Source of the DNA: Stappia taiwanensis
Lineage (GTDB): Bacteria > Pseudomonadota > Alphaproteobacteria > Rhizobiales > Stappiaceae
Length of the DNA stretch: 64,000 nucleotides
NCBI RefSeq assembly: GCF_014635285.1
Contig: NZ_BMCR01000001.1
Span: 434,001 to 498,000, forward strand
Direction: 5' to 3'
The stretch's first letter is position 1; every line of letters starts with the position of its first letter. Below are positions 1 to 64,000 of the stretch, in pieces. The position numbers were made by a program, and so were the translations under genes. The notes under the pieces are model-generated. The model saw only the letters and a list, made by a program, of their open reading frames with translations. It did no database searches and was not told the DNA's origin.

Positions 1-227
1 AGCGCGGCCGGAGGCGGGCATTCGACACCGACCGACGCCATGAAATCGGCCGCTTCCTCGTACTCGCTGCGGGTCATCCCTTTGGCTGCATGGATGCAGA
101 CCGGGCCGCGACGACGGAGCCCATGATTCACGGCCTGCCATGAGCGGTTTTCGATGTCCTTGCCAGCGTGGATGATCGACCATGCCCACGGTTGACGGAT
201 AGAAAGAGCCAGCTCGGGGAGCTTCAT
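1..227 (-). CDS. ASCH-domain phage protein (partial)
   Basis: Reading leftward from ATG at 227 there is an open frame to the window edge (75 residues visible). It begins MKLPELALSIRQPWAW and continues with HAGKDIENRSW and PVCIHAAKGM. The S/RQPWAW...G.KdIEnRsW...iHA pattern is the signature of the ASCH fold, a PUA-like RNA-binding or nucleotide-processing domain common in phage early regions. The ATG overlaps the stop of the upstream Lar-like gene, so the two are translationally coupled. The 3' end lies outside the window. The family call is firm; the biochemical role is not known. Confidence 0.75.
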   Translation of the reverse strand, partial: MKLPELALSIRQPWAWSIIHAGKDIENRSWQAVNHGLRRRGPVCIHAAKGMTRSEYEEAADFMASVGVECPPPAA

Positions 228-694
228 CACCCACCCCTCCCAGCGCGGTCCAGCCGCTCGATTTCGGCGAGGATCAACGCGCCGGCTTTCACCAGGTCTC
301 GGCGTGGACCTTGCGGCTTGAACCAAGCCCAGGACCACGACCAGCCCGGCCACCAGGTGCGCGCGCCGTTCGGGTTCACCAGGGCCATGAGGTAGGCGAT
401 AGCTGCGAATGTCAGCTCGCCTCGCCGGTGCTGGTCGTCATGTTCCGCCGTGAACCCTTCCTCGATCGCCTGCCGGGCGCGCTCGTCGAGCACGTCACGG
501 GCCGCGCGCGAGGGCAGGGGCGGCCGGTCGTTCCAGCTCGACACGAGGTTTTCCTTGCGGTCGAAGTGGACCGGCCCACAGGCGCCGCAGCGCTGGCAGA
601 CGATGCAGGTCCCGCCGAAGTTGTCGCCGGGCTCATCGATCTCGTGGCGCTCCGCCGGACCACCGCAGAACGGGCAGGGGAGAAGGTCGGTCAC
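227..694 (-). CDS. Lar-like zinc-ribbon phage protein
   Basis: A 155-aa protein with an N-terminal zinc ribbon: CPFCGG at residues 7-12 and cysteines at 30, 33, 36 and 39. This is the arrangement of the Lar restriction-alleviation family and of many phage zinc-ribbon proteins. The second half (ARQAIEEGFTAEHDDQH, about residues 75-91) resembles a domain seen in many phage hypothetical proteins. The start overlaps the end of the 691-930 gene by four bases and the stop overlaps the ASCH gene start, so all three sit in one leftward early operon. The restriction-alleviation role is only inferred from family resemblance. Confidence 0.7.
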   Translation of the reverse strand: MTDLLPCPFCGGPAERHEIDEPGDNFGGTCIVCQRCGACGPVHFDRKENLVSSWNDRPPLPSRAARDVLDERARQAIEEGFTAEHDDQHRRGELTFAAIAYLMALVNPNGARTWWPGWSWSWAWFKPQGPRRDLVKAGALILAEIERLDRAGRGG

Positions 695-930
695 AGGCTC
701 CTCCCCTCATCGAGGGCAACCTGTATTGCCTCATCGAGACTGTCTTCCCCACGGAGGCAGCGCTTCATGTCGTCGCACTGGTCGACAACCGTCTGATCCA
801 CATCGCCATAGAGGCCGCCGATCTCATCGAGCAGCACTTCTATCTTGCTCACCCGGCGCCGCGCTGCGGCGGCCGCGCTCTTGGGTGTCCAGCGCTTGAG
901 GGAGACATAACCTTTGGGCCGTCGGCTCAT
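691..930 (-). CDS. Small phage protein, unknown
   Basis: A 79-aa protein, not recognised. The N-terminal 30 residues are very basic (KRWTPKSAAAAARRRVSK) and the C-terminal half is acidic (VDQTVVDQCDDM). There is no membrane segment. It overlaps the Lar-like gene by four bases (ATGA) and lies 40 bp after the two-HTH gene, which supports it as a real member of the leftward early operon. Function cannot be assigned. Confidence 0.55.
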   Translation of the reverse strand: MSRRPKGYVSLKRWTPKSAAAAARRRVSKIEVLLDEIGGLYGDVDQTVVDQCDDMKRCLRGEDSLDEAIQVALDEGRSL

Positions 931-970
931 GCGTTTCTCCTGTTGTGCCTGACCGGTGGCAGCGGAAATC

Positions 971-1492
971 TCATGTTTCGACCTGCATCACCCGCTCGAT
1001 GGCGCTGATCACGGATCCGTCGTCATCGCTTTCGCGCGTGTCCTCGATCGCATTGACGGCCAGGCTGACCGCCGCCGCCGTCATGCCCGAGACGCGGGCC
1101 AGATCGGCCTGGCTGACACCGCAGCAGACATGCGCGATATAGAGCGCTCGCCGACGCACTTGCGCCGCTGTCATCCATTCAGGATCACTGGTCGCGCGCC
1201 GCGACGGATCATGCGCCAACACTTGCATCGGATCGGCCTGCGCCTCCTGCGCCACCAGGACCACCGCCAACCGGTAAAGTTGAAAGGCCTGGCCAGCATC
1301 GTTCGCGGAGCCGTTGCACAGCCGCCGCAACCCGATTGCCAGGCTCGATAGCGTTGCGGGGCGGGGTGCGTGCTCGCCCCCGCGCAGGCGACCATAGTGA
1401 GCCAAACTCACCCCCGACGCGGAGCAGAGCTGTAGCAGCGTCCAGCCTTGAGACTGTCGCCGCGCCTCGATATCGCGAACGGAGAGTGTCAT
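971..1492 (-). CDS. Phage regulator with two helix-turn-helix segments
   Basis: A 173-aa protein starting MTLSVRDIEARRQSQGW at 1492. The start is fixed by the ATGA overlap with the stop of the Cro-like gene. Residues about 5-60 look like an XRE-type helix-turn-helix (WTLLQLCSASGVSLAHYGRL). Residues about 110-155 (RRRALYIAHVCCGVSQADLA, then SGMTAAAVSLA) resemble the C-terminal DnaA-like DNA-binding HTH common in phage early proteins. It may be a replication or transcription regulator of the element. It is coupled to the Cro-like gene and precedes the small leftward genes. Confidence 0.6.
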   Translation of the reverse strand: MTLSVRDIEARRQSQGWTLLQLCSASGVSLAHYGRLRGGEHAPRPATLSSLAIGLRRLCNGSANDAGQAFQLYRLAVVLVAQEAQADPMQVLAHDPSRRATSDPEWMTAAQVRRRALYIAHVCCGVSQADLARVSGMTAAAVSLAVNAIEDTRESDDDGSVISAIERVMQVET

Positions 1493-1707
1493 TCGGCAGC
1501 CTCGTCCGGAAGGCGATAGCCCGTATGCAGATCGTTGGCCGTTACATCGCCATCGGTCGCCTTCACGATGCGGGTGATGCTTCCCGGCGAGGGGAAGCGC
1601 CGCCGGTACTCCCAATCGGCAATGGTGCCGGCTTTGCATCCGATGATTTTTGCCGCCTCCGCGCGCGTCAGATTGCGCTCGGATCGCCACTTGGTCAGTG
1701 GGTGCAT
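1489..1707 (-). CDS. Cro-like XRE repressor
   Basis: A 72-aa protein beginning MHPLTKWRSERNLTRAEAAK; the helix-turn-helix spans about residues 12-35 (LTRAEAAKIIGCKAGTIADW). Size, sequence type and position, first gene leftward and divergent from a CI-like gene, match a Cro/YdaS-type early repressor. A leftward promoter is visible in the shared intergenic space: TTGACG read on the minus strand near 1778-1773, flanked by two operator copies (1750-1766 and 1785-1801). An upstream ATG in this frame would extend through the operators and lacks support. Confidence 0.7.
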   Translation of the reverse strand: MHPLTKWRSERNLTRAEAAKIIGCKAGTIADWEYRRRFPSPGSITRIVKATDGDVTANDLHTGYRLPDEAAE

Positions 1708-1749
1708 GCCGCAAGGCTCCCGATTGAGTGATTCGTGCTTCTTGCAGAT

Positions 1750-1801
1750 TAGGGCAATATGCCATATCGTCGTCAACATCAAAATATGGCATTCCGCCAG
1801 A
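1750..1801. promoter_or_regulatory. Divergent operator pair of the phage switch
   Basis: Two 17-bp sites with the pattern TATGGC-N5-GCCATA lie between the leftward Cro-like gene and the rightward CI-like gene. They are TAGGGC-aatat-GCCATA at 1750-1766 and TATGGC-attcc-GCCAGA at 1785-1801, 35 bp apart start to start. The same pattern recurs at 2993-3009 and 3029-3045. They bracket a minus-strand TTGACG that could be the -35 of the Cro-like gene. Binding by the Cro-like or CI-like protein is inference. Confidence 0.6.
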
Positions 1802-1824
1802 AGATTGGTGTTGCGAGGATTTGT

Positions 1825-2166
1825 ATGCTGTCCCTCGCTATGGCAGATACGGCTCAACAGAATGCCCAGTACGACGTCTTCGTCTATGAATGGAGGCGGC
1901 ATCTGGATGTGACTGTCTCGAAGCTCGCAGAGGATGCGGGCATCGACCAGGGCACGCTGTCCAAGCTCGAGAGCGGCAAGCGTCGCCTCAACCTAGATCA
2001 TATTTTTGGAATTGCTCGGGCGCTCGGCTTGAAGCCCTATCAGTTGTTCTTGCGGCCGGATGACGAGGCCTCGGCTACCGATGCTCGGTTCCTGCAAATG
2101 CCTTTCGAGATGAAGCGCAAGGCGCTTCGCATACTTGACGCGCTGGCATCTCCGGACGCCGCATAG
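1825..2166 (+). CDS. CI-like XRE repressor
   Basis: A 113-aa helix-turn-helix protein. The HTH lies in VTVSKLAEDAGIDQGTLSKL followed by ESGKRRLNLDHIFGIARALG, a standard XRE domain. The C-terminal 35 residues carry no peptidase domain. I chose ATG 1825 because AGGA sits five bases upstream; an ATG at 1840 is possible. Farther upstream ATGs would start inside the operator sites. It is divergent from the Cro-like gene and probably sets lysogeny or element quiescence through the operators at 1750-1801. Confidence 0.65.
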   Translation: MLSLAMADTAQQNAQYDVFVYEWRRHLDVTVSKLAEDAGIDQGTLSKLESGKRRLNLDHIFGIARALGLKPYQLFLRPDDEASATDARFLQMPFEMKRKALRILDALASPDAA

Positions 2167-2176
2167 CGCTTCCCTG

Positions 2177-2797
2177 GTGAGTGTGTTGAGCAATAGTGAT
2201 TTCGATACACGGGCTTGGCTTCGCGCCGTTGTGGAGTGCACGGGCCTGACGTTGTCGGAGATTGCCACCGGTGCCGGCCTGTCCCCATCGACGCTCACCC
2301 GTTATGTCAACCAACCTGCCAGCGGTCGGACGATTACCGACAGGACCCTTTCCCGGATCGAGCGACGCTTCGGGTTGTCGCGTCGCCGCATGCCTGGCGG
2401 CCCTGCAGCTGGCGCCGTCATATGGCCTGATGCCGTCCCCGCGGACGAGAATGGCGGGTCCCTGAAGGCTTGGTGTAAGGCTGCTGTCGAGGAAGCGCGC
2501 AAGGGCCGGAGTGGCGTCGCTCCGTGGATCATGCGCGGGCACGCGCTGGATCTCGAAGGTATACTGCCTGGTGACATCCTGATGGTCGACATCAACAGGC
2601 GCCCCGCGCCGGGCGACATCGTTTGCGCCCGGGTTACCGATTATACGAGCGGCGCTGCCGAAACCGTGTTCCGGCTATTCCAGCCACCCTACGTTATCGC
2701 GCACTCCGCCAGGCTTGGCCCGGTCCGCCCGGAGCAAGTGGACGAGGTGCGCGTCTCGATCTTGGGTGTGGTTGAGGGGCTGATCCGCCCCTTCTGA
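2177..2797 (+). CDS. S24/LexA-like repressor lacking catalytic residues
   Basis: About 206 aa. The N-terminal HTH is LTLSEIATGAGLSPSTLTRY, and the C-terminal half has the S24 peptidase-like layout (GHALDLEGILPGDILMVDIN, then PGDIVCARV). In active LexA/CI proteins the serine lies in a GDSM-type motif and the lysine in a vvKrl motif. Here these are GHAL and TVFRL, so neither nucleophile nor general base is present and self-cleavage is unlikely. The start is uncertain: GTG 2177, GTG 2183 or TTG 2186, with an upstream ATG at 2135 overlapping the previous gene. Three tandem palindromic repeats follow the gene and are plausible operators. Confidence 0.65.
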   Translation: MSVLSNSDFDTRAWLRAVVECTGLTLSEIATGAGLSPSTLTRYVNQPASGRTITDRTLSRIERRFGLSRRRMPGGPAAGAVIWPDAVPADENGGSLKAWCKAAVEEARKGRSGVAPWIMRGHALDLEGILPGDILMVDINRRPAPGDIVCARVTDYTSGAAETVFRLFQPPYVIAHSARLGPVRPEQVDEVRVSILGVVEGLIRPF

Positions 2798-2801
2798 TCC
2801 G

Positions 2802-2918
2802 CACTTGAGAAACGGGGTCCCGTTTCACATATTCCCGCACTTGAAAAACGAGATCCCATCTCGCCGCCAAGCACAGCCTCCGTGTGCGTGTGACACTTGA
2901 AAAATGGGATCTCGTTTT
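2802..2918. repeat. Three direct copies of a 25-bp palindromic operator
   Basis: Three copies of CACTTGARAAAYGRGRTCYC followed by a T/C-rich end start at 2802, 2838 and 2894. Each copy is also nearly palindromic about its centre (for example GAAACGGGGTCCCGTTTC). Spacings are 36 and 56 bp. They lie directly behind the S24-like repressor gene and ahead of the rightward promoter at about 3018. This placement suggests operators for that repressor; no gene is supported across them. Confidence 0.65.
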
Positions 2919-2992
2919 CGGCCCAACTCGCCACTGTTTTGCGCCGACCGCCACGAACTGGAATCTCTCTTTATTTGCGTGGCGTTTCAAAA

Positions 2993-3047
2993 TATGGCGT
3001 TTTGCCATAGTTTTTGATTGACAAGAAATATGGCAGATTGCCAATAT
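2993..3047 (+). promoter_or_regulatory. Rightward promoter between two TATGGC operators
   Basis: A -35 box TTGACA at 3018-3023 is followed after 18 bp by CAATAT at 3042-3047. The palindrome TATGGC-gtttt-GCCATA (2993-3009, perfect) lies just upstream, and an imperfect copy TATGGC-agatt-GCCAAT (3029-3045) overlaps the spacer and -10. The sites are 36 bp apart, nearly the geometry of the pair at 1750-1801. The promoter would drive the string of small genes from 3081 toward the integrase. Confidence 0.65.
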
Positions 3048-3080
3048 CCCCCTGTCACCACACAGATGGAGATTGGCATT

Positions 3081-3413
3081 ATGCCCTGTCATAAATCACA
3101 ATCCCCCGACACTACCTTCTGGCCGACGGTCATGATCGGCATTGACGAGCTGGCCCGTGAGCTCGGCACCACACCTGCGAAACTCAAGCGTGTCTGGCCG
3201 GAGCTGCACCGGCGCAAGGGGATGCCGCGCAAGCATTCGGCCGGTTGGGTCTGGCCGCGAGCGCTGACGGTCGCCTGGTTGACCGGTCAGGCCGGCATTC
3301 GGATCGACGTCGGCGGGAACGACAATGATGAGACGCCATCGCTCGGCGCGCATCAGGCAATGGTCGATGCGCAGCGCGCGGCCTTGCATGCGCGGTATGG
3401 AGGGCGGTCATGA
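3081..3413 (+). CDS. Excisionase-like HTH protein
   Basis: A 110-aa protein with a MerR/excisionase-like recognition segment: IGIDELARELGTTPAKLKRV (about residues 20-39), then a basic stretch RRKGMPRKHSAGWVWPRALT. I start at ATG 3081 because GGAG lies about nine bases upstream; ATG 3066 or 3132 are alternatives. It is the first gene after the operator-controlled promoter and is in one string with the integrase. A role in excision or early control is inferred from layout and fold only. Confidence 0.5.
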   Translation: MPCHKSQSPDTTFWPTVMIGIDELARELGTTPAKLKRVWPELHRRKGMPRKHSAGWVWPRALTVAWLTGQAGIRIDVGGNDNDETPSLGAHQAMVDAQRAALHARYGGRS

Positions 3414-3682
3414 GCGCGGCCACCGCAACCCGCTCGCCCCTCACGAAGGCCCAGGCACTGCTGCTGATGCGCCTGCGCGACAAGCGCATGGCTTTCAAAG
3501 GCGCACGCGGTTGGCGCTTCCAGGGCGATCCGGTCCCGGTTCAGAGGGTGGTGGGCGAAGGCTTGATCACGCGCCATCTGGCCGTGGAAGAAGCGGGCCA
3601 TGGCGCGGCGCGCCTCCGGCTTACCGCGGATGGCGCAAAAGAGGCCGAACGGCTCGCGCTGCGGCGAAGGAGGGCGCGATGA
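3410..3682 (+). CDS. Small winged-helix-like phage protein
   Basis: A 90-aa protein not recognised by name. The pattern (LTKAQALLLMRLRDKRMAFK, then VVGEGLITRHLAVEEAGHGA and RLRLTADGAKEAERLA) resembles small phage proteins with a winged-helix-like core in which a read-out helix and a strand pair can be traced. It overlaps the preceding gene by four bases and the next by four, so it is part of a tightly packed early operon. Confidence 0.55.
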   Translation: MSAATATRSPLTKAQALLLMRLRDKRMAFKGARGWRFQGDPVPVQRVVGEGLITRHLAVEEAGHGAARLRLTADGAKEAERLALRRRRAR

Positions 3683-3834
3683 CCTACGACGAGCGCATTC
3701 GCAATCTTCAGGACAAGGTGTCGACCGAAGTCCTTATCGAGCGCGCGGAGTATGAGCTCGACCTGGTGCGTCGGCATATTGAGCGCACCGAGCATCTGAT
3801 CGCCGCGCTGAAGGCGAAGGAGCTGGCGGCGTGA
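3679..3834 (+). CDS. Small coiled-coil phage protein, unknown
   Basis: A 51-aa protein, MTYDERIRNLQDKVSTEVLI followed by charged helical sequence ending ALKAKELAA. It is nearly all predicted helix with a heptad-like spacing of L, I and V, so it may form a coiled coil. The start overlaps the previous stop (ATGA). No family is recognised. Confidence 0.5.
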   Translation: MTYDERIRNLQDKVSTEVLIERAEYELDLVRRHIERTEHLIAALKAKELAA

Positions 3835-3992
3835 TCTCGCCCTTATGCCCGATGACCGAGGCCAAGGCCGTGGTCGCATTCCTGACCTTTATCATCTTCT
3901 GCCTCGGCGTGGTGCTTCTCTGGAATGCGCGCGCATTGGCGCGTGCTGCACGGCCAGGCACGAAGGTCAGGCCCGCACGGCGGCGGACCTGA
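3831..3992 (+). CDS. Small single-span membrane protein (GTG start)
   Basis: A GTG at 3831 overlaps the previous stop (GTGA) and opens a 53-codon frame. The product has one hydrophobic helix, VVAFLTFIIFCLGVVLLW (about residues 14-31), followed by a strongly basic tail (RALARAARPGTKVRPARRRT). Topology would put the tail in the cytoplasm. No family is recognised. Support comes from the coupled start and the clear membrane segment; it is too short to be sure. Confidence 0.45.
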   Translation: MISPLCPMTEAKAVVAFLTFIIFCLGVVLLWNARALARAARPGTKVRPARRRT

Positions 3993-4051
3993 CGACCTCC
4001 CTGACTGGGCGGCCTGTGTGCTGAGTAGCCGCCCGCTTTTTTGGAGGGGAC

Positions 4052-4327
4052 ATGACGTTCAGCATCACGACAGTCTTGGCCGTGCTCGGCGGGCTCTTGA
4101 TCCTTGGGCTGATGGCCCTTGGCCTGATCATCTGGGCGCAGAGTGTCCGACTGCAAAGATATCACGATGAAATCATGCGCTTGCTGGAGGCTTCGCCCGG
4201 AAGCTGGCGCGGACCAGGCTCACCAGATCGCACTCCCCATCGAACCACGTGCGATACCGGTCCGGACGGGGCGCAAGACCCCGCCGGATCCGGCCCCACC
4301 ACCAATCAGGAGTTTCCCAATGACTGA
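4052..4327 (+). CDS. Small membrane protein, unknown
   Basis: A 91-aa protein with one long N-terminal hydrophobic segment ([20 protein letters not shown], about residues 8-27), then a short charged helix and a Pro/Gly/Thr-rich tail of about 45 residues. A good ribosome site (GGAGGGG) precedes ATG 4052. Its stop overlaps the gapR-like start. It is the second short membrane protein in a row; no function is recognised. Confidence 0.5.
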
Positions 4328-4577
4328 CACCGGCGGCATTGCCTCCGATCAGCTTCGCGCCTTCGTGGAGCGGATCGAGCGCCTTGAGGAAGAAAAGAAG
4401 GTTCTCGCCGACGATATCAAGGATGTCTATGCCGAGGCCAAGGGCAACGGCTTCGATGCGAAGATCCTTCGAAAGGTTGTTATGTTGCGGAAGAAGAAGC
4501 CGCATGAGCGCGAGGAAGAAGAATCGATCCTCGATCTCTACAAGCATGCGCTTGGCATGGACAGCGGGAGGGAGTGA
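4320..4577 (+). CDS. GapR-like (DUF2312) nucleoid protein
   Basis: An 85-aa protein of the DUF2312/GapR family. The diagnostic core [20 protein letters not shown], then [20 protein letters not shown] and a basic stretch ending in [14 protein letters not shown], is present over its whole length. GapR of Caulobacter is a nucleoid-associated protein that binds AT-rich, overtwisted DNA ahead of polymerases. This copy is carried on the integrated element, coupled to the upstream gene by an ATGA overlap and two bases before the integrase gene. A role in element DNA topology or in influencing host GapR is inference. Confidence 0.8.
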
Positions 4578-4578
4578 C

Positions 4579-5922
4579 ATGCGCAAGCGGCAACTGAAAA
4601 TCCCTTATGTCTCTTGGCGCGAAGGGCGCCCGCGCTTCGCGCCGGGTCCGAAGATGCGCGACGCCGGCCATGCGCCGACGGATCTTCGCCATCCCACAGC
4701 CGGTCGCATTGATCCGTCCACGCTATTGCCGGGCATGAAGAACGAAGGCGCCTGGTTCTCCGCCGGTGAGGCGACGGACTGGTCGGTCGCGTTTTCGAAG
4801 CGGCTTGAAGCGCAAGCCGCCGCGCCGAAAAAATCCCCGGGCCGGCCGCGCGCGGCAGCGCCGCGTGTGCGCTATTCCGTCCAGAAGCTGATCGACGACT
4901 GGCTCGCGTCGCCGGCCGTCACCGAGGATCTGGCGGAGAAGACGCGCTATGACTATCGCGCGAAATCCCGCGTCATCGAGCAGGCCGCACCGGACATTTG
5001 GGGCGCCGACGTGGACGTGCTCGACCAGACCATTCTTTTTGGCCTGTATGAAGACCTGCGCATGCAGCGTGGCTTGTCGACAGCGAACGGCGTGGTGCGC
5101 GTGATATCGGCCGCGATCTCCTGGGGCTTGCGTCGCGGCAAATTCCGCCTCCTGAAAGCCAATCCGGCAATGCGGCTCGGCATGAAGACCCCGGCGCCGC
5201 GCGTGCGCTTTGCCACACGAACCGAGCTGCAAACGCAGATCGACGTTGCCGATGCGGTCGGCCGGCCGGAGATGGGCGACAGCTTCGTGCTCGCCGTGTG
5301 GTCCGGACAGCGACAGGGCGACCGGCTGGAGCTGACGATGCGCGGCGAGATCCGCGACCGGATCGTGCTTCGGCAGCAAAAGACCGGAGCGATCGTGCAA
5401 CTGCCGGCGTCACCGGAGCTGACGCGCCGGCTCGATGGTGCGGCCGCGCGTCGCCGTGCCGCCGGGATCGTCGACAGGCATGTGCTTTTGTTCGAAAAGA
5501 CTTGGCAGCCGTTCAAGCCCGATCACTATCGCAAGATCTATGCGGAGATCCGGCGCATCGGTGTGCATGGCTTGTGGCGCGAGACGACAGGCGAGGGCGG
5601 ATCGCGCCTTCTGTGCCCGTCGAAGGAGCGGTTCAAGCATCTGCCCGTCGAGAACGGTCGAATCGAAGGCCCGCCCGTCGTAGCACCATGTCCGACGCTT
5701 GCCAGTTTTTGGGAGATGGACTTCCGCGATACGGCCGTCACCTGGCTTGCGCTCGCTGGTGCGACGATCCCGGAGATTGCCGCCGTCACCGGCCACTCTC
5801 ACGAAAGCTGCACGCAGATCCTCAAGCACTACCTGGCGCAACATCCGGAAATGGCTTCATCGGCCATCGCGAAAATGATCGCTTGGTATGACGCTGAGGG
5901 CGAAACGGAGATCGGCCTGTGA
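4579..5922 (+). CDS. int: Tyrosine-recombinase integrase
   Basis: A 447-aa site-specific integrase. Residues about 98-195 are the SAM-like core-binding domain (VQKLIDDWLA onward). The catalytic domain shows R245 (WSGQRQGDRL), K268 (RQQKTG), R383 (DFRDTAVTWLALAG), H406 (TGHS) and the nucleophile Y418 (ILKHYL). The position usually holding His before the second Arg is Asp (MDFRD). The start at 4579, just after the gapR-like stop, gives the family length. The gene ends 131 bp from the 3' end of a tRNA-Lys gene, the usual placement for an integrase that uses a tRNA as attachment site. Confidence 0.9.
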   Translation: MRKRQLKIPYVSWREGRPRFAPGPKMRDAGHAPTDLRHPTAGRIDPSTLLPGMKNEGAWFSAGEATDWSVAFSKRLEAQAAAPKKSPGRPRAAAPRVRYSVQKLIDDWLASPAVTEDLAEKTRYDYRAKSRVIEQAAPDIWGADVDVLDQTILFGLYEDLRMQRGLSTANGVVRVISAAISWGLRRGKFRLLKANPAMRLGMKTPAPRVRFATRTELQTQIDVADAVGRPEMGDSFVLAVWSGQRQGDRLELTMRGEIRDRIVLRQQKTGAIVQLPASPELTRRLDGAAARRRAAGIVDRHVLLFEKTWQPFKPDHYRKIYAEIRRIGVHGLWRETTGEGGSRLLCPSKERFKHLPVENGRIEGPPVVAPCPTLASFWEMDFRDTAVTWLALAGATIPEIAAVTGHSHESCTQILKHYLAQHPEMASSAIAKMIAWYDAEGETEIGL

Positions 5923-5941
5923 GGAACGTTCTCGGAACCCG

Positions 5942-5981
5942 TGTGACGTGTGACCGAAAGAGAAAGTCACAAATTGTCACA
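5942..5981. promoter_or_regulatory. Four half-sites next to the attachment region
   Basis: Two direct TGTGAC copies (5942-5947 and 5949-5954) face two inverted GTCACA copies (5966-5971 and 5976-5981) across an 11-bp spacer. The cluster lies between the integrase stop and the tRNA-Lys 3' end. This is where arm-type integrase or excisionase sites are usually found; a transcription hairpin is an alternative, as arms could also pair. Function is inferred. Confidence 0.4.
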
Positions 5982-6053
5982 TGTTCTATCTTCGTTCATG
6001 GTCGCCGCTTTCGGCAGAGAACTGAATTGTTTAATTTTTTCAATTACTTAAAA

Positions 6054-6129
6054 TGGTGAGCCCGCAGGGGCTCGAACCCTGGACCTACTGATTAAAAGTC
6101 AGTTGCTCTACCAACTGAGCTACAGGCTC
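6054..6129 (-). tRNA. tRNA-Lys (UUU)
   Basis: The reverse strand folds as a full cloverleaf of 76 nt with CCA encoded. Acceptor GAGCCTG pairs with CGGGCTC (one T-G), the D arm is GCTC-AGTTGGTA-GAGC, and the anticodon arm is ACTGA-CTTTTAA-TCAGT giving anticodon TTT. The T arm is CAGGG-TTCGAAC-CCCTG. The 3' end faces the integrase, so it is the likely attachment site (attR or attL) of the element to the left. Confidence 0.97.
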
Positions 6130-6512
6130 ACATTTGCGGTTTGTGTAATCACTCCACCGGGCTGAGGCAAGGGAGAAATGTCGCCATGCCGATCAGGCTC
6201 ACCGGTTTTCCCATGTTTCTTTCTTCCTTGCAATTGCCACGCACAGAGCGGCGGGACGGGGGAGGGAGCATGGGCCTTCATGAGCGGAAGGCGCCTCTGC
6301 CTTGCGAAAAATGTCCCCGTTCAGGGCGTTCCCTAAGGGAAAGCTTGTGAAAAAACACGGATTCCACTTTGCGCGGAAAGCTGTCATTGTTCTGTTCGTC
6401 GGTGAGCGGGCCCTGTCGGGGCCGGCGACCCGGGTTAAGGTGATAGAGGCGGAGCGGTTGACCGGTCAGGAGGCGGCGGCCATACTCTGCGGCCCTGACA
6501 ATGGAGGTGGTC
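6130..6512. other. Intergenic, no supported gene
   Basis: 383 bp between tRNA-Lys and the small gene at 6513. Short open frames exist on both strands but lack ribosome sites and family features. The only structure noticed is a short near-palindrome TTCCCTAAGGGAA at 6329-6341. It presumably contains the tRNA-Lys promoter (read leftward) and the promoter for the 6513 gene. Confidence 0.4.
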
Positions 6513-6809
6513 ATGTCTGACACACCAACAGGATATTCGAGCGGCTCGGCGGAGTTCGCCTTTCTCAAGGGGCATATCGCCGCGACCATGGCGCTCATTC
6601 ACGGGCTGATTGCGCAAAATGCGATCAACCGGGATGCGCTTGATGACTTTTTTACCGACTATCTCAGCCATCTGCCGCATACTCGGGAGACCATCGCCTT
6701 GCGTCTGGTCATCGACCAGTGGCGCCAGGGGCTGCGGGATGGCGTCGACGAAGCCCAGCTCCGCCGCCAGTTCCTCGAAGTGATTACCGGCGGTCGCTCC
6801 TCCGACTGA
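6513..6809 (+). CDS. Small conserved-looking protein, unknown
   Basis: A 98-aa protein starting MSDTPTGYSSGSAEFAFLKG. GGAGG lies seven bases before ATG 6513, which decides the start over the ATG at 6501. It is helical, with IAATMALIHGLIAQNAINRD and a C-terminal helix RRQFLEVITG, and it has no signal peptide or membrane span. No family is recognised. It stands alone between the tRNA and the TRAP operon. Confidence 0.55.
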   Translation: MSDTPTGYSSGSAEFAFLKGHIAATMALIHGLIAQNAINRDALDDFFTDYLSHLPHTRETIALRLVIDQWRQGLRDGVDEAQLRRQFLEVITGGRSSD

Positions 6810-7250
6810 CGGAGCCTCCAGTTCGCGGAAACCGCCGACTTTCCCACCCCCCGCATTGTCTCGCCGGTCCGGCTTCCCGTTTGCTCGGCCGACTGATCCC
6901 CTTGGGTGCGTTGGCAGGATGGGCCGCGCCTGCACATACGCTTGCAAGCCGGCTGTGGCCGAATGTTCGGTCATGGTCGAATGGGCTTGGAATACCGTAG
7001 CTTTTCGGTCTAACCTCTGGTTATCCGCACTTGCGCGGGTTCGCGGTTGGCGCTTGCCGTTTCGCGAACGTGGTTCGAAAGACCGCTTGTCCGGGAAGGC
7101 GAATGCCAGGCCGGGGAGACGGTTTTCGGTGGGAGCCCTCACCGGTCGGAGGCGGGCATGGATGTGTCCGGATGCCGGCAGGAGGAGGCTGGCGGCTATT
7201 TCGCCGCGCGGTCGTGGGCTGCCCGCAGTCATTGAACAGGAGGTGTTCCA
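6810..7250. other. Intergenic upstream of the TRAP operon
   Basis: 441 bp without a supported gene. A possible promoter TTGGAA-N16-TCTAAC occurs near 6988-7015, well upstream of the binding-protein gene, which would give a long leader. I see no recognisable riboswitch or convincing operator. Confidence 0.3.
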
Positions 7251-8219
7251 GTGAAGTTTTTCAAATCCACCGTGATCGGTGCGGCCATGACCGGCGCGAT
7301 GATGCTGACAGGTGCCGCCCAGGCGGAGACCTTCGTCACCATCGGCACGGGCGGTCAGACCGGCGTCTACTATCAGGTTGGCGGCGCGATCTGCCGTCTG
7401 GTCAACCGGGGCACCAAGGATCACGACATCAAGTGCACCCACACCACGGGTGGCTCCGTCGCCAACATCAACGGCATTCGCGCCGGTGATCTGGACATGG
7501 GCGTGGCCCAGTCGGACTGGCAGTATCATGCCTATAACGGCACCGCACCGGAGAAGTTCCCCGAGGGCAAGTTCGAAGAGCTCCGGGCCGTGTTCTCGGT
7601 CCATCCGGAGCCGTTCACCGTGGTGGCCCGCGCCGATTCCGGCATCAAGACCTTCGAGGATCTGAAGGGCAAGCGCGTCAACCTCGGCAACCCCGGTTCC
7701 GGCGCCCGCGCGACCTTTGAGGTCGTCATGGAAAAGATGGGCTGGACCGCCGACGATTTCGCGCTCGCTGCCGAGTTGAAGTCGGCGGAGCAGGCGGCCG
7801 CGCTTTGCGACAACAAGATCGATGCGATCGTCTTTACCGTCGGTCACCCGGCCGGCACCATCAAGGAAGCGACCACGTCGTGCGAATCCAAGCTGATCAA
7901 CGTCGACAATGACGTGATCCGCAAACTGGTGGACGACAACGCCTTCTATGCGATGGCAACGATCCCGGGCGGCACCTACACCGGCACGGACGAGGACACG
8001 ACGACCTTTGGCGTTGGCGCCACCTTCGTTTCCTCGAGCAAGACCTCGCCGGAAGTGGTCTACGAGATCACCAAGGCGGTGTTCGAGAACTTCGACCGGT
8101 TCAAGCAGATGCACCCGGCTTTCGCCAATCTCAAGGAAGCCGACATGATCACGAACAATCTGTCGGCACCGCTGCATGATGGCGCGGTCAAGTACTATAA
8201 GGAACGCGGCTGGATGTAA
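7251..8219 (+). CDS. TAXI-family TRAP transporter solute-binding protein
   Basis: A 322-aa periplasmic protein. Residues 1-25 are a Sec signal peptide ending GAAQA. The mature N-terminus TFVTIGTGGQTGVYYQVGGA is the hallmark of the TAXI branch of TRAP binding proteins. It also has DMGVAQSDW and a fairly high cysteine count (C48, C62 region and later). The start is GTG 7251 with AGGAGG nine bases upstream. It would capture a small organic acid or amino acid for the fused permease encoded after a hairpin at 8232-8260. Substrate cannot be read from sequence. Confidence 0.9.
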   Translation: MKFFKSTVIGAAMTGAMMLTGAAQAETFVTIGTGGQTGVYYQVGGAICRLVNRGTKDHDIKCTHTTGGSVANINGIRAGDLDMGVAQSDWQYHAYNGTAPEKFPEGKFEELRAVFSVHPEPFTVVARADSGIKTFEDLKGKRVNLGNPGSGARATFEVVMEKMGWTADDFALAAELKSAEQAAALCDNKIDAIVFTVGHPAGTIKEATTSCESKLINVDNDVIRKLVDDNAFYAMATIPGGTYTGTDEDTTTFGVGATFVSSSKTSPEVVYEITKAVFENFDRFKQMHPAFANLKEADMITNNLSAPLHDGAVKYYKERGWM

Positions 8220-8231
8220 CCGGCGGCATCA

Positions 8232-8260
8232 GGACGGCGCGGAAAATTTCCGCGCCGTCC
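8232..8260 (+). terminator. Perfect 14-bp hairpin after the binding-protein gene
   Basis: GGACGGCGCGGAAA and its exact reverse complement flank one base, followed by TTGTCTT. It sits 13 bp after the binding-protein stop and 152 bp before the permease start. This fits a partial terminator or RNA-stabilising hairpin that makes binding protein in excess of permease. Confidence 0.6.
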
Positions 8261-8412
8261 TTGTCTTGGGGGCTTCGCGAGGCCCCTTGCGCCGGAACGG
8301 CTCCCTTGAGGAAAAAGCCCGGCGGAAAACTGCTTTTTGAGGGACATCTGCGCGGCTTCACCCGCGAATCCGATGTGCTGGAGTGTTTTGTTTTGCATGC
8401 GTGGGGGGCGCA

Positions 8413-11247
8413 ATGAGCACGGACTCGAAACCGGAAACCTACAGCGCCTCGGAGCTCGATGATCTTGTCGCCTCGGTCGATACCGGCGGGCGCAATCCGA
8501 GCAACCGGCAGGTCGCTCTTCTGATCGCCGGCGTGGCGCTGGCCTGGTCCATCTTTCAGATCTGGATCGCCTCGCCGCTGCCCTACACCTTGGGCATCGG
8601 CGTCTTCTCCAGCCGTGAGGCGCGGCCGATCCATCTGGGGTTCGCCCTGTTTCTTGCCTATCTGGTGTTTCCCGCGTTCCGTGGGTCGCCGCGCCGCACC
8701 GTGCCCTGGGCCGATTGGCTGCTGGCGATTGGCGCCACCGCCAGCGCGCTTTATCTGTTCGTCTTCGACACGGCCCTGATCAAGGCGCTGACTGGCACCC
8801 AGCTCGCCGACCGGCCGAACAACCCGAACGGGCTTGACGTGGTCGTCGCCGTCGCCGGCATCTTGTTCCTGCTGGAAGCGACCCGCCGCTCGCTCGGTCC
8901 CCCGTTGATGGTGGTGGCCATCGTCTTCCTCGGCTACACCTTCCTCGGCCCCTACGCTCCAGGCATCCTCGCCTGGAAGGGTGCCAGCTTCAACGCGGTC
9001 GCCTATCACCAGTGGTTGTCGACGGAAGGGGTGTTCGGCATTGCCCTCGGCGTGTCGACCGATCTTGTGTTCCTGTTCGTGCTGTTCGGCGCCCTGCTCG
9101 ACAAGGCCGGTGCGGGCAACTACTTCATCAAGGTGGCCTTTTCGCTGATGGGCCATTTCAGCGGTGGCCCAGCCAAGGCAGCCGTCGTCGCCTCCGGCAT
9201 GACCGGGCTGATCTCCGGCTCCTCCATCGCCAATGTGGTCACCACCGGCACTTTCACCATCCCGATGATGCGCCGGGTCGGTTTCTCGCGGGAGAAGGCG
9301 GGGGCGGTCGAGGTCGCGTCCTCGGTCAATGGCCAGATCATGCCGCCGGTCATGGGCGCCGCCGCCTTCCTGATGGTGGAATACATCGGCATTTCCTATT
9401 TCGAGGTGGTCAAGCACGCCTTCCTGCCGGCGGTCATCTCGTACATCGCCCTGGTCTACATCGTGCACCTTGAGGCGATGCGGCAGGGCATGGAAGGTTT
9501 GCCGCGCTCCGGCACGGTCAAGCCGGTGAAATGGGCGCTGCTTTCCTTCGGCGTCACCATGGCCGTTCTGCTGGCGGTCGCCAGCGGCATCTACTATCTC
9601 TTCCTCGCCTTCCAGGCGCTCGGCAGCACCGGCGGTCAGTTGCTGGCCGTGTTGATCGTGCTCGCGGTGGTGTTTCTCATCAGTCGGTTGATCCGGTCGC
9701 TGACCAGCGCGGACACCCGCATGAAGACCATGTCGACTGGTGCGATGGTCATCGGGCTGACGGTTGTTTGCGCCTTTGGCCTGTTCCTGTTCATGGACCT
9801 GCTGCAGGCCGCCGCCGGCAACGCGACCATCTGGGCGGTCGCCGCGCTGATCGGCCTCGTCTACCTGGCGATCGTGCGCTACTGCGCCAGCTTCCCCGAT
9901 CTGGAAATGGACGACCCGAACGAACCGGTGGTGCACCTGCCCGAACCCGGCCCGACCGTGAAATCCGGCCTGCATTTCCTGCTGCCGGTCGGTGTTCTCA
10001 TCTGGTGCCTGATGGTTGAGCGGCTGTCGCCCTCGCTGTCGGCCTTCTGGGCGACGGCGCTGATGATCTTCATTCTGCTGACCCAGCGGCCGTTGTTCGC
10101 CCTGTTCCGCGGGGAGGACAAGACCGGCACGGTGCAACAGGGCTGGTCGGAACTGATCGACGGCATGATCATGGGCGCGCGCAACATGATCGGCATCGGC
10201 ATTGCCACCGCTGCCGCCGGCATTATTGTCGGCGCAGTGTCGCAGACCGGTGTCGGCTCGGTGCTGGCCGCGCTGGTGGAGTTCCTCAGCCAGGGGCAGA
10301 TCCTGCTCATTCTGATCCTGACAGCGGTGCTCAGCCTGATCCTCGGCATGGGGCTGCCGACAACGGCGAACTACATCGTCGTCTCGTCGCTGCTCGCACC
10401 GGTCATTGTCGCCCTGGGCCAGCAGAACGGGCTGATCGTGCCGCTGGTGGCGGTGCATCTCTTCGTCTTCTATTTTGGCATCATGGCGGATGTGACGCCG
10501 CCGGTGGGACTTGCCTCATTCGCCGCTGCGGCGGTGTCCGGAGGCGATCCGATCCGTACCGGGTTCGTTGCCTTCTTCTACTCGCTGCGCACCGCGTTGC
10601 TGCCGTTCCTGTTCATCTTCAACACGGATCTGCTGCTGATCGATGTGACGCTGGTGGAAGGCGCGATTGTCTTCGTGGTGGCGACCGCGGCGATCCTGGT
10701 GTTCACAGCCGGCGCGCAAGGATTCTTCATTGTCCGCTCCCGCCGTTGGGAATCGGCGGCGCTGATTCTGATCGCCTTCACCCTGTTTCGTCCCGGTTTC
10801 TGGATGGACATGATCTCGCCGCCCTACCAGCAGGTCGATCCGGTCGCCATTACCCAGGTGATCGGTGAGGCCAAGCCCGGGTCCGAGCTGCGGGCCACCG
10901 TCGATGGGCTCGACGAGGTCGGCGATCCGGTGACGCTCACCATGATGATCCCGGTGGGTGACGAGCCCACGGGTGAGGAGCGGCTGGAGGCCTTCGGTCT
11001 TGCGGTGCTGGAGCAGGACGGCAAGCTGATCGTTGACAATGCGCTGTATGATTCCAAGGCGCAGGCCGCTGGTTTCGACTTCGACCAGACGATTGCTACA
11101 CTGGAAACGCCAATCGATCAGCCCATGCGCGAGTTGCTCTACATTCCGGCGCTGCTGCTGCTTGCCGGTATCTACGCCCTGCAGCGCCGCCGCCGGACGG
11201 CGGCGGGGGCTGCGGCGCAAAAGTCCGTGGCGGGAGGAACCCCATGA
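8413..11247 (+). CDS. TRAP transporter fused permease (4TM/12TM)
   Basis: A 944-aa inner-membrane protein in which the small (DctQ-like) and large (DctM-like) subunits are fused, the form that pairs with TAXI binding proteins. Hydrophobic helices run from about residue 30 to 820. Conserved large-subunit segments include AAVVASGMTGLISGSSIANV, VNGQIMPPVMGAAAFLMVEY, LGMGLPTTANYIVVS and FGIMADVTPPVGLA. A soluble stretch of about 80 residues (about 805-910) precedes a last membrane helix and basic end, consistent with the DUF3394 extension of this family. ATG 8413 follows a GGGGGG run. The next gene, a universal stress protein, overlaps its stop. Confidence 0.9.
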   Translation: MSTDSKPETYSASELDDLVASVDTGGRNPSNRQVALLIAGVALAWSIFQIWIASPLPYTLGIGVFSSREARPIHLGFALFLAYLVFPAFRGSPRRTVPWADWLLAIGATASALYLFVFDTALIKALTGTQLADRPNNPNGLDVVVAVAGILFLLEATRRSLGPPLMVVAIVFLGYTFLGPYAPGILAWKGASFNAVAYHQWLSTEGVFGIALGVSTDLVFLFVLFGALLDKAGAGNYFIKVAFSLMGHFSGGPAKAAVVASGMTGLISGSSIANVVTTGTFTIPMMRRVGFSREKAGAVEVASSVNGQIMPPVMGAAAFLMVEYIGISYFEVVKHAFLPAVISYIALVYIVHLEAMRQGMEGLPRSGTVKPVKWALLSFGVTMAVLLAVASGIYYLFLAFQALGSTGGQLLAVLIVLAVVFLISRLIRSLTSADTRMKTMSTGAMVIGLTVVCAFGLFLFMDLLQAAAGNATIWAVAALIGLVYLAIVRYCASFPDLEMDDPNEPVVHLPEPGPTVKSGLHFLLPVGVLIWCLMVERLSPSLSAFWATALMIFILLTQRPLFALFRGEDKTGTVQQGWSELIDGMIMGARNMIGIGIATAAAGIIVGAVSQTGVGSVLAALVEFLSQGQILLILILTAVLSLILGMGLPTTANYIVVSSLLAPVIVALGQQNGLIVPLVAVHLFVFYFGIMADVTPPVGLASFAAAAVSGGDPIRTGFVAFFYSLRTALLPFLFIFNTDLLLIDVTLVEGAIVFVVATAAILVFTAGAQGFFIVRSRRWESAALILIAFTLFRPGFWMDMISPPYQQVDPVAITQVIGEAKPGSELRATVDGLDEVGDPVTLTMMIPVGDEPTGEERLEAFGLAVLEQDGKLIVDNALYDSKAQAAGFDFDQTIATLETPIDQPMRELLYIPALLLLAGIYALQRRRRTAAGAAAQKSVAGGTP

Positions 11248-11678
11248 GCAACTTCTTCAAGCACGTCATGGCCTGTGTCGATCTCGGCGATCTGCCGACC
11301 TCCCGCCAGGTGATCACGGCGGCGATGGAAACGGTCACCGAAGGGGACACGCTGCATGTGTTCACCGTGGTGCCGGATTTCGGCCGCAGCATCGTCGGCT
11401 CATTCTTTCCCGACAATTTCGAGGAAGAGGCGATCGAGAAAGCCCGCCGGGCCCTGCATGCCTTCATGGACACCCAGGTCCCCAAGGGGACGCGGGTGCA
11501 GGCGGTGATCGGCCATGGCAACATCTACGAGGAGATCATCGCCGCCGCCGAGAAGGTGTCGGCGGATCTCATCGTCATCGGGTCGCACCGGCCGGAACTG
11601 AAGGACTATCTGCTTGGACCCAATGCGGCGCGGGTGGTGCGCCACGCAACAACCTCGGTGCTGGTCGTCCGCTCCTGA
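11244..11678 (+). CDS. Universal stress protein, TRAP-associated
   Basis: A 144-aa UspA-fold protein. The ATP-binding signature is visible: VIGSHRPE, then LGPNAARVVRHATTSVLVV at the C-terminus, matching G-x2-G-x9-G(S/T). The start overlaps the permease stop (ATGA). In the Halomonas TeaABCD system the equivalent protein, TeaD, binds ATP and down-regulates the TRAP transporter; a similar role here is inference from the coupling. Confidence 0.85.
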   Translation: MSNFFKHVMACVDLGDLPTSRQVITAAMETVTEGDTLHVFTVVPDFGRSIVGSFFPDNFEEEAIEKARRALHAFMDTQVPKGTRVQAVIGHGNIYEEIIAAAEKVSADLIVIGSHRPELKDYLLGPNAARVVRHATTSVLVVRS

Positions 11679-11732
11679 GGGGCGCATGAAAGCGCCGGCA
11701 GGCACCGGTCAGAGGGGCCTGAGGCCCCCTGC

Positions 11733-12827
11733 CTAGCCGTCGCCGGATGATCGGACATAACCGCCGATGAGGCCCGCGAGACTGCCTTCCAGCAGCCAGG
11801 CGAGGCCGAGGCGGCTGCCCGCCACGATCGACAGGAGCACCACCGGCGCGGAAACCGACAGGGTGGAAAACGCCGAGATGCCCTGGCCGATGGTGCAGCC
11901 GAAGGCCATCACCCCGCCGGTTCCCATCAGGAAGGCGCCGACCATGTGCCGGCGCAATTCGCGCACGTCGTCGCAAGCCTCCCAGCGGAACTCGCGCTTG
12001 AAGAGGGCGCCGGCCAAGGCACCGGCGACGACGCCGAAGACCGAGCCGATGCCAAAGCTGATGGTCGCACCGCTGAAGGTCATCAGATAGACCAGCGCGT
12101 CGCCGAGCGGCCGCACGAAACTGAAACTTTCCAGCCGCTGCGGCGCGAAGGGATCGCTGCCGACGAGACCGGTGGCAAGCCATCCTCCGGTGACCGCGAG
12201 ACCGACGGCAACGCCGCTGATCACAAGGCGCGGCTCGCCGCGGAAGGCGGCGTCCCGCAAGGCCCAGATCGCCAGGGCAACCGCGATGAGAAGACCAAGG
12301 GCGGGGCCGGTGTCCCGGCCGATGACAGTGTCGACCACCGCATCAAACCCCATGCCATTGCTGAACTCGAAGGACAGAACCCAAGGGGCGATCAGGCTCT
12401 GGCGCGCGAGCCCGGTGACCCCGCGCATGGCCATGTAGGCGCAGACGGCCATCACGAGGAAGGTCACGACCGCGCGCAGGTCGCCGCCGCCGATTCGGGC
12501 CAGCGTGCCGTAGCCGCAGGTGCCCACGAGGGCCATGCCGACCCCGAACATCAAGCCGCCGACAATCGCACCCAGCCACTGGAAGTCCGTGGCGAGATAG
12601 ATCGATCGGGAGAGGTCGATGACGCCGAAAAACGCCAGGGTCTGGGTCAGTGCGAGGGCGACGGCAATCGCCAGCGCCCAGCTGCGCAGCCGGCGCAAGT
12701 CATTGCCGATAAAGGCATCCTCCAGCGCGCCCATGGTGCAGAAACGGCCGACCCGCGCGGCCAAGCCGAGGATGGCGCCGCCGGCGAAGCCGAAAAGCGC
12801 CACCAGTTGTGGCGTCGTGAACTCCAT
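11733..12827 (-). CDS. soxT: YeeE/YedE-family sulfur transporter (SoxT)
   Basis: A 364-aa polytopic membrane protein of the YeeE/YedE (DUF395) family. Two repeats carry the family motifs with cysteines: GRFCTMGALEDAF near the N-terminus, VGTCGYGTLARIGGGDLRA in the middle and MAFGCTIGQGISAFSTLS near the C-terminus. Such proteins import thiosulfate or sulfur compounds, and SoxT is the copy linked to sox genes. ATG 12827 has AGGGAGG eight bases upstream, better than the upstream ATG at 12854. It lies downstream of soxR on the same strand and is probably co-regulated with it. Confidence 0.85.
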   Translation of the reverse strand: MEFTTPQLVALFGFAGGAILGLAARVGRFCTMGALEDAFIGNDLRRLRSWALAIAVALALTQTLAFFGVIDLSRSIYLATDFQWLGAIVGGLMFGVGMALVGTCGYGTLARIGGGDLRAVVTFLVMAVCAYMAMRGVTGLARQSLIAPWVLSFEFSNGMGFDAVVDTVIGRDTGPALGLLIAVALAIWALRDAAFRGEPRLVISGVAVGLAVTGGWLATGLVGSDPFAPQRLESFSFVRPLGDALVYLMTFSGATISFGIGSVFGVVAGALAGALFKREFRWEACDDVRELRRHMVGAFLMGTGGVMAFGCTIGQGISAFSTLSVSAPVVLLSIVAGSRLGLAWLLEGSLAGLIGGYVRSSGDG

Positions 12828-12920
12828 GACCGCGCCTCCCTCACGTTCGGTCATTGTTACGGCGGGACGGCGGTTTTTCCGCTTTCGTTGGAGCCGTTGG
12901 CTCCTTGTGTCCGTCGCCGC

Positions 12921-13253
12921 TCAGTCTCGGCAGAAGACGTCGTAGACGGCCTCGATGATCCGCCGGGCGTCGTCATTTGCCAGCCGGTAGTAGACGGTTT
13001 TTCCTTCCCGGCGGGTGATCACCAGTTTGTCCATCCTGAGTCGCGCAAGCTGCTGCGAGACCGTCGGCTGGCGCAGCGACAGCAGCGCCTCAAGCTCGGT
13101 GACAGATTTCTCTCCCTCCGCCAGGATACACAGAATCAGAAGGCGGCTTTCATGGGCGAGCGCCTTCAGAAAGTCGCTCGCAATTTTGGCACGGTCGATG
13201 ATTTTCTCAAGATCCGAGGAGCACTCGAGATCTTCTACGCGCGGAAGAGACAA
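12921..13253 (-). CDS. soxR: ArsR-type regulator SoxR
   Basis: A 110-aa ArsR/SmtB winged-helix repressor. The DNA-recognition region is SVTELEALLSLRQPTVSQQL, followed by the wing RREGKTVYYRL. Two cysteines, C42 (LILCILAEG) and C108 (VFC), match those reported to sense reduced sulfur by persulfide or disulfide chemistry in SoxR proteins. I favour TTG 13253 because AAGGA lies seven bases upstream; another TTG at 13307 would place the start inside the inverted repeat at 13278-13319. SoxR represses sox genes in the absence of thiosulfate. Confidence 0.85.
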   Translation of the reverse strand: MSLPRVEDLECSSDLEKIIDRAKIASDFLKALAHESRLLILCILAEGEKSVTELEALLSLRQPTVSQQLARLRMDKLVITRREGKTVYYRLANDDARRIIEAVYDVFCRD

Positions 13254-13277
13254 AACCCGGTCCTTTTTTCGTAAATT

Positions 13278-13319
13278 TTGGAACTGAAATTGTCGCAGGA
13301 AGCACAAGTTTCAGTCCAA
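13278..13319. promoter_or_regulatory. Inverted repeat upstream of soxR
   Basis: TTGGAACTGAAATTGT and ACAAGTTTCAGTCCAA form an inverted repeat around 10 bp, matching with one-base indels. It sits 25-66 bp before the favoured soxR start, a position suited to an autoregulatory operator or the soxR promoter region. The factor is not shown by the sequence. Confidence 0.45.
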
Positions 13320-13387
13320 GGGTGGCCAGCCTCTAACATATAGGGCGGGGCGCCAACAGCGACTTGGCTTTCGTCAAGCCGCCCGCC

Positions 13388-13834
13388 TCAACCTGCGGGA
13401 GCCGGGCGCCCGTCCACCGGCGCCGCAAGCCCCGAGACGGCGCTGCGAAGTTTCACGACCATCTGCGCCAGCAGGCCCCAGAAAAAATCCTCGCCCGGAT
13501 ATCCCCGGATGCGCCCGTATTCCTTGCCCTCATGCACCAGGGCAAAGCTCGGCGTGAACCGCTCGCCGCGCATCCACGAAAGATCCTCCGGCATGGGCTT
13601 GTGAATATCGACCCGGCGCAGTGGCGCCAGCGCGCCTTCCTCCGTCTTGGGATAGATCGGTGCGATCTGTTCGTCCCAGATTTCGCACCAATGACACCCG
13701 GCCTGTTCGAACATCACCAGCTCCGCCGCCCGCGCGGACGGTGCGGCCAGCCCCAGAACGAGACCGAAAGCGAGGGACAGCGCCGCGGCGTGGCACTTCA
13801 TCCAACTGGAGATCTCTGGCAAAACGGTCATCAA
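13388..13834 (-). CDS. soxS: Periplasmic thioredoxin-like SoxS
   Basis: A 148-aa protein with a signal peptide (hydrophobic core AAALSLAFGLVLGLA, cleavage after ARA) and a thioredoxin-fold CxxC in FEQAGCHWCEIWDEQIAPIY. The sequence TPSFALVHEGKEYGRIRGYP, then EDFFWGLL, is typical of SoxS. SoxS reductively reactivates SoxY with electrons delivered by SoxV. ATG 13801 is an alternative start and would shorten the signal peptide's n-region. The gene is divergent from soxV. Confidence 0.85.
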   Translation of the reverse strand: MMTVLPEISSWMKCHAAALSLAFGLVLGLAAPSARAAELVMFEQAGCHWCEIWDEQIAPIYPKTEEGALAPLRRVDIHKPMPEDLSWMRGERFTPSFALVHEGKEYGRIRGYPGEDFFWGLLAQMVVKLRSAVSGLAAPVDGRPAPAG

Positions 13835-13903
13835 GGGCTCGCGGAATGGTGAGAAGACAGACAGCTACAGGTTGCCTATACCGGAATAGCTTGATCATAT
13901 GCA

Positions 13904-13924
13904 AGAAATGGAATGCGTAAATGG
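13904..13924. promoter_or_regulatory. Candidate SoxR site, soxS-soxV intergenic
   Basis: GAATGCGTAAAT at 13911-13922, inside an AT-rich patch, resembles GAATATGTGAAT before soxX (14896-14907) and GAATGTAGGAAT before soxC (19297-19308). The soxS-soxV and pre-soxX regions are the places where SoxR binds in Paracoccus. Assignment to SoxR is inference. Confidence 0.45.
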
Positions 13925-14078
13925 TGCAAACGGTCACATTGCCGTGTGGTCCGCAACATGAAAGGGTGCGCGGAAGTGAGATTGCGGTCCGTTGCCGCGA
14001 TCGGCCATCAGGCGCGCAGGCATTGACGCACCCGCGCGAGGCAAGCAACAGGCGAAAAGCCAGGAGTTGAACGAACAC

Positions 14079-14816
14079 ATGTTTCAGGATGTCACGATCT
14101 ATGGCGCCTTCCTGGCGGGTCTTCTGTCTTTTGTCTCCCCTTGCGTCCTTCCCCTGGTTCCGCCTTATCTCGGCTTTCTCGCCGGCGTGTCGCTGGATGA
14201 GTTGACTGGTGAGGGGGAGGAGAAGGCCGACAGCCGGCGGGTGTTCTTCGCCTCGCTCGCCTTTGTTCTGGGCTTTTCCACCGTGTTCGTCGCCCTTGGC
14301 GCCAGCGCCTCTTTCATCGGCCAGGTCGTCACCGAGCATCTTCAGGTGCTGAGCTATGTGGCCGGTGCGGCGATCATCGTCATGGGTCTTCACTTCCTCG
14401 GCGTGTTCCGGATCGGGCTTTTGTACCGGGAGGCGCGGGTGCAGGTGGAGCGCAAGCCCGCCGGGCTGATCGGCGCCTATGTCATCGGCCTTGCCTTCGC
14501 CTTTGGCTGGACGCCGTGTGTTGGTCCGATCCTGGCCGCGATCCTGTTCGTTGCCGGGTCTGAAGAGTCCGTGTCGCAGGGCGCCTTCCTGCTCTCCGCC
14601 TATGCGCTGGGGATCGGCGTGCCGTTTCTCACCGCCGGCCTGTTCGCCGGACCGTTCATGCGGTTCATGTCGCGCTTCCGCAAGCACATGGTGACGGTGG
14701 AGCGGCTGATGGGCCTGTTCCTGATCATCACCGGTATTGCCTTCATGACCGGCCAGATGGCAGCGCTCTCGTTCTGGTTGCTGGAGACCTTCCCAGCCTT
14801 CGCCGTGATCGGCTGA
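14079..14816 (+). CDS. soxV: CcdA-type thiol transporter SoxV
   Basis: A 245-aa protein with six predicted membrane helices of the CcdA/DsbD-beta family. The two redox cysteines are in FVSPCVLPLVPPYLGF and GWTPCVGPILAAI. It passes electrons from cytoplasmic thioredoxin to the periplasmic SoxS. I start at ATG 14079 (AGGAG twelve bases upstream); the longer frame adds a hydrophilic lead with no family match. It heads the rightward sox genes, and 212 bp separate it from soxX. No soxW gene is present here. Confidence 0.85.
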   Translation: MFQDVTIYGAFLAGLLSFVSPCVLPLVPPYLGFLAGVSLDELTGEGEEKADSRRVFFASLAFVLGFSTVFVALGASASFIGQVVTEHLQVLSYVAGAAIIVMGLHFLGVFRIGLLYREARVQVERKPAGLIGAYVIGLAFAFGWTPCVGPILAAILFVAGSEESVSQGAFLLSAYALGIGVPFLTAGLFAGPFMRFMSRFRKHMVTVERLMGLFLIITGIAFMTGQMAALSFWLLETFPAFAVIG

Positions 14817-14890
14817 GGCGAGCCGCCCGCTTTCCCTTCCCGAGCGGGCGCACGCGCTGGCGGCGGATCGGTCCGAAAGACGTATCCTAA

Positions 14891-14910
14891 AATATGAATA
14901 TGTGAATTGA
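14891..14910. promoter_or_regulatory. Candidate SoxR site upstream of soxX
   Basis: GAATATGTGAAT (14896-14907) in an AT-rich patch, 120 bp before soxX, aligns with the soxS-soxV and pre-soxC copies at 8 of 12 positions shared by all three. It is a good candidate operator for the soxXYZAB block. Confidence 0.5.
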
Positions 14911-15028
14911 ACGCTGGCGAGGGAGCTGTTACGCTTCTGCCGGTGCTGCGGAATCGTGGCCGCGTGACAAAAGAACCACGTGAAAAAATAAAGGCCGGGA
15001 CAGCCGGCAGAGGGAAGGAACATTGCCC

Positions 15029-15484
15029 ATGAATGCCATTCTCCGGAGCTCGATTGCCGGCTACGCGCTTCTCCTCGGGGCCGCGACGGCATCGGCCGAG
15101 GGACTCGTCGCCTATGAAATCGTGGATGGTGCCATTCCGGCGTCCCTGACCGGAAAACCGGGGGATCCGGAGGCTGGGCGCGCCGCGCTGGTCAATCGCA
15201 AGCTCGGCAATTGCCTCGCCTGCCACACGGCCACGGACCTTGGCGACGAGCCGTTTCACGGTGAAGTGGGGCCCTCGCTCGATGGGGTCGCCGACCGCTG
15301 GGACGAGGCGTCCCTGCGCATGCTCGTGGTCAACGCGAAGATGATCTACGAGGGCACGGTGATGCCCGCCTTTCATCGCGAAGCCGGCTTGAACCGGGTG
15401 ATGGACTCCTTTGCCGGAAAGCCGATCCTGACCGCTCAGCAGGTCGAGGATGTGGTCGCCTATCTGAAAACGCTGAAGGAATGA
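15029..15484 (+). CDS. soxX: Cytochrome c SoxX
   Basis: A 151-aa periplasmic monoheme cytochrome. The signal peptide ends at TASA (residue 23). The heme motif CLACH is at residues 62-66 and the distal methionine is M112 in VMPAFH. SoxX pairs with SoxA to attach thiosulfate to the SoxY cysteine and passes the electrons on. ATG 15029 is preferred over TTG 15023; GGAAGGAA lies upstream. It is the first gene of soxXYZAB. Confidence 0.93.
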   Translation: MNAILRSSIAGYALLLGAATASAEGLVAYEIVDGAIPASLTGKPGDPEAGRAALVNRKLGNCLACHTATDLGDEPFHGEVGPSLDGVADRWDEASLRMLVVNAKMIYEGTVMPAFHREAGLNRVMDSFAGKPILTAQQVEDVVAYLKTLKE

Positions 15485-15533
15485 GGCCTGCGAAGAGGCC
15501 CGCTCAATACGACAACTTAAAGAGGAAACGAAC

Positions 15534-15986
15534 ATGAACATCACACGACGCCAGGCGCTTGCTCTGGGCGCCGGGGCCGCCGTCGTCACCATGACCGCAT
15601 TGCCGCGGCTCTCGCTCGCCGACACCGACGCGGTCAAGGCAGCGATCGACGCCGTGGCCGGCGGCGCCACGCCGGAGGTTGCCAATGTGACGCTGACCGC
15701 GCCGGAAATCGCCGAGAATGGCAACACCGTGCCGATCACCGTGGCCATCGACAGCCCAATGACCGACGACGATTACGTGACCGACGTGACGATCCTGGCC
15801 GCCGGCAACCCGGCGCCGGGCGTTGCGACCTTCCACTTCACGCCGATGTCGGGCAGCGCCGAGGCCACCACCCGTATGCGCCTGGCCAAGACCCAGGACG
15901 TGATCGCGGTCGCCAAGACCTCGACCGGCAAGGTCTACATGGATCGCAAGACGGTGAAGGTCACCATCGGCGGCTGCGGCGGCTAA
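15534..15986 (+). CDS. soxY: Sulfur carrier SoxY
   Basis: A 150-aa protein with a twin-arginine signal (TRRQALALGAG) and the SoxY C-terminal swinging arm GGCGG, whose C148 carries sulfur intermediates. It forms a complex with SoxZ, encoded 56 bp downstream, and needs Tat export for the pair. Full length for the family. Confidence 0.95.
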   Translation: MNITRRQALALGAGAAVVTMTALPRLSLADTDAVKAAIDAVAGGATPEVANVTLTAPEIAENGNTVPITVAIDSPMTDDDYVTDVTILAAGNPAPGVATFHFTPMSGSAEATTRMRLAKTQDVIAVAKTSTGKVYMDRKTVKVTIGGCGG

Positions 15987-16042
15987 GCGCTGCCTGCCCC
16001 ACGAGTGATCCCCGACACGTCTCTTTTATTCAGGAGTGCCCG

Positions 16043-16369
16043 ATGGCCAAATCCAAGCCCCGCGTCAAGGTGCCCAAGAGCGCCGACAAGGACGAAGTAA
16101 TCACGATCAAGACCCTGATTTCGCACAAGATGGAATCCGGCCAGCGCAAGGACAAGGAAGGCAACCCGATCCCGCGCCAGATCATCAACAAGTTCACTTG
16201 CGAGTTCAACGGCAAGCCGGTGTTCTCCTGCGATCTGGAGCCGGCGATCTCCGCCAATCCGTATCTGGAGTTCAGCGCCAGGGTGCCGGAGAGCGGCGTC
16301 TTCACCTTCACCTGGGTGGATGACGACGGCTCCGTCTATTCCAAGGAATCCAAGATCAAGGTGAACTGA
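16043..16369 (+). CDS. soxZ: SoxZ
   Basis: A 108-aa beta-sandwich partner of SoxY without its own signal peptide, as usual, so it is exported with SoxY. Motifs KPRVKVPKSA, TLISHKMESGQRKD and FTFTWVDDDG are characteristic. One cysteine pair (C53 and C62 region) is present. AGGAG precedes the ATG. Confidence 0.95.
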   Translation: MAKSKPRVKVPKSADKDEVITIKTLISHKMESGQRKDKEGNPIPRQIINKFTCEFNGKPVFSCDLEPAISANPYLEFSARVPESGVFTFTWVDDDGSVYSKESKIKVN

Positions 16370-16480
16370 TCCGATGGACCGGCGGCCGCCCGGTCGCCGG
16401 TTCCGCATTGCCTGAACCAGCCTCTTTACGAAAACGAGAACAAGACGAACCGCAGCGGTTCGCGCAGGAGGGAAAGCCAC

Positions 16481-17335
16481 ATGAGGAAACTCCCGGGTCT
16501 GCTTGCCGGCGGAGTTGTCGCGGCGGCGATGACCGCCGCGGGCGGAGCAAGTGCCGACGAGACCAATTTGCCCAGCATCGACGGTGTCACCCTGCAAACG
16601 CGGGCGGAGGCACCGGAAGGGCACCCGCTGACGGAAATCATCTCCGGTTTCGAATTCCGGACCAAGGAAACCCAGGCGCTGGAGCTCGATGACTTCAACA
16701 ACCCCGGCTTTCTGATGGTCGAGCTGGGCGAGGAGGCCTGGTCGACGGTCGAGGGCACCGCCGGCAAGTCCTGCGAATCCTGCCATGGTGATGCCTCCGA
16801 GAGCATGCGGGGCGTGCGCGCCGCCATGCCGAAGTGGAATGAGGCCGCCGGTCGTCCCTTCACGCTGGAAAACCAGATCAACGCCTGCCGTACCGAGCAG
16901 ATGGGCGCCGACGCGTGGAAGTGGGAGTCCGATGCCATGCTCGGCATGACCGCCTACATCGGCCTGCAGTCGCGCGGCATGCCGGTCAAGGTGGACATGG
17001 AAAGCGGCGAGATGCGCACGTGGTGGGAGAAGGGCAAGGAGCTCTACTACACCCGCTTCGGCCAGCTCGACATGGCCTGCGCCAACTGCCACGAGAGCAA
17101 CTACGGCAACTACATCCGCGCGGACCTTCTGAGCCAGGGTCAGTCGAACGGGTTCCCGACCTATCGGTTGAAGTGGCAGAAGATGGGCTCGCTGCACCGG
17201 CGCTTCAAGGGGTGCATGGACAACATCCGGGCCAAGGCGTTCAAGCGCGGCTCCGATGAGTTTGTCGCGCTGGAAGCCTATCTTGCCTGGCGCGGGCAGG
17301 GGCTTTCGGTGGAGACACCTGCGGTCCGCAACTGA
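16481..17335 (+). CDS. soxA: Diheme cytochrome c SoxA
   Basis: A 284-aa periplasmic protein with a Sec signal (cleavage near ASA, residue 25). CESCH at 98-102 and CANCH at 200-204 bind two hemes, so this is the diheme form. C245 in RRFKGCMDN is the persulfide cysteine that ligates the active-site heme. C136 is an additional cysteine of the first domain. With SoxX it forms the L-cysteine S-thiosulfotransferase. A purine-rich GAGGG lies upstream of the ATG. Confidence 0.95.
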   Translation: MRKLPGLLAGGVVAAAMTAAGGASADETNLPSIDGVTLQTRAEAPEGHPLTEIISGFEFRTKETQALELDDFNNPGFLMVELGEEAWSTVEGTAGKSCESCHGDASESMRGVRAAMPKWNEAAGRPFTLENQINACRTEQMGADAWKWESDAMLGMTAYIGLQSRGMPVKVDMESGEMRTWWEKGKELYYTRFGQLDMACANCHESNYGNYIRADLLSQGQSNGFPTYRLKWQKMGSLHRRFKGCMDNIRAKAFKRGSDEFVALEAYLAWRGQGLSVETPAVRN

Positions 17336-17554
17336 CGCCAGCGCCCCGCCGCCCCCGGACCCGACGCAAGAACGCTGCCGGGTCCGGCGAAAGAGGGCGG
17401 AAGGGGCGTCCGGACTGCCCAGGCCTCCGCCCGCACACGGGTGGGGCTGGGGGCGCCGGGCACATCCAGAACAGAAACTGCGTGGCGGCCGCAAGGCGCG
17501 CGACGGCACCCTATTGCCTGCCGCAAGGCGGCGGAACGAGGATGGAACGGGCAC

Positions 17555-19249
17555 ATGATTTCTCGGCGTGAATTCCTGATGGCGGCGGTCGCGACGGCCG
17601 CAATGACCAGCGGCACCGGTTTCGGCGGGCTTGGCCGGCTCGCCGCGCAGCAAGCGCTGCGCGAGGAGGACCTTCTCGCCTTCCGGCCGCTTGGCAATGT
17701 CACGCTGGTGCATCTGACCGACATTCACGCCCAGCTCATGCCGGTCTATTTCCGCGAGCCTTCGGTCAATCTCGGGGTCGGCGCGGTGAAGGGGCTACCG
17801 CCCCATGTGACCGGCGCCGATTTCCTCAAGATGTACAATCTGGAGCCGGGCTCGCCGGAAGCCTATGCGCTGACCTCCGTCGACTTTGAGGGGCTGTCGC
17901 GCGCCTATGGCCGCATGGGCGGCATCGACCGCATCGCCACGGTGCTGAAGTCGATCCGGGCGGACCGCGACGCCAACACCCTGTTCCTTGATGGCGGCGA
18001 CACCTGGCAGGGCAGCTACACCTCGCTGAAGACCGGCGGCAACGACATGATCGCGGCGATGAACGCCCTGAAGCCGGACGCCATGACCGGCCACTGGGAG
18101 TTTACCTATGGTTCCGACCGGGTGTCGGAAATCGTCGAAAGCCTGCCGTTCTCCTTCCTGGGCGGCAATATTCGCGACACCGAATGGGACGAGCCGGTGT
18201 TCGAGCCCTACAAGATCTTCGAACGCGGCGGCGTGCGCATCGGCGTGATCGGTCAGGCCTTCCCCTATACCCCGGTGGCCAATCCGCGCTGGATGTTCCC
18301 CACCTGGTCCTTCGGCATTCGCGAGGAGGAGGTGCAGGCCAATGTCGACGCGGTCCGGGCCAAGGGCGCCGACGTGGTCGTGCTGTTGTCGCACAACGGC
18401 TTCGATGTCGACCGCAAGCTGGCCGAGCGGGTCAAGGGCATCGACGTGGTGCTGACCGGTCATACCCATGACGCGCTGCCCGAGCCGGTCAAGGTCGGCA
18501 AGACGCTGCTGATCGCCACCGGCTCGAACGGCAAGTTCCTGTCGCGGCTCGATCTCGATGTGCGGGACGGCGAGGTCAAGGACTTCCGCTATCGCCTGAT
18601 CCCGATCTTCTCCGACGTGATCACCCCCGATGCGGAGATGACCAAGCTGGTGACCGAGCTGCGGGCGCCCTATGCCGATGAACTTTCCCGCGAATTGGCA
18701 ACCACGGACTCCCTGCTGTACCGGCGCGGCAACTTCAACGGCACCTTCGACGATCTGATCTGCGAGGCGCTGATCGACAAGCGCGATGCGGAAATCGCCA
18801 TGTCGCCGGGCTTCCGCTGGGGGACGAGCGTGCCCGCCGGCCAGCCGATCACGGTGGAGGACCTGCACAACGCCACCTCGATGACCTACCCGGAGGCCTA
18901 CCGCTCGGAGATGTCCGGCGCGCTGATCAAGGAGATCCTGGAGGACGTCGGCGACAACCTGTTCAACACCGACCCCTATTACCAGCAGGGCGGCGACATG
19001 GTGCGCGTCGGCGGTATGGCCTACACCATCGACCCCTCGGCCACCATCGGCAACCGCATCTCCAACATGACGCTTCTGAAGGACGGGTCGCCGATCGACC
19101 CGGCGCGCAACTATGTCGTCGCCGGTTGGGCCAGCGTCAATGAGGGAACCGAAGGCCCCGCGATCTGGGATGTGGTCGAGGAGCACCTGAAGGATCGCAA
19201 GTCGGTGACACTGGAGCCGAACCGCGCGGTCAAGGTGGTGGGCGCCTGA
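17555..19249 (+). CDS. soxB: Thiosulfohydrolase SoxB
   Basis: A 564-aa dimanganese hydrolase that removes sulfate from the SoxYZ-bound intermediate. A Tat signal (SRREFLMAAVATAA) starts the protein. Metal-binding motifs of the 5'-nucleotidase-like phosphoesterase fold are present: LTDIHAQL (D56, H58), DGGDTWQG, TGHWEFTYG, LSHNGFD and TGHTHD. ATG 17555 sits directly before the Tat motif; an upstream in-frame ATG would disrupt the signal. The 219 bp before it hold no supported gene. Confidence 0.95.
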   Translation: MISRREFLMAAVATAAMTSGTGFGGLGRLAAQQALREEDLLAFRPLGNVTLVHLTDIHAQLMPVYFREPSVNLGVGAVKGLPPHVTGADFLKMYNLEPGSPEAYALTSVDFEGLSRAYGRMGGIDRIATVLKSIRADRDANTLFLDGGDTWQGSYTSLKTGGNDMIAAMNALKPDAMTGHWEFTYGSDRVSEIVESLPFSFLGGNIRDTEWDEPVFEPYKIFERGGVRIGVIGQAFPYTPVANPRWMFPTWSFGIREEEVQANVDAVRAKGADVVVLLSHNGFDVDRKLAERVKGIDVVLTGHTHDALPEPVKVGKTLLIATGSNGKFLSRLDLDVRDGEVKDFRYRLIPIFSDVITPDAEMTKLVTELRAPYADELSRELATTDSLLYRRGNFNGTFDDLICEALIDKRDAEIAMSPGFRWGTSVPAGQPITVEDLHNATSMTYPEAYRSEMSGALIKEILEDVGDNLFNTDPYYQQGGDMVRVGGMAYTIDPSATIGNRISNMTLLKDGSPIDPARNYVVAGWASVNEGTEGPAIWDVVEEHLKDRKSVTLEPNRAVKVVGA

Positions 19250-19290
19250 TCGGGCGCGCCTGCCGCCTGCGGCGGCTCTCATGACTTCAC

Positions 19291-19312
19291 GTATCTGAAT
19301 GTAGGAATTTGA
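19291..19312. promoter_or_regulatory. Candidate SoxR site upstream of soxC
   Basis: GAATGTAGGAAT (19297-19308) between soxB and soxC matches the two other sox intergenic motifs in the GAAT and AAT ends. It suggests that soxCD has its own controlled promoter in addition to read-through from soxXYZAB. Confidence 0.4.
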
Positions 19313-19335
19313 AGGTTTGAACCCGGAGTAACAGA

Positions 19336-20625
19336 ATGTCGAGATCTTCGAAGTCTCACGACGGGCCCGCCAACCCATCGCGGCGCGGCCTCCTGAAGGC
19401 TGGAATTGCCGGCGCCGGTCTCGTGGCTGGCGCGGGGCTGGCCCGGGCCGCGGGCGGGGACCCCGCCAACCTGCCGCCCAATGTGGCCGACTGGAGCCGC
19501 TATCTGGGGCCGGGCGTCGATGCGGCGCCCTATGGCATGCCGTCGGAGCATGAGGCGCAGGTGGTGCGCCGCAGCGTGGAATGGCTGACCGCTTCGCGGG
19601 AAAGCTCGATCAACTTCACGCCGCTGCATGAGCTGGATGGCATCATCACGCCGAACGGCCTGTGCTTCGAGCGCCACCATGGCGGTGTCGCCGAGATGAA
19701 CCCGACCGATTACCGGCTGATGATCAACGGTCTCGTCGACAAGCCGCTGATCTTCACGCTGGAGGATCTGAAGCGCTTTCCGCGCGTCAACCGGCTGTAC
19801 TTCCTGGAATGCGCGGCCAACTCCGGCATGGAGTGGCGCGGCGCCCAGCTCAACGGCTGCCAGTTCACCCACGGCATGGTCCATTGCGTGATGTATACCG
19901 GCGTGCCGCTGAAGTACCTGCTGGAAGAGGCCGGGCTGAAGACCAATGCCAAGTGGATCATGCCCGAGGGGGGCGATGCCGCCGGCATGAACCGTTCCGT
20001 ACCGATCGAAAAGGCCCTCGACGACTGCATCGTCGCCTTCAAGATGAACGGCGAGGCGCTGCGTCCGGAGCAGGGCTACCCCGCCCGTCTGGTGGTGCCG
20101 GGTTGGGAAGGCAACATGTGGGTGAAGTGGCTGCGCCGCATTGAGGTCGGGGACATGCCCTGGCACGCCCGCGAGGAAACCTCGAAATACACCGACCTTC
20201 TGGAAGGCGGCAAGGCCCGCCGCTTCACCTGGGTGATGGACGCCAAGTCGGTGATCACCAGCCCCAGCCCGCAGGCGCCGATCCTGCATGCGAAGGGCGC
20301 GACCGTGCTGACCGGGCTTGCCTGGTCCGGCAATGGCCGCATCACCCGGGTCGATGTCACCCTCGACGGCGGCAAGAACTGGCATGAGGCGCGGATTGAC
20401 GGGCCGAGCCTGCCGAAGGCGCTGCACCGGTTCTATTTCGAGTTCGACTGGGATGGTTCAGAACTCTTGCTGCAATCGCGGGCCCATGACGAAACCGGAT
20501 ACGTGCAGCCGACCAAGGACGCCTTGCGCGCGGTTCGCGGCACCAATTCCATCTACCACAACAACGGGATCCAGACCTGGTACGTGAAGGCCGACGGGGG
20601 AGTGGAAAATGTCGAGATTTCTTAA
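19336..20625 (+). CDS. soxC: Sulfane dehydrogenase molybdenum subunit SoxC
   Basis: A 429-aa molybdopterin protein of the sulfite-oxidase fold with a Tat signal (SRRGLLKAGIAGAG, residues 16-29). C159 in FLECAANSG is the Mo ligand. The C-terminal part (about 300-429) is the Mo-co dimerisation domain. SoxCD oxidises the sulfane sulfur left on SoxYZ and so allows full oxidation without sulfur globules. The last 17 bp overlap soxD. Confidence 0.95.
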   Translation: MSRSSKSHDGPANPSRRGLLKAGIAGAGLVAGAGLARAAGGDPANLPPNVADWSRYLGPGVDAAPYGMPSEHEAQVVRRSVEWLTASRESSINFTPLHELDGIITPNGLCFERHHGGVAEMNPTDYRLMINGLVDKPLIFTLEDLKRFPRVNRLYFLECAANSGMEWRGAQLNGCQFTHGMVHCVMYTGVPLKYLLEEAGLKTNAKWIMPEGGDAAGMNRSVPIEKALDDCIVAFKMNGEALRPEQGYPARLVVPGWEGNMWVKWLRRIEVGDMPWHAREETSKYTDLLEGGKARRFTWVMDAKSVITSPSPQAPILHAKGATVLTGLAWSGNGRITRVDVTLDGGKNWHEARIDGPSLPKALHRFYFEFDWDGSELLLQSRAHDETGYVQPTKDALRAVRGTNSIYHNNGIQTWYVKADGGVENVEIS

Positions 20626-21274
20626 GGTTGCGGCCCTGTCGGTCGGCGCGGCGCTGGCGCTGTCGCAGCCGCTCCAGGCCGGCTCCCTCGGTCTTGGAAC
20701 GCCGGCCACGCCGGAGGAAATCGCCGGTTGGGACATCGACGTGCGCCCGGACGGTGCCGGCCTGCCGGAGGGGCGCGGCACGGTGGCGGAAGGCGAGGCG
20801 ATCTTTTCCGAGCAATGCGCCGTCTGCCATGGCGATTTCGGTGAGGGCGCCGGGCGCTGGCCGGTGTTGGCCGGTGGTCAGGACACCCTGACCAGCGAAG
20901 CGCCGGTCAAGACCATCGGCTCCTACTGGCCGTATCTGTCGACCGTCTACGACTACATCCACCGGGCCATGCCCTATGGCAACGCCCAGAGCCTTTCCGC
21001 CGACGAGACCTACGCGGTGGTCGCTTATCTGCTCTATCTGAACGACATCGTCGACGATGAGGAATTCGAACTGTCGAAGGAGAATTTCGCCTCCATCCGC
21101 CTGCCGAATGAAGACGGCTTCATCGACGATGGCCGCCCGGATACGCCGCTGGCGAGCGAAGCCCCCCCTTGCATGAGCGAATGCAAGGCCGAGGTGAAGA
21201 TCACCAAGCGGGCGCGCATCATCGACGTGACGCCGGAGGACGACGGCGAAGTCAGCGGCATGGCCGTCGACTGA
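20609..21274 (+). CDS. soxD: Cytochrome subunit SoxD (short, single heme)
   Basis: A 221-aa cytochrome with a signal peptide (cleavage near LQA, residue 23), CAVCH at 70-74 and a likely distal M121 (HRAMPYGN). It starts inside the soxC end, so translation is coupled. The classical Paracoccus SoxD is a longer diheme protein; this one has only the first heme domain plus a C-terminal tail with a cysteine pair (PPCMSECK). It is the electron acceptor for SoxC. A terminator follows at 21305. Confidence 0.9.
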   Translation: MSRFLKVAALSVGAALALSQPLQAGSLGLGTPATPEEIAGWDIDVRPDGAGLPEGRGTVAEGEAIFSEQCAVCHGDFGEGAGRWPVLAGGQDTLTSEAPVKTIGSYWPYLSTVYDYIHRAMPYGNAQSLSADETYAVVAYLLYLNDIVDDEEFELSKENFASIRLPNEDGFIDDGRPDTPLASEAPPCMSECKAEVKITKRARIIDVTPEDDGEVSGMAVD

Positions 21275-21304
21275 TCGCGGCGAACGTATTGCCTTGAGAT
21301 GAAG

Positions 21305-21335
21305 GGCCCGGCCGCACAGGTGGTCGGGCCTTTTT
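21305..21335 (+). terminator. Terminator after soxD
   Basis: GGCCCGGCC (21305-21313) pairs with GGTCGGGCC (21322-21330) with one wobble, and TTTTTC follows. It ends the sox operon ahead of the convergent EamA gene. Confidence 0.8.
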
Positions 21336-21353
21336 CATGGGCGCTGCTCGCCT

Positions 21354-22310
21354 CTAGCGCGCCTGCGGCTTCAGCCGGGCAAGCAGCCGCAGCGAGAGCC
21401 GCTGCACCAGCGCCGGCGGCGCGGTCGCCAGCACCAGACCGCTCATCACCAGCAGGAACCCGGCGAAATGATAGGCATGCAACGCCTCGCCCAGGAACAC
21501 CACCGCCATCAGCACGCCATAGGGCGGCAGGAGATACATGAAGACACCGGTCACCGCCGGGCCCACCACCTTGATGCCATACTGGAAGCAGGAAAACGCC
21601 AGCACCGAGGAGACCACGGCAACGCCGAAGATCGACACCCACGCATCGGAGGTGACCGGGAACCGTTCGGTCTCGGCGATCTCCCAGATCGCGAAGGGAA
21701 AGAGGGTCACGGCGCCGGCCAGGGCCAGCGCGGCGAACAGCGACAAGGTCGGCACAGAGGTGAATTCCCCCCGCTTCAGCAGCACGGAATAGACCGCCCA
21801 ACTGAGGGCGGCGAGGGCGAAGATCACGTCGCCGCCGTTGAAGCTCAGGCTGAGCAGGGCCGACAGCGAGCCTTCGACCACGATGGTGATCACCCCGAGA
21901 ATGGCGAGGACGATGCCCACCGCCTCGCGCGCCGAGATGGAGCGTCCGCGAAACAGCCACTCCAGCAACAGGATCAGCACCGGCGAGGAGGTGTAGATCA
22001 GCGTGCCATTGGTGGCGGTGGTGAAGCGCAGGGCGAAATAGACGCCAGCACCGCAGAACCACATGCCGAGCAGCCCCATGATGCCCAGAAGGTCCCAATG
22101 GCGCAGCAGCGTGCCCCGATGGCGGACAAGACCGCGATGGGCGAACGGCAACAGGATCAGGAACGCCAGCGTCCAGCGCAGGAAGGCCAGCGTCCACGGC
22201 TCGACCGTTTCCACCGCCGCCCGCCCGATCACCATGTTGGAGGAGAAGAACAGCGGCATGACAAACAGCAGCGCGAACGCCCGATGCCGGGGGGAGGACA
22301 GGTCAAACAT
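21354..22310 (-). CDS. EamA/DMT-family transporter
   Basis: A 318-aa protein with ten hydrophobic helices in two EamA repeats (about residues 15-145 and 160-295). Family motifs include FFSSNMVIGRAAVE in helix 1, RWTLAFLILLPF and a TSSPVLILLLEWLF stretch. Such proteins export metabolites such as amino acids or purines; the substrate cannot be read. ATG 22310 is chosen because residues before it are hydrophilic and unusual for the family; ATG 22346 is possible. It converges on soxD and is probably unrelated to sox. Confidence 0.85.
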   Translation of the reverse strand: MFDLSSPRHRAFALLFVMPLFFSSNMVIGRAAVETVEPWTLAFLRWTLAFLILLPFAHRGLVRHRGTLLRHWDLLGIMGLLGMWFCGAGVYFALRFTTATNGTLIYTSSPVLILLLEWLFRGRSISAREAVGIVLAILGVITIVVEGSLSALLSLSFNGGDVIFALAALSWAVYSVLLKRGEFTSVPTLSLFAALALAGAVTLFPFAIWEIAETERFPVTSDAWVSIFGVAVVSSVLAFSCFQYGIKVVGPAVTGVFMYLLPPYGVLMAVVFLGEALHAYHFAGFLLVMSGLVLATAPPALVQRLSLRLLARLKPQAR

Positions 22311-22400
22311 GAGGGCAAACCGTCGCGTCGAAGGGAAAAGAACCATTGGAAGCGGGCGCGGGGCATCCGCCGGGAAACATCAATTTATGAGCCGGGAGCG

Positions 22401-23612
22401 TTATTTCACAAAAACCGTCGGCTTGCAGGGGAATTCCTCTGCCGTCAGGAAGACACAGGCACCGGCGGCATCGGCCGCGTTGGGGAAAGGGCCGGCGGTC
22501 AGCCGGGTACCACCCGTGTCGGCAGCTTCGTCGAGAATCCGGCGGCGAACGCCGGAAAGCAGCTTCGGGTATTTTCCTGTCAGGCCGCTCCAGGCCGCTT
22601 CGGCGGCCGCCAGCGATCCGTAGGCGCCAAGATCCACGGCGAAATCGGTGCGGCTGATCCGCTCGCCGCTGATCGAGGCCACCCGCCCGGCGGCCCGCGT
22701 CACCGGCAGGGCGTAGCGCTGCGGCGTGTCGTCGGTCTCGCTCGCGCTGGGACCAATCGAGGCGGTTGAGGATGGAGGAGTGCTGTCCTGCGGCGGAAGG
22801 ACGATCCGCACCGGTGCAGGAGGAGGGACTGGGATGACCTTCGCCGCCGGCGCTGCGACGGAGGCTGCGGCGACAGAGGCTGCGACGGAGGGGGCTTCAG
22901 CCGGTTTGCCCTCCGGCTTTTGGGGCAGGGCCGGAGCCGGCAGGGTCGCGACCTTGCCCGCCGGGCCGACAAGCCGCTCCACCGCGGCCAGAATGCGATC
23001 GCCAAACCTCGCCACGGGCGCGGGCAGGGCGGCGACCGCAGGTTCCGTGGGGACACTTCCGGTGGTCGCCGGGGTCTTCGGTGTTGTGGCCCGCGCGTCC
23101 GGCGCGGATGTGCGCTCTTTCGCCGTCGGTGCGGCGGGGAGCGTTTTGCTGGCCTGGGACACGGGGCGCAGCTGCAAGTCGTCCCTCAGCGAGGCGAGTG
23201 CATGTTTCAGCGTCCCGACCTCCCGTTTCAGGGCGGTGATATCCAGCCAGATGCGCCGGTGCTCGTCGGCGGCGTCGCTTCCCCCGGCGGAGGGGTAAAG
23301 GCCAACATCCAGCGGCGACACGCCCTTGATCGAGGCGGTGGAGGAGACATCCCCGGACGGCGGCAAGGTGACCTGAGCGAAGCTGCGCACCGTGAAGCCC
23401 ATTGTCTGGTTGATGAACAGCGAGGAAATACCGACCACGCCGAACAGAATCGCGGCACCACCCCACAGGAGCACCCAGCCCATGTCCTGAGACACGGACC
23501 GTCGTGGCGCCTTCCCTCTGCTGGTTTTGAGTGGTTTCACGCCACGGGTCCCGGATTCTCGCTCGCTCCTTTGTAGAGAACTCCAAATATGGTTAACAAC
23601 CGATAAAATCAC
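22401..23612 (-). CDS. Single-span membrane protein with SPOR-like C-terminus
   Basis: A 403-aa protein. A basic cytoplasmic N-terminus precedes one membrane span (VLLWGGAAILFGVVGISSLF, about residues 47-66), then a helical segment (ITALKREVGTLKHALASLRD) likely to be a coiled coil. A long Ala/Pro/Val linker (about 160-300) leads to a C-terminal domain (FAVDLGAYGSLAAAEAAW onward) that resembles SPOR peptidoglycan-binding domains. The layout fits a cell-envelope or division-associated protein. GTG 23612 has no clear ribosome site, so the start may lie farther in. Confidence 0.7.
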   Translation of the reverse strand: MILSVVNHIWSSLQRSERESGTRGVKPLKTSRGKAPRRSVSQDMGWVLLWGGAAILFGVVGISSLFINQTMGFTVRSFAQVTLPPSGDVSSTASIKGVSPLDVGLYPSAGGSDAADEHRRIWLDITALKREVGTLKHALASLRDDLQLRPVSQASKTLPAAPTAKERTSAPDARATTPKTPATTGSVPTEPAVAALPAPVARFGDRILAAVERLVGPAGKVATLPAPALPQKPEGKPAEAPSVAASVAAASVAAPAAKVIPVPPPAPVRIVLPPQDSTPPSSTASIGPSASETDDTPQRYALPVTRAAGRVASISGERISRTDFAVDLGAYGSLAAAEAAWSGLTGKYPKLLSGVRRRILDEAADTGGTRLTAGPFPNAADAAGACVFLTAEEFPCKPTVFVK

Positions 23613-23795
23613 CGGTTAAGGTCAGGGGGAACGCGGCGGAAATGCGCCTTTTCAACCGGCTTTTCCCGGGCCCCGGCGGCGTTTGTCACGAAGTGAAACA
23701 GGTTTTGATTGTGCGGATGGGCTCTCGCCTCTCTATGAGTGAGCGCCATCGGGCCAGTCCGATGCCAGACTGCGTGAATCAGGAGACAGCAATCG

Positions 23796-25622
23796 ATGTG
23801 CGGTATTGTCGGAATTCTTGGAAGCCAGGCGGTTGCCGCTCAGTTGGTCGACGCGCTGAAGCGCCTTGAATATCGCGGATATGATTCGGCCGGCATCGCC
23901 ACCCTGGATGGCAGCCAGATCGTCCGGCGTCGGGCCGAGGGCAAGCTGCGCAACCTTCAGGAGAAGCTGGAGCGGGCGCCGCTGGCCGGTAACATCGGCA
24001 TCGGCCACACCCGTTGGGCCACCCACGGCGCGGCCACCGAGCACAACGCCCACCCGCACGCAGCGCCCGGGGTCTCCGTCGTCCACAACGGCATCATCGA
24101 GAATTTCCTCGAACTGCGCATGGAGCTGGAAGGGCAGGGCGCGCGCCTTTCCAGTGACACCGACACCGAAACGGTGGCCCATCTCGTGTCGCGGGAACTG
24201 GCCGGCGGCGCCGACGCACGTACTGCGGTTGCCCGGGTGCTGCCGCGCCTCAAGGGGGCCTTCGCTCTTGCCTTCCTGTTCGAGGGTGAAGAGGATCTCT
24301 TGATCGGAGCCCGGCGCGGCTCGCCGCTGGCCATCGGCCACGGCGATGGCGAGATGTACCTGGGCTCCGACGCCATCGCCCTGTCGCCCTTCACCGACCG
24401 GATCACCTATCTGGAAGAAGGGGATTGGGCGGTCCTGACCCGCGCCGGCTGTGAGATCTTCGATGAGCAGAACGCCCCCGTGACGCGGCCGGTGCAGACC
24501 TCGCGCGCGATGGCGCAGATGATCGACAAGGGCAACTTCCGCCACTTCATGGCCAAGGAAATCCATCAGCAGCCCGAAGTGATCGGCCATACCCTGTCGC
24601 GTTATCTCGATCTGGCTAACATGAAGACCGTGCTTGAAGGTGCGGAAAAGATTGATTTTTCCAAGCTTGACCGATTGATTATTTCGGCTTGCGGGACCGC
24701 CTATTACGCCGGGCTGGTCGCCAAGTACTGGTTCGAGAAGGTCGCCCGCCTGCCCGTCGATATCGATATCGCTTCCGAGTTCCGCTATCGGGAAATGCCG
24801 GTGAAGGCGGGCGATCTGGCGCTGTTCATTTCCCAGTCCGGCGAAACGGCGGATACCCTGGCGGGCCTGCGCTATTGCAAGGGCGAGGGCATGACCATCG
24901 CCGCCGTGGTCAATGTGCCGGAATCGACCATTGCCCGCGAAGCCGATGTGGTGTTCCCCACGGTTGCCGGTCCGGAGATCGGCGTTGCCTCGACCAAGGC
25001 CTTCACCTGCCAGCTCTCGGTGCTGGCCGCGCTTGCGGTTCATGCGGGCTATCAGCGCGGGCATCTGGATGACAAGGGCGCGGCGGAGCTGGTGCGCGCG
25101 CTTGGCGAAACCCCGGGCTACGTCAACAGGGCGCTTGCGCTGGAAAGCGAAATCGAGGCGCTGGCGCAGCCGCTGTCGCGGGCCTCGGATGTGCTTTATC
25201 TCGGCCGGGGCACCAGCTTCCCGCTGGCGATGGAAGGGGCGCTGAAGCTCAAGGAAATCTCCTACATCCACGCCGAAGGTTATGCGGCGGGGGAGTTGAA
25301 GCACGGCCCGATCGCGCTGATCGACGAGGACATGCCGGTGATCGTCATCGCCCCGCATGATCCGATCTTCGAAAAGACCGTTTCGAACATGCAGGAAGTG
25401 GCCGCCCGTGGCGGCAAGATCATCCTTATCACCGATGAAAAGGGCGCGGAGGCAAGCGCGGCGCTCGCCTGGAAGACCATCGCACTTCCGGACGTGCCGG
25501 AGTTCGTCGCGCCAATCATCCACGCGCTGCCCGTGCAGTTGCTCGCCTATCATACGGCGGTCTTCATGGGCACGGACGTGGACCAGCCGCGCAATCTGGC
25601 GAAATCCGTCACGGTCGAATAA
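23796..25622 (+). CDS. glmS: Glucosamine-6-phosphate synthase GlmS
   Basis: A 608-aa L-glutamine:fructose-6-phosphate aminotransferase, the first step of UDP-GlcNAc synthesis. The N-terminal class II amidotransferase domain starts MCGIVGILG with C2 as nucleophile and includes GHTRWATHG. Two SIS sugar-isomerase domains follow (SACGTAYYAG, SQSGETADT, GRGTSFPLAMEGALKLKEIS). The C-terminal KSVTVE is conserved. The last 14 codons and the terminator are repeated at 26619-26704, beyond higBA. No glmS ribozyme is visible upstream. Confidence 0.97.
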   Translation: MCGIVGILGSQAVAAQLVDALKRLEYRGYDSAGIATLDGSQIVRRRAEGKLRNLQEKLERAPLAGNIGIGHTRWATHGAATEHNAHPHAAPGVSVVHNGIIENFLELRMELEGQGARLSSDTDTETVAHLVSRELAGGADARTAVARVLPRLKGAFALAFLFEGEEDLLIGARRGSPLAIGHGDGEMYLGSDAIALSPFTDRITYLEEGDWAVLTRAGCEIFDEQNAPVTRPVQTSRAMAQMIDKGNFRHFMAKEIHQQPEVIGHTLSRYLDLANMKTVLEGAEKIDFSKLDRLIISACGTAYYAGLVAKYWFEKVARLPVDIDIASEFRYREMPVKAGDLALFISQSGETADTLAGLRYCKGEGMTIAAVVNVPESTIAREADVVFPTVAGPEIGVASTKAFTCQLSVLAALAVHAGYQRGHLDDKGAAELVRALGETPGYVNRALALESEIEALAQPLSRASDVLYLGRGTSFPLAMEGALKLKEISYIHAEGYAAGELKHGPIALIDEDMPVIVIAPHDPIFEKTVSNMQEVAARGGKIILITDEKGAEASAALAWKTIALPDVPEFVAPIIHALPVQLLAYHTAVFMGTDVDQPRNLAKSVTVE

Positions 25623-25666
25623 CCGCTTCCAGCAAGAAAAAAACCGCCCGGCGCTGGTCCGGGCGG
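25581..25666 (+). repeat. glmS 3'-end direct repeat, copy 1
   Basis: 86 bp covering the last codons of glmS, its stop and the hairpin CCGCCCGG/CCGGGCGG (25644-25666). It matches 26619-26704 at 77 of 86 positions with no gaps. The two differences within the coding part (GCG/GCA and AAA/AAG) are synonymous. Upstream of 25581 and downstream of 25666 the similarity stops. It is the left boundary of the higBA islet and probably an attachment-like junction. The hairpin here lacks a long T tract in the glmS direction but has one (six or more) on the other strand. Confidence 0.85.
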
Positions 25667-25820
25667 TCGCGGCTTTGGTTCTGACAAAGCAATGAATGTT
25701 ATCGCCAATCTATGCATCCATATGATCTTATTGGATTTTCAAACTTCTCGAGTTTGCGGATCAGCGATCCATAAACCTTTCAGTAGGCAATAGGGAAATC
25801 CAGTCGCTCTGCATCGTCCC

Positions 25821-25881
25821 TTCCCGTTTTGGGAAAAATCTTGACAAGAAGAGCTGATTGGCGTAGTTCCCAATTTGGGAA
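25821..25881 (+). promoter_or_regulatory. higBA promoter with two palindromic operators
   Basis: Two 15-bp palindromes, TTCCCGTTTTGGGAA (25821-25835) and TTCCCAATTTGGGAA (25867-25881), lie 46 bp apart and flank the -35 TTGACA (25841-25846). A TAGTTC -10 at 25864 with 17-bp spacing overlaps the second site. This is the expected layout for autoregulation by HigA or the HigBA complex. Confidence 0.75.
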
Positions 25882-25889
25882 ACTGGCGA

Positions 25890-26192
25890 ATGAGGATCAT
25901 CAAGACCCTTCACTTGCAACACTATGCTCAGAAGCACCCGGAGGTCGCCGCCGCCATTTTGCACTGGATTGCAACGGTCAAAGCTGCGAACTGGCGGACA
26001 CCGCAAGAGGTGCAGGCAGCATTCAGCAAAGCCAAAACGCTTGGCTCTGACCGTGTTCGATTTGAGCTTGCAGGTGGGAACTATCGATTGATAGCGGCAT
26101 TCGACTTCAAGAGGCGAGCGGTTTTTATCAAGTTTATTGGAACTCACGAAGAGTACGATAAGGTCGACGCTCGCGCCATCGCACAATACTGA
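25890..26192 (+). CDS. higB: HigB-type mRNA interferase toxin
   Basis: A 100-aa protein of the HigB family. It starts MRIIKTLHLQHYAQKHPEVA and contains DRVRFELAGGNYRLIAAFDF and the terminal VFIKFIGTHEEYDKV block, the RelE/HigB fold core in which H and Y residues act in ribosome-dependent mRNA cleavage. ATG 25890 lies nine bases after the second operator, so the leader is very short. Toxin before antitoxin is the normal hig order. The cassette is enclosed by duplicated glmS 3' ends, a sign of transfer. Confidence 0.85.
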   Translation: MRIIKTLHLQHYAQKHPEVAAAILHWIATVKAANWRTPQEVQAAFSKAKTLGSDRVRFELAGGNYRLIAAFDFKRRAVFIKFIGTHEEYDKVDARAIAQY

Positions 26193-26203
26193 TGGAGATA
26201 TCG

Positions 26204-26575
26204 ATGAAGCCTAAAATCATCAAGACAAAGGCCGAGTATGAGGCTGCGACGGCTGAAATTGAGCGTCTTTGGGGTGCTGAGGCGAATACCTCCGACGGCG
26301 ATATGCTTGAGCTTCTGATGCTGATTGTCGAGGATTACGAGACCCGGAATTCGGTCGCAATCGATGCTGATCCTGTCAGCCTTCTGAAGGCGCACATGGA
26401 AGCGACCGGACGCACGCAATCTGATCTTGCAGAGCTTATCGGTTCGGCCTCGCGTGCCTCGGAAATTCTGAACCGCAAACGCAGCCTCACCAAAGAGCAT
26501 ATCTTCAAGATCAACACCAAGTGGAAGATGCCCGCCAATCTTCTGATCGCGCCCTATGAGCTTGAAGTGGCCTGA
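26204..26575 (+). CDS. higA: HigA-type antitoxin
   Basis: A 123-aa antitoxin of the HigA branch with the toxin-binding region first (AEYEAATAEIERLWGAEA) and an XRE helix-turn-helix at about residues 70-105 (TQSDLAELIGSASRASEILN). This fusion of an N-terminal YgjM-type region and HTH is usual for this family. ATG 26204 has GGAG six bases upstream; ATG 26192 overlaps the toxin stop and is possible. It would bind HigB and the two TTCCC/GGGAA palindromes. Confidence 0.85.
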   Translation: MKPKIIKTKAEYEAATAEIERLWGAEANTSDGDMLELLMLIVEDYETRNSVAIDADPVSLLKAHMEATGRTQSDLAELIGSASRASEILNRKRSLTKEHIFKINTKWKMPANLLIAPYELEVA

Positions 26576-26618
26576 TAGAGCGATCGGATCGCCGCCAGCG
26601 ATGACATTCACGCGGGGA

Positions 26619-26704
26619 GACCAGCCGCGCAATCTGGCAAAGTCCGTCACGGTCGAATAACCGTCGTCAGCAAGAAGAAAACCGCCCGGCACAGGTCCGG
26701 GCGG
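26619..26704 (+). repeat. glmS 3'-end direct repeat, copy 2
   Basis: 86 bp, 77 identical to 25581-25666. It still encodes the last GlmS residues (DQPRNLAKSVTVE) and stop, and it retains the terminator hairpin. It is not preceded by a glmS frame. It is the right boundary of the higBA islet and probably marks where glmS ended before the insertion. Confidence 0.85.
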
Positions 26705-26714
26705 CTTCTTTTTT
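26682..26714 (+). terminator. Terminator at the islet right end
   Basis: CCGCCCGG and CCGGGCGG around a 7-base loop, followed by CTTCTTTTTT. It is a strong intrinsic terminator in the rightward direction and lies 14 bp from the end of the convergent cysteine-rich gene. It is inside and just beyond glmS repeat copy 2. Confidence 0.85.
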
Positions 26715-26727
26715 ACGCTCCTGGTCG

Positions 26728-28257
26728 TTACTGCGCGGCGGGAGCCTCACCGGAACCGGCTTCGCCTGCGGATGTGTCCTCAGGCTCCGGGCACAGCAGG
26801 CCGAGCGACCCGACGCTGATGCAGGACTGGCACCAGGTGATGCCCTGGGCCTCCGCCCGTTCCTGCAACTGGGCATCGTCGAGCCCCTCGGGCGGCGGGA
26901 TGCAAGCACGCCCGCACGGCTCCACCGATGCCCCTTGCGCGGTCAGCAGCGTGTAAAGCTTGCCCGTCGCGCATTGTGCACGGTCCGGTGCGAACTCTCC
27001 CAGTGCAGAGGGATCAGCCGGGACAGGGGCAGGGGCCGGCGTCGAGGCGTTGCCGGCGTCATCCGCAGGCGTGCTTCCCTCGCTGTCATCCGGCTTGCTG
27101 CCATCGGCCCCATCATCGGCAGGCGGCGCGCCTGCATCCTCCGGCTGACAAGCCTTGAACAGGGCCGCCAGGGTTTCCGGATCGGTGTAGGGGACCCTCG
27201 CGTCGCCGAGACCGGCAGCGGAGCGGAACTCCTCCCAGGCGGAGCGGGTGCGCCGGCCGGCCAGGCCGTCGACCGTTCCGGCGTTGTAGCCGGCGGCGTT
27301 CAGGCAGGACTGGATCCAGGTGATGTTGTCCTGCGGGGTCGGGCGGGGCCGCTCGGGGGCACAACCGGCGCCATAAGGCCGGTACCCTTCAGCGCAGACA
27401 CAGCGCCCCTGGTTCGCCGAATAGACGAAGGGGAAGCTGCAGGCCCGGCTGTCACGCCGGACGCATTCACCACCCTCGACCACGTATCCGGACGGACAGA
27501 TGCAGCCGCCGGCGGAGGGGGAATACTGCCATGGAGCAATACACGCCGGCGGGGGCGCGATCGGCGGAATCGGGACGGGCAGAATGCACCGACGCTGGCG
27601 TGCCGAATAGACATAAGGCAGCCGGCAAACCACCGGCGGACGCGGCCTCACGCAGCGGCCATTGCGCAAGACGCGCGGCGGGGCACAGACCACCGGCGGG
27701 CGCGGCATCACGCAGCGGCCGTTGCGCAAGACGCGCGGCGGGGCACAGACCACCGGCGGGCGCGGCATCACGCAGCGGCCGTTGCGCAAGACGCGTGGCG
27801 GGGCACAGACCACCGGCGGACGCTGGGGCCTCACACAGCGACCGTTGCGCATGACACGCGGCGGAGCGCAGACCGCCGGCGGACGCTGGGGCCTCACACA
27901 GCGACCGTTACGCAAGACGCGCGGCGGAGCACAGACCACCGGCGGACGCTGGGGCCTCACACAGCGACCGTTGCGCATGACACGCGGCGGAGCGCAGACC
28001 ACCGGCGGACGCTGAGGCATCACACAACGGCCATTGCGCATGACACGCGGCGGAACACAGACGGCGGGCCGCAGATCCGGCCGGATATCGGGAAGGTTCG
28101 GGCGGAAATCCGGCACCTGGGCCTGTGCGGAGCCAATGGCAAGCAGGGACGCGAGCAAGGCAAGGCATGCGCACAGAAGCCATCCGGCTCGGGGGGCGAT
28201 CCGCTCTCGGTGTCGGTCCGGCGCCGATCCGGGGGTGTCTGGGCCTCTGATGAACAT
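26728..28257 (-). CDS. Secreted Cys/Pro tandem-repeat protein with PG-binding-like domain
   Basis: A 509-aa protein with a long signal peptide (WLLCACLALLASLLAIGSAQ). About residues 60-205 are seven near-identical units of 20-21 residues, VVCAPPRVLRNGRCVRPQRP type, each with two cysteines, then one degenerate unit. A cysteine-rich linker (CICPSGYVVEGGECV, CSFPFVYSANQGRCVCAEGY) follows. Residues about 311-355 (ITWIQSCLNAAGYNAGTVDG onward) look like a peptidoglycan-binding-1 domain. The rest is an acidic Ala/Pro linker and a C-terminal cysteine-rich block. ATG 28257 has GAGGTGAG upstream. It is an envelope protein of unknown job, possibly disulfide-rigid. Confidence 0.75.
   Translation of the reverse strand: MFIRGPDTPGSAPDRHRERIAPRAGWLLCACLALLASLLAIGSAQAQVPDFRPNLPDIRPDLRPAVCVPPRVMRNGRCVMPQRPPVVCAPPRVMRNGRCVRPQRPPVVCAPPRVLRNGRCVRPQRPPAVCAPPRVMRNGRCVRPQRPPVVCAPPRVLRNGRCVMPRPPVVCAPPRVLRNGRCVMPRPPVVCAPPRVLRNGRCVRPRPPVVCRLPYVYSARQRRCILPVPIPPIAPPPACIAPWQYSPSAGGCICPSGYVVEGGECVRRDSRACSFPFVYSANQGRCVCAEGYRPYGAGCAPERPRPTPQDNITWIQSCLNAAGYNAGTVDGLAGRRTRSAWEEFRSAAGLGDARVPYTDPETLAALFKACQPEDAGAPPADDGADGSKPDDSEGSTPADDAGNASTPAPAPVPADPSALGEFAPDRAQCATGKLYTLLTAQGASVEPCGRACIPPPEGLDDAQLQERAEAQGITWCQSCISVGSLGLLCPEPEDTSAGEAGSGEAPAAQ
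27629..28069 (-). repeat. In-frame 60-63 bp tandem repeats
   Basis: Seven tandem units of 60 or 63 bp code the cysteine/proline repeats of the surrounding gene. Units 27661-27720 and 27721-27780 differ by one base. The high identity implies recent unequal exchange or slippage, so unit number probably varies between strains. They are coding and in frame, which argues against any CRISPR reading. Confidence 0.85.
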
Positions 28258-28432
28258 TCTTCTCACCTCTCGCTTACCTGCTTTGCATGACTCCAACGCA
28301 CGTTCCTGATGGTCATCGCGCCGAGGCTTCCATCCTGACGATTGTCAGCCATCGTGCCGTGACCCGCGTCACAGCGTCTCACAAGAGCGTGATTTTTGGT
28401 AAACGAACTGCGCGGAAAACTTCAGGCCCGCG

Positions 28433-28834
28433 TCAGGTTTCCGGCGTCGGGCGCGACAGCACATAGGCCGCACAGCAGGCGAGGGTGAGGGCGACGGCCA
28501 GCGCAAGCGGCCAGTCCGGCTCGGCGCCGAGATAGAACATGTAGAAACCGAATCCCATGCCGCCGACCGCCAGCATCTTCGCGCGCGGCGCAATCGCGCC
28601 ATTTTCGCGCCAGGCACGCACCCCGGGGCCGAATTGCGGATGGGAGACGATCCACTCTTCCAGCCGCGGCGAAGACTTGGCGAAGCAGCCGGCGGCGGCA
28701 ATGAAGAAGATGGTCGACGGCAACAACGGCAAAAAGGCGCCAATCACGCCAATGGCCACCGAGAAGGCACCAAGCGTCATGAAAAACGCACTTCTGGTGC
28801 GTTGATGTCGGATAAGCTCGGAAAGCTGGCGCAT
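28433..28834 (-). CDS. DUF454 (YbaN-like) inner-membrane protein
   Basis: A 133-aa protein with three to four hydrophobic helices. The DUF454 signature is clear: IGVIGAFLPLLPSTIFFIAA, then CFAKSSPRLEEWIVSHPQFG and the internal REN-G-I-R/K pattern. The role of the family is unknown. It is transcribed leftward and divergent from the DUF502 gene. Confidence 0.85.
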   Translation of the reverse strand: MRQLSELIRHQRTRSAFFMTLGAFSVAIGVIGAFLPLLPSTIFFIAAAGCFAKSSPRLEEWIVSHPQFGPGVRAWRENGAIAPRAKMLAVGGMGFGFYMFYLGAEPDWPLALAVALTLACCAAYVLSRPTPET

Positions 28835-28992
28835 ATTCCCCGTTGCCGCCTGTGTATCAATTCCCCTTTGACCGGGAGTGGCCTATGTAGGTGTCATCAT
28901 TGTCACGGAAACCCGGGCATGATGGCTGGCAAGAACGATCCGGCCGACTTCGACACAAGATCAAGGTCGGCACAAACAAGGTTGAGCACGCA

Positions 28993-29742
28993 ATGACCGG
29001 CAGTTCCGAGGCGGACGATCACGACGATGCAGCGCCGAAACATGCACATTCGAGCGGCATGACTCGTTTGCGCAATTACTTTCTGACCGGTCTGGTCATT
29101 GCCGGCCCGCTCGGCATCACCGCCTACCTTACGTGGTCCATCGTTCAATGGATCGACGGCTGGATCAAGCCGCTGATCCCCTCCGTTTACAACCCCGATA
29201 CATACGTGCCTTTTCCGGTCCCCGGTATCGGACTGATCGTCGCGTTCGTCGGCCTGGTGCTGATCGGCTTCTTCACCGCCAATATCGCCGGGCGCACGCT
29301 GGTCTCCTATGGGGAGTTGCTGCTCGGCCGGATGCCCGTGGTGCGCAATCTCTACAGCGGGCTGAAGCAGATCTTCGAAACGGTGCTGGCCGAGCGCTCC
29401 AACTCCTTCAAGAAGGCCGCCATCATTGAGTATCCCCGGCGCGGATTGTGGGCGATCGTCTTCATCGCCACCGAAGCCAAGGGGGAGGTGGCGGACAAGC
29501 TGCACGCCGGAACGGAGGTGACGGCGGTGTTCCTGCCAACGACACCGAACCCGACCTCCGGCTTCCTGCTGTTCGTGCCGCGCAACGAGATTATCGAGCT
29601 GGACATGACGGTGGAGGCGGCGGCGAAGCTGGTGATCTCCGCCGGCCTGGTCAATCCGGATTACGACAAGACCCTGCCGCGCAAAGGGGCCAAATCCGAC
29701 GCGGACACCGACACCATCCAGACGCCGGAGTCGGTGGACTGA
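28993..29742 (+). CDS. DUF502 membrane protein
   Basis: A 249-aa protein of the DUF502 family. Two membrane helices (YFLTGLVIAGPLGITAYLTW and IGLIVAFVGLVLIGFFTANI) precede a soluble domain containing RMPVVRNLYSGLKQIFETVL and TTPNPTSGFLLFVPR, all typical. Function is unknown. ATG 28993 is used because the longer frame before it is unlike the family. It converges on recG. Confidence 0.85.
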   Translation: MTGSSEADDHDDAAPKHAHSSGMTRLRNYFLTGLVIAGPLGITAYLTWSIVQWIDGWIKPLIPSVYNPDTYVPFPVPGIGLIVAFVGLVLIGFFTANIAGRTLVSYGELLLGRMPVVRNLYSGLKQIFETVLAERSNSFKKAAIIEYPRRGLWAIVFIATEAKGEVADKLHAGTEVTAVFLPTTPNPTSGFLLFVPRNEIIELDMTVEAAAKLVISAGLVNPDYDKTLPRKGAKSDADTDTIQTPESVD

Positions 29743-29758
29743 CGTTGGGGGCGGGTGT

Positions 29759-31861
29759 CTATCCCGCCCGCAGCAGCCGGATCGCCTCGTCGCGGGAAAA
29801 CAGATAGAGCAGGGACCGCAGCGCCGGGCCGCGCTTGCCGGTCAGATCGCCATCGGTCTCCAGCACCAGCTTGGCATCGTCGCGCGCCATGTCCAGAAGG
29901 CTCGCGTGCTCGTCCGCCCGGGCGATCTTGAACCCCGGCGTCCCGGACTGGCGGGTGCCAAGGATCTCGCCCTCGCCGCGCAGCCGCAGATCTTCCTCGG
30001 CAATGCGGAAACCGTCGTTGGTCTCGCGCATGATCGCCAGCCGGGCCCGCGCCACCTCGCCGATCGGCGATTTGTAAAGCAGAAGGCAGGTGGACGCCTC
30101 GGCGCCGCGTCCGACCCGGCCGCGCAACTGATGCAATTGCGACAGGCCGAACCGTTCCGCATGTTCGATCACCATGATGGTCGCATCGGGCACATCGACC
30201 CCCACCTCGATCACCGTGGTCGCCACCAGAAGGCGCTTCTCGCCATCCTTGAAGGCGGTCATCGCCGCGCTCTTTTCCTCGCTGGAAAGCCGGCCATGCA
30301 CCAGCGCGACCCGGTCGCCGAACACCTGCCGCAGCGCCTCGAACCGCTCCTCGGCGGCAGCCAGATCCGATTTTTCCGATTCCTCCACCAGCGGGCAGAC
30401 CCAATAGGCCTTGCGGCCCTCATCGAGCGCCCGGTGCAGCCGGTCCACCACCTCGTCCATGCGCTCGGACGGCACGGTGACAGTGGTGATCTCCTGACGC
30501 CCGGCAGGCTTTTCGGTCAGACGCGAGACGTCCATGTCGCCGAAATAGGTGAGAACCAGCGTGCGCGGGATCGGCGTTGCCGTCATCACCAGCATGTCGA
30601 CCCCATCGCCCTTGGCCGAGAGCGACAGGCGCTGGTGCACACCGAACCGGTGTTGTTCATCGACCACGGCAAGGCCGAGGTTGTGAAACGCCACATCCCC
30701 CTGAAACAGCGCATGGGTGCCGATGACCAGATCCAGCTCGCCGGCGGCCAGCGCCTCCCGGGTCTCGCGGCGATAGCGTGCGCCGTCCTTGCCGGTCAGC
30801 ACCGCCGCGCGGATGCCGGCAGCCTCGCACAAGGGTGCCAGCGAAGCATGATGCTGGCGGGCGAGGATCTCGGTCGGTGCCATCATCACCGCCTGCGTCC
30901 CGGCTTCCACGGCGGCGGCCACCGCCAGAAGCGCGACAATGGTCTTGCCGGCGCCCACATCGCCCTGAAGCAGGCGCAGCATCCGCACCGGTTCGGAAAG
31001 ATCGGCTTCGATCTCGGCAACGGCGGCGGCCTGCCCGGCGGTCAGCGCATAGGGCAGGGCGGCGAGGATCTTGGCCTTCAAGCCGCCGGAAAATACCCGG
31101 GCAATGCCCTTGGTCTGGCGCAGCTTGCGCCGCACCAGCGCAAGTGCCAACTGGCTGGCAAGGAACTCATCGAAGGCCAACCGCTCCAGCTCCGGTGTCA
31201 CCGCGCTCCACGGCCGTTCCGGATCCGGGTGGTGCAGGGCAAGCAGCGCTTGCCGGAATGATGGCCAACCATGCTGCTGGCGCAAGGCCGGATCGAGCCA
31301 TTCGTCGAGATCGGGAACGAGGTCGAGCGCTGCTGTCATCGCCTTTTGCAAGGTCTTGCCGGACAGTCCTTGGGTCAGCGGATAAACCGGCTCGACCAGC
31401 GGCAGATCGTCCGCGTCCTCCGCCGCGACGATGTGATCGGGATGCACCATTTGCGGCTGGCCGTTGAACCATTCGATGCGGCCGGAGACCACCAGATCGG
31501 CGCCGACGGGCAGGGTTTTCTCCAGCCACGCCGTGTGCGCCCGGAAGAAGACCAGTGTCAACTCGCCGCTGTCGTCATGCACCCGGATCCGGTAGGGCGC
31601 GCGGCTGGACCGGGGCGGTGCCTGATGGCCATCGACCCGCACCTCCAGCGTGACGATTTCCCCCTCTGGCGCGACGGCGATGCCCGGCCTTGCGCGCCGG
31701 TCGATCACCGAGGTGGGCAGGTGCAGCAGGAGGTCGATGACATGCGGCTCGCGCTCCACGCCGGTGCCCAGAAGCACGGCGAGCTGGCGCGCGGTGCGCG
31801 GTCCGATGCCGGGAAGCGAGGAAACGGGCGCGAACAGGGGATCGAGTTGGGTGGGCCGCAT
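29759..31861 (-). CDS. recG: ATP-dependent DNA helicase RecG
   Basis: A 700-aa monomeric branched-DNA translocase that remodels stalled forks and Holliday junctions. The N-terminal wedge/OB domain (about 1-230) is followed by helicase domains with Walker A GDVGAGKT, DEQH box (VVDEQHRFG), MTATPIPRTL, and the C-terminal QLRGRVGRG motif. Full length. Divergent from sdhE with about 175 bp between the starts. Confidence 0.96.
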   Translation of the reverse strand: MRPTQLDPLFAPVSSLPGIGPRTARQLAVLLGTGVEREPHVIDLLLHLPTSVIDRRARPGIAVAPEGEIVTLEVRVDGHQAPPRSSRAPYRIRVHDDSGELTLVFFRAHTAWLEKTLPVGADLVVSGRIEWFNGQPQMVHPDHIVAAEDADDLPLVEPVYPLTQGLSGKTLQKAMTAALDLVPDLDEWLDPALRQQHGWPSFRQALLALHHPDPERPWSAVTPELERLAFDEFLASQLALALVRRKLRQTKGIARVFSGGLKAKILAALPYALTAGQAAAVAEIEADLSEPVRMLRLLQGDVGAGKTIVALLAVAAAVEAGTQAVMMAPTEILARQHHASLAPLCEAAGIRAAVLTGKDGARYRRETREALAAGELDLVIGTHALFQGDVAFHNLGLAVVDEQHRFGVHQRLSLSAKGDGVDMLVMTATPIPRTLVLTYFGDMDVSRLTEKPAGRQEITTVTVPSERMDEVVDRLHRALDEGRKAYWVCPLVEESEKSDLAAAEERFEALRQVFGDRVALVHGRLSSEEKSAAMTAFKDGEKRLLVATTVIEVGVDVPDATIMVIEHAERFGLSQLHQLRGRVGRGAEASTCLLLYKSPIGEVARARLAIMRETNDGFRIAEEDLRLRGEGEILGTRQSGTPGFKIARADEHASLLDMARDDAKLVLETDGDLTGKRGPALRSLLYLFSRDEAIRLLRAG

Positions 31862-32035
31862 GGTCCTCTTGCCGGCTGAGGTGGCGAAACAGCGACGGAT
31901 TGAGTTTCCCGCCGAGGCCGTTATAACCCGCGAACCGGTTGCCGTCTGTCAAGGCCGCTGCTTCGAAACGCAAAGCAAGCGGTGGATGATGGCCCGCGCC
32001 GGCGACGATCACCCCCGGGGCGAAGGAACCAGAGC

Positions 32036-32332
32036 ATGGGCGAGCAGTTGCAGACGCCATCGACCGACGACGCGGACCCGAACGCGCCGCGCCGCAAACG
32101 GATCCTCTATCGCTGCCAGCATCGCGGCATGAAGGAAATGGATATCCTGCTTGGCGGCTTCGCCCAGCATCGTCTGGCCGAGCTGAAGCCGGAGGAACTG
32201 GACATCCTCGAAACCCTGATGGATGTGCCGGATCAGGACCTCTTCAGCTGGATGATCGGCCGGGTGCCGGTTCCGGAGGCGTTCGACACCCCGATCTATC
32301 GCGAAATCGTCGCATTGCGCGGCAAGATCTGA
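32036..32332 (+). CDS. sdhE: FAD assembly factor SdhE
   Basis: A 98-aa protein with the RGxxE motif (HRGMKEMD, about residues 29-36), which binds succinate dehydrogenase flavoprotein and promotes covalent FAD attachment. The helical core (LKPEELDILETLMDVPDQDL, FSWMIGR) is typical. ATG 32036 gives the family length. It sits between recG and mfd, as in many alphaproteobacteria. Confidence 0.9.
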   Translation: MGEQLQTPSTDDADPNAPRRKRILYRCQHRGMKEMDILLGGFAQHRLAELKPEELDILETLMDVPDQDLFSWMIGRVPVPEAFDTPIYREIVALRGKI

Positions 32333-32411
32333 AGCGGTCGATCCACGGACGCCGGGCGGCGCGCGCTGCCCGCCGGTGAATGGCAAAGCGTGAAGCGCAA
32401 GGAACGAAACG

Positions 32412-35400
32412 GTGCTTGAGACCCTATTCCAGCAGCAGAGCAACACCGTCGTCACCGGCGTGCCCGATGGCGCGGAGGCCTATGTGCTGGCCCGGCTGCT
32501 GGCCGGGGGCGCCAAGGGGCTTTCCTGCCTGTTCATTGCGCGTGACGCGCCGCACGCCCGCTCGGTGCAGGATGCGCTCGGCTATTTCGCTCCCGAGGTG
32601 GAGGTGATCGACCTGCCGGCCTGGGACTGCCTGCCCTATGACCGGGTTTCCCCCAACGCCGCGGTGGTGTCCCGGCGACTGGCGACGATGGGGCGCCTTG
32701 CCGGCGGCCTTGCGGATGACCGTCAGACCGTGCTGATCACCACCGTCAACGCGGCGCTGCAGCGGTTGCCGACGCGCGACTGGGCGCGGGCGCAGAACTG
32801 GCACGCGCTGCCGGGCAACAGCGTCGACATCCAGGCGCTCGTGACCTGGCTGGAGACCAACGGCTTTTCCCGCTCGCCCACGGTGCAGGACACCGGCGAG
32901 TACGCGGTGCGCGGCGGCATCATCGACATTTTCGCCCCCGGCATGGCCGCGCCGGTGCGGCTCGACTTCTTCGGCGACACGCTGGAATCGATCCGCGAAT
33001 TCGACGCCGACAGTCAGCGCACCACCCGCCAACTCAAGCGCATCGAATTGCTGGCGATGAGCGAGACCACCCTGTCGGAGGAGGTGATTTCCCGCTTTCG
33101 CAAGGGCTATGTGGCCCAGTTCGGCGCCACCGACCGGGACGACATTCTCTACCAGTCGATCAGCGAGGGGCGCCGCTACGCCGGCATGGAGCATTGGCTG
33201 CCGCTGTTCCATGAGCGGATGGAAACCGTCTTCGACTACGCCGAGGGCGCGCCGGTGGTGCTGTCAGCGGCCATCGACGACGTGGTGCGCGAACGGCTCG
33301 ATCAGGTGGGCGAACACTACGCCGCCCGGCAAGAGGCGATGGGAGCCGGCAAGGCCAGCGGCGCCGTGCCCTACCGGCCGCTACCGCCGGATGCGCTCTA
33401 TCTCGACCAGAGCGGCTGGAACGCGGCGCTTGCCGATGGCACCTCGGTGCGCCTTTCGCCCTTTGACCTGCCGGCGGATGGCAGCGGCCGGCAAACGGTG
33501 GCGCTTGATGGCCGCAAGGGCCGCAGCTTCGCCGCCGAGCGGGCTGCCGGCGACATCAACATCTTCGACGCGCTGACCGCCCATGCCTCCGCCCGGCGCA
33601 AGCAGGGCAGCCGCATCGTCATCGCCTGCTGGAGCGAGGGCTCGCGCGAGCGTCTGTCCCATGTGCTCGCCGATCATGGCCTTGACCGGGCCGCGCCGGT
33701 CGCCTCCGACGCCGATGCGCGGGCGCTGCCGCAGGGCATGACGGCGCTGGCGATTCTCGGCGTGGAAGCCGGCTTCGAGATCGACGACCTGACCCTCGTC
33801 AGCGAACAGGACATTCTCGGCGACCGGCTGGTGCGTCAGAGCCGCCGCCGCGCCAAGGGCGCCAACGTGCTGACCGAGGCGGCCAGCCTGTCGCAGAACG
33901 ATCTGGTGGTGCATGTCGACCATGGTATCGGCCGCTTCATCGGCCTGAAGACCATCGAGGCGGTGGGCGCGCCGCATGACTGTCTGGAGCTGCAATATGC
34001 CGGCGGCGACAAGCTGTTCCTGCCGGTGGAGAACATCGAGCTTCTGACCCGCTACGGCTCGGAAGATACCGAAGCCCAGCTCGACAAGCTCGGCGGCGGC
34101 GCCTGGCAGGCGCGCAAGGCGCGCATGAAGAAGCGCATCCTTGAGATCGCCGATGGCCTGATCAAGACCGCCGCCGCCCGGGCGCTGCGCACCGCGCCGC
34201 CCATCGATCCGCCGGAAGGCGTCTATGACGAATTCGCCGCCCGCTTCCCCTATGACGAGACCGACGACCAGCTCAATGCCATCGACGCGGTCTTCGCCGA
34301 TCTGACCTCCGGCCGGCCGATGGACCGGCTGATCTGCGGCGACGTCGGTTTCGGCAAGACCGAGGTGGCGCTGCGGGCCGCCTTCATCACCGCCATGACC
34401 GGGCGCCAGGTGGCGCTGGTGGTGCCGACCACCCTTCTGGCGCGGCAGCATTTCAAGACCTTCTCCGAACGCTTCCAGGGCCTGCCGATCACCGTCTGCC
34501 ACGCCTCCCGGCTGGTGCCGCCCAAGGAGCTGTCGGCCACCAAGAAGGGGTTGGCGGACGGGTCCGTCGATATTGTCGTCGGCACCCATGCGCTGCTCGG
34601 CAAGGGGATGAGCTTCCGCGATCTGGGCCTGTTGATCATCGACGAGGAGCAGCATTTCGGCGTGAAGCACAAGGAGCGGCTGAAGGAGCTGAAATCCGAG
34701 GTCCACGTCCTGACCCTGTCGGCAACGCCGATCCCGCGCACCTTGCAACTGGCGCTGACCGGTGTGCGCGAGCTGTCGCTGATCGCCACCCCGCCGGTGG
34801 ACCGGTTGGCGGTGCGCACCTTCATTTCGCCGTTCGATCCGATCGTCGTGCGCGAGGCGCTTCTGCGCGAGCGCTATCGTGGCGGCCAGAGCTTCTATGT
34901 CTGCCCGCGCGTGTCGGACCTCGCCGACACCAAGGCGTTCCTCGATGAAACCGTGCCGGAGGTGAAGGTGGCCGTCGCCCATGGCCAGATGCCGCCGGGC
35001 GAGCTGGAAGACGTGATGAACGCCTTCTACGAGGGCAAGTACGATGTGCTGCTCTCCACCACCATCGTCGAATCGGGCCTGGATGTGCCCACGGCGAACA
35101 CGCTGATCGTGCACCGGGCGGACATGTTCGGTCTGTCCCAGCTCTATCAGCTGCGTGGCCGCGTTGGCCGGTCCAAGACCCGCGCCTATGCGCTGTTCAC
35201 CGTGCCGGCCAACAAGACGCTGACCGCCACCGCCGACCGGCGGCTGAAGGTGCTGCAATCGCTCGACAGCCTGGGCGCCGGCTTCCAGCTCGCCAGCCAC
35301 GATCTCGACATTCGCGGCGCTGGCAATCTTCTGGGCGAGGAACAGTCCGGCCACATCAAGGAAGTCGGCTTCGAGCTTTACCAGCAGATGCTGGAAGAAG

Positions 35401-35912
35401 CGGTGGCCCAGCTCAAGGCCGGCGATGACAGCCTTGGCGAGGAGGCCTGGTCGCCCCAGATCCAGGTCGGCACGCCAGTGCTGATTCCCGAGCCTTACGT
35501 CCCGGATCTGCAACTGCGCCTGTCACTCTACCGCCGCCTGTCGGAGCTGGCCGAACCGGAGGAGATCGACGCCTTCGGTGCGGAGCTGATCGACCGCTTC
35601 GGGCCGCTGCCGGAGGAGGTGGAGCATCTTCTGAAGATCGTCTTCATCAAGGGCCTGTGCCGCCGCGCCCATGTGGAGAAGATCGACGCCGGCCCCAAGG
35701 GCGTCGTCATCGCCTTCCGGGGCAACGAGTTCGCCAATCCGGCGGGCCTCGTTGCCTATATCGCCGAACAGGGTGTCCTGGCCAAGATCCGCCCCGACCA
35801 GAAGGTCGTGCTGTCGCGCGACTGGGATACGGCGGAGCAGCGGTTGAAGGGCACGGCTGCCGTGCTGCTAAAGCTGGTGCGGCTGGCGGAGGCGGAAAGC
35901 AAGGCGGCCTGA
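32412..35912 (+). CDS. mfd: Transcription-repair coupling factor Mfd
   Basis: A 1166-aa translocase that removes stalled RNA polymerase and recruits UvrA. It has the UvrB-homology N-terminus, the RNAP-interacting domain with HVDHGIGRFIGL and then RecG-like helicase motors: CGDVGFGKTEVALRA, IIDEEQHFG, LSATPIPRTL and QLRGRVGRSKT. The C-terminal TRCF domain (about 1010-1120) is present. The start is GTG 32412. Full length. Confidence 0.97.
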   Translation: MLETLFQQQSNTVVTGVPDGAEAYVLARLLAGGAKGLSCLFIARDAPHARSVQDALGYFAPEVEVIDLPAWDCLPYDRVSPNAAVVSRRLATMGRLAGGLADDRQTVLITTVNAALQRLPTRDWARAQNWHALPGNSVDIQALVTWLETNGFSRSPTVQDTGEYAVRGGIIDIFAPGMAAPVRLDFFGDTLESIREFDADSQRTTRQLKRIELLAMSETTLSEEVISRFRKGYVAQFGATDRDDILYQSISEGRRYAGMEHWLPLFHERMETVFDYAEGAPVVLSAAIDDVVRERLDQVGEHYAARQEAMGAGKASGAVPYRPLPPDALYLDQSGWNAALADGTSVRLSPFDLPADGSGRQTVALDGRKGRSFAAERAAGDINIFDALTAHASARRKQGSRIVIACWSEGSRERLSHVLADHGLDRAAPVASDADARALPQGMTALAILGVEAGFEIDDLTLVSEQDILGDRLVRQSRRRAKGANVLTEAASLSQNDLVVHVDHGIGRFIGLKTIEAVGAPHDCLELQYAGGDKLFLPVENIELLTRYGSEDTEAQLDKLGGGAWQARKARMKKRILEIADGLIKTAAARALRTAPPIDPPEGVYDEFAARFPYDETDDQLNAIDAVFADLTSGRPMDRLICGDVGFGKTEVALRAAFITAMTGRQVALVVPTTLLARQHFKTFSERFQGLPITVCHASRLVPPKELSATKKGLADGSVDIVVGTHALLGKGMSFRDLGLLIIDEEQHFGVKHKERLKELKSEVHVLTLSATPIPRTLQLALTGVRELSLIATPPVDRLAVRTFISPFDPIVVREALLRERYRGGQSFYVCPRVSDLADTKAFLDETVPEVKVAVAHGQMPPGELEDVMNAFYEGKYDVLLSTTIVESGLDVPTANTLIVHRADMFGLSQLYQLRGRVGRSKTRAYALFTVPANKTLTATADRRLKVLQSLDSLGAGFQLASHDLDIRGAGNLLGEEQSGHIKEVGFELYQQMLEEAVAQLKAGDDSLGEEAWSPQIQVGTPVLIPEPYVPDLQLRLSLYRRLSELAEPEEIDAFGAELIDRFGPLPEEVEHLLKIVFIKGLCRRAHVEKIDAGPKGVVIAFRGNEFANPAGLVAYIAEQGVLAKIRPDQKVVLSRDWDTAEQRLKGTAAVLLKLVRLAEAESKAA

Positions 35913-36096
35913 GCGGCCGTTTCCGCCTCGCAAGGCGACCAGGGGCGCGTCGTCGTCTCCTCATCGGCAGGTGAGGGCGCGAGAAGGTGACATGCGCGGG
36001 AAAATGCATTTCGGCGGGCGCTGGCAACGAAGCATTAAGCCTGATGGCACATAGTGAGGGCCGTCGAGCAGTGTGTTCCTGTCAGGTCTCGTCCCC

Positions 36097-36435
36097 GTGT
36101 CATTCAAAACCACCCGATATCGTCGCAAGACCCTTTGGCAGCGCCTCATCGCCCCGTTCGTGGCGGTCGCCTTGCTGGGCTATTTCGGCTTCCATGCGCT
36201 CAATGGCGAGCTGGGGCTTGTCGGCAAGGCACGCCTCGAGCACCGCTTCGCGGCACTGGAAACCGAGCTTGCCGAGCTGCGCAGCCAGCGCGAGGAGCTG
36301 GAAAGCCGGGTTGCCCTGATGCGCCCGGAAAGCCTTGATCCGGACATGATCGACGAGCGCGCCCGCGCCAGCCTCAATCTCGTGCACCCGGACGAACTGG
36401 CCATTCTGCGCCCTTCCGCAAGAGCGGGAATTTAA
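36097..36435 (+). CDS. ftsB: Septum-formation protein FtsB/DivIC
   Basis: A 112-aa bitopic protein: basic N-terminus (TTRYRRKTLWQR), one membrane span (LIAPFVAVALLGYFGF) and a periplasmic coiled coil (RFAALETELAELRSQREELE). This is the FtsB/DivIC build. The tail contains RARASLNLVHPDEL, typical of alphaproteobacteria, where this gene precedes pdhA. GTG 36097 and GTG 36073 are both possible starts; neither has a strong ribosome site. The stop codon lies in a long inverted repeat. Confidence 0.8.
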   Translation: MSFKTTRYRRKTLWQRLIAPFVAVALLGYFGFHALNGELGLVGKARLEHRFAALETELAELRSQREELESRVALMRPESLDPDMIDERARASLNLVHPDELAILRPSARAGI

Positions 36436-36479
36436 TCGAAATTCAGTTGAATTGGTCGTTTCAACTGAATTTCGATTAA
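36432..36479. repeat. Perfect 20-bp AT-rich inverted repeat at the ftsB end
   Basis: TTAATCGAAATTCAGTTGAA (36432-36451) is matched exactly by its reverse complement at 36460-36479 around an 8-base loop. No T tract follows. The left arm contains the ftsB stop. It is AT-rich against a GC-rich background. It may act as a terminator-like or mRNA-end hairpin, or be a small mobile repeat. Confidence 0.7.
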
Positions 36480-36632
36480 TATCTGAATCTGTCATATAAT
36501 TCATATGCTAAACGCTGTACGGTTCTCGCCGTACGTGGCCTTTTATTGACATTCGCCATCAGGTACCGTCCGCTAGGATTTTCTAGGGGAAGCGCCGTCC
36601 CGCAAGGGACTTAAATCATTGAGACGAGGGAC

Positions 36633-37685
36633 ATGGCAGCAACGTCGAAGAAAGCAGCCGCATCGCGCGCGGGAAGCGCCGGGCGGTCCAGGGGAGGGGC
36701 GGCGAAAGCAGCGCCCGCGGTCGCGGATTTCACCAAGGAACAGGAGTTCGATGCCTATCGGCACATGCTGCTGATCCGCCGGTTCGAGGAAAAGGCCGGC
36801 CAGCTCTACGGCATGGGGCTGATCGGCGGGTTCTGTCACCTCTACATCGGTCAGGAAGCGGTCGTCGTCGGCATGCGCATGGCGTCGAGCGAAGGCGACC
36901 AGATGATCACCGGATACCGGGATCACGGCCACATGCTCGCCATGGACATGGACGCCAAGGGCGTCATGGCCGAGTTGACCGGGCGCCGGGGCGGCTATTC
37001 CAAGGGGAAGGGCGGCTCCATGCACATGTTCTCCAAGGAAAAGAACTTCTACGGCGGCCACGGCATCGTCGGCGCGCAGGTGTCGCTCGGCACCGGTCTG
37101 GGCTTTGCCAACAAGTACCGCGAAAACGGTGCGGTCGCGATGACCTACTTCGGCGATGGCGCCGCCAACCAGGGCCAGGTCTACGAGAGCTTCAACATGG
37201 CCGAGCTGTGGAAGCTGCCGGTGATCTACGTCATCGAGAACAACAAATACGGCATGGGCACCAGCATCGAGCGCGCCTCCGCCACCACCGACCTTTCCCA
37301 TCGCGGCGCCTCCTTCGGCATTCCCGGCGAGCAGGTCGATGGCATGGATGTGCGCGCGGTGATGGCCGCCAGCGAAAAGGCGCTGGAGCACTGCCGCGCC
37401 GGCAAGGGCCCCTACATCCTGGAGATGATCACCTACCGCTATCGCGGTCATTCCATGTCCGATCCGGCCAAGTACCGCTCCAAGGAGGAGGTGCAGAAGA
37501 TGCGGACCGAGCACGACCCGATCGAGCAGGTTCGGGCCCGTCTTCTGGAAAAGGGCTGGGCCACCGAGGATGAGCTGAAGGCCATCGACAAGGAGGTTCG
37601 CGAGATCGTCGCCGAGGCGGCCGAATTCGCCCAGACCGACCCGGAGCCGGATGCCTCCGAGCTCTACACCGACATTCTTCTCTGA
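36633..37685 (+). CDS. pdhA: Pyruvate dehydrogenase E1 alpha
   Basis: A 350-aa thiamine-diphosphate-dependent subunit that decarboxylates pyruvate with PdhB. The TPP-binding motif YFGDGAANQGQ...NN (about residues 171-200), the GGSMHMF segment and the phosphorylation-loop-like YRGHSMSDPAKYRS are present. The N-terminal 30 residues are Ala/Lys/Ser-rich. A -35-like TTGACA is at 36546 and a short hairpin GTACGG/CCGTAC at 36517-36534. First gene of pdhABC. Confidence 0.95.
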   Translation: MAATSKKAAASRAGSAGRSRGGAAKAAPAVADFTKEQEFDAYRHMLLIRRFEEKAGQLYGMGLIGGFCHLYIGQEAVVVGMRMASSEGDQMITGYRDHGHMLAMDMDAKGVMAELTGRRGGYSKGKGGSMHMFSKEKNFYGGHGIVGAQVSLGTGLGFANKYRENGAVAMTYFGDGAANQGQVYESFNMAELWKLPVIYVIENNKYGMGTSIERASATTDLSHRGASFGIPGEQVDGMDVRAVMAASEKALEHCRAGKGPYILEMITYRYRGHSMSDPAKYRSKEEVQKMRTEHDPIEQVRARLLEKGWATEDELKAIDKEVREIVAEAAEFAQTDPEPDASELYTDILL

Positions 37686-37700
37686 GGGCGGGGACCTACG

Positions 37701-39077
<1,377 letters not shown>

Positions 39078-39090
39078 GGGGGAGACACAG

Positions 39091-40455
39091 ATGCCGATCA
39101 AGATTCTGATGCCGGCCCTCTCGCCGACCATGGAAGAGGGCAATCTTGCCAAGTGGCTGATCAAGGAAGGAGAGACCATCTCCGCCGGTGACGTCATTGC
39201 CGAGATCGAGACCGACAAGGCGACCATGGAAGTGGAAGCGGTCGACGAGGGCACCATGGGCAAGATCCTGGTGGCCGAGGGCACCGAGGGTGTGAAGGTC
39301 AACGAGGTGATCGCCCTTCTGCTGGAAGATGGCGAGGATGCTTCGGCGCTGGAAGGCGCCGCAAGTGGCGTCGGCGGCGACAATGGCGGCCCGAAGGCCG
39401 CCCCGGTGGAAACGCCCGCACCGGCCCCAGCGGCAGCGGTTGCACCAGCTGCAGAAGCGCCGACACCGGCCGCGCCCGCAGCGCCTGTTGCCGCTTCCGG
39501 CGAGCGCATCTTCGCCTCGCCGCTGGCCCGCCGGCTCGCTGCCCAGAACGAACTTGACCTCAAGGCCCTGACCGGCTCCGGCCCGCATGGCCGGATCGTC
39601 AAGCGCGACATCGACAAGGCCGTCAGCGAAGGCACCGGCAAGGCCGTGGCCGCGCCGGCCGCGGAAGCGCCGAAACCTGCTGCTGCGGCGCCTGCGCCGG
39701 CCATGGCAGCCGGCCCGTCCAGCGATCAGGTGCTCAAGCTGTTCGAGGAAGGCTCCTACGAGCTGGTGCCCCATGACGGCATGCGCAAGACGATCGCCCG
39801 CCGCTTGCAGGAATCCAAGCAGACCATCCCGCATTTCTACGTCACCGTGGATTGCGAACTGGACGCCCTGCTGGCCCTGCGCGCCCAGCTCAACGCCGCT
39901 GCACCGACGAGCAAGGACGGCAAGCCCGCCTACAAGCTGTCGGTCAACGACATGGTGATCAAGGCCATGGCGCTGGCCCTTCGCGATGTGCCGGAAGCCA
40001 ACGTCTCCTGGACGGATGACGCCATGGTCAAGCACAAGCACGTCGATGTCGGTGTTGCCGTGTCGATCCCCGGCGGCCTGATCACCCCGATCGTGCGCAG
40101 CGCCGAGATGAAGCCGTTGTCGGTCATCTCCAACGAGATGAAGGACATGGGCACGCGCGCCAGGGAGCGCAAGCTCAAGCCCGAGGAGTACCAGGGTGGC
40201 ACCACGGCGGTCTCCAACATGGGGATGATGGGGGTGAAGGACTTCGCGGCGGTGGTCAATCCGCCCCATGCGACGATCCTGGCCGTCGGCGCCGGCGAAA
40301 AGCGCCCGGTGGTGAAGGACGACGCGCTGGCCATCGCCACGGTGATGTCCGTGACGCTTTCCACCGACCACCGTGCAGTCGATGGTGCGCTCGGGGCGGA
40401 GCTTCTCGCCGCCTTCAGGAGCTACATCGAAAACCCGATGTCGATGCTGGTATAA
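39091..40455 (+). CDS. pdhC: Dihydrolipoamide acetyltransferase E2
   Basis: A 454-aa E2 core protein: lipoyl domain (1-80), Ala/Pro linker, peripheral-subunit-binding domain ([20 protein letters not shown], about 147-180), second linker and the catalytic acetyltransferase domain with the terminal [14 protein letters not shown] motif (His and Asp active-site residues). It is full length. The next gene in the row is an AT-rich small gene rather than lpdA. Confidence 0.95.
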
Positions 40456-40477
40456 AGTATACTGAAAGGATTTATAC

Positions 40478-40696
40478 GTGGCAAAAGTAAGTTTAGGGAT
40501 GAAGAGTCACCCTCTTAGCCGAGAGGAAAATGGTGTTGAATTTGAAATTCATGCTAATGATGGCGCAAAAATAGGTGAATTAGTTGTCAGCAAAGGCGGC
40601 GTTCGATGGAAACCCAAAGGTCAACACGATCATTTTTTTGCTGATTGGAAAAAATTCAATAAAATAATGTCTGATGCAGGGCTAAAGAAGAAGTGA
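40478..40696 (+). CDS. AT-rich 72-aa gene of foreign composition
   Basis: A 72-aa basic protein (MAKVSLGMKSHPLSREENGV, then ELVVSKGGVRWKPKGQHDHF and WKKFNKIMSDAGLKKK). No family is recognised with confidence. Codon use is A/T-rich (AAA, GAA, AAT, GTT), in strong contrast to the flanking pdhC and lpdA genes. It starts 22 bp after pdhC with GAAAGGA nearby. It splits pdhABC from lpdA by about 400 bp of atypical DNA, suggesting recent arrival. A small nucleic-acid-binding protein is a guess only. Confidence 0.6.
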   Translation: MAKVSLGMKSHPLSREENGVEFEIHANDGAKIGELVVSKGGVRWKPKGQHDHFFADWKKFNKIMSDAGLKKK

Positions 40697-40743
40697 CGCA
40701 ACTTGGTTATTTCGGTGCGTTTTCTTCGCTGATCTAAGTGCAC

Positions 40744-40771
40744 GCGGTAGCTAGGTGTGCCTAGCTACCGC
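40744..40771. repeat. 12-bp perfect hairpin behind the AT-rich gene
   Basis: GCGGTAGCTAGG and CCTAGCTACCGC around TGTG form a perfect stem. No T run follows. It may end transcription of the inserted gene or mark the right side of the inserted DNA. It lies 81 bp before lpdA. Confidence 0.6.
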
Positions 40772-40851
40772 TGTCTACGGGATTTCGAAATTCTCGGACG
40801 TAAGGCAATGCGCTTCTGTCCGATTTAGCCGTCCGAGCTGGAGGAATTTTC

Positions 40852-42300
40852 ATGAGCGCAACGTCATATGACGTGATCATCATCGGCTCGGGGCCGGGCG
40901 GCTATGTGACGGCAATCCGCGCCGCGCAGCTGGGCCTGAAGACCGCGATCGTCGAACGTGAACATCTGGGCGGCATCTGCCTCAACTGGGGCTGCATCCC
41001 GACCAAGGCGCTGCTGCGCTCCGCCGAAATCCTCGATCATGCCAACCACGCCAAGAGCTACGGCCTGACGCTCGAAGGCAAGATGACCGCCGACGTCAAG
41101 GATGTGGTCAAACGCTCGCGCGGCGTGTCGGCGCGGCTCAATGGCGGCGTCGCCTTCCTGATGAAGAAGAACAAGATCGACGTGATCTGGGGCGAGGCCA
41201 AGCTGACCAGGCCCGGCGAGATCACTGTCGGGAAATCGTCCAAGCCCGTGGTCGAGCCGCAGAACCCGGTTCCCAAGGGCGTGAAGGGCGAGGGCACCTA
41301 CACGGCAAAGCACATCATCGTCGCCACCGGCGCCCGTCCGCGTGCGCTGCCGGGCATCGAGCCGGACGGCAAGCTGATCTGGACCTATTTCGAGGCGATG
41401 AAGCCCGATGTCATGCCGAAATCGCTGGTGGTGATGGGCTCGGGCGCCATCGGCATCGAATTCGCCTCCTTCTACCGGTCCATGGGCGCGGACGTGACGG
41501 TGGTCGAAGTGATGCCGCAGGTGATGCCGGTGGAAGATGCGGAAATCTCCGCCCTGGCCCGCAAGCAGCTTGAAAAGCGCGGTATGAAGATCCTGACCGA
41601 AGCCAAGGTCACCAAGGTGGAGAAGGGCGCCGATTCGATCACCGCCCATGTGGAGACCCGGGACGGCAAGGTGCAGACCATCACCGCCGACCGGCTGATC
41701 TCGGCCGTTGGCGTGCAGGGCAACATCGAAGGGTTGGGCCTTGAGGCCCTCAATGTGAAGACCGACCGGGGCTGCATCGTCATCGACGGCTACGGCAAGA
41801 CCAACGTGCCGGGCCTTTATGCCATCGGCGATGTGGCCGGCCCGCCGATGCTCGCCCACAAGGCGGAGCATGAAGGCGTCGTCTGTATCGAGAAGATCGC
41901 CGGGCTGCCGAACGTCCACCCGATGGACAAGGGCAAGATCCCGGGCTGCACCTATTGCAATCCGCAGGTGGCGTCCGTCGGCCTGACCGAGGCAAAGGCG
42001 AAGGAAGCGGGCCGCGAGATCCGTGTCGGCCGCTACAGCTTCGGCGCCAACGGCAAAGCCATCGCCCTTGGCGAGGATCAAGGCATGATCAAGACGATCT
42101 TCGACAAGAAGACCGGCGAACTGCTCGGCGCGCATATGGTGGGCGCGGAAGTGACCGAACTGATCCAGGGCTTCGTCGTCGCCATGAATCTGGAGACGAC
42201 CGAGGAAGAGCTGATGCACACGATCTTCCCGCACCCGACCCTGTCGGAAATGATGAAGGAAAGCGTGCTCGACGCCTATGGCCGGGTGCTGAACGCCTGA
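40852..42300 (+). CDS. lpdA: Dihydrolipoamide dehydrogenase E3
   Basis: A 482-aa FAD disulfide oxidoreductase that reoxidises dihydrolipoyl groups of E2. The FAD motif GSGPGGYVTAIRAAQLG, the redox pair GGICLNWGCIPTKALL, the NAD motif VVMGSGAIGIEFASFYRSMG and the C-terminal HPTLSEMMKE (catalytic His) are present. GGAGG lies nine bases before the ATG. Presumably part of the pdh operon before the insertion. Confidence 0.96.
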   Translation: MSATSYDVIIIGSGPGGYVTAIRAAQLGLKTAIVEREHLGGICLNWGCIPTKALLRSAEILDHANHAKSYGLTLEGKMTADVKDVVKRSRGVSARLNGGVAFLMKKNKIDVIWGEAKLTRPGEITVGKSSKPVVEPQNPVPKGVKGEGTYTAKHIIVATGARPRALPGIEPDGKLIWTYFEAMKPDVMPKSLVVMGSGAIGIEFASFYRSMGADVTVVEVMPQVMPVEDAEISALARKQLEKRGMKILTEAKVTKVEKGADSITAHVETRDGKVQTITADRLISAVGVQGNIEGLGLEALNVKTDRGCIVIDGYGKTNVPGLYAIGDVAGPPMLAHKAEHEGVVCIEKIAGLPNVHPMDKGKIPGCTYCNPQVASVGLTEAKAKEAGREIRVGRYSFGANGKAIALGEDQGMIKTIFDKKTGELLGAHMVGAEVTELIQGFVVAMNLETTEEELMHTIFPHPTLSEMMKESVLDAYGRVLNA

Positions 42301-42342
42301 GGTGGCGGGCAGCCCCGGACTCTTTCCCGGCAGACGGCCAAT

Positions 42343-42366
42343 GCGCCGCCCTTCGGGGCGCTCTTG
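42343..42366 (+). terminator. Possible terminator after lpdA
   Basis: GCGCCGCC and GGGGCGC pair around CTTC, followed by TCTTGAGTT. It is a moderately strong hairpin with a weak T tract. Confidence 0.4.
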
Positions 42367-42446
42367 AGTTGTCGCGGGGAAGGGGTACCCTTGGAAGGCG
42401 CCGGGATCGCCCCGGACGCGGAGACACGTGAACGGGGGATAAGGAC

Positions 42447-42695
42447 ATGGACATCAAGAACATCGTCATCTGGTGCGTCATCGGCATCATCGCCGGCTGG
42501 CTCGCCAGCCTCGTCATCGGCGGCGGCGGTTTGATCCGCTACCTTCTGACCGGCATCATCGGTGCCTTCGTCGGCGGCTTCCTGTTCAGCTTTGCCGGCA
42601 TCAACATCAATCTGGGCAATGCTTACGTCAATCAGGTGGTGGTCGCCGCCGTTGGTGCAATTGTCGTCGTGCTGATTGCCCGGGTGCTGGCATGA
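42447..42695 (+). CDS. GlsB/YeaQ/YmgE-family membrane protein 1
   Basis: An 82-aa protein with three hydrophobic helices and the family's glycine pattern (IIAGWLASLVIGGGGLIRYL, ITGIIGAFVGGFLF-like). Formerly labelled transglycosylase-associated; role unknown, linked to stress. Its stop overlaps the next gene of the same family. Confidence 0.8.
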   Translation: MDIKNIVIWCVIGIIAGWLASLVIGGGGLIRYLLTGIIGAFVGGFLFSFAGININLGNAYVNQVVVAAVGAIVVVLIARVLA

Positions 42696-42934
42696 ACTTC
42701 ATTTTCTGGATCGCCATCGGGCTGATTGCCGGCGCGGTGGCGCACCGGGTGTTCGATAGTCGGGGCGGCTTTCTCGGCAGCCTCGTCGTCGGGCTGATCG
42801 GCGCCCTGCTTGGCGGAAAGCTGGCGGAAATCCTCAGGTTGAGCGTGACCGGCGGATTCATCGACCAGTTGGTCATCTCGACAATCGGCGCCATCCTTTT
42901 GCTGTTTGTCTGGCGAAAAATACGCGGAAACTGA
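42692..42934 (+). CDS. GlsB/YeaQ/YmgE-family membrane protein 2
   Basis: An 80-aa paralogue (GLIAGAVAHRVFDSRGGFLG, LIGALLGGKLAEIL) starting in the stop of gene 1 (ATGA). Three hydrophobic helices. The adjacent pair suggests a hetero-oligomer or simple duplication. Function is unknown. Confidence 0.75.
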   Translation: MNFIFWIAIGLIAGAVAHRVFDSRGGFLGSLVVGLIGALLGGKLAEILRLSVTGGFIDQLVISTIGAILLLFVWRKIRGN

Positions 42935-43000
42935 TGGCCGGCGACGGCTGCGACCATTGCGGCGCTTGACGCGCACGGCGAAGAAGGACATTTGAGGCGC

Positions 43001-43990
43001 ATGGTTACGATCCTCGACACCGTCTCGACACCGGCGAAGGACGACGCGCGTCCCCGCCATCCGGAAAAAGCGCATCGGCCGGACAATCCGATCAAGCGCA
43101 AGCCTGCCTGGATCCGGGTCAAGGCGCCGACCTCGCCGGTCTATCGCGAAACCCAGCAAGTGGTGCGCGGCAACAATCTGGTGACGGTCTGCGAGGAAGC
43201 GGGCTGCCCGAACATCGGCGAATGCTGGTCGAAGAAGCACGCCAGCTTCATGATCCTCGGCGATACTTGCACCCGCGCCTGCGCGTTCTGCAACGTGCGC
43301 ACCGGCATGCCCGGTCCGGTCGATCCGAACGAACCCTCCGGCATCGCCGAGGCCGTCGCGGCGATGGGGCTGGAGCATGTGGTCATCACCTCGGTCGACC
43401 GCGACGATCTCGACGATGGCGGCGCCGGCCACTTCGCTGATGTGATCCAGGCTATTCGCGGCCGCTCACCCTCGACCACCATCGAGGTGCTGACCCCGGA
43501 TTTCCTGCGCAAGCCCGGCGCCCTGGAAACGGTGGTCACCGCCCGTCCGGATGTGTTCAACCACAATCTGGAAACCGTGCCGTCGAAATACCTGAAGGTG
43601 CGCCCCGGCGCCCGCTACTTCCACTCCATTCGTCTGCTGCAGCGGGTGAAGGAACTGGATCCGGCGATGTTCACCAAGTCGGGGATCATGGTCGGGCTTG
43701 GCGAGGAGCGCAACGAGGTGTTGCAGTTGATGGACGACCTGCGCACGGCGGATGTCGATTTCCTGACCATCGGCCAGTATCTGCAGCCCAGCTCCAAGCA
43801 TCACGCGGTGGAGCGTTTCGTCACGCCGGAAGAATTCAAGGCTTTCGAGAAGATCGCCTATGCCAAGGGCTTCCTCAAGGTCTCGGCGAGCCCCTTGACC
43901 CGCTCCTCCCATCACGCGGGCGAAGACTTCGCGGATCTGCGCAAGGCCCGCGCCGCGCGGATCGGAACCTCGGCGGACGCCGCCAACTAA
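43001..43990 (+). CDS. lipA: Lipoyl synthase LipA
   Basis: A 329-aa radical-SAM enzyme that inserts sulfur into octanoyl groups. The auxiliary-cluster motif [12 protein letters not shown] and the radical-SAM motif CTRACAFC are both present, plus [16 protein letters not shown] and the terminal [10 protein letters not shown] with the conserved Ser of the third ligand. ATG 43001 is preferred over the upstream TTG. Placement after lpdA ties it to lipoylation of PdhB and PdhC. Confidence 0.96.
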
Positions 43991-44140
43991 GCGGGGCCGC
44001 GGGGGCGGATCAGCCGCCCCGGCTATCGGCCTTGACTGTGAGCTGTGCCTTTCCCATGCCGGCGCGAACCGCGCCGGCGGCAGCACTTGGGCCAGCACCG
44101 AAAACAAGATAGACAGACCCGATCACGAGCACTGCCTCCC

Positions 44141-44596
44141 ATGCCATCCTTTGAGAACCTGCATCCGGTCGCGCATTCAGCGGACGACATGTTCGCCCTT
44201 GTCGCCGATGTGGAGAAATACCCCGAGTTCGTCCCGCTGTGTTCTGCCTTGCGGGTGCGCGGGCGCAAGGATCTGGAGGACGGGCGCAGCCTGCTGGTTG
44301 CTGACATGACCGTCGCCTACAAGATGTTCCGGGAAACCTTCACCAGCCGGGTGACCCTGTCGCCCGACACGCGGGAGATCCTGGTGGAGTATCTCGACGG
44401 CCCGTTCAAGCATCTGGAAAACCGTTGGACCTTCCGCCCGACAGGGGAGGGCCGAAGCGAGATCGGCTTCTACATCACCTACGAGTTCAAGAGCCGGACC
44501 CTGGGCACGCTGATGTCGACCATGTTCGACCGGGCGTTCCGCAAATTCTCCGCCGCCTTCGAGGCGCGCGCCGACCTCGTCTATCCGACGGCCTGA
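44141..44596 (+). CDS. COQ10/RatA-like START-domain protein
   Basis: A 151-aa protein with the polyketide-cyclase/START fold: HSADDMFALVADVEKYPEFV, LVADMTVAYKMFRETFTSRV, and the C-terminal TMFDRAFRKFSAAFEARA. It is the coenzyme-Q-binding COQ10 family, usually next to lipA in alphaproteobacteria. It probably assists ubiquinone delivery; a RatA-type role is the alternative name of the family. Confidence 0.85.
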   Translation: MPSFENLHPVAHSADDMFALVADVEKYPEFVPLCSALRVRGRKDLEDGRSLLVADMTVAYKMFRETFTSRVTLSPDTREILVEYLDGPFKHLENRWTFRPTGEGRSEIGFYITYEFKSRTLGTLMSTMFDRAFRKFSAAFEARADLVYPTA

Positions 44597-44623
44597 GCTT
44601 GCGGGCAGGGGGAGGCTCCCCAC

Positions 44624-45085
44624 CTACCAGAGGTGATAGGACTTTGTCTTCTCGCCGGAGTTCTTGTAGTCGGAAAATGCCTTGCTGATGTCCTTGAACC
44701 GCTGGCGGCGGGAAACGGCGCCATCGCTGGAGCGCATGACGTCCGCATTGGTGCCGGGAACGCCAATATCCTTCAGCGAGACCTGCTTGTCCGGCTCTTC
44801 GCAGACCCGGAACCAGCCCTGCCCTTCGTTGTACTCCAGACCGACGTCGCGCCCTTCCGAGGCCTCATAGTTGAGCCAGCCGACGGTTGCCGCCCGGGCG
44901 TAATACTCCCGGCCGCAAAGCGTGATCCGGTACAGGTTCTCGCCGGCCTTTTCAAACACCCGGTGACTGGCGAAAAAGGCCCCGTCCGCCTGGCGCGAGA
45001 TCATGTAGAACTCGCCAGCCGTGGCAGGCGCGGCGAAAAGCACAAGCGCCATTGATGCATACCGCATGGACCGGATGGACCACAT
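44624..45085 (-). CDS. Secreted protein, unknown
   Basis: A 153-aa protein with a Sec signal (MRYASMALVLFAAPATAGEF; cleavage after ATA). The mature part has two cysteines (CGREYYARAA and FRVCEEPDKQ) that may form a disulfide. ATG 45085 has GAAGGGG upstream; a longer form from 45142 is possible. No family is recognised. It converges with the COQ10-like gene. Confidence 0.6.
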   Translation of the reverse strand: MWSIRSMRYASMALVLFAAPATAGEFYMISRQADGAFFASHRVFEKAGENLYRITLCGREYYARAATVGWLNYEASEGRDVGLEYNEGQGWFRVCEEPDKQVSLKDIGVPGTNADVMRSSDGAVSRRQRFKDISKAFSDYKNSGEKTKSYHLW

Positions 45086-45190
45086 GGAGGTTTCCCCTTC
45101 GAGCCTTGAAATTGCATACAAAAATCCGCGCAAGCAACTCATGGGCAGCGTATACGATCGCCCCTGGCAATAAAGCGCTTCTTTAGCCGG

Positions 45191-45697
45191 TCAAATTTTA
45201 AGTACCTCCAGATCCAGCAGACCTTCCAGCGCCTGAGCGATCGCATCGCCGCGAATGGCAGCCCGGCCCCGGTCCTCGAACCGGCGCACCACGTGGCGCA
45301 CCGGCGCGCCGCGCGCGGCAAAGCCGAAATGCACCAGGCCGACCGGCTTTTCCGCCGATCCGCCGCCCGGGCCGGCGATCCCGGTGACCGACACGGCGAT
45401 ATCGGCGCGCGAAGCCGCCAGCGCCCCTTGCGCCATCGCCTCCGCGACCTCCCGGCTGACCGCGCCCACCCGGCCGATCAGCTCGGCCGGCACGCCGATC
45501 ATCCCGGTCTTGGCCTCGTTGGAGTAGGTGACGAAGCCGCGATCGAGCACGGCGGAGGAGCCGGCGATTTCGGTGATCAGCCCGGCAATCAGCCCGCCGG
45601 TGCAGGATTCCGCGGTGGCGAGCATCAGCCCGCGTTCCGTACATAGCCGCACCAGGGTCTCGGCGGCGGGCAGGAGGGGGGCAAGGTCGGTCAGCAT
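45191..45697 (-). CDS. pncC: CinA C-terminal-domain amidase (PncC-like)
   Basis: A 168-aa protein equal to the C-terminal domain of CinA, a nicotinamide-nucleotide deamidase. The signature [20 protein letters not shown], then [10 protein letters not shown]-type ([13 protein letters not shown]) and [20 protein letters not shown] are present. The start overlaps the ispDF stop by seven bases, as in many Rhizobiales. Confidence 0.9.
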
Positions 45698-46947
45698 GAC
45701 GCGTCCTCCGGCAGGTAGTCGAATGGCAGCCGCAAAGTGGCCGTGGCAAGCGTTGCAATGCCTTCCTCCCGCCCGGTGAAGCCGAGCCGCTCGGAGGTGG
45801 TGGCCTTGACCGCGACCCGCCCCACCGGCAGGTCACAGATTTCCGCGATCCGCGCCCGCATGGCCTCGCGATGTGGGCCGACCTTCGGACGTTCGCACAC
45901 CACCGTGGCGTCGAGCAGGGAAATCGCCCCGCCGGCGCGGCGCACCCGCTCGGCGGCGAAGCGCAGGAACTGATCGGAGGGCGCGCCGCGCCACTGCGGA
46001 TCGCTCGGCGGGAAATGGTGGCCGATGTCGCCGTCGCACAGGGCCCCGAGAATGGCATCGGTCAGAGCGTGCAGCACCACATCCGCATCCGAGTGCCCCT
46101 TCAGCGCCCGGTCATGAGGAATGGCGATACCGCCGAGAATGACCTCGTCCCCCGGCTCGAACGCATGAACGTCATAGGCGGTCGCCACCCGCACATCGCT
46201 GCACCGGGCGAGCTCCTCCAACTGGATGATCCGGTCCGCCTGCATCAGGTCCTCCATGGTGGTGATTTTGCTGTTCGCCGCATCGCCCGGGCTGATTGCG
46301 ACCGCCAGCCCCTGCCATTCGGCAACGGCGGCATCGTCGGTCAGCCCTTCGACCCCCGCCGCCGCCGCCCGCCGGTGAGCCTCGAGGATATCGGCGAAGA
46401 CGAAGCCTTGCGGGGTCTGCGCCGCCCAGAGCCCTGCGCGTTCCACCGTGCCGCGTACCTGAACGCTGCTTTCCGGCGCCGTCACCTCGCCGCGCTTCAG
46501 CGTATCGGCCACCGGCACGGCGGCGACCACCGCCCGGGCGCCACCCGCAAGGGCATCGAGAGTGCTAAGGACGACATCACCGGTGACGAAGGGGCGGGCG
46601 GCATCGTGAATGAGCACCAGATCCGGCGCTTCTGCGCGCAGGGCCTCCAGGCCGTTCAGAACCGATGCCTGCCGGCTGTCGCCGCCGCCAACCGGTGGAC
46701 GCAGTTTTGCATGAGCGGAACTGCCCGCCAGCGCCGCATCGTACATCGCGCGATCATCGGCGTGAATCACCACCTGAATCGAGTCGACCCGATCGACCCC
46801 GGCAAAGGCCTCGACGGTGCGGCGCAGGACGGCAACACCGCCGATCCGGCGATACTGCTTCGGCGTCTCGCCGCCGCCGGCCCGGGTGCCGCGTCCGGCG
46901 GCAACGACAAGAACCGCCACCTTCGTGGCGGATGCAATTTCAGGCAT
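45691..46947 (-). CDS. ispDF: Bifunctional IspD/IspF
   Basis: A 418-aa fusion of two MEP-pathway enzymes. The N-terminal IspD part (about 1-235) has [20 protein letters not shown] and DAARPFVT. The C-terminal IspF part (about 250-418) has [37 protein letters not shown] and [20 protein letters not shown] with metal ligands Asp and His. Fusion is typical of alphaproteobacteria. ATG 46947 is chosen with GGGGTCGG upstream; ATG 46965 is possible. It is divergent from dusB. Confidence 0.95.
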
Positions 46948-47137
46948 GGTCAATTCCGACCCCATTTTTGGAAAATCGAGTTGCTACGGTTTTGGCGGTT
47001 TCCGCGCGGGCCCTCAAGCCTTATGTGCAGTGCGAAAAAATGAGGCTTGCGGGCCAGTCGTGAATGACTATTCTGTAGGCACAATGAAAAGTGCACATCA
47101 TATGAGCATAAATAGCCAGTCTCCGACGGAGGCGCCG

Positions 47138-48121
47138 ATGCGGATTGCCGATATTCCCGTTCCCAACCGCGCCTTTCTCGCGCCAATGGCCGGCGTGACC
47201 GATGTTGTGTTTCGCCGGCTGGCCCATCGCTTCGGCGCCGGTCTGGTGGTGTCGGAAATGGTGGCGGGCGAGCAACTGGCCGACGGCAATGCGGACACGC
47301 GCCTGCGCAGCGAAAGCGCCGGCGTCGATCCACATGTGGTGCAGCTCGCCGGACGCGAGGCCCGCTGGATGGCCGAGGGCGCGCGCATGGCCGAAGGCGC
47401 TGGTGCGGCAATCATCGACATCAACATGGGCTGCCCGGCGAAGAAGGTCACCTCCGGTTACTCCGGTTCGGCCTTGATGCGCGATCCGGATCACGCGCTG
47501 ACGCTGATCGAGGCGACGGTGGCCGCGGTCAAGGTGCCGGTCACCCTGAAGATGCGGCTTGGCTGGGACGATGACAGCATCAACGCGCCAGAGCTGGCCG
47601 CCCGGGCCGAGGCGGCGGGCGTTGCCATGATCACCGTGCACGGTCGCACCCGCTGCCAGTTCTACAAGGGCTCGGCCAACTGGGATGCGATCCGCCTCGT
47701 GCGCGAGCGGATTTCCGTGCCGCTGGTGGCCAATGGCGATTGCCAGTCTGCCGAAGATGCGCGTCAGATGCTCGCTCGCTCCGGCGCCGATGCGGTGATG
47801 ATCGGACGCGCCTCCTTCGGGCGCCCCTGGCTGCCGGGTACCATCGGCGCGGCGCTCGACGGCACACCGGCGCCGCGAGTGCCGGCCGGTCCGGATCTGG
47901 CGGACCTCATCTGCGAGCACGCGGAAGGGATTTTCTCCCACTACGGAACCGAAAAGGGCGTGCGCAATGCCCGCAAGCACATCGCCTGGTACCTCGATGG
48001 GGCGGAAACGCCGATGCCGGCGGAGCAGCGCCGGGAGCTGCTGACCGCGACCGTGCCCGCCCAGGTGCTGGCCATGCTGCGAAGCTGGTTCTCCTCGACG
48101 CAAATGGGAGTGGCGGCATGA
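47138..48121 (+). CDS. dusB: tRNA-dihydrouridine synthase DusB
   Basis: A 327-aa flavoenzyme of the NifR3/DusB group. [15 protein letters not shown], the catalytic C99 in [20 protein letters not shown], and [16 protein letters not shown] are present. GGAGG lies five bases before ATG 47138, which decides the start over several upstream in-frame ATGs. It forms the classical nifR3-ntrB-ntrC order and overlaps ntrB by four bases. Confidence 0.95.
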
Positions 48122-49245
48122 GTGGCGGCGCTGACATGACCTCTGGTGCCCTGATGCCCGGCGGAGGATCGCAGGTGCAAATCCTCGATGCCCTGCCGCA
48201 TCCGCTGGTGCTGGTCGGCCCGCAAGGGGAGATCGAGGAGGCCAACACGGCGGCGGAGAACTTCTTCCGCGCCAGTGCCCAGGTGCTGCGCCGGCACCCG
48301 ATTGCCCATTTCGTGCCCTTCGGCAGCCCGCTCCTGCTGCTGCTGACCCAGGTGCGTGAGCGTGGCACCCCGGTCAATGAATACAAGGTCGACATCGGCT
48401 CGCCGCGCATCGGCGCGGAAAAGGTCGTCGACATCATGGCCGCCCCGGTGGCCGACCGCCCTGGCTTCGTGGTTCTGATGCTGCAGGAACGGGGGATGGC
48501 GGAAAAGATCGACCGGCAACTGACCTCGCGCGGCGCGGCTCGCACCGTCTCGGGGCTCGCCACCATGCTGGCGCATGAGATCAAGAACCCGCTCTCAGGC
48601 ATTCGCGGCGCGGCGCAATTGCTGGAAGCCTCCGCCGATGAGGACGACCGCCCGCTGACCCGGCTGATCATGGACGAGACCGACCGGATCGTGAAGCTGG
48701 TCGACCGGATGGAGGTGTTTTCCGACGAACGCCCGATCGAGCGCGAGCCGCTGAACATCCACGTGGTCCTCGACCGGGTGCAGCGGCTGGCCACCTCCGG
48801 CTTTGCCCGCAACCAGACCATCAACGTCGACTACGATCCCTCGCTGCCGCAGGTGCTCGCCAATCGCGACCAGCTCGTGCAGGTGTTTCTCAATCTGGTG
48901 AAGAACGCCTCGGAGGCGCTGTCCGGTCAGGAGCACGGGGAAATCACCCTGACGACGGCCTATCGCCCCGGCATTCGCCTTGCCGTGCCCGGCTCCCGGG
49001 AGAAGGTCAGCCTGCCGCTGGAGTTCTGCGTGCGCGACAATGGCATCGACGGCGTGCCGGAAGAGCTTCTGCCCCACCTTTTCGACCCCTTCGTCACCAC
49101 CAAGGCCAATGGCTCCGGCCTCGGTCTGGCGCTGGTCGCCAAGATCATCGGCGACCACGGCGGGGTGATCGAATGCGACAGCCAGCCCGGACGCACGGTG
49201 TTTCGCATTCTCATGCCGGCCCATGTGCCGGGCGACGAGCGCTAA
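48118..49245 (+). CDS. ntrB: Nitrogen sensor kinase NtrB
   Basis: A 375-aa cytosolic histidine kinase. A PAS domain (about 20-120) precedes the H-box [20 protein letters not shown] (H153) and an HATPase domain with [25 protein letters not shown] and [20 protein letters not shown]. It phosphorylates NtrC under nitrogen limitation and is controlled by PII. ATG 48118 overlaps the dusB stop. Confidence 0.95.
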
Positions 49246-49263
49246 GGACAGGATTTCGACATC

Positions 49264-50709
49264 ATGGCAAACGGCACGATCCTTGTCGCCGACGACGACA
49301 CCGCCATCCGCACCGTGCTGAACCAGGCCCTGTCCCGGGCCGGCTACACGGTGCGTCTTACCTCTAATGCGGCCACCCTGTGGCGCTGGGTCAGCTCCGG
49401 CGACGGCGATCTGGTGATCACCGATGTGATGATGCCGGATGAAAACGCCTTCGACGTACTGCCGCGCATCAAGAAGATGCGGCCGGACCTGCCGGTGATC
49501 GTCATGAGCGCCCAGAACACCTTCATGACGGCGATCCGCGCCTCGGAGAAGGGCGCCTACGAATACCTGCCCAAGCCGTTCGACCTGAAGGAACTGATCG
49601 GCATCGTCGGGCGGGCGCTGGCCGAGCCCAAGCGCAGCCGCACCGAGACCCTGGAGGAGGGGGGCGAGAACATCCCTCTGATCGGCCGCTCCCCCGCCAT
49701 GCAGGAAATCTACCGGGTGCTGGCACGGCTGATGCAAACCGACCTGTCGGTGATGATCAACGGCGAATCCGGCACCGGCAAGGAGCTGGTCGCCCGCGCC
49801 CTGCATGACTACGGCAAGCGCCGCAATGGCCCGTTCGTTGCCATCAACATGGCGGCGATCCCGCGCGACCTGATCGAGGCGGAACTGTTCGGTCATGAAA
49901 AGGGGGCCTTCACCGGTGCCCAGCAACGCTCGGTCGGCCGTTTCGAACAGGCCGATGGCGGCACCTTGTTCCTTGACGAGATCGGCGACATGCCGATGGA
50001 GGCCCAGACCCGGCTCCTGCGGGTGCTGCAGCAGGGGGAATACACCACCGTTGGCGGCCGGGTGCCGATCAAGACCGATGTGCGCATCGTCGCCGCCACC
50101 AACAAGGACCTGCGCCAGCTGATCAACCAGGGCCTGTTCCGGGAAGACCTCTACTATCGACTGAACGTGGTGCCGATCCGGCTGCCGCCGCTGCGCGAGC
50201 GCACCGAGGACATTCCCGACCTTGTGCGCCACTTCTTTTCGCTCGCCGAGAAGGAGGGCCTGCCGCCCAAGCAGATCGAGACGGCGGCCGTCGACCGGCT
50301 GCGCCGCTATCGCTGGCCCGGCAACGTGCGCGAGCTTGAAAACCTCGTGCGCCGGCTGTCCGCGCTCTATCCGCAGGATGTGATTTCCGCGGCCCTGGTC
50401 GATCAGGAATTGAGCCAGCCGGTGAACGGCGTCGCCGAGGAGGAGGCGGAGGAGGGCGCGCCGATCGACCTGTCGGCTTCCGTGGAGCGTTACCTCAACA
50501 CTTACTTCCAGACCTTTGGTGACGCCCTGCCGCCGCCGGGGCTTTATCATCGCATCCTGCGGGAAGTGGAATATCCGTTGATTGGCGCCGCGCTCGCCGC
50601 CACCCGCGGCAACCAGATCAAAGCGGCCGAACTGCTCGGGGTGAACCGCAACACCCTGCGCAAGAAGATCCGCGATCTCGACGTTCAGGTGATCCGCGCC
50701 CATCGGTAG
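49264..50709 (+). CDS. ntrC: Sigma-54 activator NtrC
   Basis: A 481-aa response regulator. Receiver aspartate D54 ([10 protein letters not shown]), AAA+ domain with Walker A GESGTGKE (167-174) and the sigma-54 loop GAFTGA (214-219), and a C-terminal Fis-type HTH ([20 protein letters not shown]). It activates nitrogen-assimilation genes. Separated from ntrB by 18 bp. Confidence 0.96.
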
Positions 50710-50872
50710 CGCCTGATCCGAGAGCACGGTCCGTCGCGTGACGGGCCGCGCCGGCAACGGGGGCATTCACATCTCGTTATCCCTGTCGTATTTTGGCAAC
50801 ATTGTGTGGTAACGGTGCCGCATTCGGTGGACCGTTCCGCCCGTTTCGATTCTTCAAGGTGGTTGCCAGACC

Positions 50873-53152
50873 GTGATTGCGGACAAATCCATGAGTGACG
50901 ATCTCCAGATGGAGCGCGGCGGGCGCAACCGGCGTATCCGCAAGCTTGGTCTGGTGTTCGTGATCGCCGCGCTGATTTCGATCACCGCCACCTTCTTCGT
51001 GCTGATGGGGGTGACGCCAATCGCCCCCGATGGCATGGCCACAACGGTTGCCATGATCATCAATGGCATCCTGGTCGCCGGGCTGCTCGTGCTGATCGCG
51101 CTCGAGTTCATCAGCCTGCTGCAGGCCCGCCGGCGCGGCCGGGCCGCCGCGCGACTGCATGGCCGGATCGTGACCCTGTTCAGCGTCGTCGCCGCCGTGC
51201 CTGCGGTGCTGGTGGCGATCCTTGCCACCATCACCCTCGACCGGGGGCTCGACCGCTGGTTCGAGGACCGTACCCGCCTGATTATCGACAACGCGCTGAC
51301 CGTGGCCCAGGCCTATCTGCAGGAACATGCAAGGGTGCTGCGCGGCGAGTTGATCGCCATGGCCAACGATGTGGACCGGGCCAAGACCGTCTACGATTTC
51401 GAGCCGACCCGCTTCGACAGTTTCTTCCAAACGCAGACCTCGCTGCGCTCCTTGCTTGGCGCCTTCCTGATGCGCTCGGACGGCACCGTTATCACCCGGG
51501 TGATCGTCAATCCGGACGTCGAAGTTCTGCCGCCGCCGCCGGAGGCGTTCGGTCAGGCCGATGGCGGCGAGCCGGTGTTGATCGCCCCGGGCATTTCCAA
51601 TCTGGTCGGCGGGGTGATGAAGCTTTCCGCCTATGACGACATGTATCTTTATGTCGCCCGGGCCATGGACAAGCGGGTGGTCGACTACATGCGGCTGGCG
51701 CAGGAGGGGGCCAGCCAGTACACGGTGATGGAACAAAGCCGCTTCGGCGTACAGGTCGCCTTCGCGCTGGTCTACACCGGCGTCACCCTGGTGCTGCTGC
51801 TCTCCTCTGTCTGGATCGGCTTCGGCTTCGCCAACATGCTGGTCTCGCCGATCCGCCGGTTGATCGGCGCCGCCGATCAGGTCTCCAAGGGCAATCTCTA
51901 CGTCCAGGTCGAGACCGACAAATCCGCCGGTGACCTCGCCAATCTCGGCGCGACCTTCAACAACATGACCGCCCAGCTTCGCGGCCAGCGCGAGGCCCTC
52001 TTGGCCGCCAACGATCAGATCGACCGCCGCCGCCGCTTTACCGAAGCGGTGCTGTCCGGCGTCACGGCGGGGGTGATCGGCGTTGACGACGGCGGCCGGA
52101 TTACCCTGGTCAACCGCTCGGCGCTGGCCCTGCTCGATGTCGAGGAAGACGACCTGCTCGATCAACCCGTAGGCACCGCCGTGCCGGAACTTGCCGAGAT
52201 GCTCGGCGAGGTGCTGGCTCGGGAAGACGACCGGATGCGCGAGGAGCAGATTTCGCTTCACCGTCAGGGCCGGGAGCGCACCATCAACGTGCGGGTCACC
52301 AGCGAGCAGTCCACGCGCAGCGAGCACGGTTTCGTCGTCACCCTCGACGACATCACCGATCTGGTCTCGGCGCAGCGCACCTCCGCCTGGGCTGATGTCG
52401 CCCGGCGCATCGCCCATGAGATCAAGAACCCGCTCACCCCGATCCAGCTCTCGGCGGAGCGGATCCGGCGGCGCTACGGCAAGAAGATCACCGACGACCG
52501 CACCGTGTTCGATCAATGCGTTGACACGATCATTCGCCAGGTCGGCGATATCGGTCGGATGGTCGATGAATTCTCCTCCTTCGCCCGGATGCCGAAGCCG
52601 ACAAAGAGCAGCGCCGATCTGCGCAACACCGTGCGCGAGGCGGCGTTCCTGCAAACGGTCGCCAACCCGGACATTTCGATTTCCACGCAGCTTCCGGAAG
52701 AGCCCGCCCGCGCCTGCTTCGATGCGCGGCTTGTCGGCCAGGCGCTGACCAATGTGATCAAGAACGCTGCGGAATCGGTGTCGGCCCTGCCGCCGGAGCA
52801 GCTTGAGCATGGCCGCATCACCGTCACCCTGCGCAACCAGGGCGACCTGCTGGCGATCGAGGTGGTCGACAACGGCATCGGCCTGCCGGTGGAGAACCGG
52901 CAGCGGCTGCTCGAACCCTACATGACGACCCGCGAGAAAGGCACCGGCCTTGGCCTCGCCATCGTCAAGAAGATCATGGAAGAACACGGCGGCGGCATCG
53001 AGTTGCTGGATGCGCCGGCGAATGCGGACGGCTCCGGCGGCGGACGCGGCGCAATGGTGCGGCTGACCATGGCCACTGAGCGTCAGGACACCGCGACGGA
53101 CGCCACGGACGAACACCTTACCTCGGGAACGGTTGCGACAGATGGCCTATGA
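50873..53152 (+). CDS. ntrY: Membrane sensor kinase NtrY
   Basis: A 759-aa kinase. Several membrane helices in the first 120 residues (FVIAALISITATFFVLMGV and onward) and one near 305-325 surround a periplasmic sensor region. A HAMP (VSPIRRLIGAADQVSKGNLY), PAS, H-box [20 protein letters not shown] and HATPase (TGLGLAIVKKIMEEHGGG) follow. GTG 50873 or ATG 50891 may be the start. Partner of NtrX; senses an unknown, possibly redox-linked, signal. Confidence 0.93.
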   Translation: MIADKSMSDDLQMERGGRNRRIRKLGLVFVIAALISITATFFVLMGVTPIAPDGMATTVAMIINGILVAGLLVLIALEFISLLQARRRGRAAARLHGRIVTLFSVVAAVPAVLVAILATITLDRGLDRWFEDRTRLIIDNALTVAQAYLQEHARVLRGELIAMANDVDRAKTVYDFEPTRFDSFFQTQTSLRSLLGAFLMRSDGTVITRVIVNPDVEVLPPPPEAFGQADGGEPVLIAPGISNLVGGVMKLSAYDDMYLYVARAMDKRVVDYMRLAQEGASQYTVMEQSRFGVQVAFALVYTGVTLVLLLSSVWIGFGFANMLVSPIRRLIGAADQVSKGNLYVQVETDKSAGDLANLGATFNNMTAQLRGQREALLAANDQIDRRRRFTEAVLSGVTAGVIGVDDGGRITLVNRSALALLDVEEDDLLDQPVGTAVPELAEMLGEVLAREDDRMREEQISLHRQGRERTINVRVTSEQSTRSEHGFVVTLDDITDLVSAQRTSAWADVARRIAHEIKNPLTPIQLSAERIRRRYGKKITDDRTVFDQCVDTIIRQVGDIGRMVDEFSSFARMPKPTKSSADLRNTVREAAFLQTVANPDISISTQLPEEPARACFDARLVGQALTNVIKNAAESVSALPPEQLEHGRITVTLRNQGDLLAIEVVDNGIGLPVENRQRLLEPYMTTREKGTGLGLAIVKKIMEEHGGGIELLDAPANADGSGGGRGAMVRLTMATERQDTATDATDEHLTSGTVATDGL

Positions 53153-54509
53153 TATTTTGATTGTCGATGACGAAGCGGATATCAGGGACCTGATTGCCGG
53201 TATCCTTGAAGACGACGGCTTCGATACCCGCACGGCCAGTGACAGCGATACGGCGCTGGCCGCGATCCAGGAGCGGCGGCCCTCGCTGGTGGTGCTGGAT
53301 ATCTGGCTTCAGGGTAGCCGGCTCGACGGTCTCGGCCTGCTCGACGTGATCAAGGAGCAGGATCCGGACCTGCCGGTGGTGATCATTTCCGGCCATGGCA
53401 ACATCGAGACCGCCGTCTCGGCCATCAAGCGCGGCGCCTACGACTATATCGAAAAACCGTTCAAGGCCGACCGGCTGGTGCTGATCACCGAGCGGGCGCT
53501 GGAAGCCTCCTCGCTGAAGCGCGAGATACGCGAGCTGAAGCAGCGCAGCGCCGACGCGCTCGACCTCCTGGGCAACAGCGGTCCGATGAACCAGCTGCGC
53601 AACACCATCGAACGGGTCGCACCGACCAACAGCCGGGTGCTGATCACCGGCCCGTCCGGCTCAGGCAAGGAGCTCACGGCCCGCAGCATCCATGCCCTGT
53701 CGCAGCGGGCGCGCAATCCCTTCGTGGTGATCAACGCCGCCACCATCACGCCCGACAGGATGGAGGAAGAACTGTTCGGCATCGAGGATTCGGACGGCCG
53801 CATCCGCAAGATCGGTGCGATGGAGGAAGCCCACGGCGGCACGCTCTACATCGACGAAGTCGCCGACATGCCCTATGAGACCCAGGGCAAGATCCTGCGC
53901 GTGCTCGTCGACCAGACCTTTACCCGGGTCGGCGGCGCCGGCCGGGTCAGCGTCGACATCCGCATCCTGTCTTCCAGCGCCCGCAATCTGGAGCAGGAGA
54001 TCGCCGAGGGGCGCATGCGCGAGGACCTGTTCCACCGTCTGGGCGTGGTGCCGATGCACGTGCCGGCGCTGGCCGAGCGGCGCGAGGATATTCCCGGCCT
54101 GGTGGAATTCTTCATGGAGCAGATTTCCGTGGCCTCGGGCCTGCCGATCCGCCGCATCGGCGCCGATGCCATGGCCGTGCTTCAGGCCCATGACTGGCCC
54201 GGCAACGTGCGCCAGCTGCGCAACAACGTGGAACGGCTGATGATCCTCACGAGGGCCGATCCGGAGGCGGTGATCACCGCAGACCTTCTGCCGAGCGAAA
54301 TCGGCGCCGACGCCCCGAACCTGCCGACCAATGGCGGCGGCGAGCATCTGATGGCCTTGCCCTTGCGCGATGCGCGCGAGATGTTCGAGCGGGACTATCT
54401 TCAGGCGCAGATCAAGCGGTTCGGCGGCAACATCTCCCGCACCGCCGAATTCGTCGGCATGGAGCGCTCCGCCCTGCATCGCAAGCTCAAGTCCCTCGGC
54501 CTTTCGTGA
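53142..54509 (+). CDS. ntrX: Response regulator NtrX
   Basis: A 455-aa NtrC-family regulator. Receiver D53 (VLDIWLQGSR), AAA+ Walker A GPSGSGKE (170-177), and a Fis-type HTH at the end (GGNISRTAEFVGMERSALHR). The sigma-54 loop is replaced by LFGIEDSDGRIRKIG (211-225), so no GAFTGA is present and sigma-54 activation is unlikely. This is the usual alphaproteobacterial NtrX. ATG 53142 overlaps the ntrY end by 11 bp. Confidence 0.95.
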   Translation: MAYDILIVDDEADIRDLIAGILEDDGFDTRTASDSDTALAAIQERRPSLVVLDIWLQGSRLDGLGLLDVIKEQDPDLPVVIISGHGNIETAVSAIKRGAYDYIEKPFKADRLVLITERALEASSLKREIRELKQRSADALDLLGNSGPMNQLRNTIERVAPTNSRVLITGPSGSGKELTARSIHALSQRARNPFVVINAATITPDRMEEELFGIEDSDGRIRKIGAMEEAHGGTLYIDEVADMPYETQGKILRVLVDQTFTRVGGAGRVSVDIRILSSSARNLEQEIAEGRMREDLFHRLGVVPMHVPALAERREDIPGLVEFFMEQISVASGLPIRRIGADAMAVLQAHDWPGNVRQLRNNVERLMILTRADPEAVITADLLPSEIGADAPNLPTNGGGEHLMALPLRDAREMFERDYLQAQIKRFGGNISRTAEFVGMERSALHRKLKSLGLS

Positions 54510-54552
54510 TACAAAACGCGCCGAATGGCACACTAAGAGGACGCGCTGACCC

Positions 54553-55929
54553 ATGAGAGTGGTGATTTGTGGAGCCGGCCAGGTTGGCTACGGCATAGCG
54601 GAAAAACTCGCCTCGGAGCAGAACGACGTCTCGGTCATCGATTCGTCGCCGCGGCTGATCAACGCCATTCGCGACACCCTCGATGTGCGCGGCTTCGTCG
54701 GTCATGGCGCCCATCCAGACGTTCTGGCCCAGGCAGGCGCCGACCAGGCCGACATGCTGATCGCCGTCACCCTTTACGACGAGGTCAACATGGTCGCCTG
54801 CCAGGTGGCCCATTCGCTGTTCAAGGTGCCGACCAAGGTCGCCCGCGTGCGCGCCCAGAGCTATCTGACACCGCAGTGGAGTGACCTGTTCTCCCGCGAC
54901 AACATGCCAATCGACGTGATCATCTCGCCGGAAATCGAGGTGGGCGAAATGGTCATGCGCCGACTGGCCTTGCCCGGTGCGGTGGAGACCATCCGCTTCG
55001 CCGACGATCAGGTCGTCGTCGTCGGCGTGATCTGCCGTGAGGATTGCCCGGTCGTCAACACACCGCTGCGCCAGCTCACCGAACTGTTCCCCGACCTTGG
55101 CGCGGTGGTCACCGGCGTCTTTCGCGGCAATCACCTGTTCGTGCCCAAGAGCTCCGATTCCCTGCTGGTGGGCGATCTGGTCTATGTCACCGCCCGCCGC
55201 GACCGGGTGCGGCGCACCCTGGCGATCTTCGGCCACGAAGAGCCGGAGGCGAACCGGGTGGTGATCGCCGGTGGCGGCAACATCGGCCTTTATGTCGCGC
55301 GTACACTGGAACAGCGGCAATCGGCCGCCAAAGTGAAGATCATCGAGCACTCGCGCGAACGTGCGGTGAGTGTCGCCGACACGCTGAAGCGGGCGGTGAT
55401 CCTGCACGGCAGCGCGCTGGATCAGAAGCTGCTGCTGGAGGCCGATGTTCAGGACGCCGATACGCTGATCGCCCTGACCAACGAGGACGAGGTGAACATC
55501 CTGTCCTGTGTCATGGCCAAGAAGCTCGGATGCAAGCGCAACCTGTCGCTGCTCAACAACCCCAGCTACCCGGCCTTCGCCCATGCGCTTGGCATCGATG
55601 CCTTCGTCAATCCGCGCCAGGTAACGATTTCCAAGATCCTGCAACACGTGCGCCGGGGCCGCATCCGCGGGGTGCATGCCCTGCAGAACGGCGCCGCCGA
55701 GGTGATCGAGGCCGAGGCGCTGGAAACGTCGCCGCTGGTCGGCCGCCCGTTGCGCGACATCGACCTGCCGGACGGCATTCGGGTCGGTGCGATCTTCCGC
55801 GATGGCGAGGTGATCACACCTGACGGCAGCACCATCATCCGGGCCCATGACCGGGCAGTGCTGTTCGCGATCGCAGAGCGCGTGCGCCAGGTGGAGCAGA
55901 TGTTCCGCGTCAGTCTGGAATTTTTCTGA
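54553..55929 (+). CDS. trkA: Trk potassium uptake NAD-binding protein TrkA
   Basis: A 458-aa cytosolic regulator with two RCK units, each an NAD-binding Rossmann fold (VVICGAGQVGYGIAEKLASE; VVIAGGGNIGLYVARTLEQR) plus a TrkA-C domain. It gates the TrkH potassium channel. It follows ntrX by 43 bp, the normal alphaproteobacterial order, and is followed by dat. Confidence 0.95.
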   Translation: MRVVICGAGQVGYGIAEKLASEQNDVSVIDSSPRLINAIRDTLDVRGFVGHGAHPDVLAQAGADQADMLIAVTLYDEVNMVACQVAHSLFKVPTKVARVRAQSYLTPQWSDLFSRDNMPIDVIISPEIEVGEMVMRRLALPGAVETIRFADDQVVVVGVICREDCPVVNTPLRQLTELFPDLGAVVTGVFRGNHLFVPKSSDSLLVGDLVYVTARRDRVRRTLAIFGHEEPEANRVVIAGGGNIGLYVARTLEQRQSAAKVKIIEHSRERAVSVADTLKRAVILHGSALDQKLLLEADVQDADTLIALTNEDEVNILSCVMAKKLGCKRNLSLLNNPSYPAFAHALGIDAFVNPRQVTISKILQHVRRGRIRGVHALQNGAAEVIEAEALETSPLVGRPLRDIDLPDGIRVGAIFRDGEVITPDGSTIIRAHDRAVLFAIAERVRQVEQMFRVSLEFF

Positions 55930-56018
55930 TAGGTGTGGGATCGAATGGGGCATCCAAGCGTTTGCGCGCAGTATGCCCGGGGATGCGAAAGACACCGCGC
56001 GAGACATTCGGAGGAATG

Positions 56019-56882
56019 ATGAGTCGTATTGCATATGTGAACGGTCGCTATGTTCGCCATGCCGAGGCGGCGGTGCATATCGAGGACCGGGGCTACCAAT
56101 TCGCCGATGGCGTCTACGAGGTTTGCGAGATCTGGCGCGGCAAGGTCGTCGATGAGCGGCGGCATCTGGATCGGCTGGAACGGTCCTTGCGCGAGCTGTC
56201 GATCGCCATGCCGATGTCGCGCGCCGCACTGGCGCAGGTGATGCGCGAGGTGATCCGCCGCAACCGTGTGCAGTCGGGCATTGTCTATCTCCAGGTGACC
56301 CGGGGTGTGGCCCGGCGCGATCATGTGTTCCCGCCGGCCGGCACCAAGCCGGCGCTGGTGATCACCTCCCGCGCCGTTCGTCCGGAGGTCGGCGACAAGG
56401 CCGCCGAGGCCGGCGTCGGCGTCATCACCGTGCCGGAAAACCGCTGGGAGCGGGTGGACATCAAGTCGGTCGGCCTGCTGCCGAACGTTTTGGTGAAGCA
56501 GAAGGCCAAGGAGGCCGGCGCCAAGGAAGCCTGGTTCGTCGACGCGGACGGGTTCGTCACCGAAGGCGGCTCGACCAACGCCTGGATCATCACCACTGAC
56601 AACACCCTTGTCACACGCCCGGCCGAACATGGCATTCTGGCAGGGATTACCCGACGGGTTGTTCTCGATATGATTGAACGTGAGGGTTTATCGTTTGACG
56701 AACGCCCCTTTACCGTGGAAGAAGCGAAGAATGCGAAGGAGGCATTCATCACCGCCGCGACGACCCTCGTCATGCCGGTGGTGAAGGTCGACGATACCGT
56801 GATCGGGAATGGGCACCCCGGTTCGTTCGCAAGCGAACTTCGTTCAAAATTCCATGAGGTTAGTGAATTGGAACCAGTTTGA
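56019..56882 (+). CDS. dat: D-amino-acid transaminase
   Basis: A 287-aa class IV PLP aminotransferase. K149 in DIKSVGLLPN matches the PLP-binding lysine of D-alanine transaminase. EDRGYQFADGVYEV, VTEGGSTNAWI and RPAEHGILAGITRR are class motifs. GGAGG lies five bases before ATG 56019, with a second ATG at 56016. It would supply D-alanine or D-glutamate for peptidoglycan. Confidence 0.92.
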   Translation: MSRIAYVNGRYVRHAEAAVHIEDRGYQFADGVYEVCEIWRGKVVDERRHLDRLERSLRELSIAMPMSRAALAQVMREVIRRNRVQSGIVYLQVTRGVARRDHVFPPAGTKPALVITSRAVRPEVGDKAAEAGVGVITVPENRWERVDIKSVGLLPNVLVKQKAKEAGAKEAWFVDADGFVTEGGSTNAWIITTDNTLVTRPAEHGILAGITRRVVLDMIEREGLSFDERPFTVEEAKNAKEAFITAATTLVMPVVKVDDTVIGNGHPGSFASELRSKFHEVSELEPV

Positions 56883-57082
56883 ATGCCGCGCTTGACGTTT
56901 TGTAAAAACGGGCAGAATTCCCCATAAGGATGCGATAGACTGTCCGCCGCGTTGTCATGCGCCTTCCTCCAGGGCACGTGACTTCGGGCCCGCCGTGCGC
57001 GATTGCGCCGGCTGGCCGGGCATGCGAAACGTCGGTGCGGGCGCACCTATAATGCAAAGGCAGAATCAGGAAAAAATAAAAC

Positions 57083-57340
57083 ATGGCTGACCGCGCTCAA
57101 AACCTTCAGGACACTTTTCTCAATCACGTTCGCAAGCAGAAGACACCGCTAACGATCTTTCTGATCAATGGCGTCAAGCTGCAGGGCGTCGTGACGTGGT
57201 TCGACAATTTCTGCGTTTTGCTCCGCCGTGACGGCCATTCGCAGCTCGTCTACAAACATGCGATCTCCACCGTGATGCCGAACGCGCCGGTGCAACTGTT
57301 CGATCCGTCCGATGAAGCGGGCGAGAAAGCCGCAGGCTGA
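57083..57340 (+). CDS. hfq: RNA chaperone Hfq
   Basis: An 85-aa Sm-fold hexamer subunit. Sm1 includes [20 protein letters not shown] and Sm2 [10 protein letters not shown]. The proximal-site residues Q8-like, F42-like and YKHA are kept. It binds sRNAs and mRNAs. It is directly upstream of hflX, a common arrangement. Confidence 0.97.
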
Positions 57341-58825
57341 TTGAAAAAACAGTCACGTCAGACCTCCGGCACCCCTGGCGGGGGCGGTCCGGATCATGCC
57401 AGCGACGGCCCGCGTTCCTCGACCGGAGCGCGGGCTGTCGTGATCGTTCCCGTCCTCGATCCTCGCCGTCGCCCGGACACCGGTCCGGAGGCGCCGCGCC
57501 GGTCGCCCGAAGCCCGGCTTGAAGAGGCCGTCGGCCTTGCCGCTGCGATCGAACTGGATGTGATCTCCAGCGCCATCGTTAGCGTGAGCGCGCCGCGTCC
57601 CGCGACCTTGCTTGGCAGCGGCAAGGTGGAGGATCTCGGCGCCATCGTCCGGGCCGAGGAGGTCGAACTCGTCATCGTCGACCACCCGCTAACGCCGATC
57701 CAGCAACGCAACCTGGAAAAGGCGCTGGAGTGCAAGGTGCTCGACCGCACCGGTCTGATCCTGGAGATCTTCGGCGCCCGCGCGAGCACGGCGGAAGGCA
57801 CGCTTCAGGTCGAACTGGCCCATCTCAAGTGGCAGAAGAGCCGCCTCGTGCGCTCCTGGACCCACCTGGAACGGCAGCGCGGCGGCCTCGGCTTCATCGG
57901 CGGTCCCGGCGAAACCCAGATCGAGGCCGACCGGCGGCTGATTCAGGAGCGGATCACCCGGCTGGAGAAGGACCTGAAGCAGGTCAGCCGCACCCGCGAG
58001 CTGCACCGGTCCAAGCGGCGCAAGGTGCCGCAGCCGGTGATCGCGCTGGTGGGCTACACCAATGCCGGAAAATCGACCCTGTTTAACCGGCTGACCCAAT
58101 CCGAGGTGTTTGCCAAGGATCTGCTGTTCGCGACCCTCGACCCGACCTTGCGCCGGATCGCGCTGCCCCATGGCGGCGAGGTGATCCTGTCGGACACGGT
58201 CGGTTTCATCTCCGATCTGCCAACCCATCTGGTCGCCGCTTTCCGGGCGACGCTGGAGGAGGTCACCGAAGCCGATCTGATCCTGCATGTCCGCGACATC
58301 TCTCATGAGGACAGCGAGGCCCAGGCCGCCGATGTCGCCGACACGCTGGCGCTGCTCGGCCTTGAGGGCGACCAGGACGCGACCATCATCGAGGTGTGGA
58401 ACAAGATCGACCTGCTGGCGGAAGACCGCAAACGGGCGATCCTGGCCGAAAACGCCCGGCGCCCGAACGGGGCGATCGGCCTGTCGGCGCAAACCGGGGA
58501 GGGGGTCGACGCCCTGCTGGCGCGGATCGAGGCGGAGCTTTCCAGCCGAAGCATCACCTATGAGCTGCGCCTGCCGGTCGATGACGGCGAAACCCTCGCC
58601 TGGCTCTATCGCAACACGGAAGTGATGGCCCGGCAGGACAGCGAAGACGGTGTGCGGATCAGCGCAAGGGTGAGCGAGCGCCACCGGGGCGGGTTTCTTG
58701 CCCGGTGCCGCGGTTACCTCGCAACGCCTGACCCGTTGCCCTCAGCGGATGACGACCCGAGCAACGAGGCCCCCCCCAAAAAATCAACGGGCTACGATCC
58801 TGCCTCGGGATCAGGAACCGACTGA
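57341..58825 (+). CDS. hflX: Ribosome-splitting GTPase HflX
   Basis: A 494-aa GTPase. The N-terminal HflX domain (TLLGSGKVEDLGAIVRAEEV, FGARASTAEGTLQVELAHLK, GGLGFIGGPGETQIEADRRL) precedes the G domain with G1 GYTNAGKST, G3 DTVGFI and NKID. It starts at TTG 57341, one base after the hfq stop; a later GTG is possible. The tail after residue 470 is low-complexity and includes a C8-A6 run (58770-58783). Its stop overlaps the mazG end from the other strand. Confidence 0.95.
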   Translation: MKKQSRQTSGTPGGGGPDHASDGPRSSTGARAVVIVPVLDPRRRPDTGPEAPRRSPEARLEEAVGLAAAIELDVISSAIVSVSAPRPATLLGSGKVEDLGAIVRAEEVELVIVDHPLTPIQQRNLEKALECKVLDRTGLILEIFGARASTAEGTLQVELAHLKWQKSRLVRSWTHLERQRGGLGFIGGPGETQIEADRRLIQERITRLEKDLKQVSRTRELHRSKRRKVPQPVIALVGYTNAGKSTLFNRLTQSEVFAKDLLFATLDPTLRRIALPHGGEVILSDTVGFISDLPTHLVAAFRATLEEVTEADLILHVRDISHEDSEAQAADVADTLALLGLEGDQDATIIEVWNKIDLLAEDRKRAILAENARRPNGAIGLSAQTGEGVDALLARIEAELSSRSITYELRLPVDDGETLAWLYRNTEVMARQDSEDGVRISARVSERHRGGFLARCRGYLATPDPLPSADDDPSNEAPPKKSTGYDPASGSGTD

Positions 58826-59707
58826 CTCCGAAGCGGCGGCCTCAGAGGCAGGGACGGCCGGCGCCGTGCCGGTGGAGGTCTCTTCGGGCAGGCGCTTGGC
58901 CGCCTGCCACGCCGCCTCCATTTCCTCAAGGGTCATGGCGTCGAGCGTCACCCCTTGTGCTGCAGCGGTGTCCTCGATGGCAGCAAAGCGGCGGCGGAAT
59001 TTCCGGTTGGTTCGCTTCAGGGCTTCCTCCGGGTCGATATCGAGATGGCGGGCGAGATTGGCCAGGGCGAAGATCATGTCGCCGATCTCATCGGCGATCC
59101 GCTCCCGGTCCCGCTGCTCCGCATCGACCTCATCGGCCAGTTCCTCGACCTCTTCGCGGATCTTGTCGAGCACCGGACCGGCCGCGCCCCAGTCGAACCC
59201 GACGCGGGATGCCTTGCGCTGCAGCTTTTCCGCCTCCGTCAGCGCCGGGAATACCGGTGGTACGGCGTCGAGAAAGCGCGGTGCCTCCTCGCCCAGCCCC
59301 TCGGCGGCGCGTGCCTCCGCCCGCAGACGCTTTTCCTCCTGCTTGATCCGCTCCCAGGCGCCCTTGGCCATGCCGGCGCTGCGCGCATCCTCATCGCCGA
59401 ACACATGCGGATGCCGGCGGATCATCTTGGCGGTGATGCCCTCCACCACATCGGCGAAGACGAACGCCTGATCCTCCTCGGCGATCCGCGCGTGATAGAC
59501 CACCTGAAGGAGCAAATCGCCCAGCTCCTCACGCAGATCCGTCATGTCGCCGCGCGCGATCGCGTCGGCGACCTCGTAGGCTTCCTCGATCGTGTAAGGA
59601 GCAATGGTGCCGAAGTCCTGCTCCAGATCCCAGGGGCAACCGGTTCCGGGCGTGCGCAACGCCGCCATGATCTCGATCAGTCGCTGAATGTCACGTGCCG
59701 GCTGCAT
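58811..59707 (-). CDS. mazG: Nucleoside triphosphate pyrophosphohydrolase MazG
   Basis: A 298-aa protein with two MazG domains. First domain: CPWDLEQDFGTIAPYTIEEA, then EELGDLLLQVVYHARIAEE; second: VDAEQRDRERIADEIGDMIF with the EExxE/ExxD metal ligands. It degrades non-canonical or excess NTPs. ATG 59707 follows GGGGAG at a good distance; a longer frame upstream is unlike the family. Confidence 0.93.
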   Translation of the reverse strand: MQPARDIQRLIEIMAALRTPGTGCPWDLEQDFGTIAPYTIEEAYEVADAIARGDMTDLREELGDLLLQVVYHARIAEEDQAFVFADVVEGITAKMIRRHPHVFGDEDARSAGMAKGAWERIKQEEKRLRAEARAAEGLGEEAPRFLDAVPPVFPALTEAEKLQRKASRVGFDWGAAGPVLDKIREEVEELADEVDAEQRDRERIADEIGDMIFALANLARHLDIDPEEALKRTNRKFRRRFAAIEDTAAAQGVTLDAMTLEEMEAAWQAAKRLPEETSTGTAPAVPASEAAASESVGS

Positions 59708-59837
59708 GGCAGTCTCCCCGAAATGACGTTGGCCTGTGCCGTGAGGCTGGTCTGTCCCGTGACTTAGATCAGGCACAGCCAAAGGGGAACCGGTTTTCCG
59801 CGCGGGGCATTTTGTAAGGTCGCCGGATCGCCAAACG

Positions 59838-59872
59838 AAAAAGCCCCCGCCGAGGGGATCGGCGAGGGCTTT
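59838..59872 (-). terminator. Terminator of the DUF1127 gene
   Basis: Read leftward, AAAGCCC-TC-GCCGA pairs with TCGGC-GG-GGGCTTT around CCCC, and TTTTTCG follows. It separates the DUF1127 gene from mazG on the same strand. Confidence 0.75.
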
Positions 59873-59914
59873 GTGAGCTTGAAATTTCAGCGCGCGAGGC
59901 GGTGGCCGCGTGTC

Positions 59915-60118
59915 TCAGCGGCCGTTGATGCCGAGGCGAGCGGCAAACGAGGACACCGGCTCACCGAAGCGAAGGGACTTGAACCGGGCGCGCGCGGCTT
60001 CGCTATCGGCAACGCCAATATCGGACAGGCTGCGCGCGTCGCGATCCGCCACCTGCAAGGTGTGAACGCGGGATGCGACACCGAGGGTCTGGCCGAGAAC
60101 CCTGGTCAGATAGGACAT
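59915..60118 (-). CDS. DUF1127-like small protein
   Basis: A 67-aa basic protein, MSYLTRVLGQTLGVASRVHT, with a C-terminal ADRDARSLSDIGVADSEAAR that matches the DUF1127 pattern (L.DIGl). GAGGAG lies six bases before the ATG. DUF1127 proteins in alphaproteobacteria are small, often stress- or phosphate-linked, and some bind RNA. It is divergent from the LysR gene. Confidence 0.75.
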   Translation of the reverse strand: MSYLTRVLGQTLGVASRVHTLQVADRDARSLSDIGVADSEAARARFKSLRFGEPVSSFAARLGINGR

Positions 60119-60265
60119 GATGTTCTCCTCTTGCGAGATCGACATGGGGACACGCGCTGCGCCAAGCGTCAGCGCCATTGGCCGGGATATGTGCGCATTT
60201 GACCTGTCAATCAAACGAAAAGAACTTAAGTATGGGATCAAATAATTTGAACGATCGAGGCTGAG

Positions 60266-61201
60266 ATGGACAACCTGCCGGGCAAGGGCGCGCCGCTGGT
60301 CGAAATGGACCTTTACCGTACGTTTCTCGCCATCGCCGAGACGGGGGGATTCACCAAGGCGGCGGAGGCGGTGGGGCGGACCCCGTCGGCCGTTTCCATG
60401 CAAATCAAGAAGCTGGAGGGGCTGCTGGGCGTCTCGGTCTTTGCCCGGGAAGGGCGCTCGGTGCGCTTGACGGCGGAAGGGGAGGCGCTGCTCGGCTACG
60501 CGCGGCGCATCCTGATGCTGAATGACGAGGCGGTGTCCCTGTTCCGGGCGCCGGCGGTGGAAGGCGAGGTTCGCTTCGGCGCGCCTTCCGATTTCGGCAC
60601 CCGTTTCCTGCCGAACATTCTCACCCGCTTTGCCCGCTCGCACCCGGCGGTCAATGTGGATGTGCACCTGGACGGCAGCCCGCCGCTCTTGCAGAAGCTG
60701 AAGGACCGGCAACTCGACCTGATCCTTTACACCGCGCGCCCCGACAGCGAGCTCGCGCGCGGCGGTGAGATCGTCTACACGGAACCGCTGGTCTGGGCCG
60801 GCCTTGAGGGGGGCGTTGCCTATAGCCGCGACCCGGTTCCGCTGGCGCTTTCGGTCTCCGGCTGCCCCTGGCGCAAGGCGGCACGTGCCGCGCTCGACAA
60901 GGCCGCGCACCCTTATCGCATCGCTTATCAGAGCTTCCACAGTGCCGGGCAGGAAGCCGCTCTGCTGGCGGACCTCGCCATCGCCCCATTCCCGGCAAGC
61001 GTTGTCGAGCCGCCCTTGCAACGGTTCGGCCGGCGGCACGGGCTTCCGGAGATCGGCACCTATCATCTGATCCTCAAGGAAGCAGGCAAGACCGGAAAGG
61101 CGACCGACGCCTTTGCCAACCATGTCATCGCCTGTTTCGGCGAAATGATGCATGGACAGGTTGGCGATGACGATGAGGCGGATATCTCGAAAAAAGATTG
61201 A
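60266..61201 (+). CDS. LysR-family regulator
   Basis: A 311-aa LysR protein. The N-terminal winged HTH (LYRTFLAIAETGGFTKAAEA, GRTPSAVSMQIKKLE) is followed by a periplasmic-binding-type effector domain from about residue 95. It is divergent from the DUF1127 gene, 147 bp away, and may control it. Effector and targets are unknown. ATG 60305-60307 (MDLYRTFL) would be an alternative short start, but 60266 is within family range. Confidence 0.9.
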   Translation: MDNLPGKGAPLVEMDLYRTFLAIAETGGFTKAAEAVGRTPSAVSMQIKKLEGLLGVSVFAREGRSVRLTAEGEALLGYARRILMLNDEAVSLFRAPAVEGEVRFGAPSDFGTRFLPNILTRFARSHPAVNVDVHLDGSPPLLQKLKDRQLDLILYTARPDSELARGGEIVYTEPLVWAGLEGGVAYSRDPVPLALSVSGCPWRKAARAALDKAAHPYRIAYQSFHSAGQEAALLADLAIAPFPASVVEPPLQRFGRRHGLPEIGTYHLILKEAGKTGKATDAFANHVIACFGEMMHGQVGDDDEADISKKD

Positions 61202-62116
61202 AATAACAGATAATTATTCGAATACCCTCACAAACAAAACAAGGACCGCCGCCTTCTCGATCGGCGACCTGTAATGCATGAAGTGAGAAATCACTCTCAA
61301 CCATCTGAATAAAAACCACTATTCTGATTTTTCTTGAATTCCCACCATGGACGACGATCCGGCCCTGGCCTGCGCGAACCACGCCCAATCCTGCCGCTGC
61401 TCGAATCGCGAGACGTTGTTTTTTTCGTCTGAGCAAGGCATCAACTCCGTCCCGAAACCGCTTTTCCCATCTTTTTGCAGGTGCGAAAAGCCGTGCGCCG
61501 CGTGTGGGTACGGCTGTGGGGCAGCAAGTTTTCGGCAAGGTTAGGCAGCGGCTCGAACAAGCTGACTGCAATCGTCCCGGAATACACGGTTTACCTACCC
61601 GCGCGACGTGTGGCCGAGGGGCGCGGGCCGCGCCGCTCCGGCGAGGGGCGGTTGCCTACCATTTGTCGCAGCGCAAGAAGACGAAATAACAAGCGCAAAT
61701 TCTCATGAATTTCGTGCGCAGGCGGGTGATGAAGTTTCAGGTATATTTCCTGTTCGCCTCAAAAACGCGTGAGATTAATTAATTTTCCCACAAATTCAGA
61801 GGCGACAAGACGGACGGCAATAGCCAGCCGCGAACGGCACCATTTCTGCCGCAAAGCAAAAAAATCAAATTTGAGGCTTTGCGAAATTGACCTGATCGTG
61901 TGCTAAATTAAGATCATAGCCAAGAGACAGGCTCGGCGATGTAACCGAATGAGATCAACAAGCATCAGCCATGCTCCCCGATCGGGGAGGGTGAAACTCA
62001 CCGAGAGACCTCGGCCTTTCGCCGCCTGCCGAACACGCGACACCGCCTCCGCGCGGTCTTCGCACCCCGACAGTTCGACACCGGACAAACTGGAAATGAG
62101 GAGGTAGACAGGGCAA
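61202..62116. other. Long AT-richer intergenic region
   Basis: 915 bp with lower GC than its neighbours. Short open frames on both strands carry no family features, codon pattern or convincing ribosome site. A promoter candidate is at 61887-61914, leaving a leader of about 195 nt for the binding-protein gene. I see no recognisable RNA gene or repeat. Confidence 0.4.
61887..61914 (+). promoter_or_regulatory. Promoter candidate for the ABC importer
   Basis: TTGACC (61887-61892), 16-bp spacer, TAAGAT (61909-61914). It is the best sigma-70-like pair before the gene at 62117. Confidence 0.45.
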
Positions 62117-63796
62117 ATGTCGACCAACAATTCTTCTACGGAATTGCATTCGAAGGTTCCGCAATTGCGGAAGCAGATGAAGGATGGCGCGCTGAGCCGC
62201 CGCGAGTTCGTTCGCTTCGCCGCGCTTCTCGGCGTTGGCGCCGGCGCCGCCTATTCGATGGCCGGCCTGCCGAGCCCCGCCTTCGCCGATGACCAGGCCA
62301 ACATGCCGTTCCCGCCCGATGATCCCAATGCCCAGTCCGGCGGCGTGCTGAAGGTCGCCATGCAGGTGCAGAAGATGGAGGATCCGGCGACCTACTCCTG
62401 GGTGGAGATGTCCAACCAGACCCGGCACATCCTGGAACACCTGACGATGACCGGTCCGGACAACGTCACCCGGCCGATGCTGGCCGAGCGCTGGGAGGCC
62501 TCGGACGATCTCAAGACCTGGACGTTCTACCTGCGCAAGGGCGTGAAGTGGAACAATGGCGACGACTTCACCACCGAGGACGTGAAGTTCAACTTCGAGC
62601 GCTGGATGAACCCGGATCTCGGCTCGTCGAATGTCGGCCTGTCGTCCATCGCCGCGCTGATGGAGGAAAAGGACGGCAAGAAGGTGATGCGCGACGGTGC
62701 CATCGAGGTAATCGACGACCACACCATCCGCTTCCATCTGTCGAAGGCGGTGCTGTCCTTCCCCGAGGACATGTACAACTACCCCACGGCGCTCGTGCAC
62801 CGCAGCTTCAAGCCGCCGTTCTCCGACAATGCCATCGGCACCGGCCCGTTCACGCTGGTTGAGAACACCGTCGGTGACCGCTGCATCCTGAAGCGGGTCG
62901 AAGGCATCGAGTACTGGGGCGGCAAGGTCTATCTCGACGAGATCCACTACTACAATTTCGACGAGGACAACCAGCTCACCACCTTCGCCGGCGGGGACGT
63001 GGATGCGATCTACGAGTTCGGCGTCGAGCAGATGGAACTGGCCAAGGCGCTGGATGGCAACATCATCGCCGCGCGGACCGCGCAGACCCTGTGCTGCCGC
63101 TTCCAGGTGACGGAAAAGCCGTTCGACGACAAGCGCGTGCGCCAGGCGATCGTCAAGGCCGTCGACAACGCGCTGATCAAGGAGCTGGTCTATCCGGAGG
63201 GCGGCGACGTTGGCGAGAACCAGCACGTGGCGCCGATCCATCCGGAGTATTTCAAGCTTCCGCCGCTGGTACGGGACGTTGACGCCGCCAAGGCACTGCT
63301 CGCCGAAGCGGGCTATCCGGACGGGCTGGAGCTGACCATTGACGTCGGCAACACCGATGGCCCGTGGCACCAGACCGTGGCCGAGGCCATGCGCGACCAG
63401 TTGAAGGACGCAGGCATCACCCTCAACGTCAATGTGATGCCCGCCTCGAAATACTGGGAGATCTGGGACAAGACGCCGTTCGGTGCCACCGCCTGGACCC
63501 ACCGCCCGCTCGGCACCATGGTGCTGTCGCTCGGCTACCGGACCGGTGTTCCCTGGAACGAGACGAAGTACTCCAACCCGGAATGGGACAAGGCCCTGGA
63601 CGAGGCCGAAGCAACGCTCGACGTGGAAAAGCGCCGCGCCTTGATGGAGAACATCGAGAAGGTGCTTCAGGACGATGCGGTGATGGTGCAGCCGATCTGC
63701 CGCCCGGTCTACACCATCGCCAGCAAGGCGGTGCATGGCTACCCGGCGCACCCGACCCAGTATCACCAGTTCAACAAGGTCTGGAAGGCGTCCTGA
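62117..63796 (+). CDS. Peptide/opine-type ABC substrate-binding protein
   Basis: A 559-aa family 5 (DppA/OppA) periplasmic protein. A Tat signal (LSRREFVRFAALLGVGAGAA) precedes the mature domain; SBP5 motifs include RPMLAERWEASDDLKTWTFY, LRKGVKWNNGDDFTTEDVKF and GTGPFTLVE. It would bind oligopeptides or similar solutes for the permease encoded next. A hairpin at 63813-63841 separates the two. Confidence 0.92.
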   Translation: MSTNNSSTELHSKVPQLRKQMKDGALSRREFVRFAALLGVGAGAAYSMAGLPSPAFADDQANMPFPPDDPNAQSGGVLKVAMQVQKMEDPATYSWVEMSNQTRHILEHLTMTGPDNVTRPMLAERWEASDDLKTWTFYLRKGVKWNNGDDFTTEDVKFNFERWMNPDLGSSNVGLSSIAALMEEKDGKKVMRDGAIEVIDDHTIRFHLSKAVLSFPEDMYNYPTALVHRSFKPPFSDNAIGTGPFTLVENTVGDRCILKRVEGIEYWGGKVYLDEIHYYNFDEDNQLTTFAGGDVDAIYEFGVEQMELAKALDGNIIAARTAQTLCCRFQVTEKPFDDKRVRQAIVKAVDNALIKELVYPEGGDVGENQHVAPIHPEYFKLPPLVRDVDAAKALLAEAGYPDGLELTIDVGNTDGPWHQTVAEAMRDQLKDAGITLNVNVMPASKYWEIWDKTPFGATAWTHRPLGTMVLSLGYRTGVPWNETKYSNPEWDKALDEAEATLDVEKRRALMENIEKVLQDDAVMVQPICRPVYTIASKAVHGYPAHPTQYHQFNKVWKAS

Positions 63797-63812
63797 CGCC
63801 GATGACAATCCG

Positions 63813-63841
63813 GCCGGGCGGGGGACAACCTCCCGCCCGGC
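63813..63841 (+). terminator. 10-bp hairpin between binding protein and permease
   Basis: GCCGGGCGGG (63813-63822) pairs perfectly with CCCGCCCGGC (63832-63841) around nine bases; no T tract follows. It probably attenuates or protects the upstream message, as in many ABC operons. Confidence 0.6.
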
Positions 63842-63905
63842 AGCCCTGCGCCGCGCCGCCTCTCCAGGGCGGCCCGGCACCGGGCTCCAGACATGGTGAC
63901 CCAAT

Positions 63906-64000
63906 ATGCTGAAACTGATCCTGCGACGGCTTCTCCAGATGCTGTTGATCATGGCCGTCGCGTCGCTGCTCTTGTTCGCGATCTTCGACACGCCGGAGTT
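63906..64000 (+). CDS. DppB-type ABC permease (partial)
   Basis: 31 codons visible from ATG 63906: MLKLILRRLLQMLLIMAVAS, then a hydrophobic stretch LLLFAIFDTPE, matching the first membrane helix of DppB/OppB permeases. It continues past the window edge. It lies 109 bp after the binding-protein gene. Confidence 0.75.
   Translation, partial: MLKLILRRLLQMLLIMAVASLLLFAIFDTPE

Follow-up and report, generated by a model that had tools for sequence, protein, structure and literature searches.

A higBA islet between two copies of the glmS 3′ end in Stappia taiwanensis points to horizontal insertion

Toxin-antitoxin pairs are patchily scattered over bacterial chromosomes, often without a visible vehicle. 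In type II operons of the HigBA kind the toxin gene comes first, followed by a short HTH antitoxin gene, and palindromes precede the toxin gene. Some tyrosine-recombinase genomic islands insert at gene 3′ ends; direct repeats containing the gene end then bound the island, the host gene stays whole and relatives have empty sites. The transposon Tn7 inserts downstream of glmS and leaves the gene intact (PMC4046053). The anti-phage system PD-Lambda-2 (PMC9519451) consists of three genes, the second of which encodes an Xre-peptidase fusion.

In the window, that is, the whole stretch of 64,000 nucleotides of Stappia taiwanensis that was analyzed, we identified a higBA operon located between two 86-nt direct repeats, each containing the 13 final GlmS codons, the stop codon and a G+C-rich hairpin. 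The features of the locus are as follows.

23796..25622, forward strand: glmS, 608 aa, an intact open reading frame (ORF) whose 3′ end is the left repeat (NCBIfam TIGR01135 glmS, 778.7 bits)
25581..25666, forward strand: left 86-bp repeat, covering the end of the GlmS coding sequence, the stop codon and the hairpin; probably native
25667..26618, no strand assigned: islet body, 952 bp, 51% GC
25693..25705, forward strand: 13-nt inverted repeat, left arm (TGAATGTTATCGC), 26 bp in from the left islet edge
25821..25835, forward strand: palindrome TTCCCGTTTTGGGAA, likely HigA operator 1 (pattern scan, conservation)
25867..25881, forward strand: palindrome TTCCCAATTTGGGAA, likely HigA operator 2 (pattern scan, conservation)
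25890..26192, forward strand: higB toxin gene, about 100 aa (PF09907; PADLOC PD-Lambda-2_A; PHROG 5734; relatives)
26204..26575, forward strand: higA antitoxin gene, about 123 aa, ORF listed from 26192 (HTH_3; PADLOC PD-Lambda-2_B)
26598..26610, forward strand: 13-nt inverted repeat, right arm (GCGATGACATTCA), 8 bp in from the right islet edge
26619..26704, forward strand: right 86-bp repeat, a truncated glmS tail with stop and hairpin; probably arrived with the islet
26682..26714, forward strand: the sole forward-strand terminator within 25400-26900, a hairpin plus CTTCTTTTTT, overlapped by a reverse-strand terminator
26728..28296, reverse strand: convergent gene for a cysteine-rich repeat protein with a peptidoglycan-binding domain (PF01471), native flank by relative-rate comparison

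The ungapped repeats, identical at 77 of 86 positions with a longest perfect run of 21 bp, are as the first-pass annotation had described them. A search of the organism's own genome (4.42 Mb, 20 contigs) returned the two full-length matches and, at E up to 1, otherwise only short pieces; no third full copy was found on the chromosome. The annotation had placed GlmS codons, a stop and a terminator hairpin in each copy, and all three are present in both, but the left copy stops at the hairpin and has no forward T-run. It had also read the two coding differences between the copies (GCG/GCA and AAA/AAG), both of which are synonymous, as a sign that each copy was under selection as a real glmS end. 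This argues weakly for such selection, since at the AAA/AAG site it is the left copy that has the deviating codon and this copy still forms the end of the working glmS, which leaves a single informative change for the right copy.

The cargo is a toxin-antitoxin pair, as had been proposed, and its composition looks foreign, with a GC content of 51.2% in the islet versus 64.2% in the window. HigB matched the Pfam HigB_toxin family (E 2.7e-26) and HigA matched HTH_3 (E 8e-5), while NCBIfam searches at E 0.001 gave no match for either protein. The HigB-family toxin gene is followed by the HTH antitoxin gene, and the operon looks intact. We placed the higB start at the ATG at 25890 rather than at the TTG at 25875, since two relatives have MRII there and the TTG lies under operator 2. 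The PADLOC PD-Lambda-2_B match covers only positions 1-119 of the 402-position model, and the C-terminal peptidase part is thus absent from HigA. Palindromes precede the operon as predicted operators; the pattern TTCCCNNNTTGGGAA occurs at two sites in the 64-kb window and at none in shuffles. The operator motif was found upstream of higB in 22 of 31 loci, and since TCCC-N-GGGA palindromes lie ahead of higB in 21 of 30 related loci versus 3 of 238 control stretches, they are likely the HigA operator. The arms of the inverted repeat near the islet edges are complementary at 12 of 13 positions, a score reached in 3-4 of 1000 shuffles, a figure that is optimistic since the repeat was first spotted by eye.

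Comparison with relatives argues strongly for an insertion of the islet that left a duplicated glmS end, as first proposed. A single glmS tail was found in each of the 13 other genomes of the genus, and in 11 of them the cysteine-rich gene lies inside the 1.5-kb flank after the tail. The predicted empty junction between glmS and this gene, with one repeat copy, was found in the closest relative, hereafter the sister. Apart from one 40-bp partial match, islet DNA was not found in the 86 other family genomes, and the relatives examined lack the islet; neither of the findings that the annotation had named as counterevidence was made. The sister aligns at 93.6% identity over 7,107 columns to the left of the islet and at 93.5% over 6,404 columns rightwards from 27626. 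Directly beside the islet (26619-28063) identity is 88.7%, falling to 0.72 at 27019-27118. We considered a long imported tract on this side but rejected it, since host-unique change showed no consistent excess in a relative-rate comparison with eight outgroups.

The annotation had further suggested that glmS now owes its 3′ end to the inserted DNA. This found no clear support, as the left copy completes glmS and, judged by the one close relative, looks native, the sister siding with it at eight of the nine diagnostic positions, and the right copy looks either imported or fast-changing. The right copy has eight unique positions and the left copy one. The left copy differs from the sister in 5 columns, a typical value for flanking 86-bp windows (median 5, n = 1,391); for the right copy the count is 10 or 11 depending on gap placement, and 9.8% of the windows reach 11. 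Four of the eight right-unique changes are adjacent and possibly one event, and a gapped alignment gives a lower count. We searched for a possible donor, a glmS tail that matches the right copy over its full length, and found none in the 86 other family genomes (best the sister, 87%), in plasmids (longest match 65 of 86 positions) or in phages (longest 42 positions).

Terminator scanning predicted three sites (shuffled sequences: mean 1.4, sd 1.6), namely one on the reverse strand at each copy and a single forward-strand one, at the right copy. Since the left copy lacks the forward T-run, transcription of glmS may continue into higBA.

The explanation that we tentatively prefer, as a whole at somewhat less than even chances, is a single horizontal insertion of higBA by recombination between glmS tails, with a native left copy and an imported right copy. 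The operon would have split the glmS terminator in a single event, coming to lie between its hairpin and its T-run, as part of a unit of about 1,038 bp made up of the 952-bp islet and a second, foreign 86-bp glmS tail. This tail would now be the right copy, whereas the DNA past it, like the left copy, would be the host's own. The likeliest route would be a single recombination of the chromosomal glmS tail with its counterpart on incoming DNA, probably a circle, and as the shared tail served as the address, glmS would have stayed whole. The left hairpin, separated from its T-run, would end glmS transcription poorly and allow read-through into higBA, the joint transcript being ended by the right hairpin and the native T-run, and the TTCCC-N5-GGGAA palindromes are probably the sites through which HigA represses the operon. 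A right copy of entirely foreign origin would place the exchange within the last 11 shared bases, past diagnostic position 75, and such a tract is short for RecA-type recombination. Against the same explanation also count that the excess change in the right copy could be later decay, that the 13-nt inverted repeat near the islet ends would fit a recombinase-defined unit, that the family genomes, plasmids and phages yielded no donor tail, and that the comparison covers one insertion and one close relative only.

Insertion by a site-specific tyrosine or serine recombinase, with the glmS tail and terminator as attachment site, the enzyme encoded elsewhere or lost, and the islet a non-autonomous remnant, seems to us doubtful. 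It would account for a unit that is bounded by repeats and sits at the 3′ end of a still complete gene, and for the inverted repeat just within both islet edges, and the hairpin arms about a 7-base loop resemble a recombinase core site. Elsewhere in the genome we identified eight PF00589 (tyrosine recombinase) matches and one resolvase. However, no integrase had been noticed near the islet, and in agreement with this neither PF00589 nor PF00239 (serine recombinase) was matched anywhere on the 837-kb contig. The two copies also disagree at positions 73 and 75, in the putative crossover bases of the loop, and the classic integrase geometry would make the left copy the import, the opposite of what the diagnostic positions suggest.

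A search for larger integrase-bearing elements at the glmS site had been suggested; none was found, in that no other truncated glmS tail was seen in viral contigs retrieved with two tail patterns or in 397 genomes of the order, where two candidate places per genome were scored and sensitivity was limited. At least two tail matches occurred in 14 of the 397 genomes, the present genome included, and the other 13 were re-examined. In eight the second tails are paralogs, both tails ending long glmS coding stretches, and in three the additional hit is part of a hairpin or a short stretch that does not translate into a GlmS tail. The remaining two resembled attachment sites, with tails 157 bp apart in G388 and two contigs beginning in the same tail in G383; both genomes have extra glmS loci and the copies lie at contig ends or beside N, and we judge them to be paralogs broken by assembly. 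In a search of the family that scored up to 10 places, only the present genome matched the coding part of the tail a second time. Among viral contigs, an exact 17-mer retrieved 22 loci, none of them glmS, and a degenerate 20-mer retrieved 56. A loose test flagged 15 of the latter, and six are real glmS genes with coding sequence extending back to the gene start or the locus edge, none being a truncated tail.

Self-comparison of 35 related higBA loci and two viral ones gave strong bracketing repeats for the window's own locus, L086 and L069. The L086 repeat (spacing 1,010 bp) is no precedent, since it is a member of a dispersed family that gives 85 matches in that genome, and the repeat of L069 is 42 bp and hairpin-like. 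Weak pairs were found in L059 (33 nt, E 0.001), L077 (31 nt, E 0.009) and L154 (41 nt, E 0.003). Among the papers listed by full-text literature searches, no title or opening line of an abstract described an integrase element in glmS or a comparable higBA islet.

Somewhat less probable still is a duplication in place, in which the filling-in of an 86-bp staggered break at the glmS terminator trapped a foreign piece of higBA DNA; both copies would then be host DNA, the right one having decayed afterwards. No donor tail is then needed, in keeping with the failure to find one, and nearly all change lies in the right copy, as might be expected of a redundant copy. Eight right-unique changes are, however, many when about 2.9 would be expected to have accumulated after divergence from the sister (Poisson P 0.010; 0.17 with the four adjacent changes counted as one), and within the right copy the no longer functional coding half has changed less than the non-coding half (1/42 versus 7/44 positions, Fisher P 0.058). 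We regard as improbable a recombinase-free mobile islet that loops out between the glmS tails as a 1,038-bp circle, re-enters related genomes at glmS and is maintained by its toxin-antitoxin pair; if real, a conserved gene tail with its terminator hairpin would be a universal address. Tn7-like transposition has little beyond the position adjoining glmS to recommend it and is very improbable, as had been recognized, since Tn7 leaves glmS intact while here 86 bp including 13 codons are duplicated, a step that the Tn7 route is not known to entail, and no Pfam transposase family was matched in the two islet genes or four overlapping ORFs.

By the preferred reading, the locus retains the scar of an arrival, marking the entry point and an essential gene kept whole by its duplicated tail and terminator, and the newcomer operon now probably shares the glmS transcript; it is one case only. 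The islet shares with Tn7 and Tn7-like elements at attTn7 the neighborhood downstream of glmS, and differs from them in the duplicated tail, in having no transposase family match and in edges without the TGT...ACA ends of the Tn7 type. Relative to PD-Lambda-2, the HigB-like first and HigA-like HTH second components are alike, whereas the islet has two genes instead of three, with a HigA of 123-127 aa and no third gene before the right repeat. With tyrosine-recombinase islands it has in common the direct repeats containing a gene 3′ end at both of its ends, the whole host gene and the empty sites in relatives; it differs in its size of only 1 kb, the native-looking left copy, the lack of a recombinase gene within or beside it on its own contig, and the lack of a second element in the searches above. 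It resembles type II HigBA operons in gene order, short HTH antitoxin and preceding palindromes. The closest HigB found, from Devosia geojensis (63% identical), is encoded between a stop codon and a hairpin with no bracketing repeat within its 16-kb locus, whereas the present islet sits between two copies of the glmS tail.

The locus is a real, single and well-preserved insertion scar, in which a toxin-antitoxin operon lies at the terminator of an essential gene. The relevant features are as follows.

25581..25666, left copy of the 86-bp direct repeat
25667..26618, islet of 952 bp between the copies, carrying higBA
25890, preferred start codon of higB
26204, preferred start codon of higA
26619..26704, right copy of the 86-bp direct repeat
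26728..28296, minus strand, convergent gene for a cysteine-rich, peptidoglycan-binding protein

The repeats reported in the first-pass annotation were found again at these positions, ungapped and identical at 77 of 86 bases, with differences at repeat positions 21, 24, 46, 47, 48, 49, 59, 73 and 75. Across the whole genome (4.42 Mb, 20 contigs), full-length matches were confined to these two copies, and further matches (E up to 1) were short pieces. The gene-end duplication proposed there was also borne out, as the complete 608-aa glmS ends in the left copy, while the right copy is a truncated glmS tail preceded by unrelated DNA. Its claim of an insertion holds as well: the empty site that it asked for in a related genome is present in the nearest relative (G003), and all 13 other genus genomes examined have a single glmS tail. 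The cysteine-rich gene follows glmS within the examined flank at 11 of these 13 loci, and was not found in that of L007 and L014. The islet (51.2% GC, compared to 64.2% for the window) was not detected in any of the 86 other family genomes, except for a 40-bp partial match in G029.

Identity between G003 and the window is 93.6% on the left side (7,107 alignment columns), 93.5% from 27626 rightwards (6,404 columns) and 88.7% in the stretch adjoining the islet, with a drop at 27019-27118, a low-complexity stretch. Within the cysteine-rich gene, a 63-bp unit occurs in seven tandem copies (27629-28062); the alignment to G003 has a 60-column gap here, and the copy number probably differs between the two genomes.

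The first-pass annotation took the left copy as the imported one, which is probably wrong, as G003 has the left-type letter at eight of the nine differing positions and the right-type letter at one. When the 86 bases are compared with this one close relative, 5 columns differ for the left copy and 10 or 11 for the right, according to how gaps are placed. Among 1,391 flanking 86-bp windows the median was 5 differences, and 9.8% had at least 11. Since the left copy is at the median and the right copy is high, we tentatively read the former as ordinary host DNA and the latter as unusual, either imported or fast-changing. The sequence to the right of the right copy is unremarkable in this respect: no consistent excess of host-unique over sister-unique changes was observed with eight outgroups.

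A terminator scan gave three sites (shuffle mean 1.4). On the forward strand, a terminator was identified at the right copy only, where the hairpin is followed by CTTCTTTTTT; at the left copy, TCGCGG comes after the hairpin, which scores on the reverse strand only. With a native left copy, the insertion point would lie between hairpin and T-run. Transcription from glmS may read through into higBA. At the corresponding junction of another genus member (L005, G013), two terminator-like hairpins are separated by about 200 bp of additional DNA, as if the glmS terminator junction accepts insertions.

In the account that we favour, a glmS tail on the incoming DNA would have recombined with the chromosomal glmS tail in a single event. 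The hairpin would be consistent with insertion by a site-specific enzyme supplied in trans, as would an inverted repeat of 13 nt located just within the two islet edges; this inverted repeat was spotted by eye before scoring, and 3-4 of 1000 shuffles reached its score. Against such an enzyme, neither PF00589 nor PF00239 has a match on the 837-kb contig, and a search for further truncated glmS tails found none among the order genomes giving matches (251 of 397, two places scored in each; the remaining 146 are uninformative). Duplication of the glmS tail in place is possible, although the right-copy changes argue against it (Poisson P 0.010, or 0.17 if four adjacent changes are one event). Plain RecA exchange is counted against as the route of recombination, since the longest perfect run within the repeat is 21 bp and a wholly foreign right copy would confine the exchange to the last 11 shared bases. 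Of the glmS-bearing viral contigs from IMG/VR, L176 (2199352012_000035; 5.2 of 35 kb examined) opens with the 3' end of a glmS that shares 79% identity with GlmS of the window; beyond it are a protein matching PHROG entries and an S1/P1 nuclease, and a prophage may be integrated at glmS there. L171 and L186 carry apparently the same complete glmS, and the genes after it resemble, by impression only, those of Mu-like phages. In the full-text literature, covered as titles and beginnings of abstracts with few subscription journals, we found neither an integrase element in a glmS tail nor a higBA islet of the present form; we therefore make no claim of a first report.

The islet encodes a toxin of the HigB family (PF09907, E 2.7e-26) together with a small HTH-type antitoxin (HTH_3, E 8e-5); neither matched NCBIfam, and Pfam had no match for any of four overlapping ORFs. 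Upstream of higB are two candidate operator palindromes, TTCCCGTTTTGGGAA and TTCCCAATTTGGGAA, the sole sites of the pattern TTCCCNNNTTGGGAA across the 64-kb window. Of 30 loci (L060-L089, comprising the window locus and 29 relatives), 21 have TCCC-N(3-6)-GGGA upstream of higB (22 of 31 with the Devosia locus), compared to 3 of 238 equal-length control stretches from the same loci. At the level of sequence, this is good evidence that the motif is a conserved operator and the operon intact, and suggests a family-wide putative HigA operator.

Antitoxin relatives (E <= 1e-15) were identified in 38 of 297 order genomes, counting the one that carries the islet. Among plasmids, 311 records contain an antitoxin relative, every one below 60% identity. 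Searching viral contigs with HigA yielded two loci (49%). The islet DNA had a single match of 86 bases among plasmids and none among phages. A HigB scan of the genome collection gave five loci, the best being 63% identical, from Devosia geojensis (L056, 7986-8760). This closest relative is flanked by a stop codon on one side and a terminator-like hairpin on the other, and an operator palindrome comes directly after the stop codon; the upstream gene presumably resembles the biotin-carrying end of a carboxylase. Two related higBA operons (L086 and L069) have palindromic-type direct repeats on both sides, spaced 1,010 and 914 bp apart; the L086 repeat belongs to a dispersed family, matched 85 times in that genome.

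PADLOC labels the islet pair PD-Lambda-2 A and B. We rejected this assignment because the match of the second protein covers only model positions 1-119 of 402 and no third gene comes after it. PD-Lambda-2 has three components, including an Xre-peptidase fusion (PMC9519451), whereas the islet is a two-gene system.
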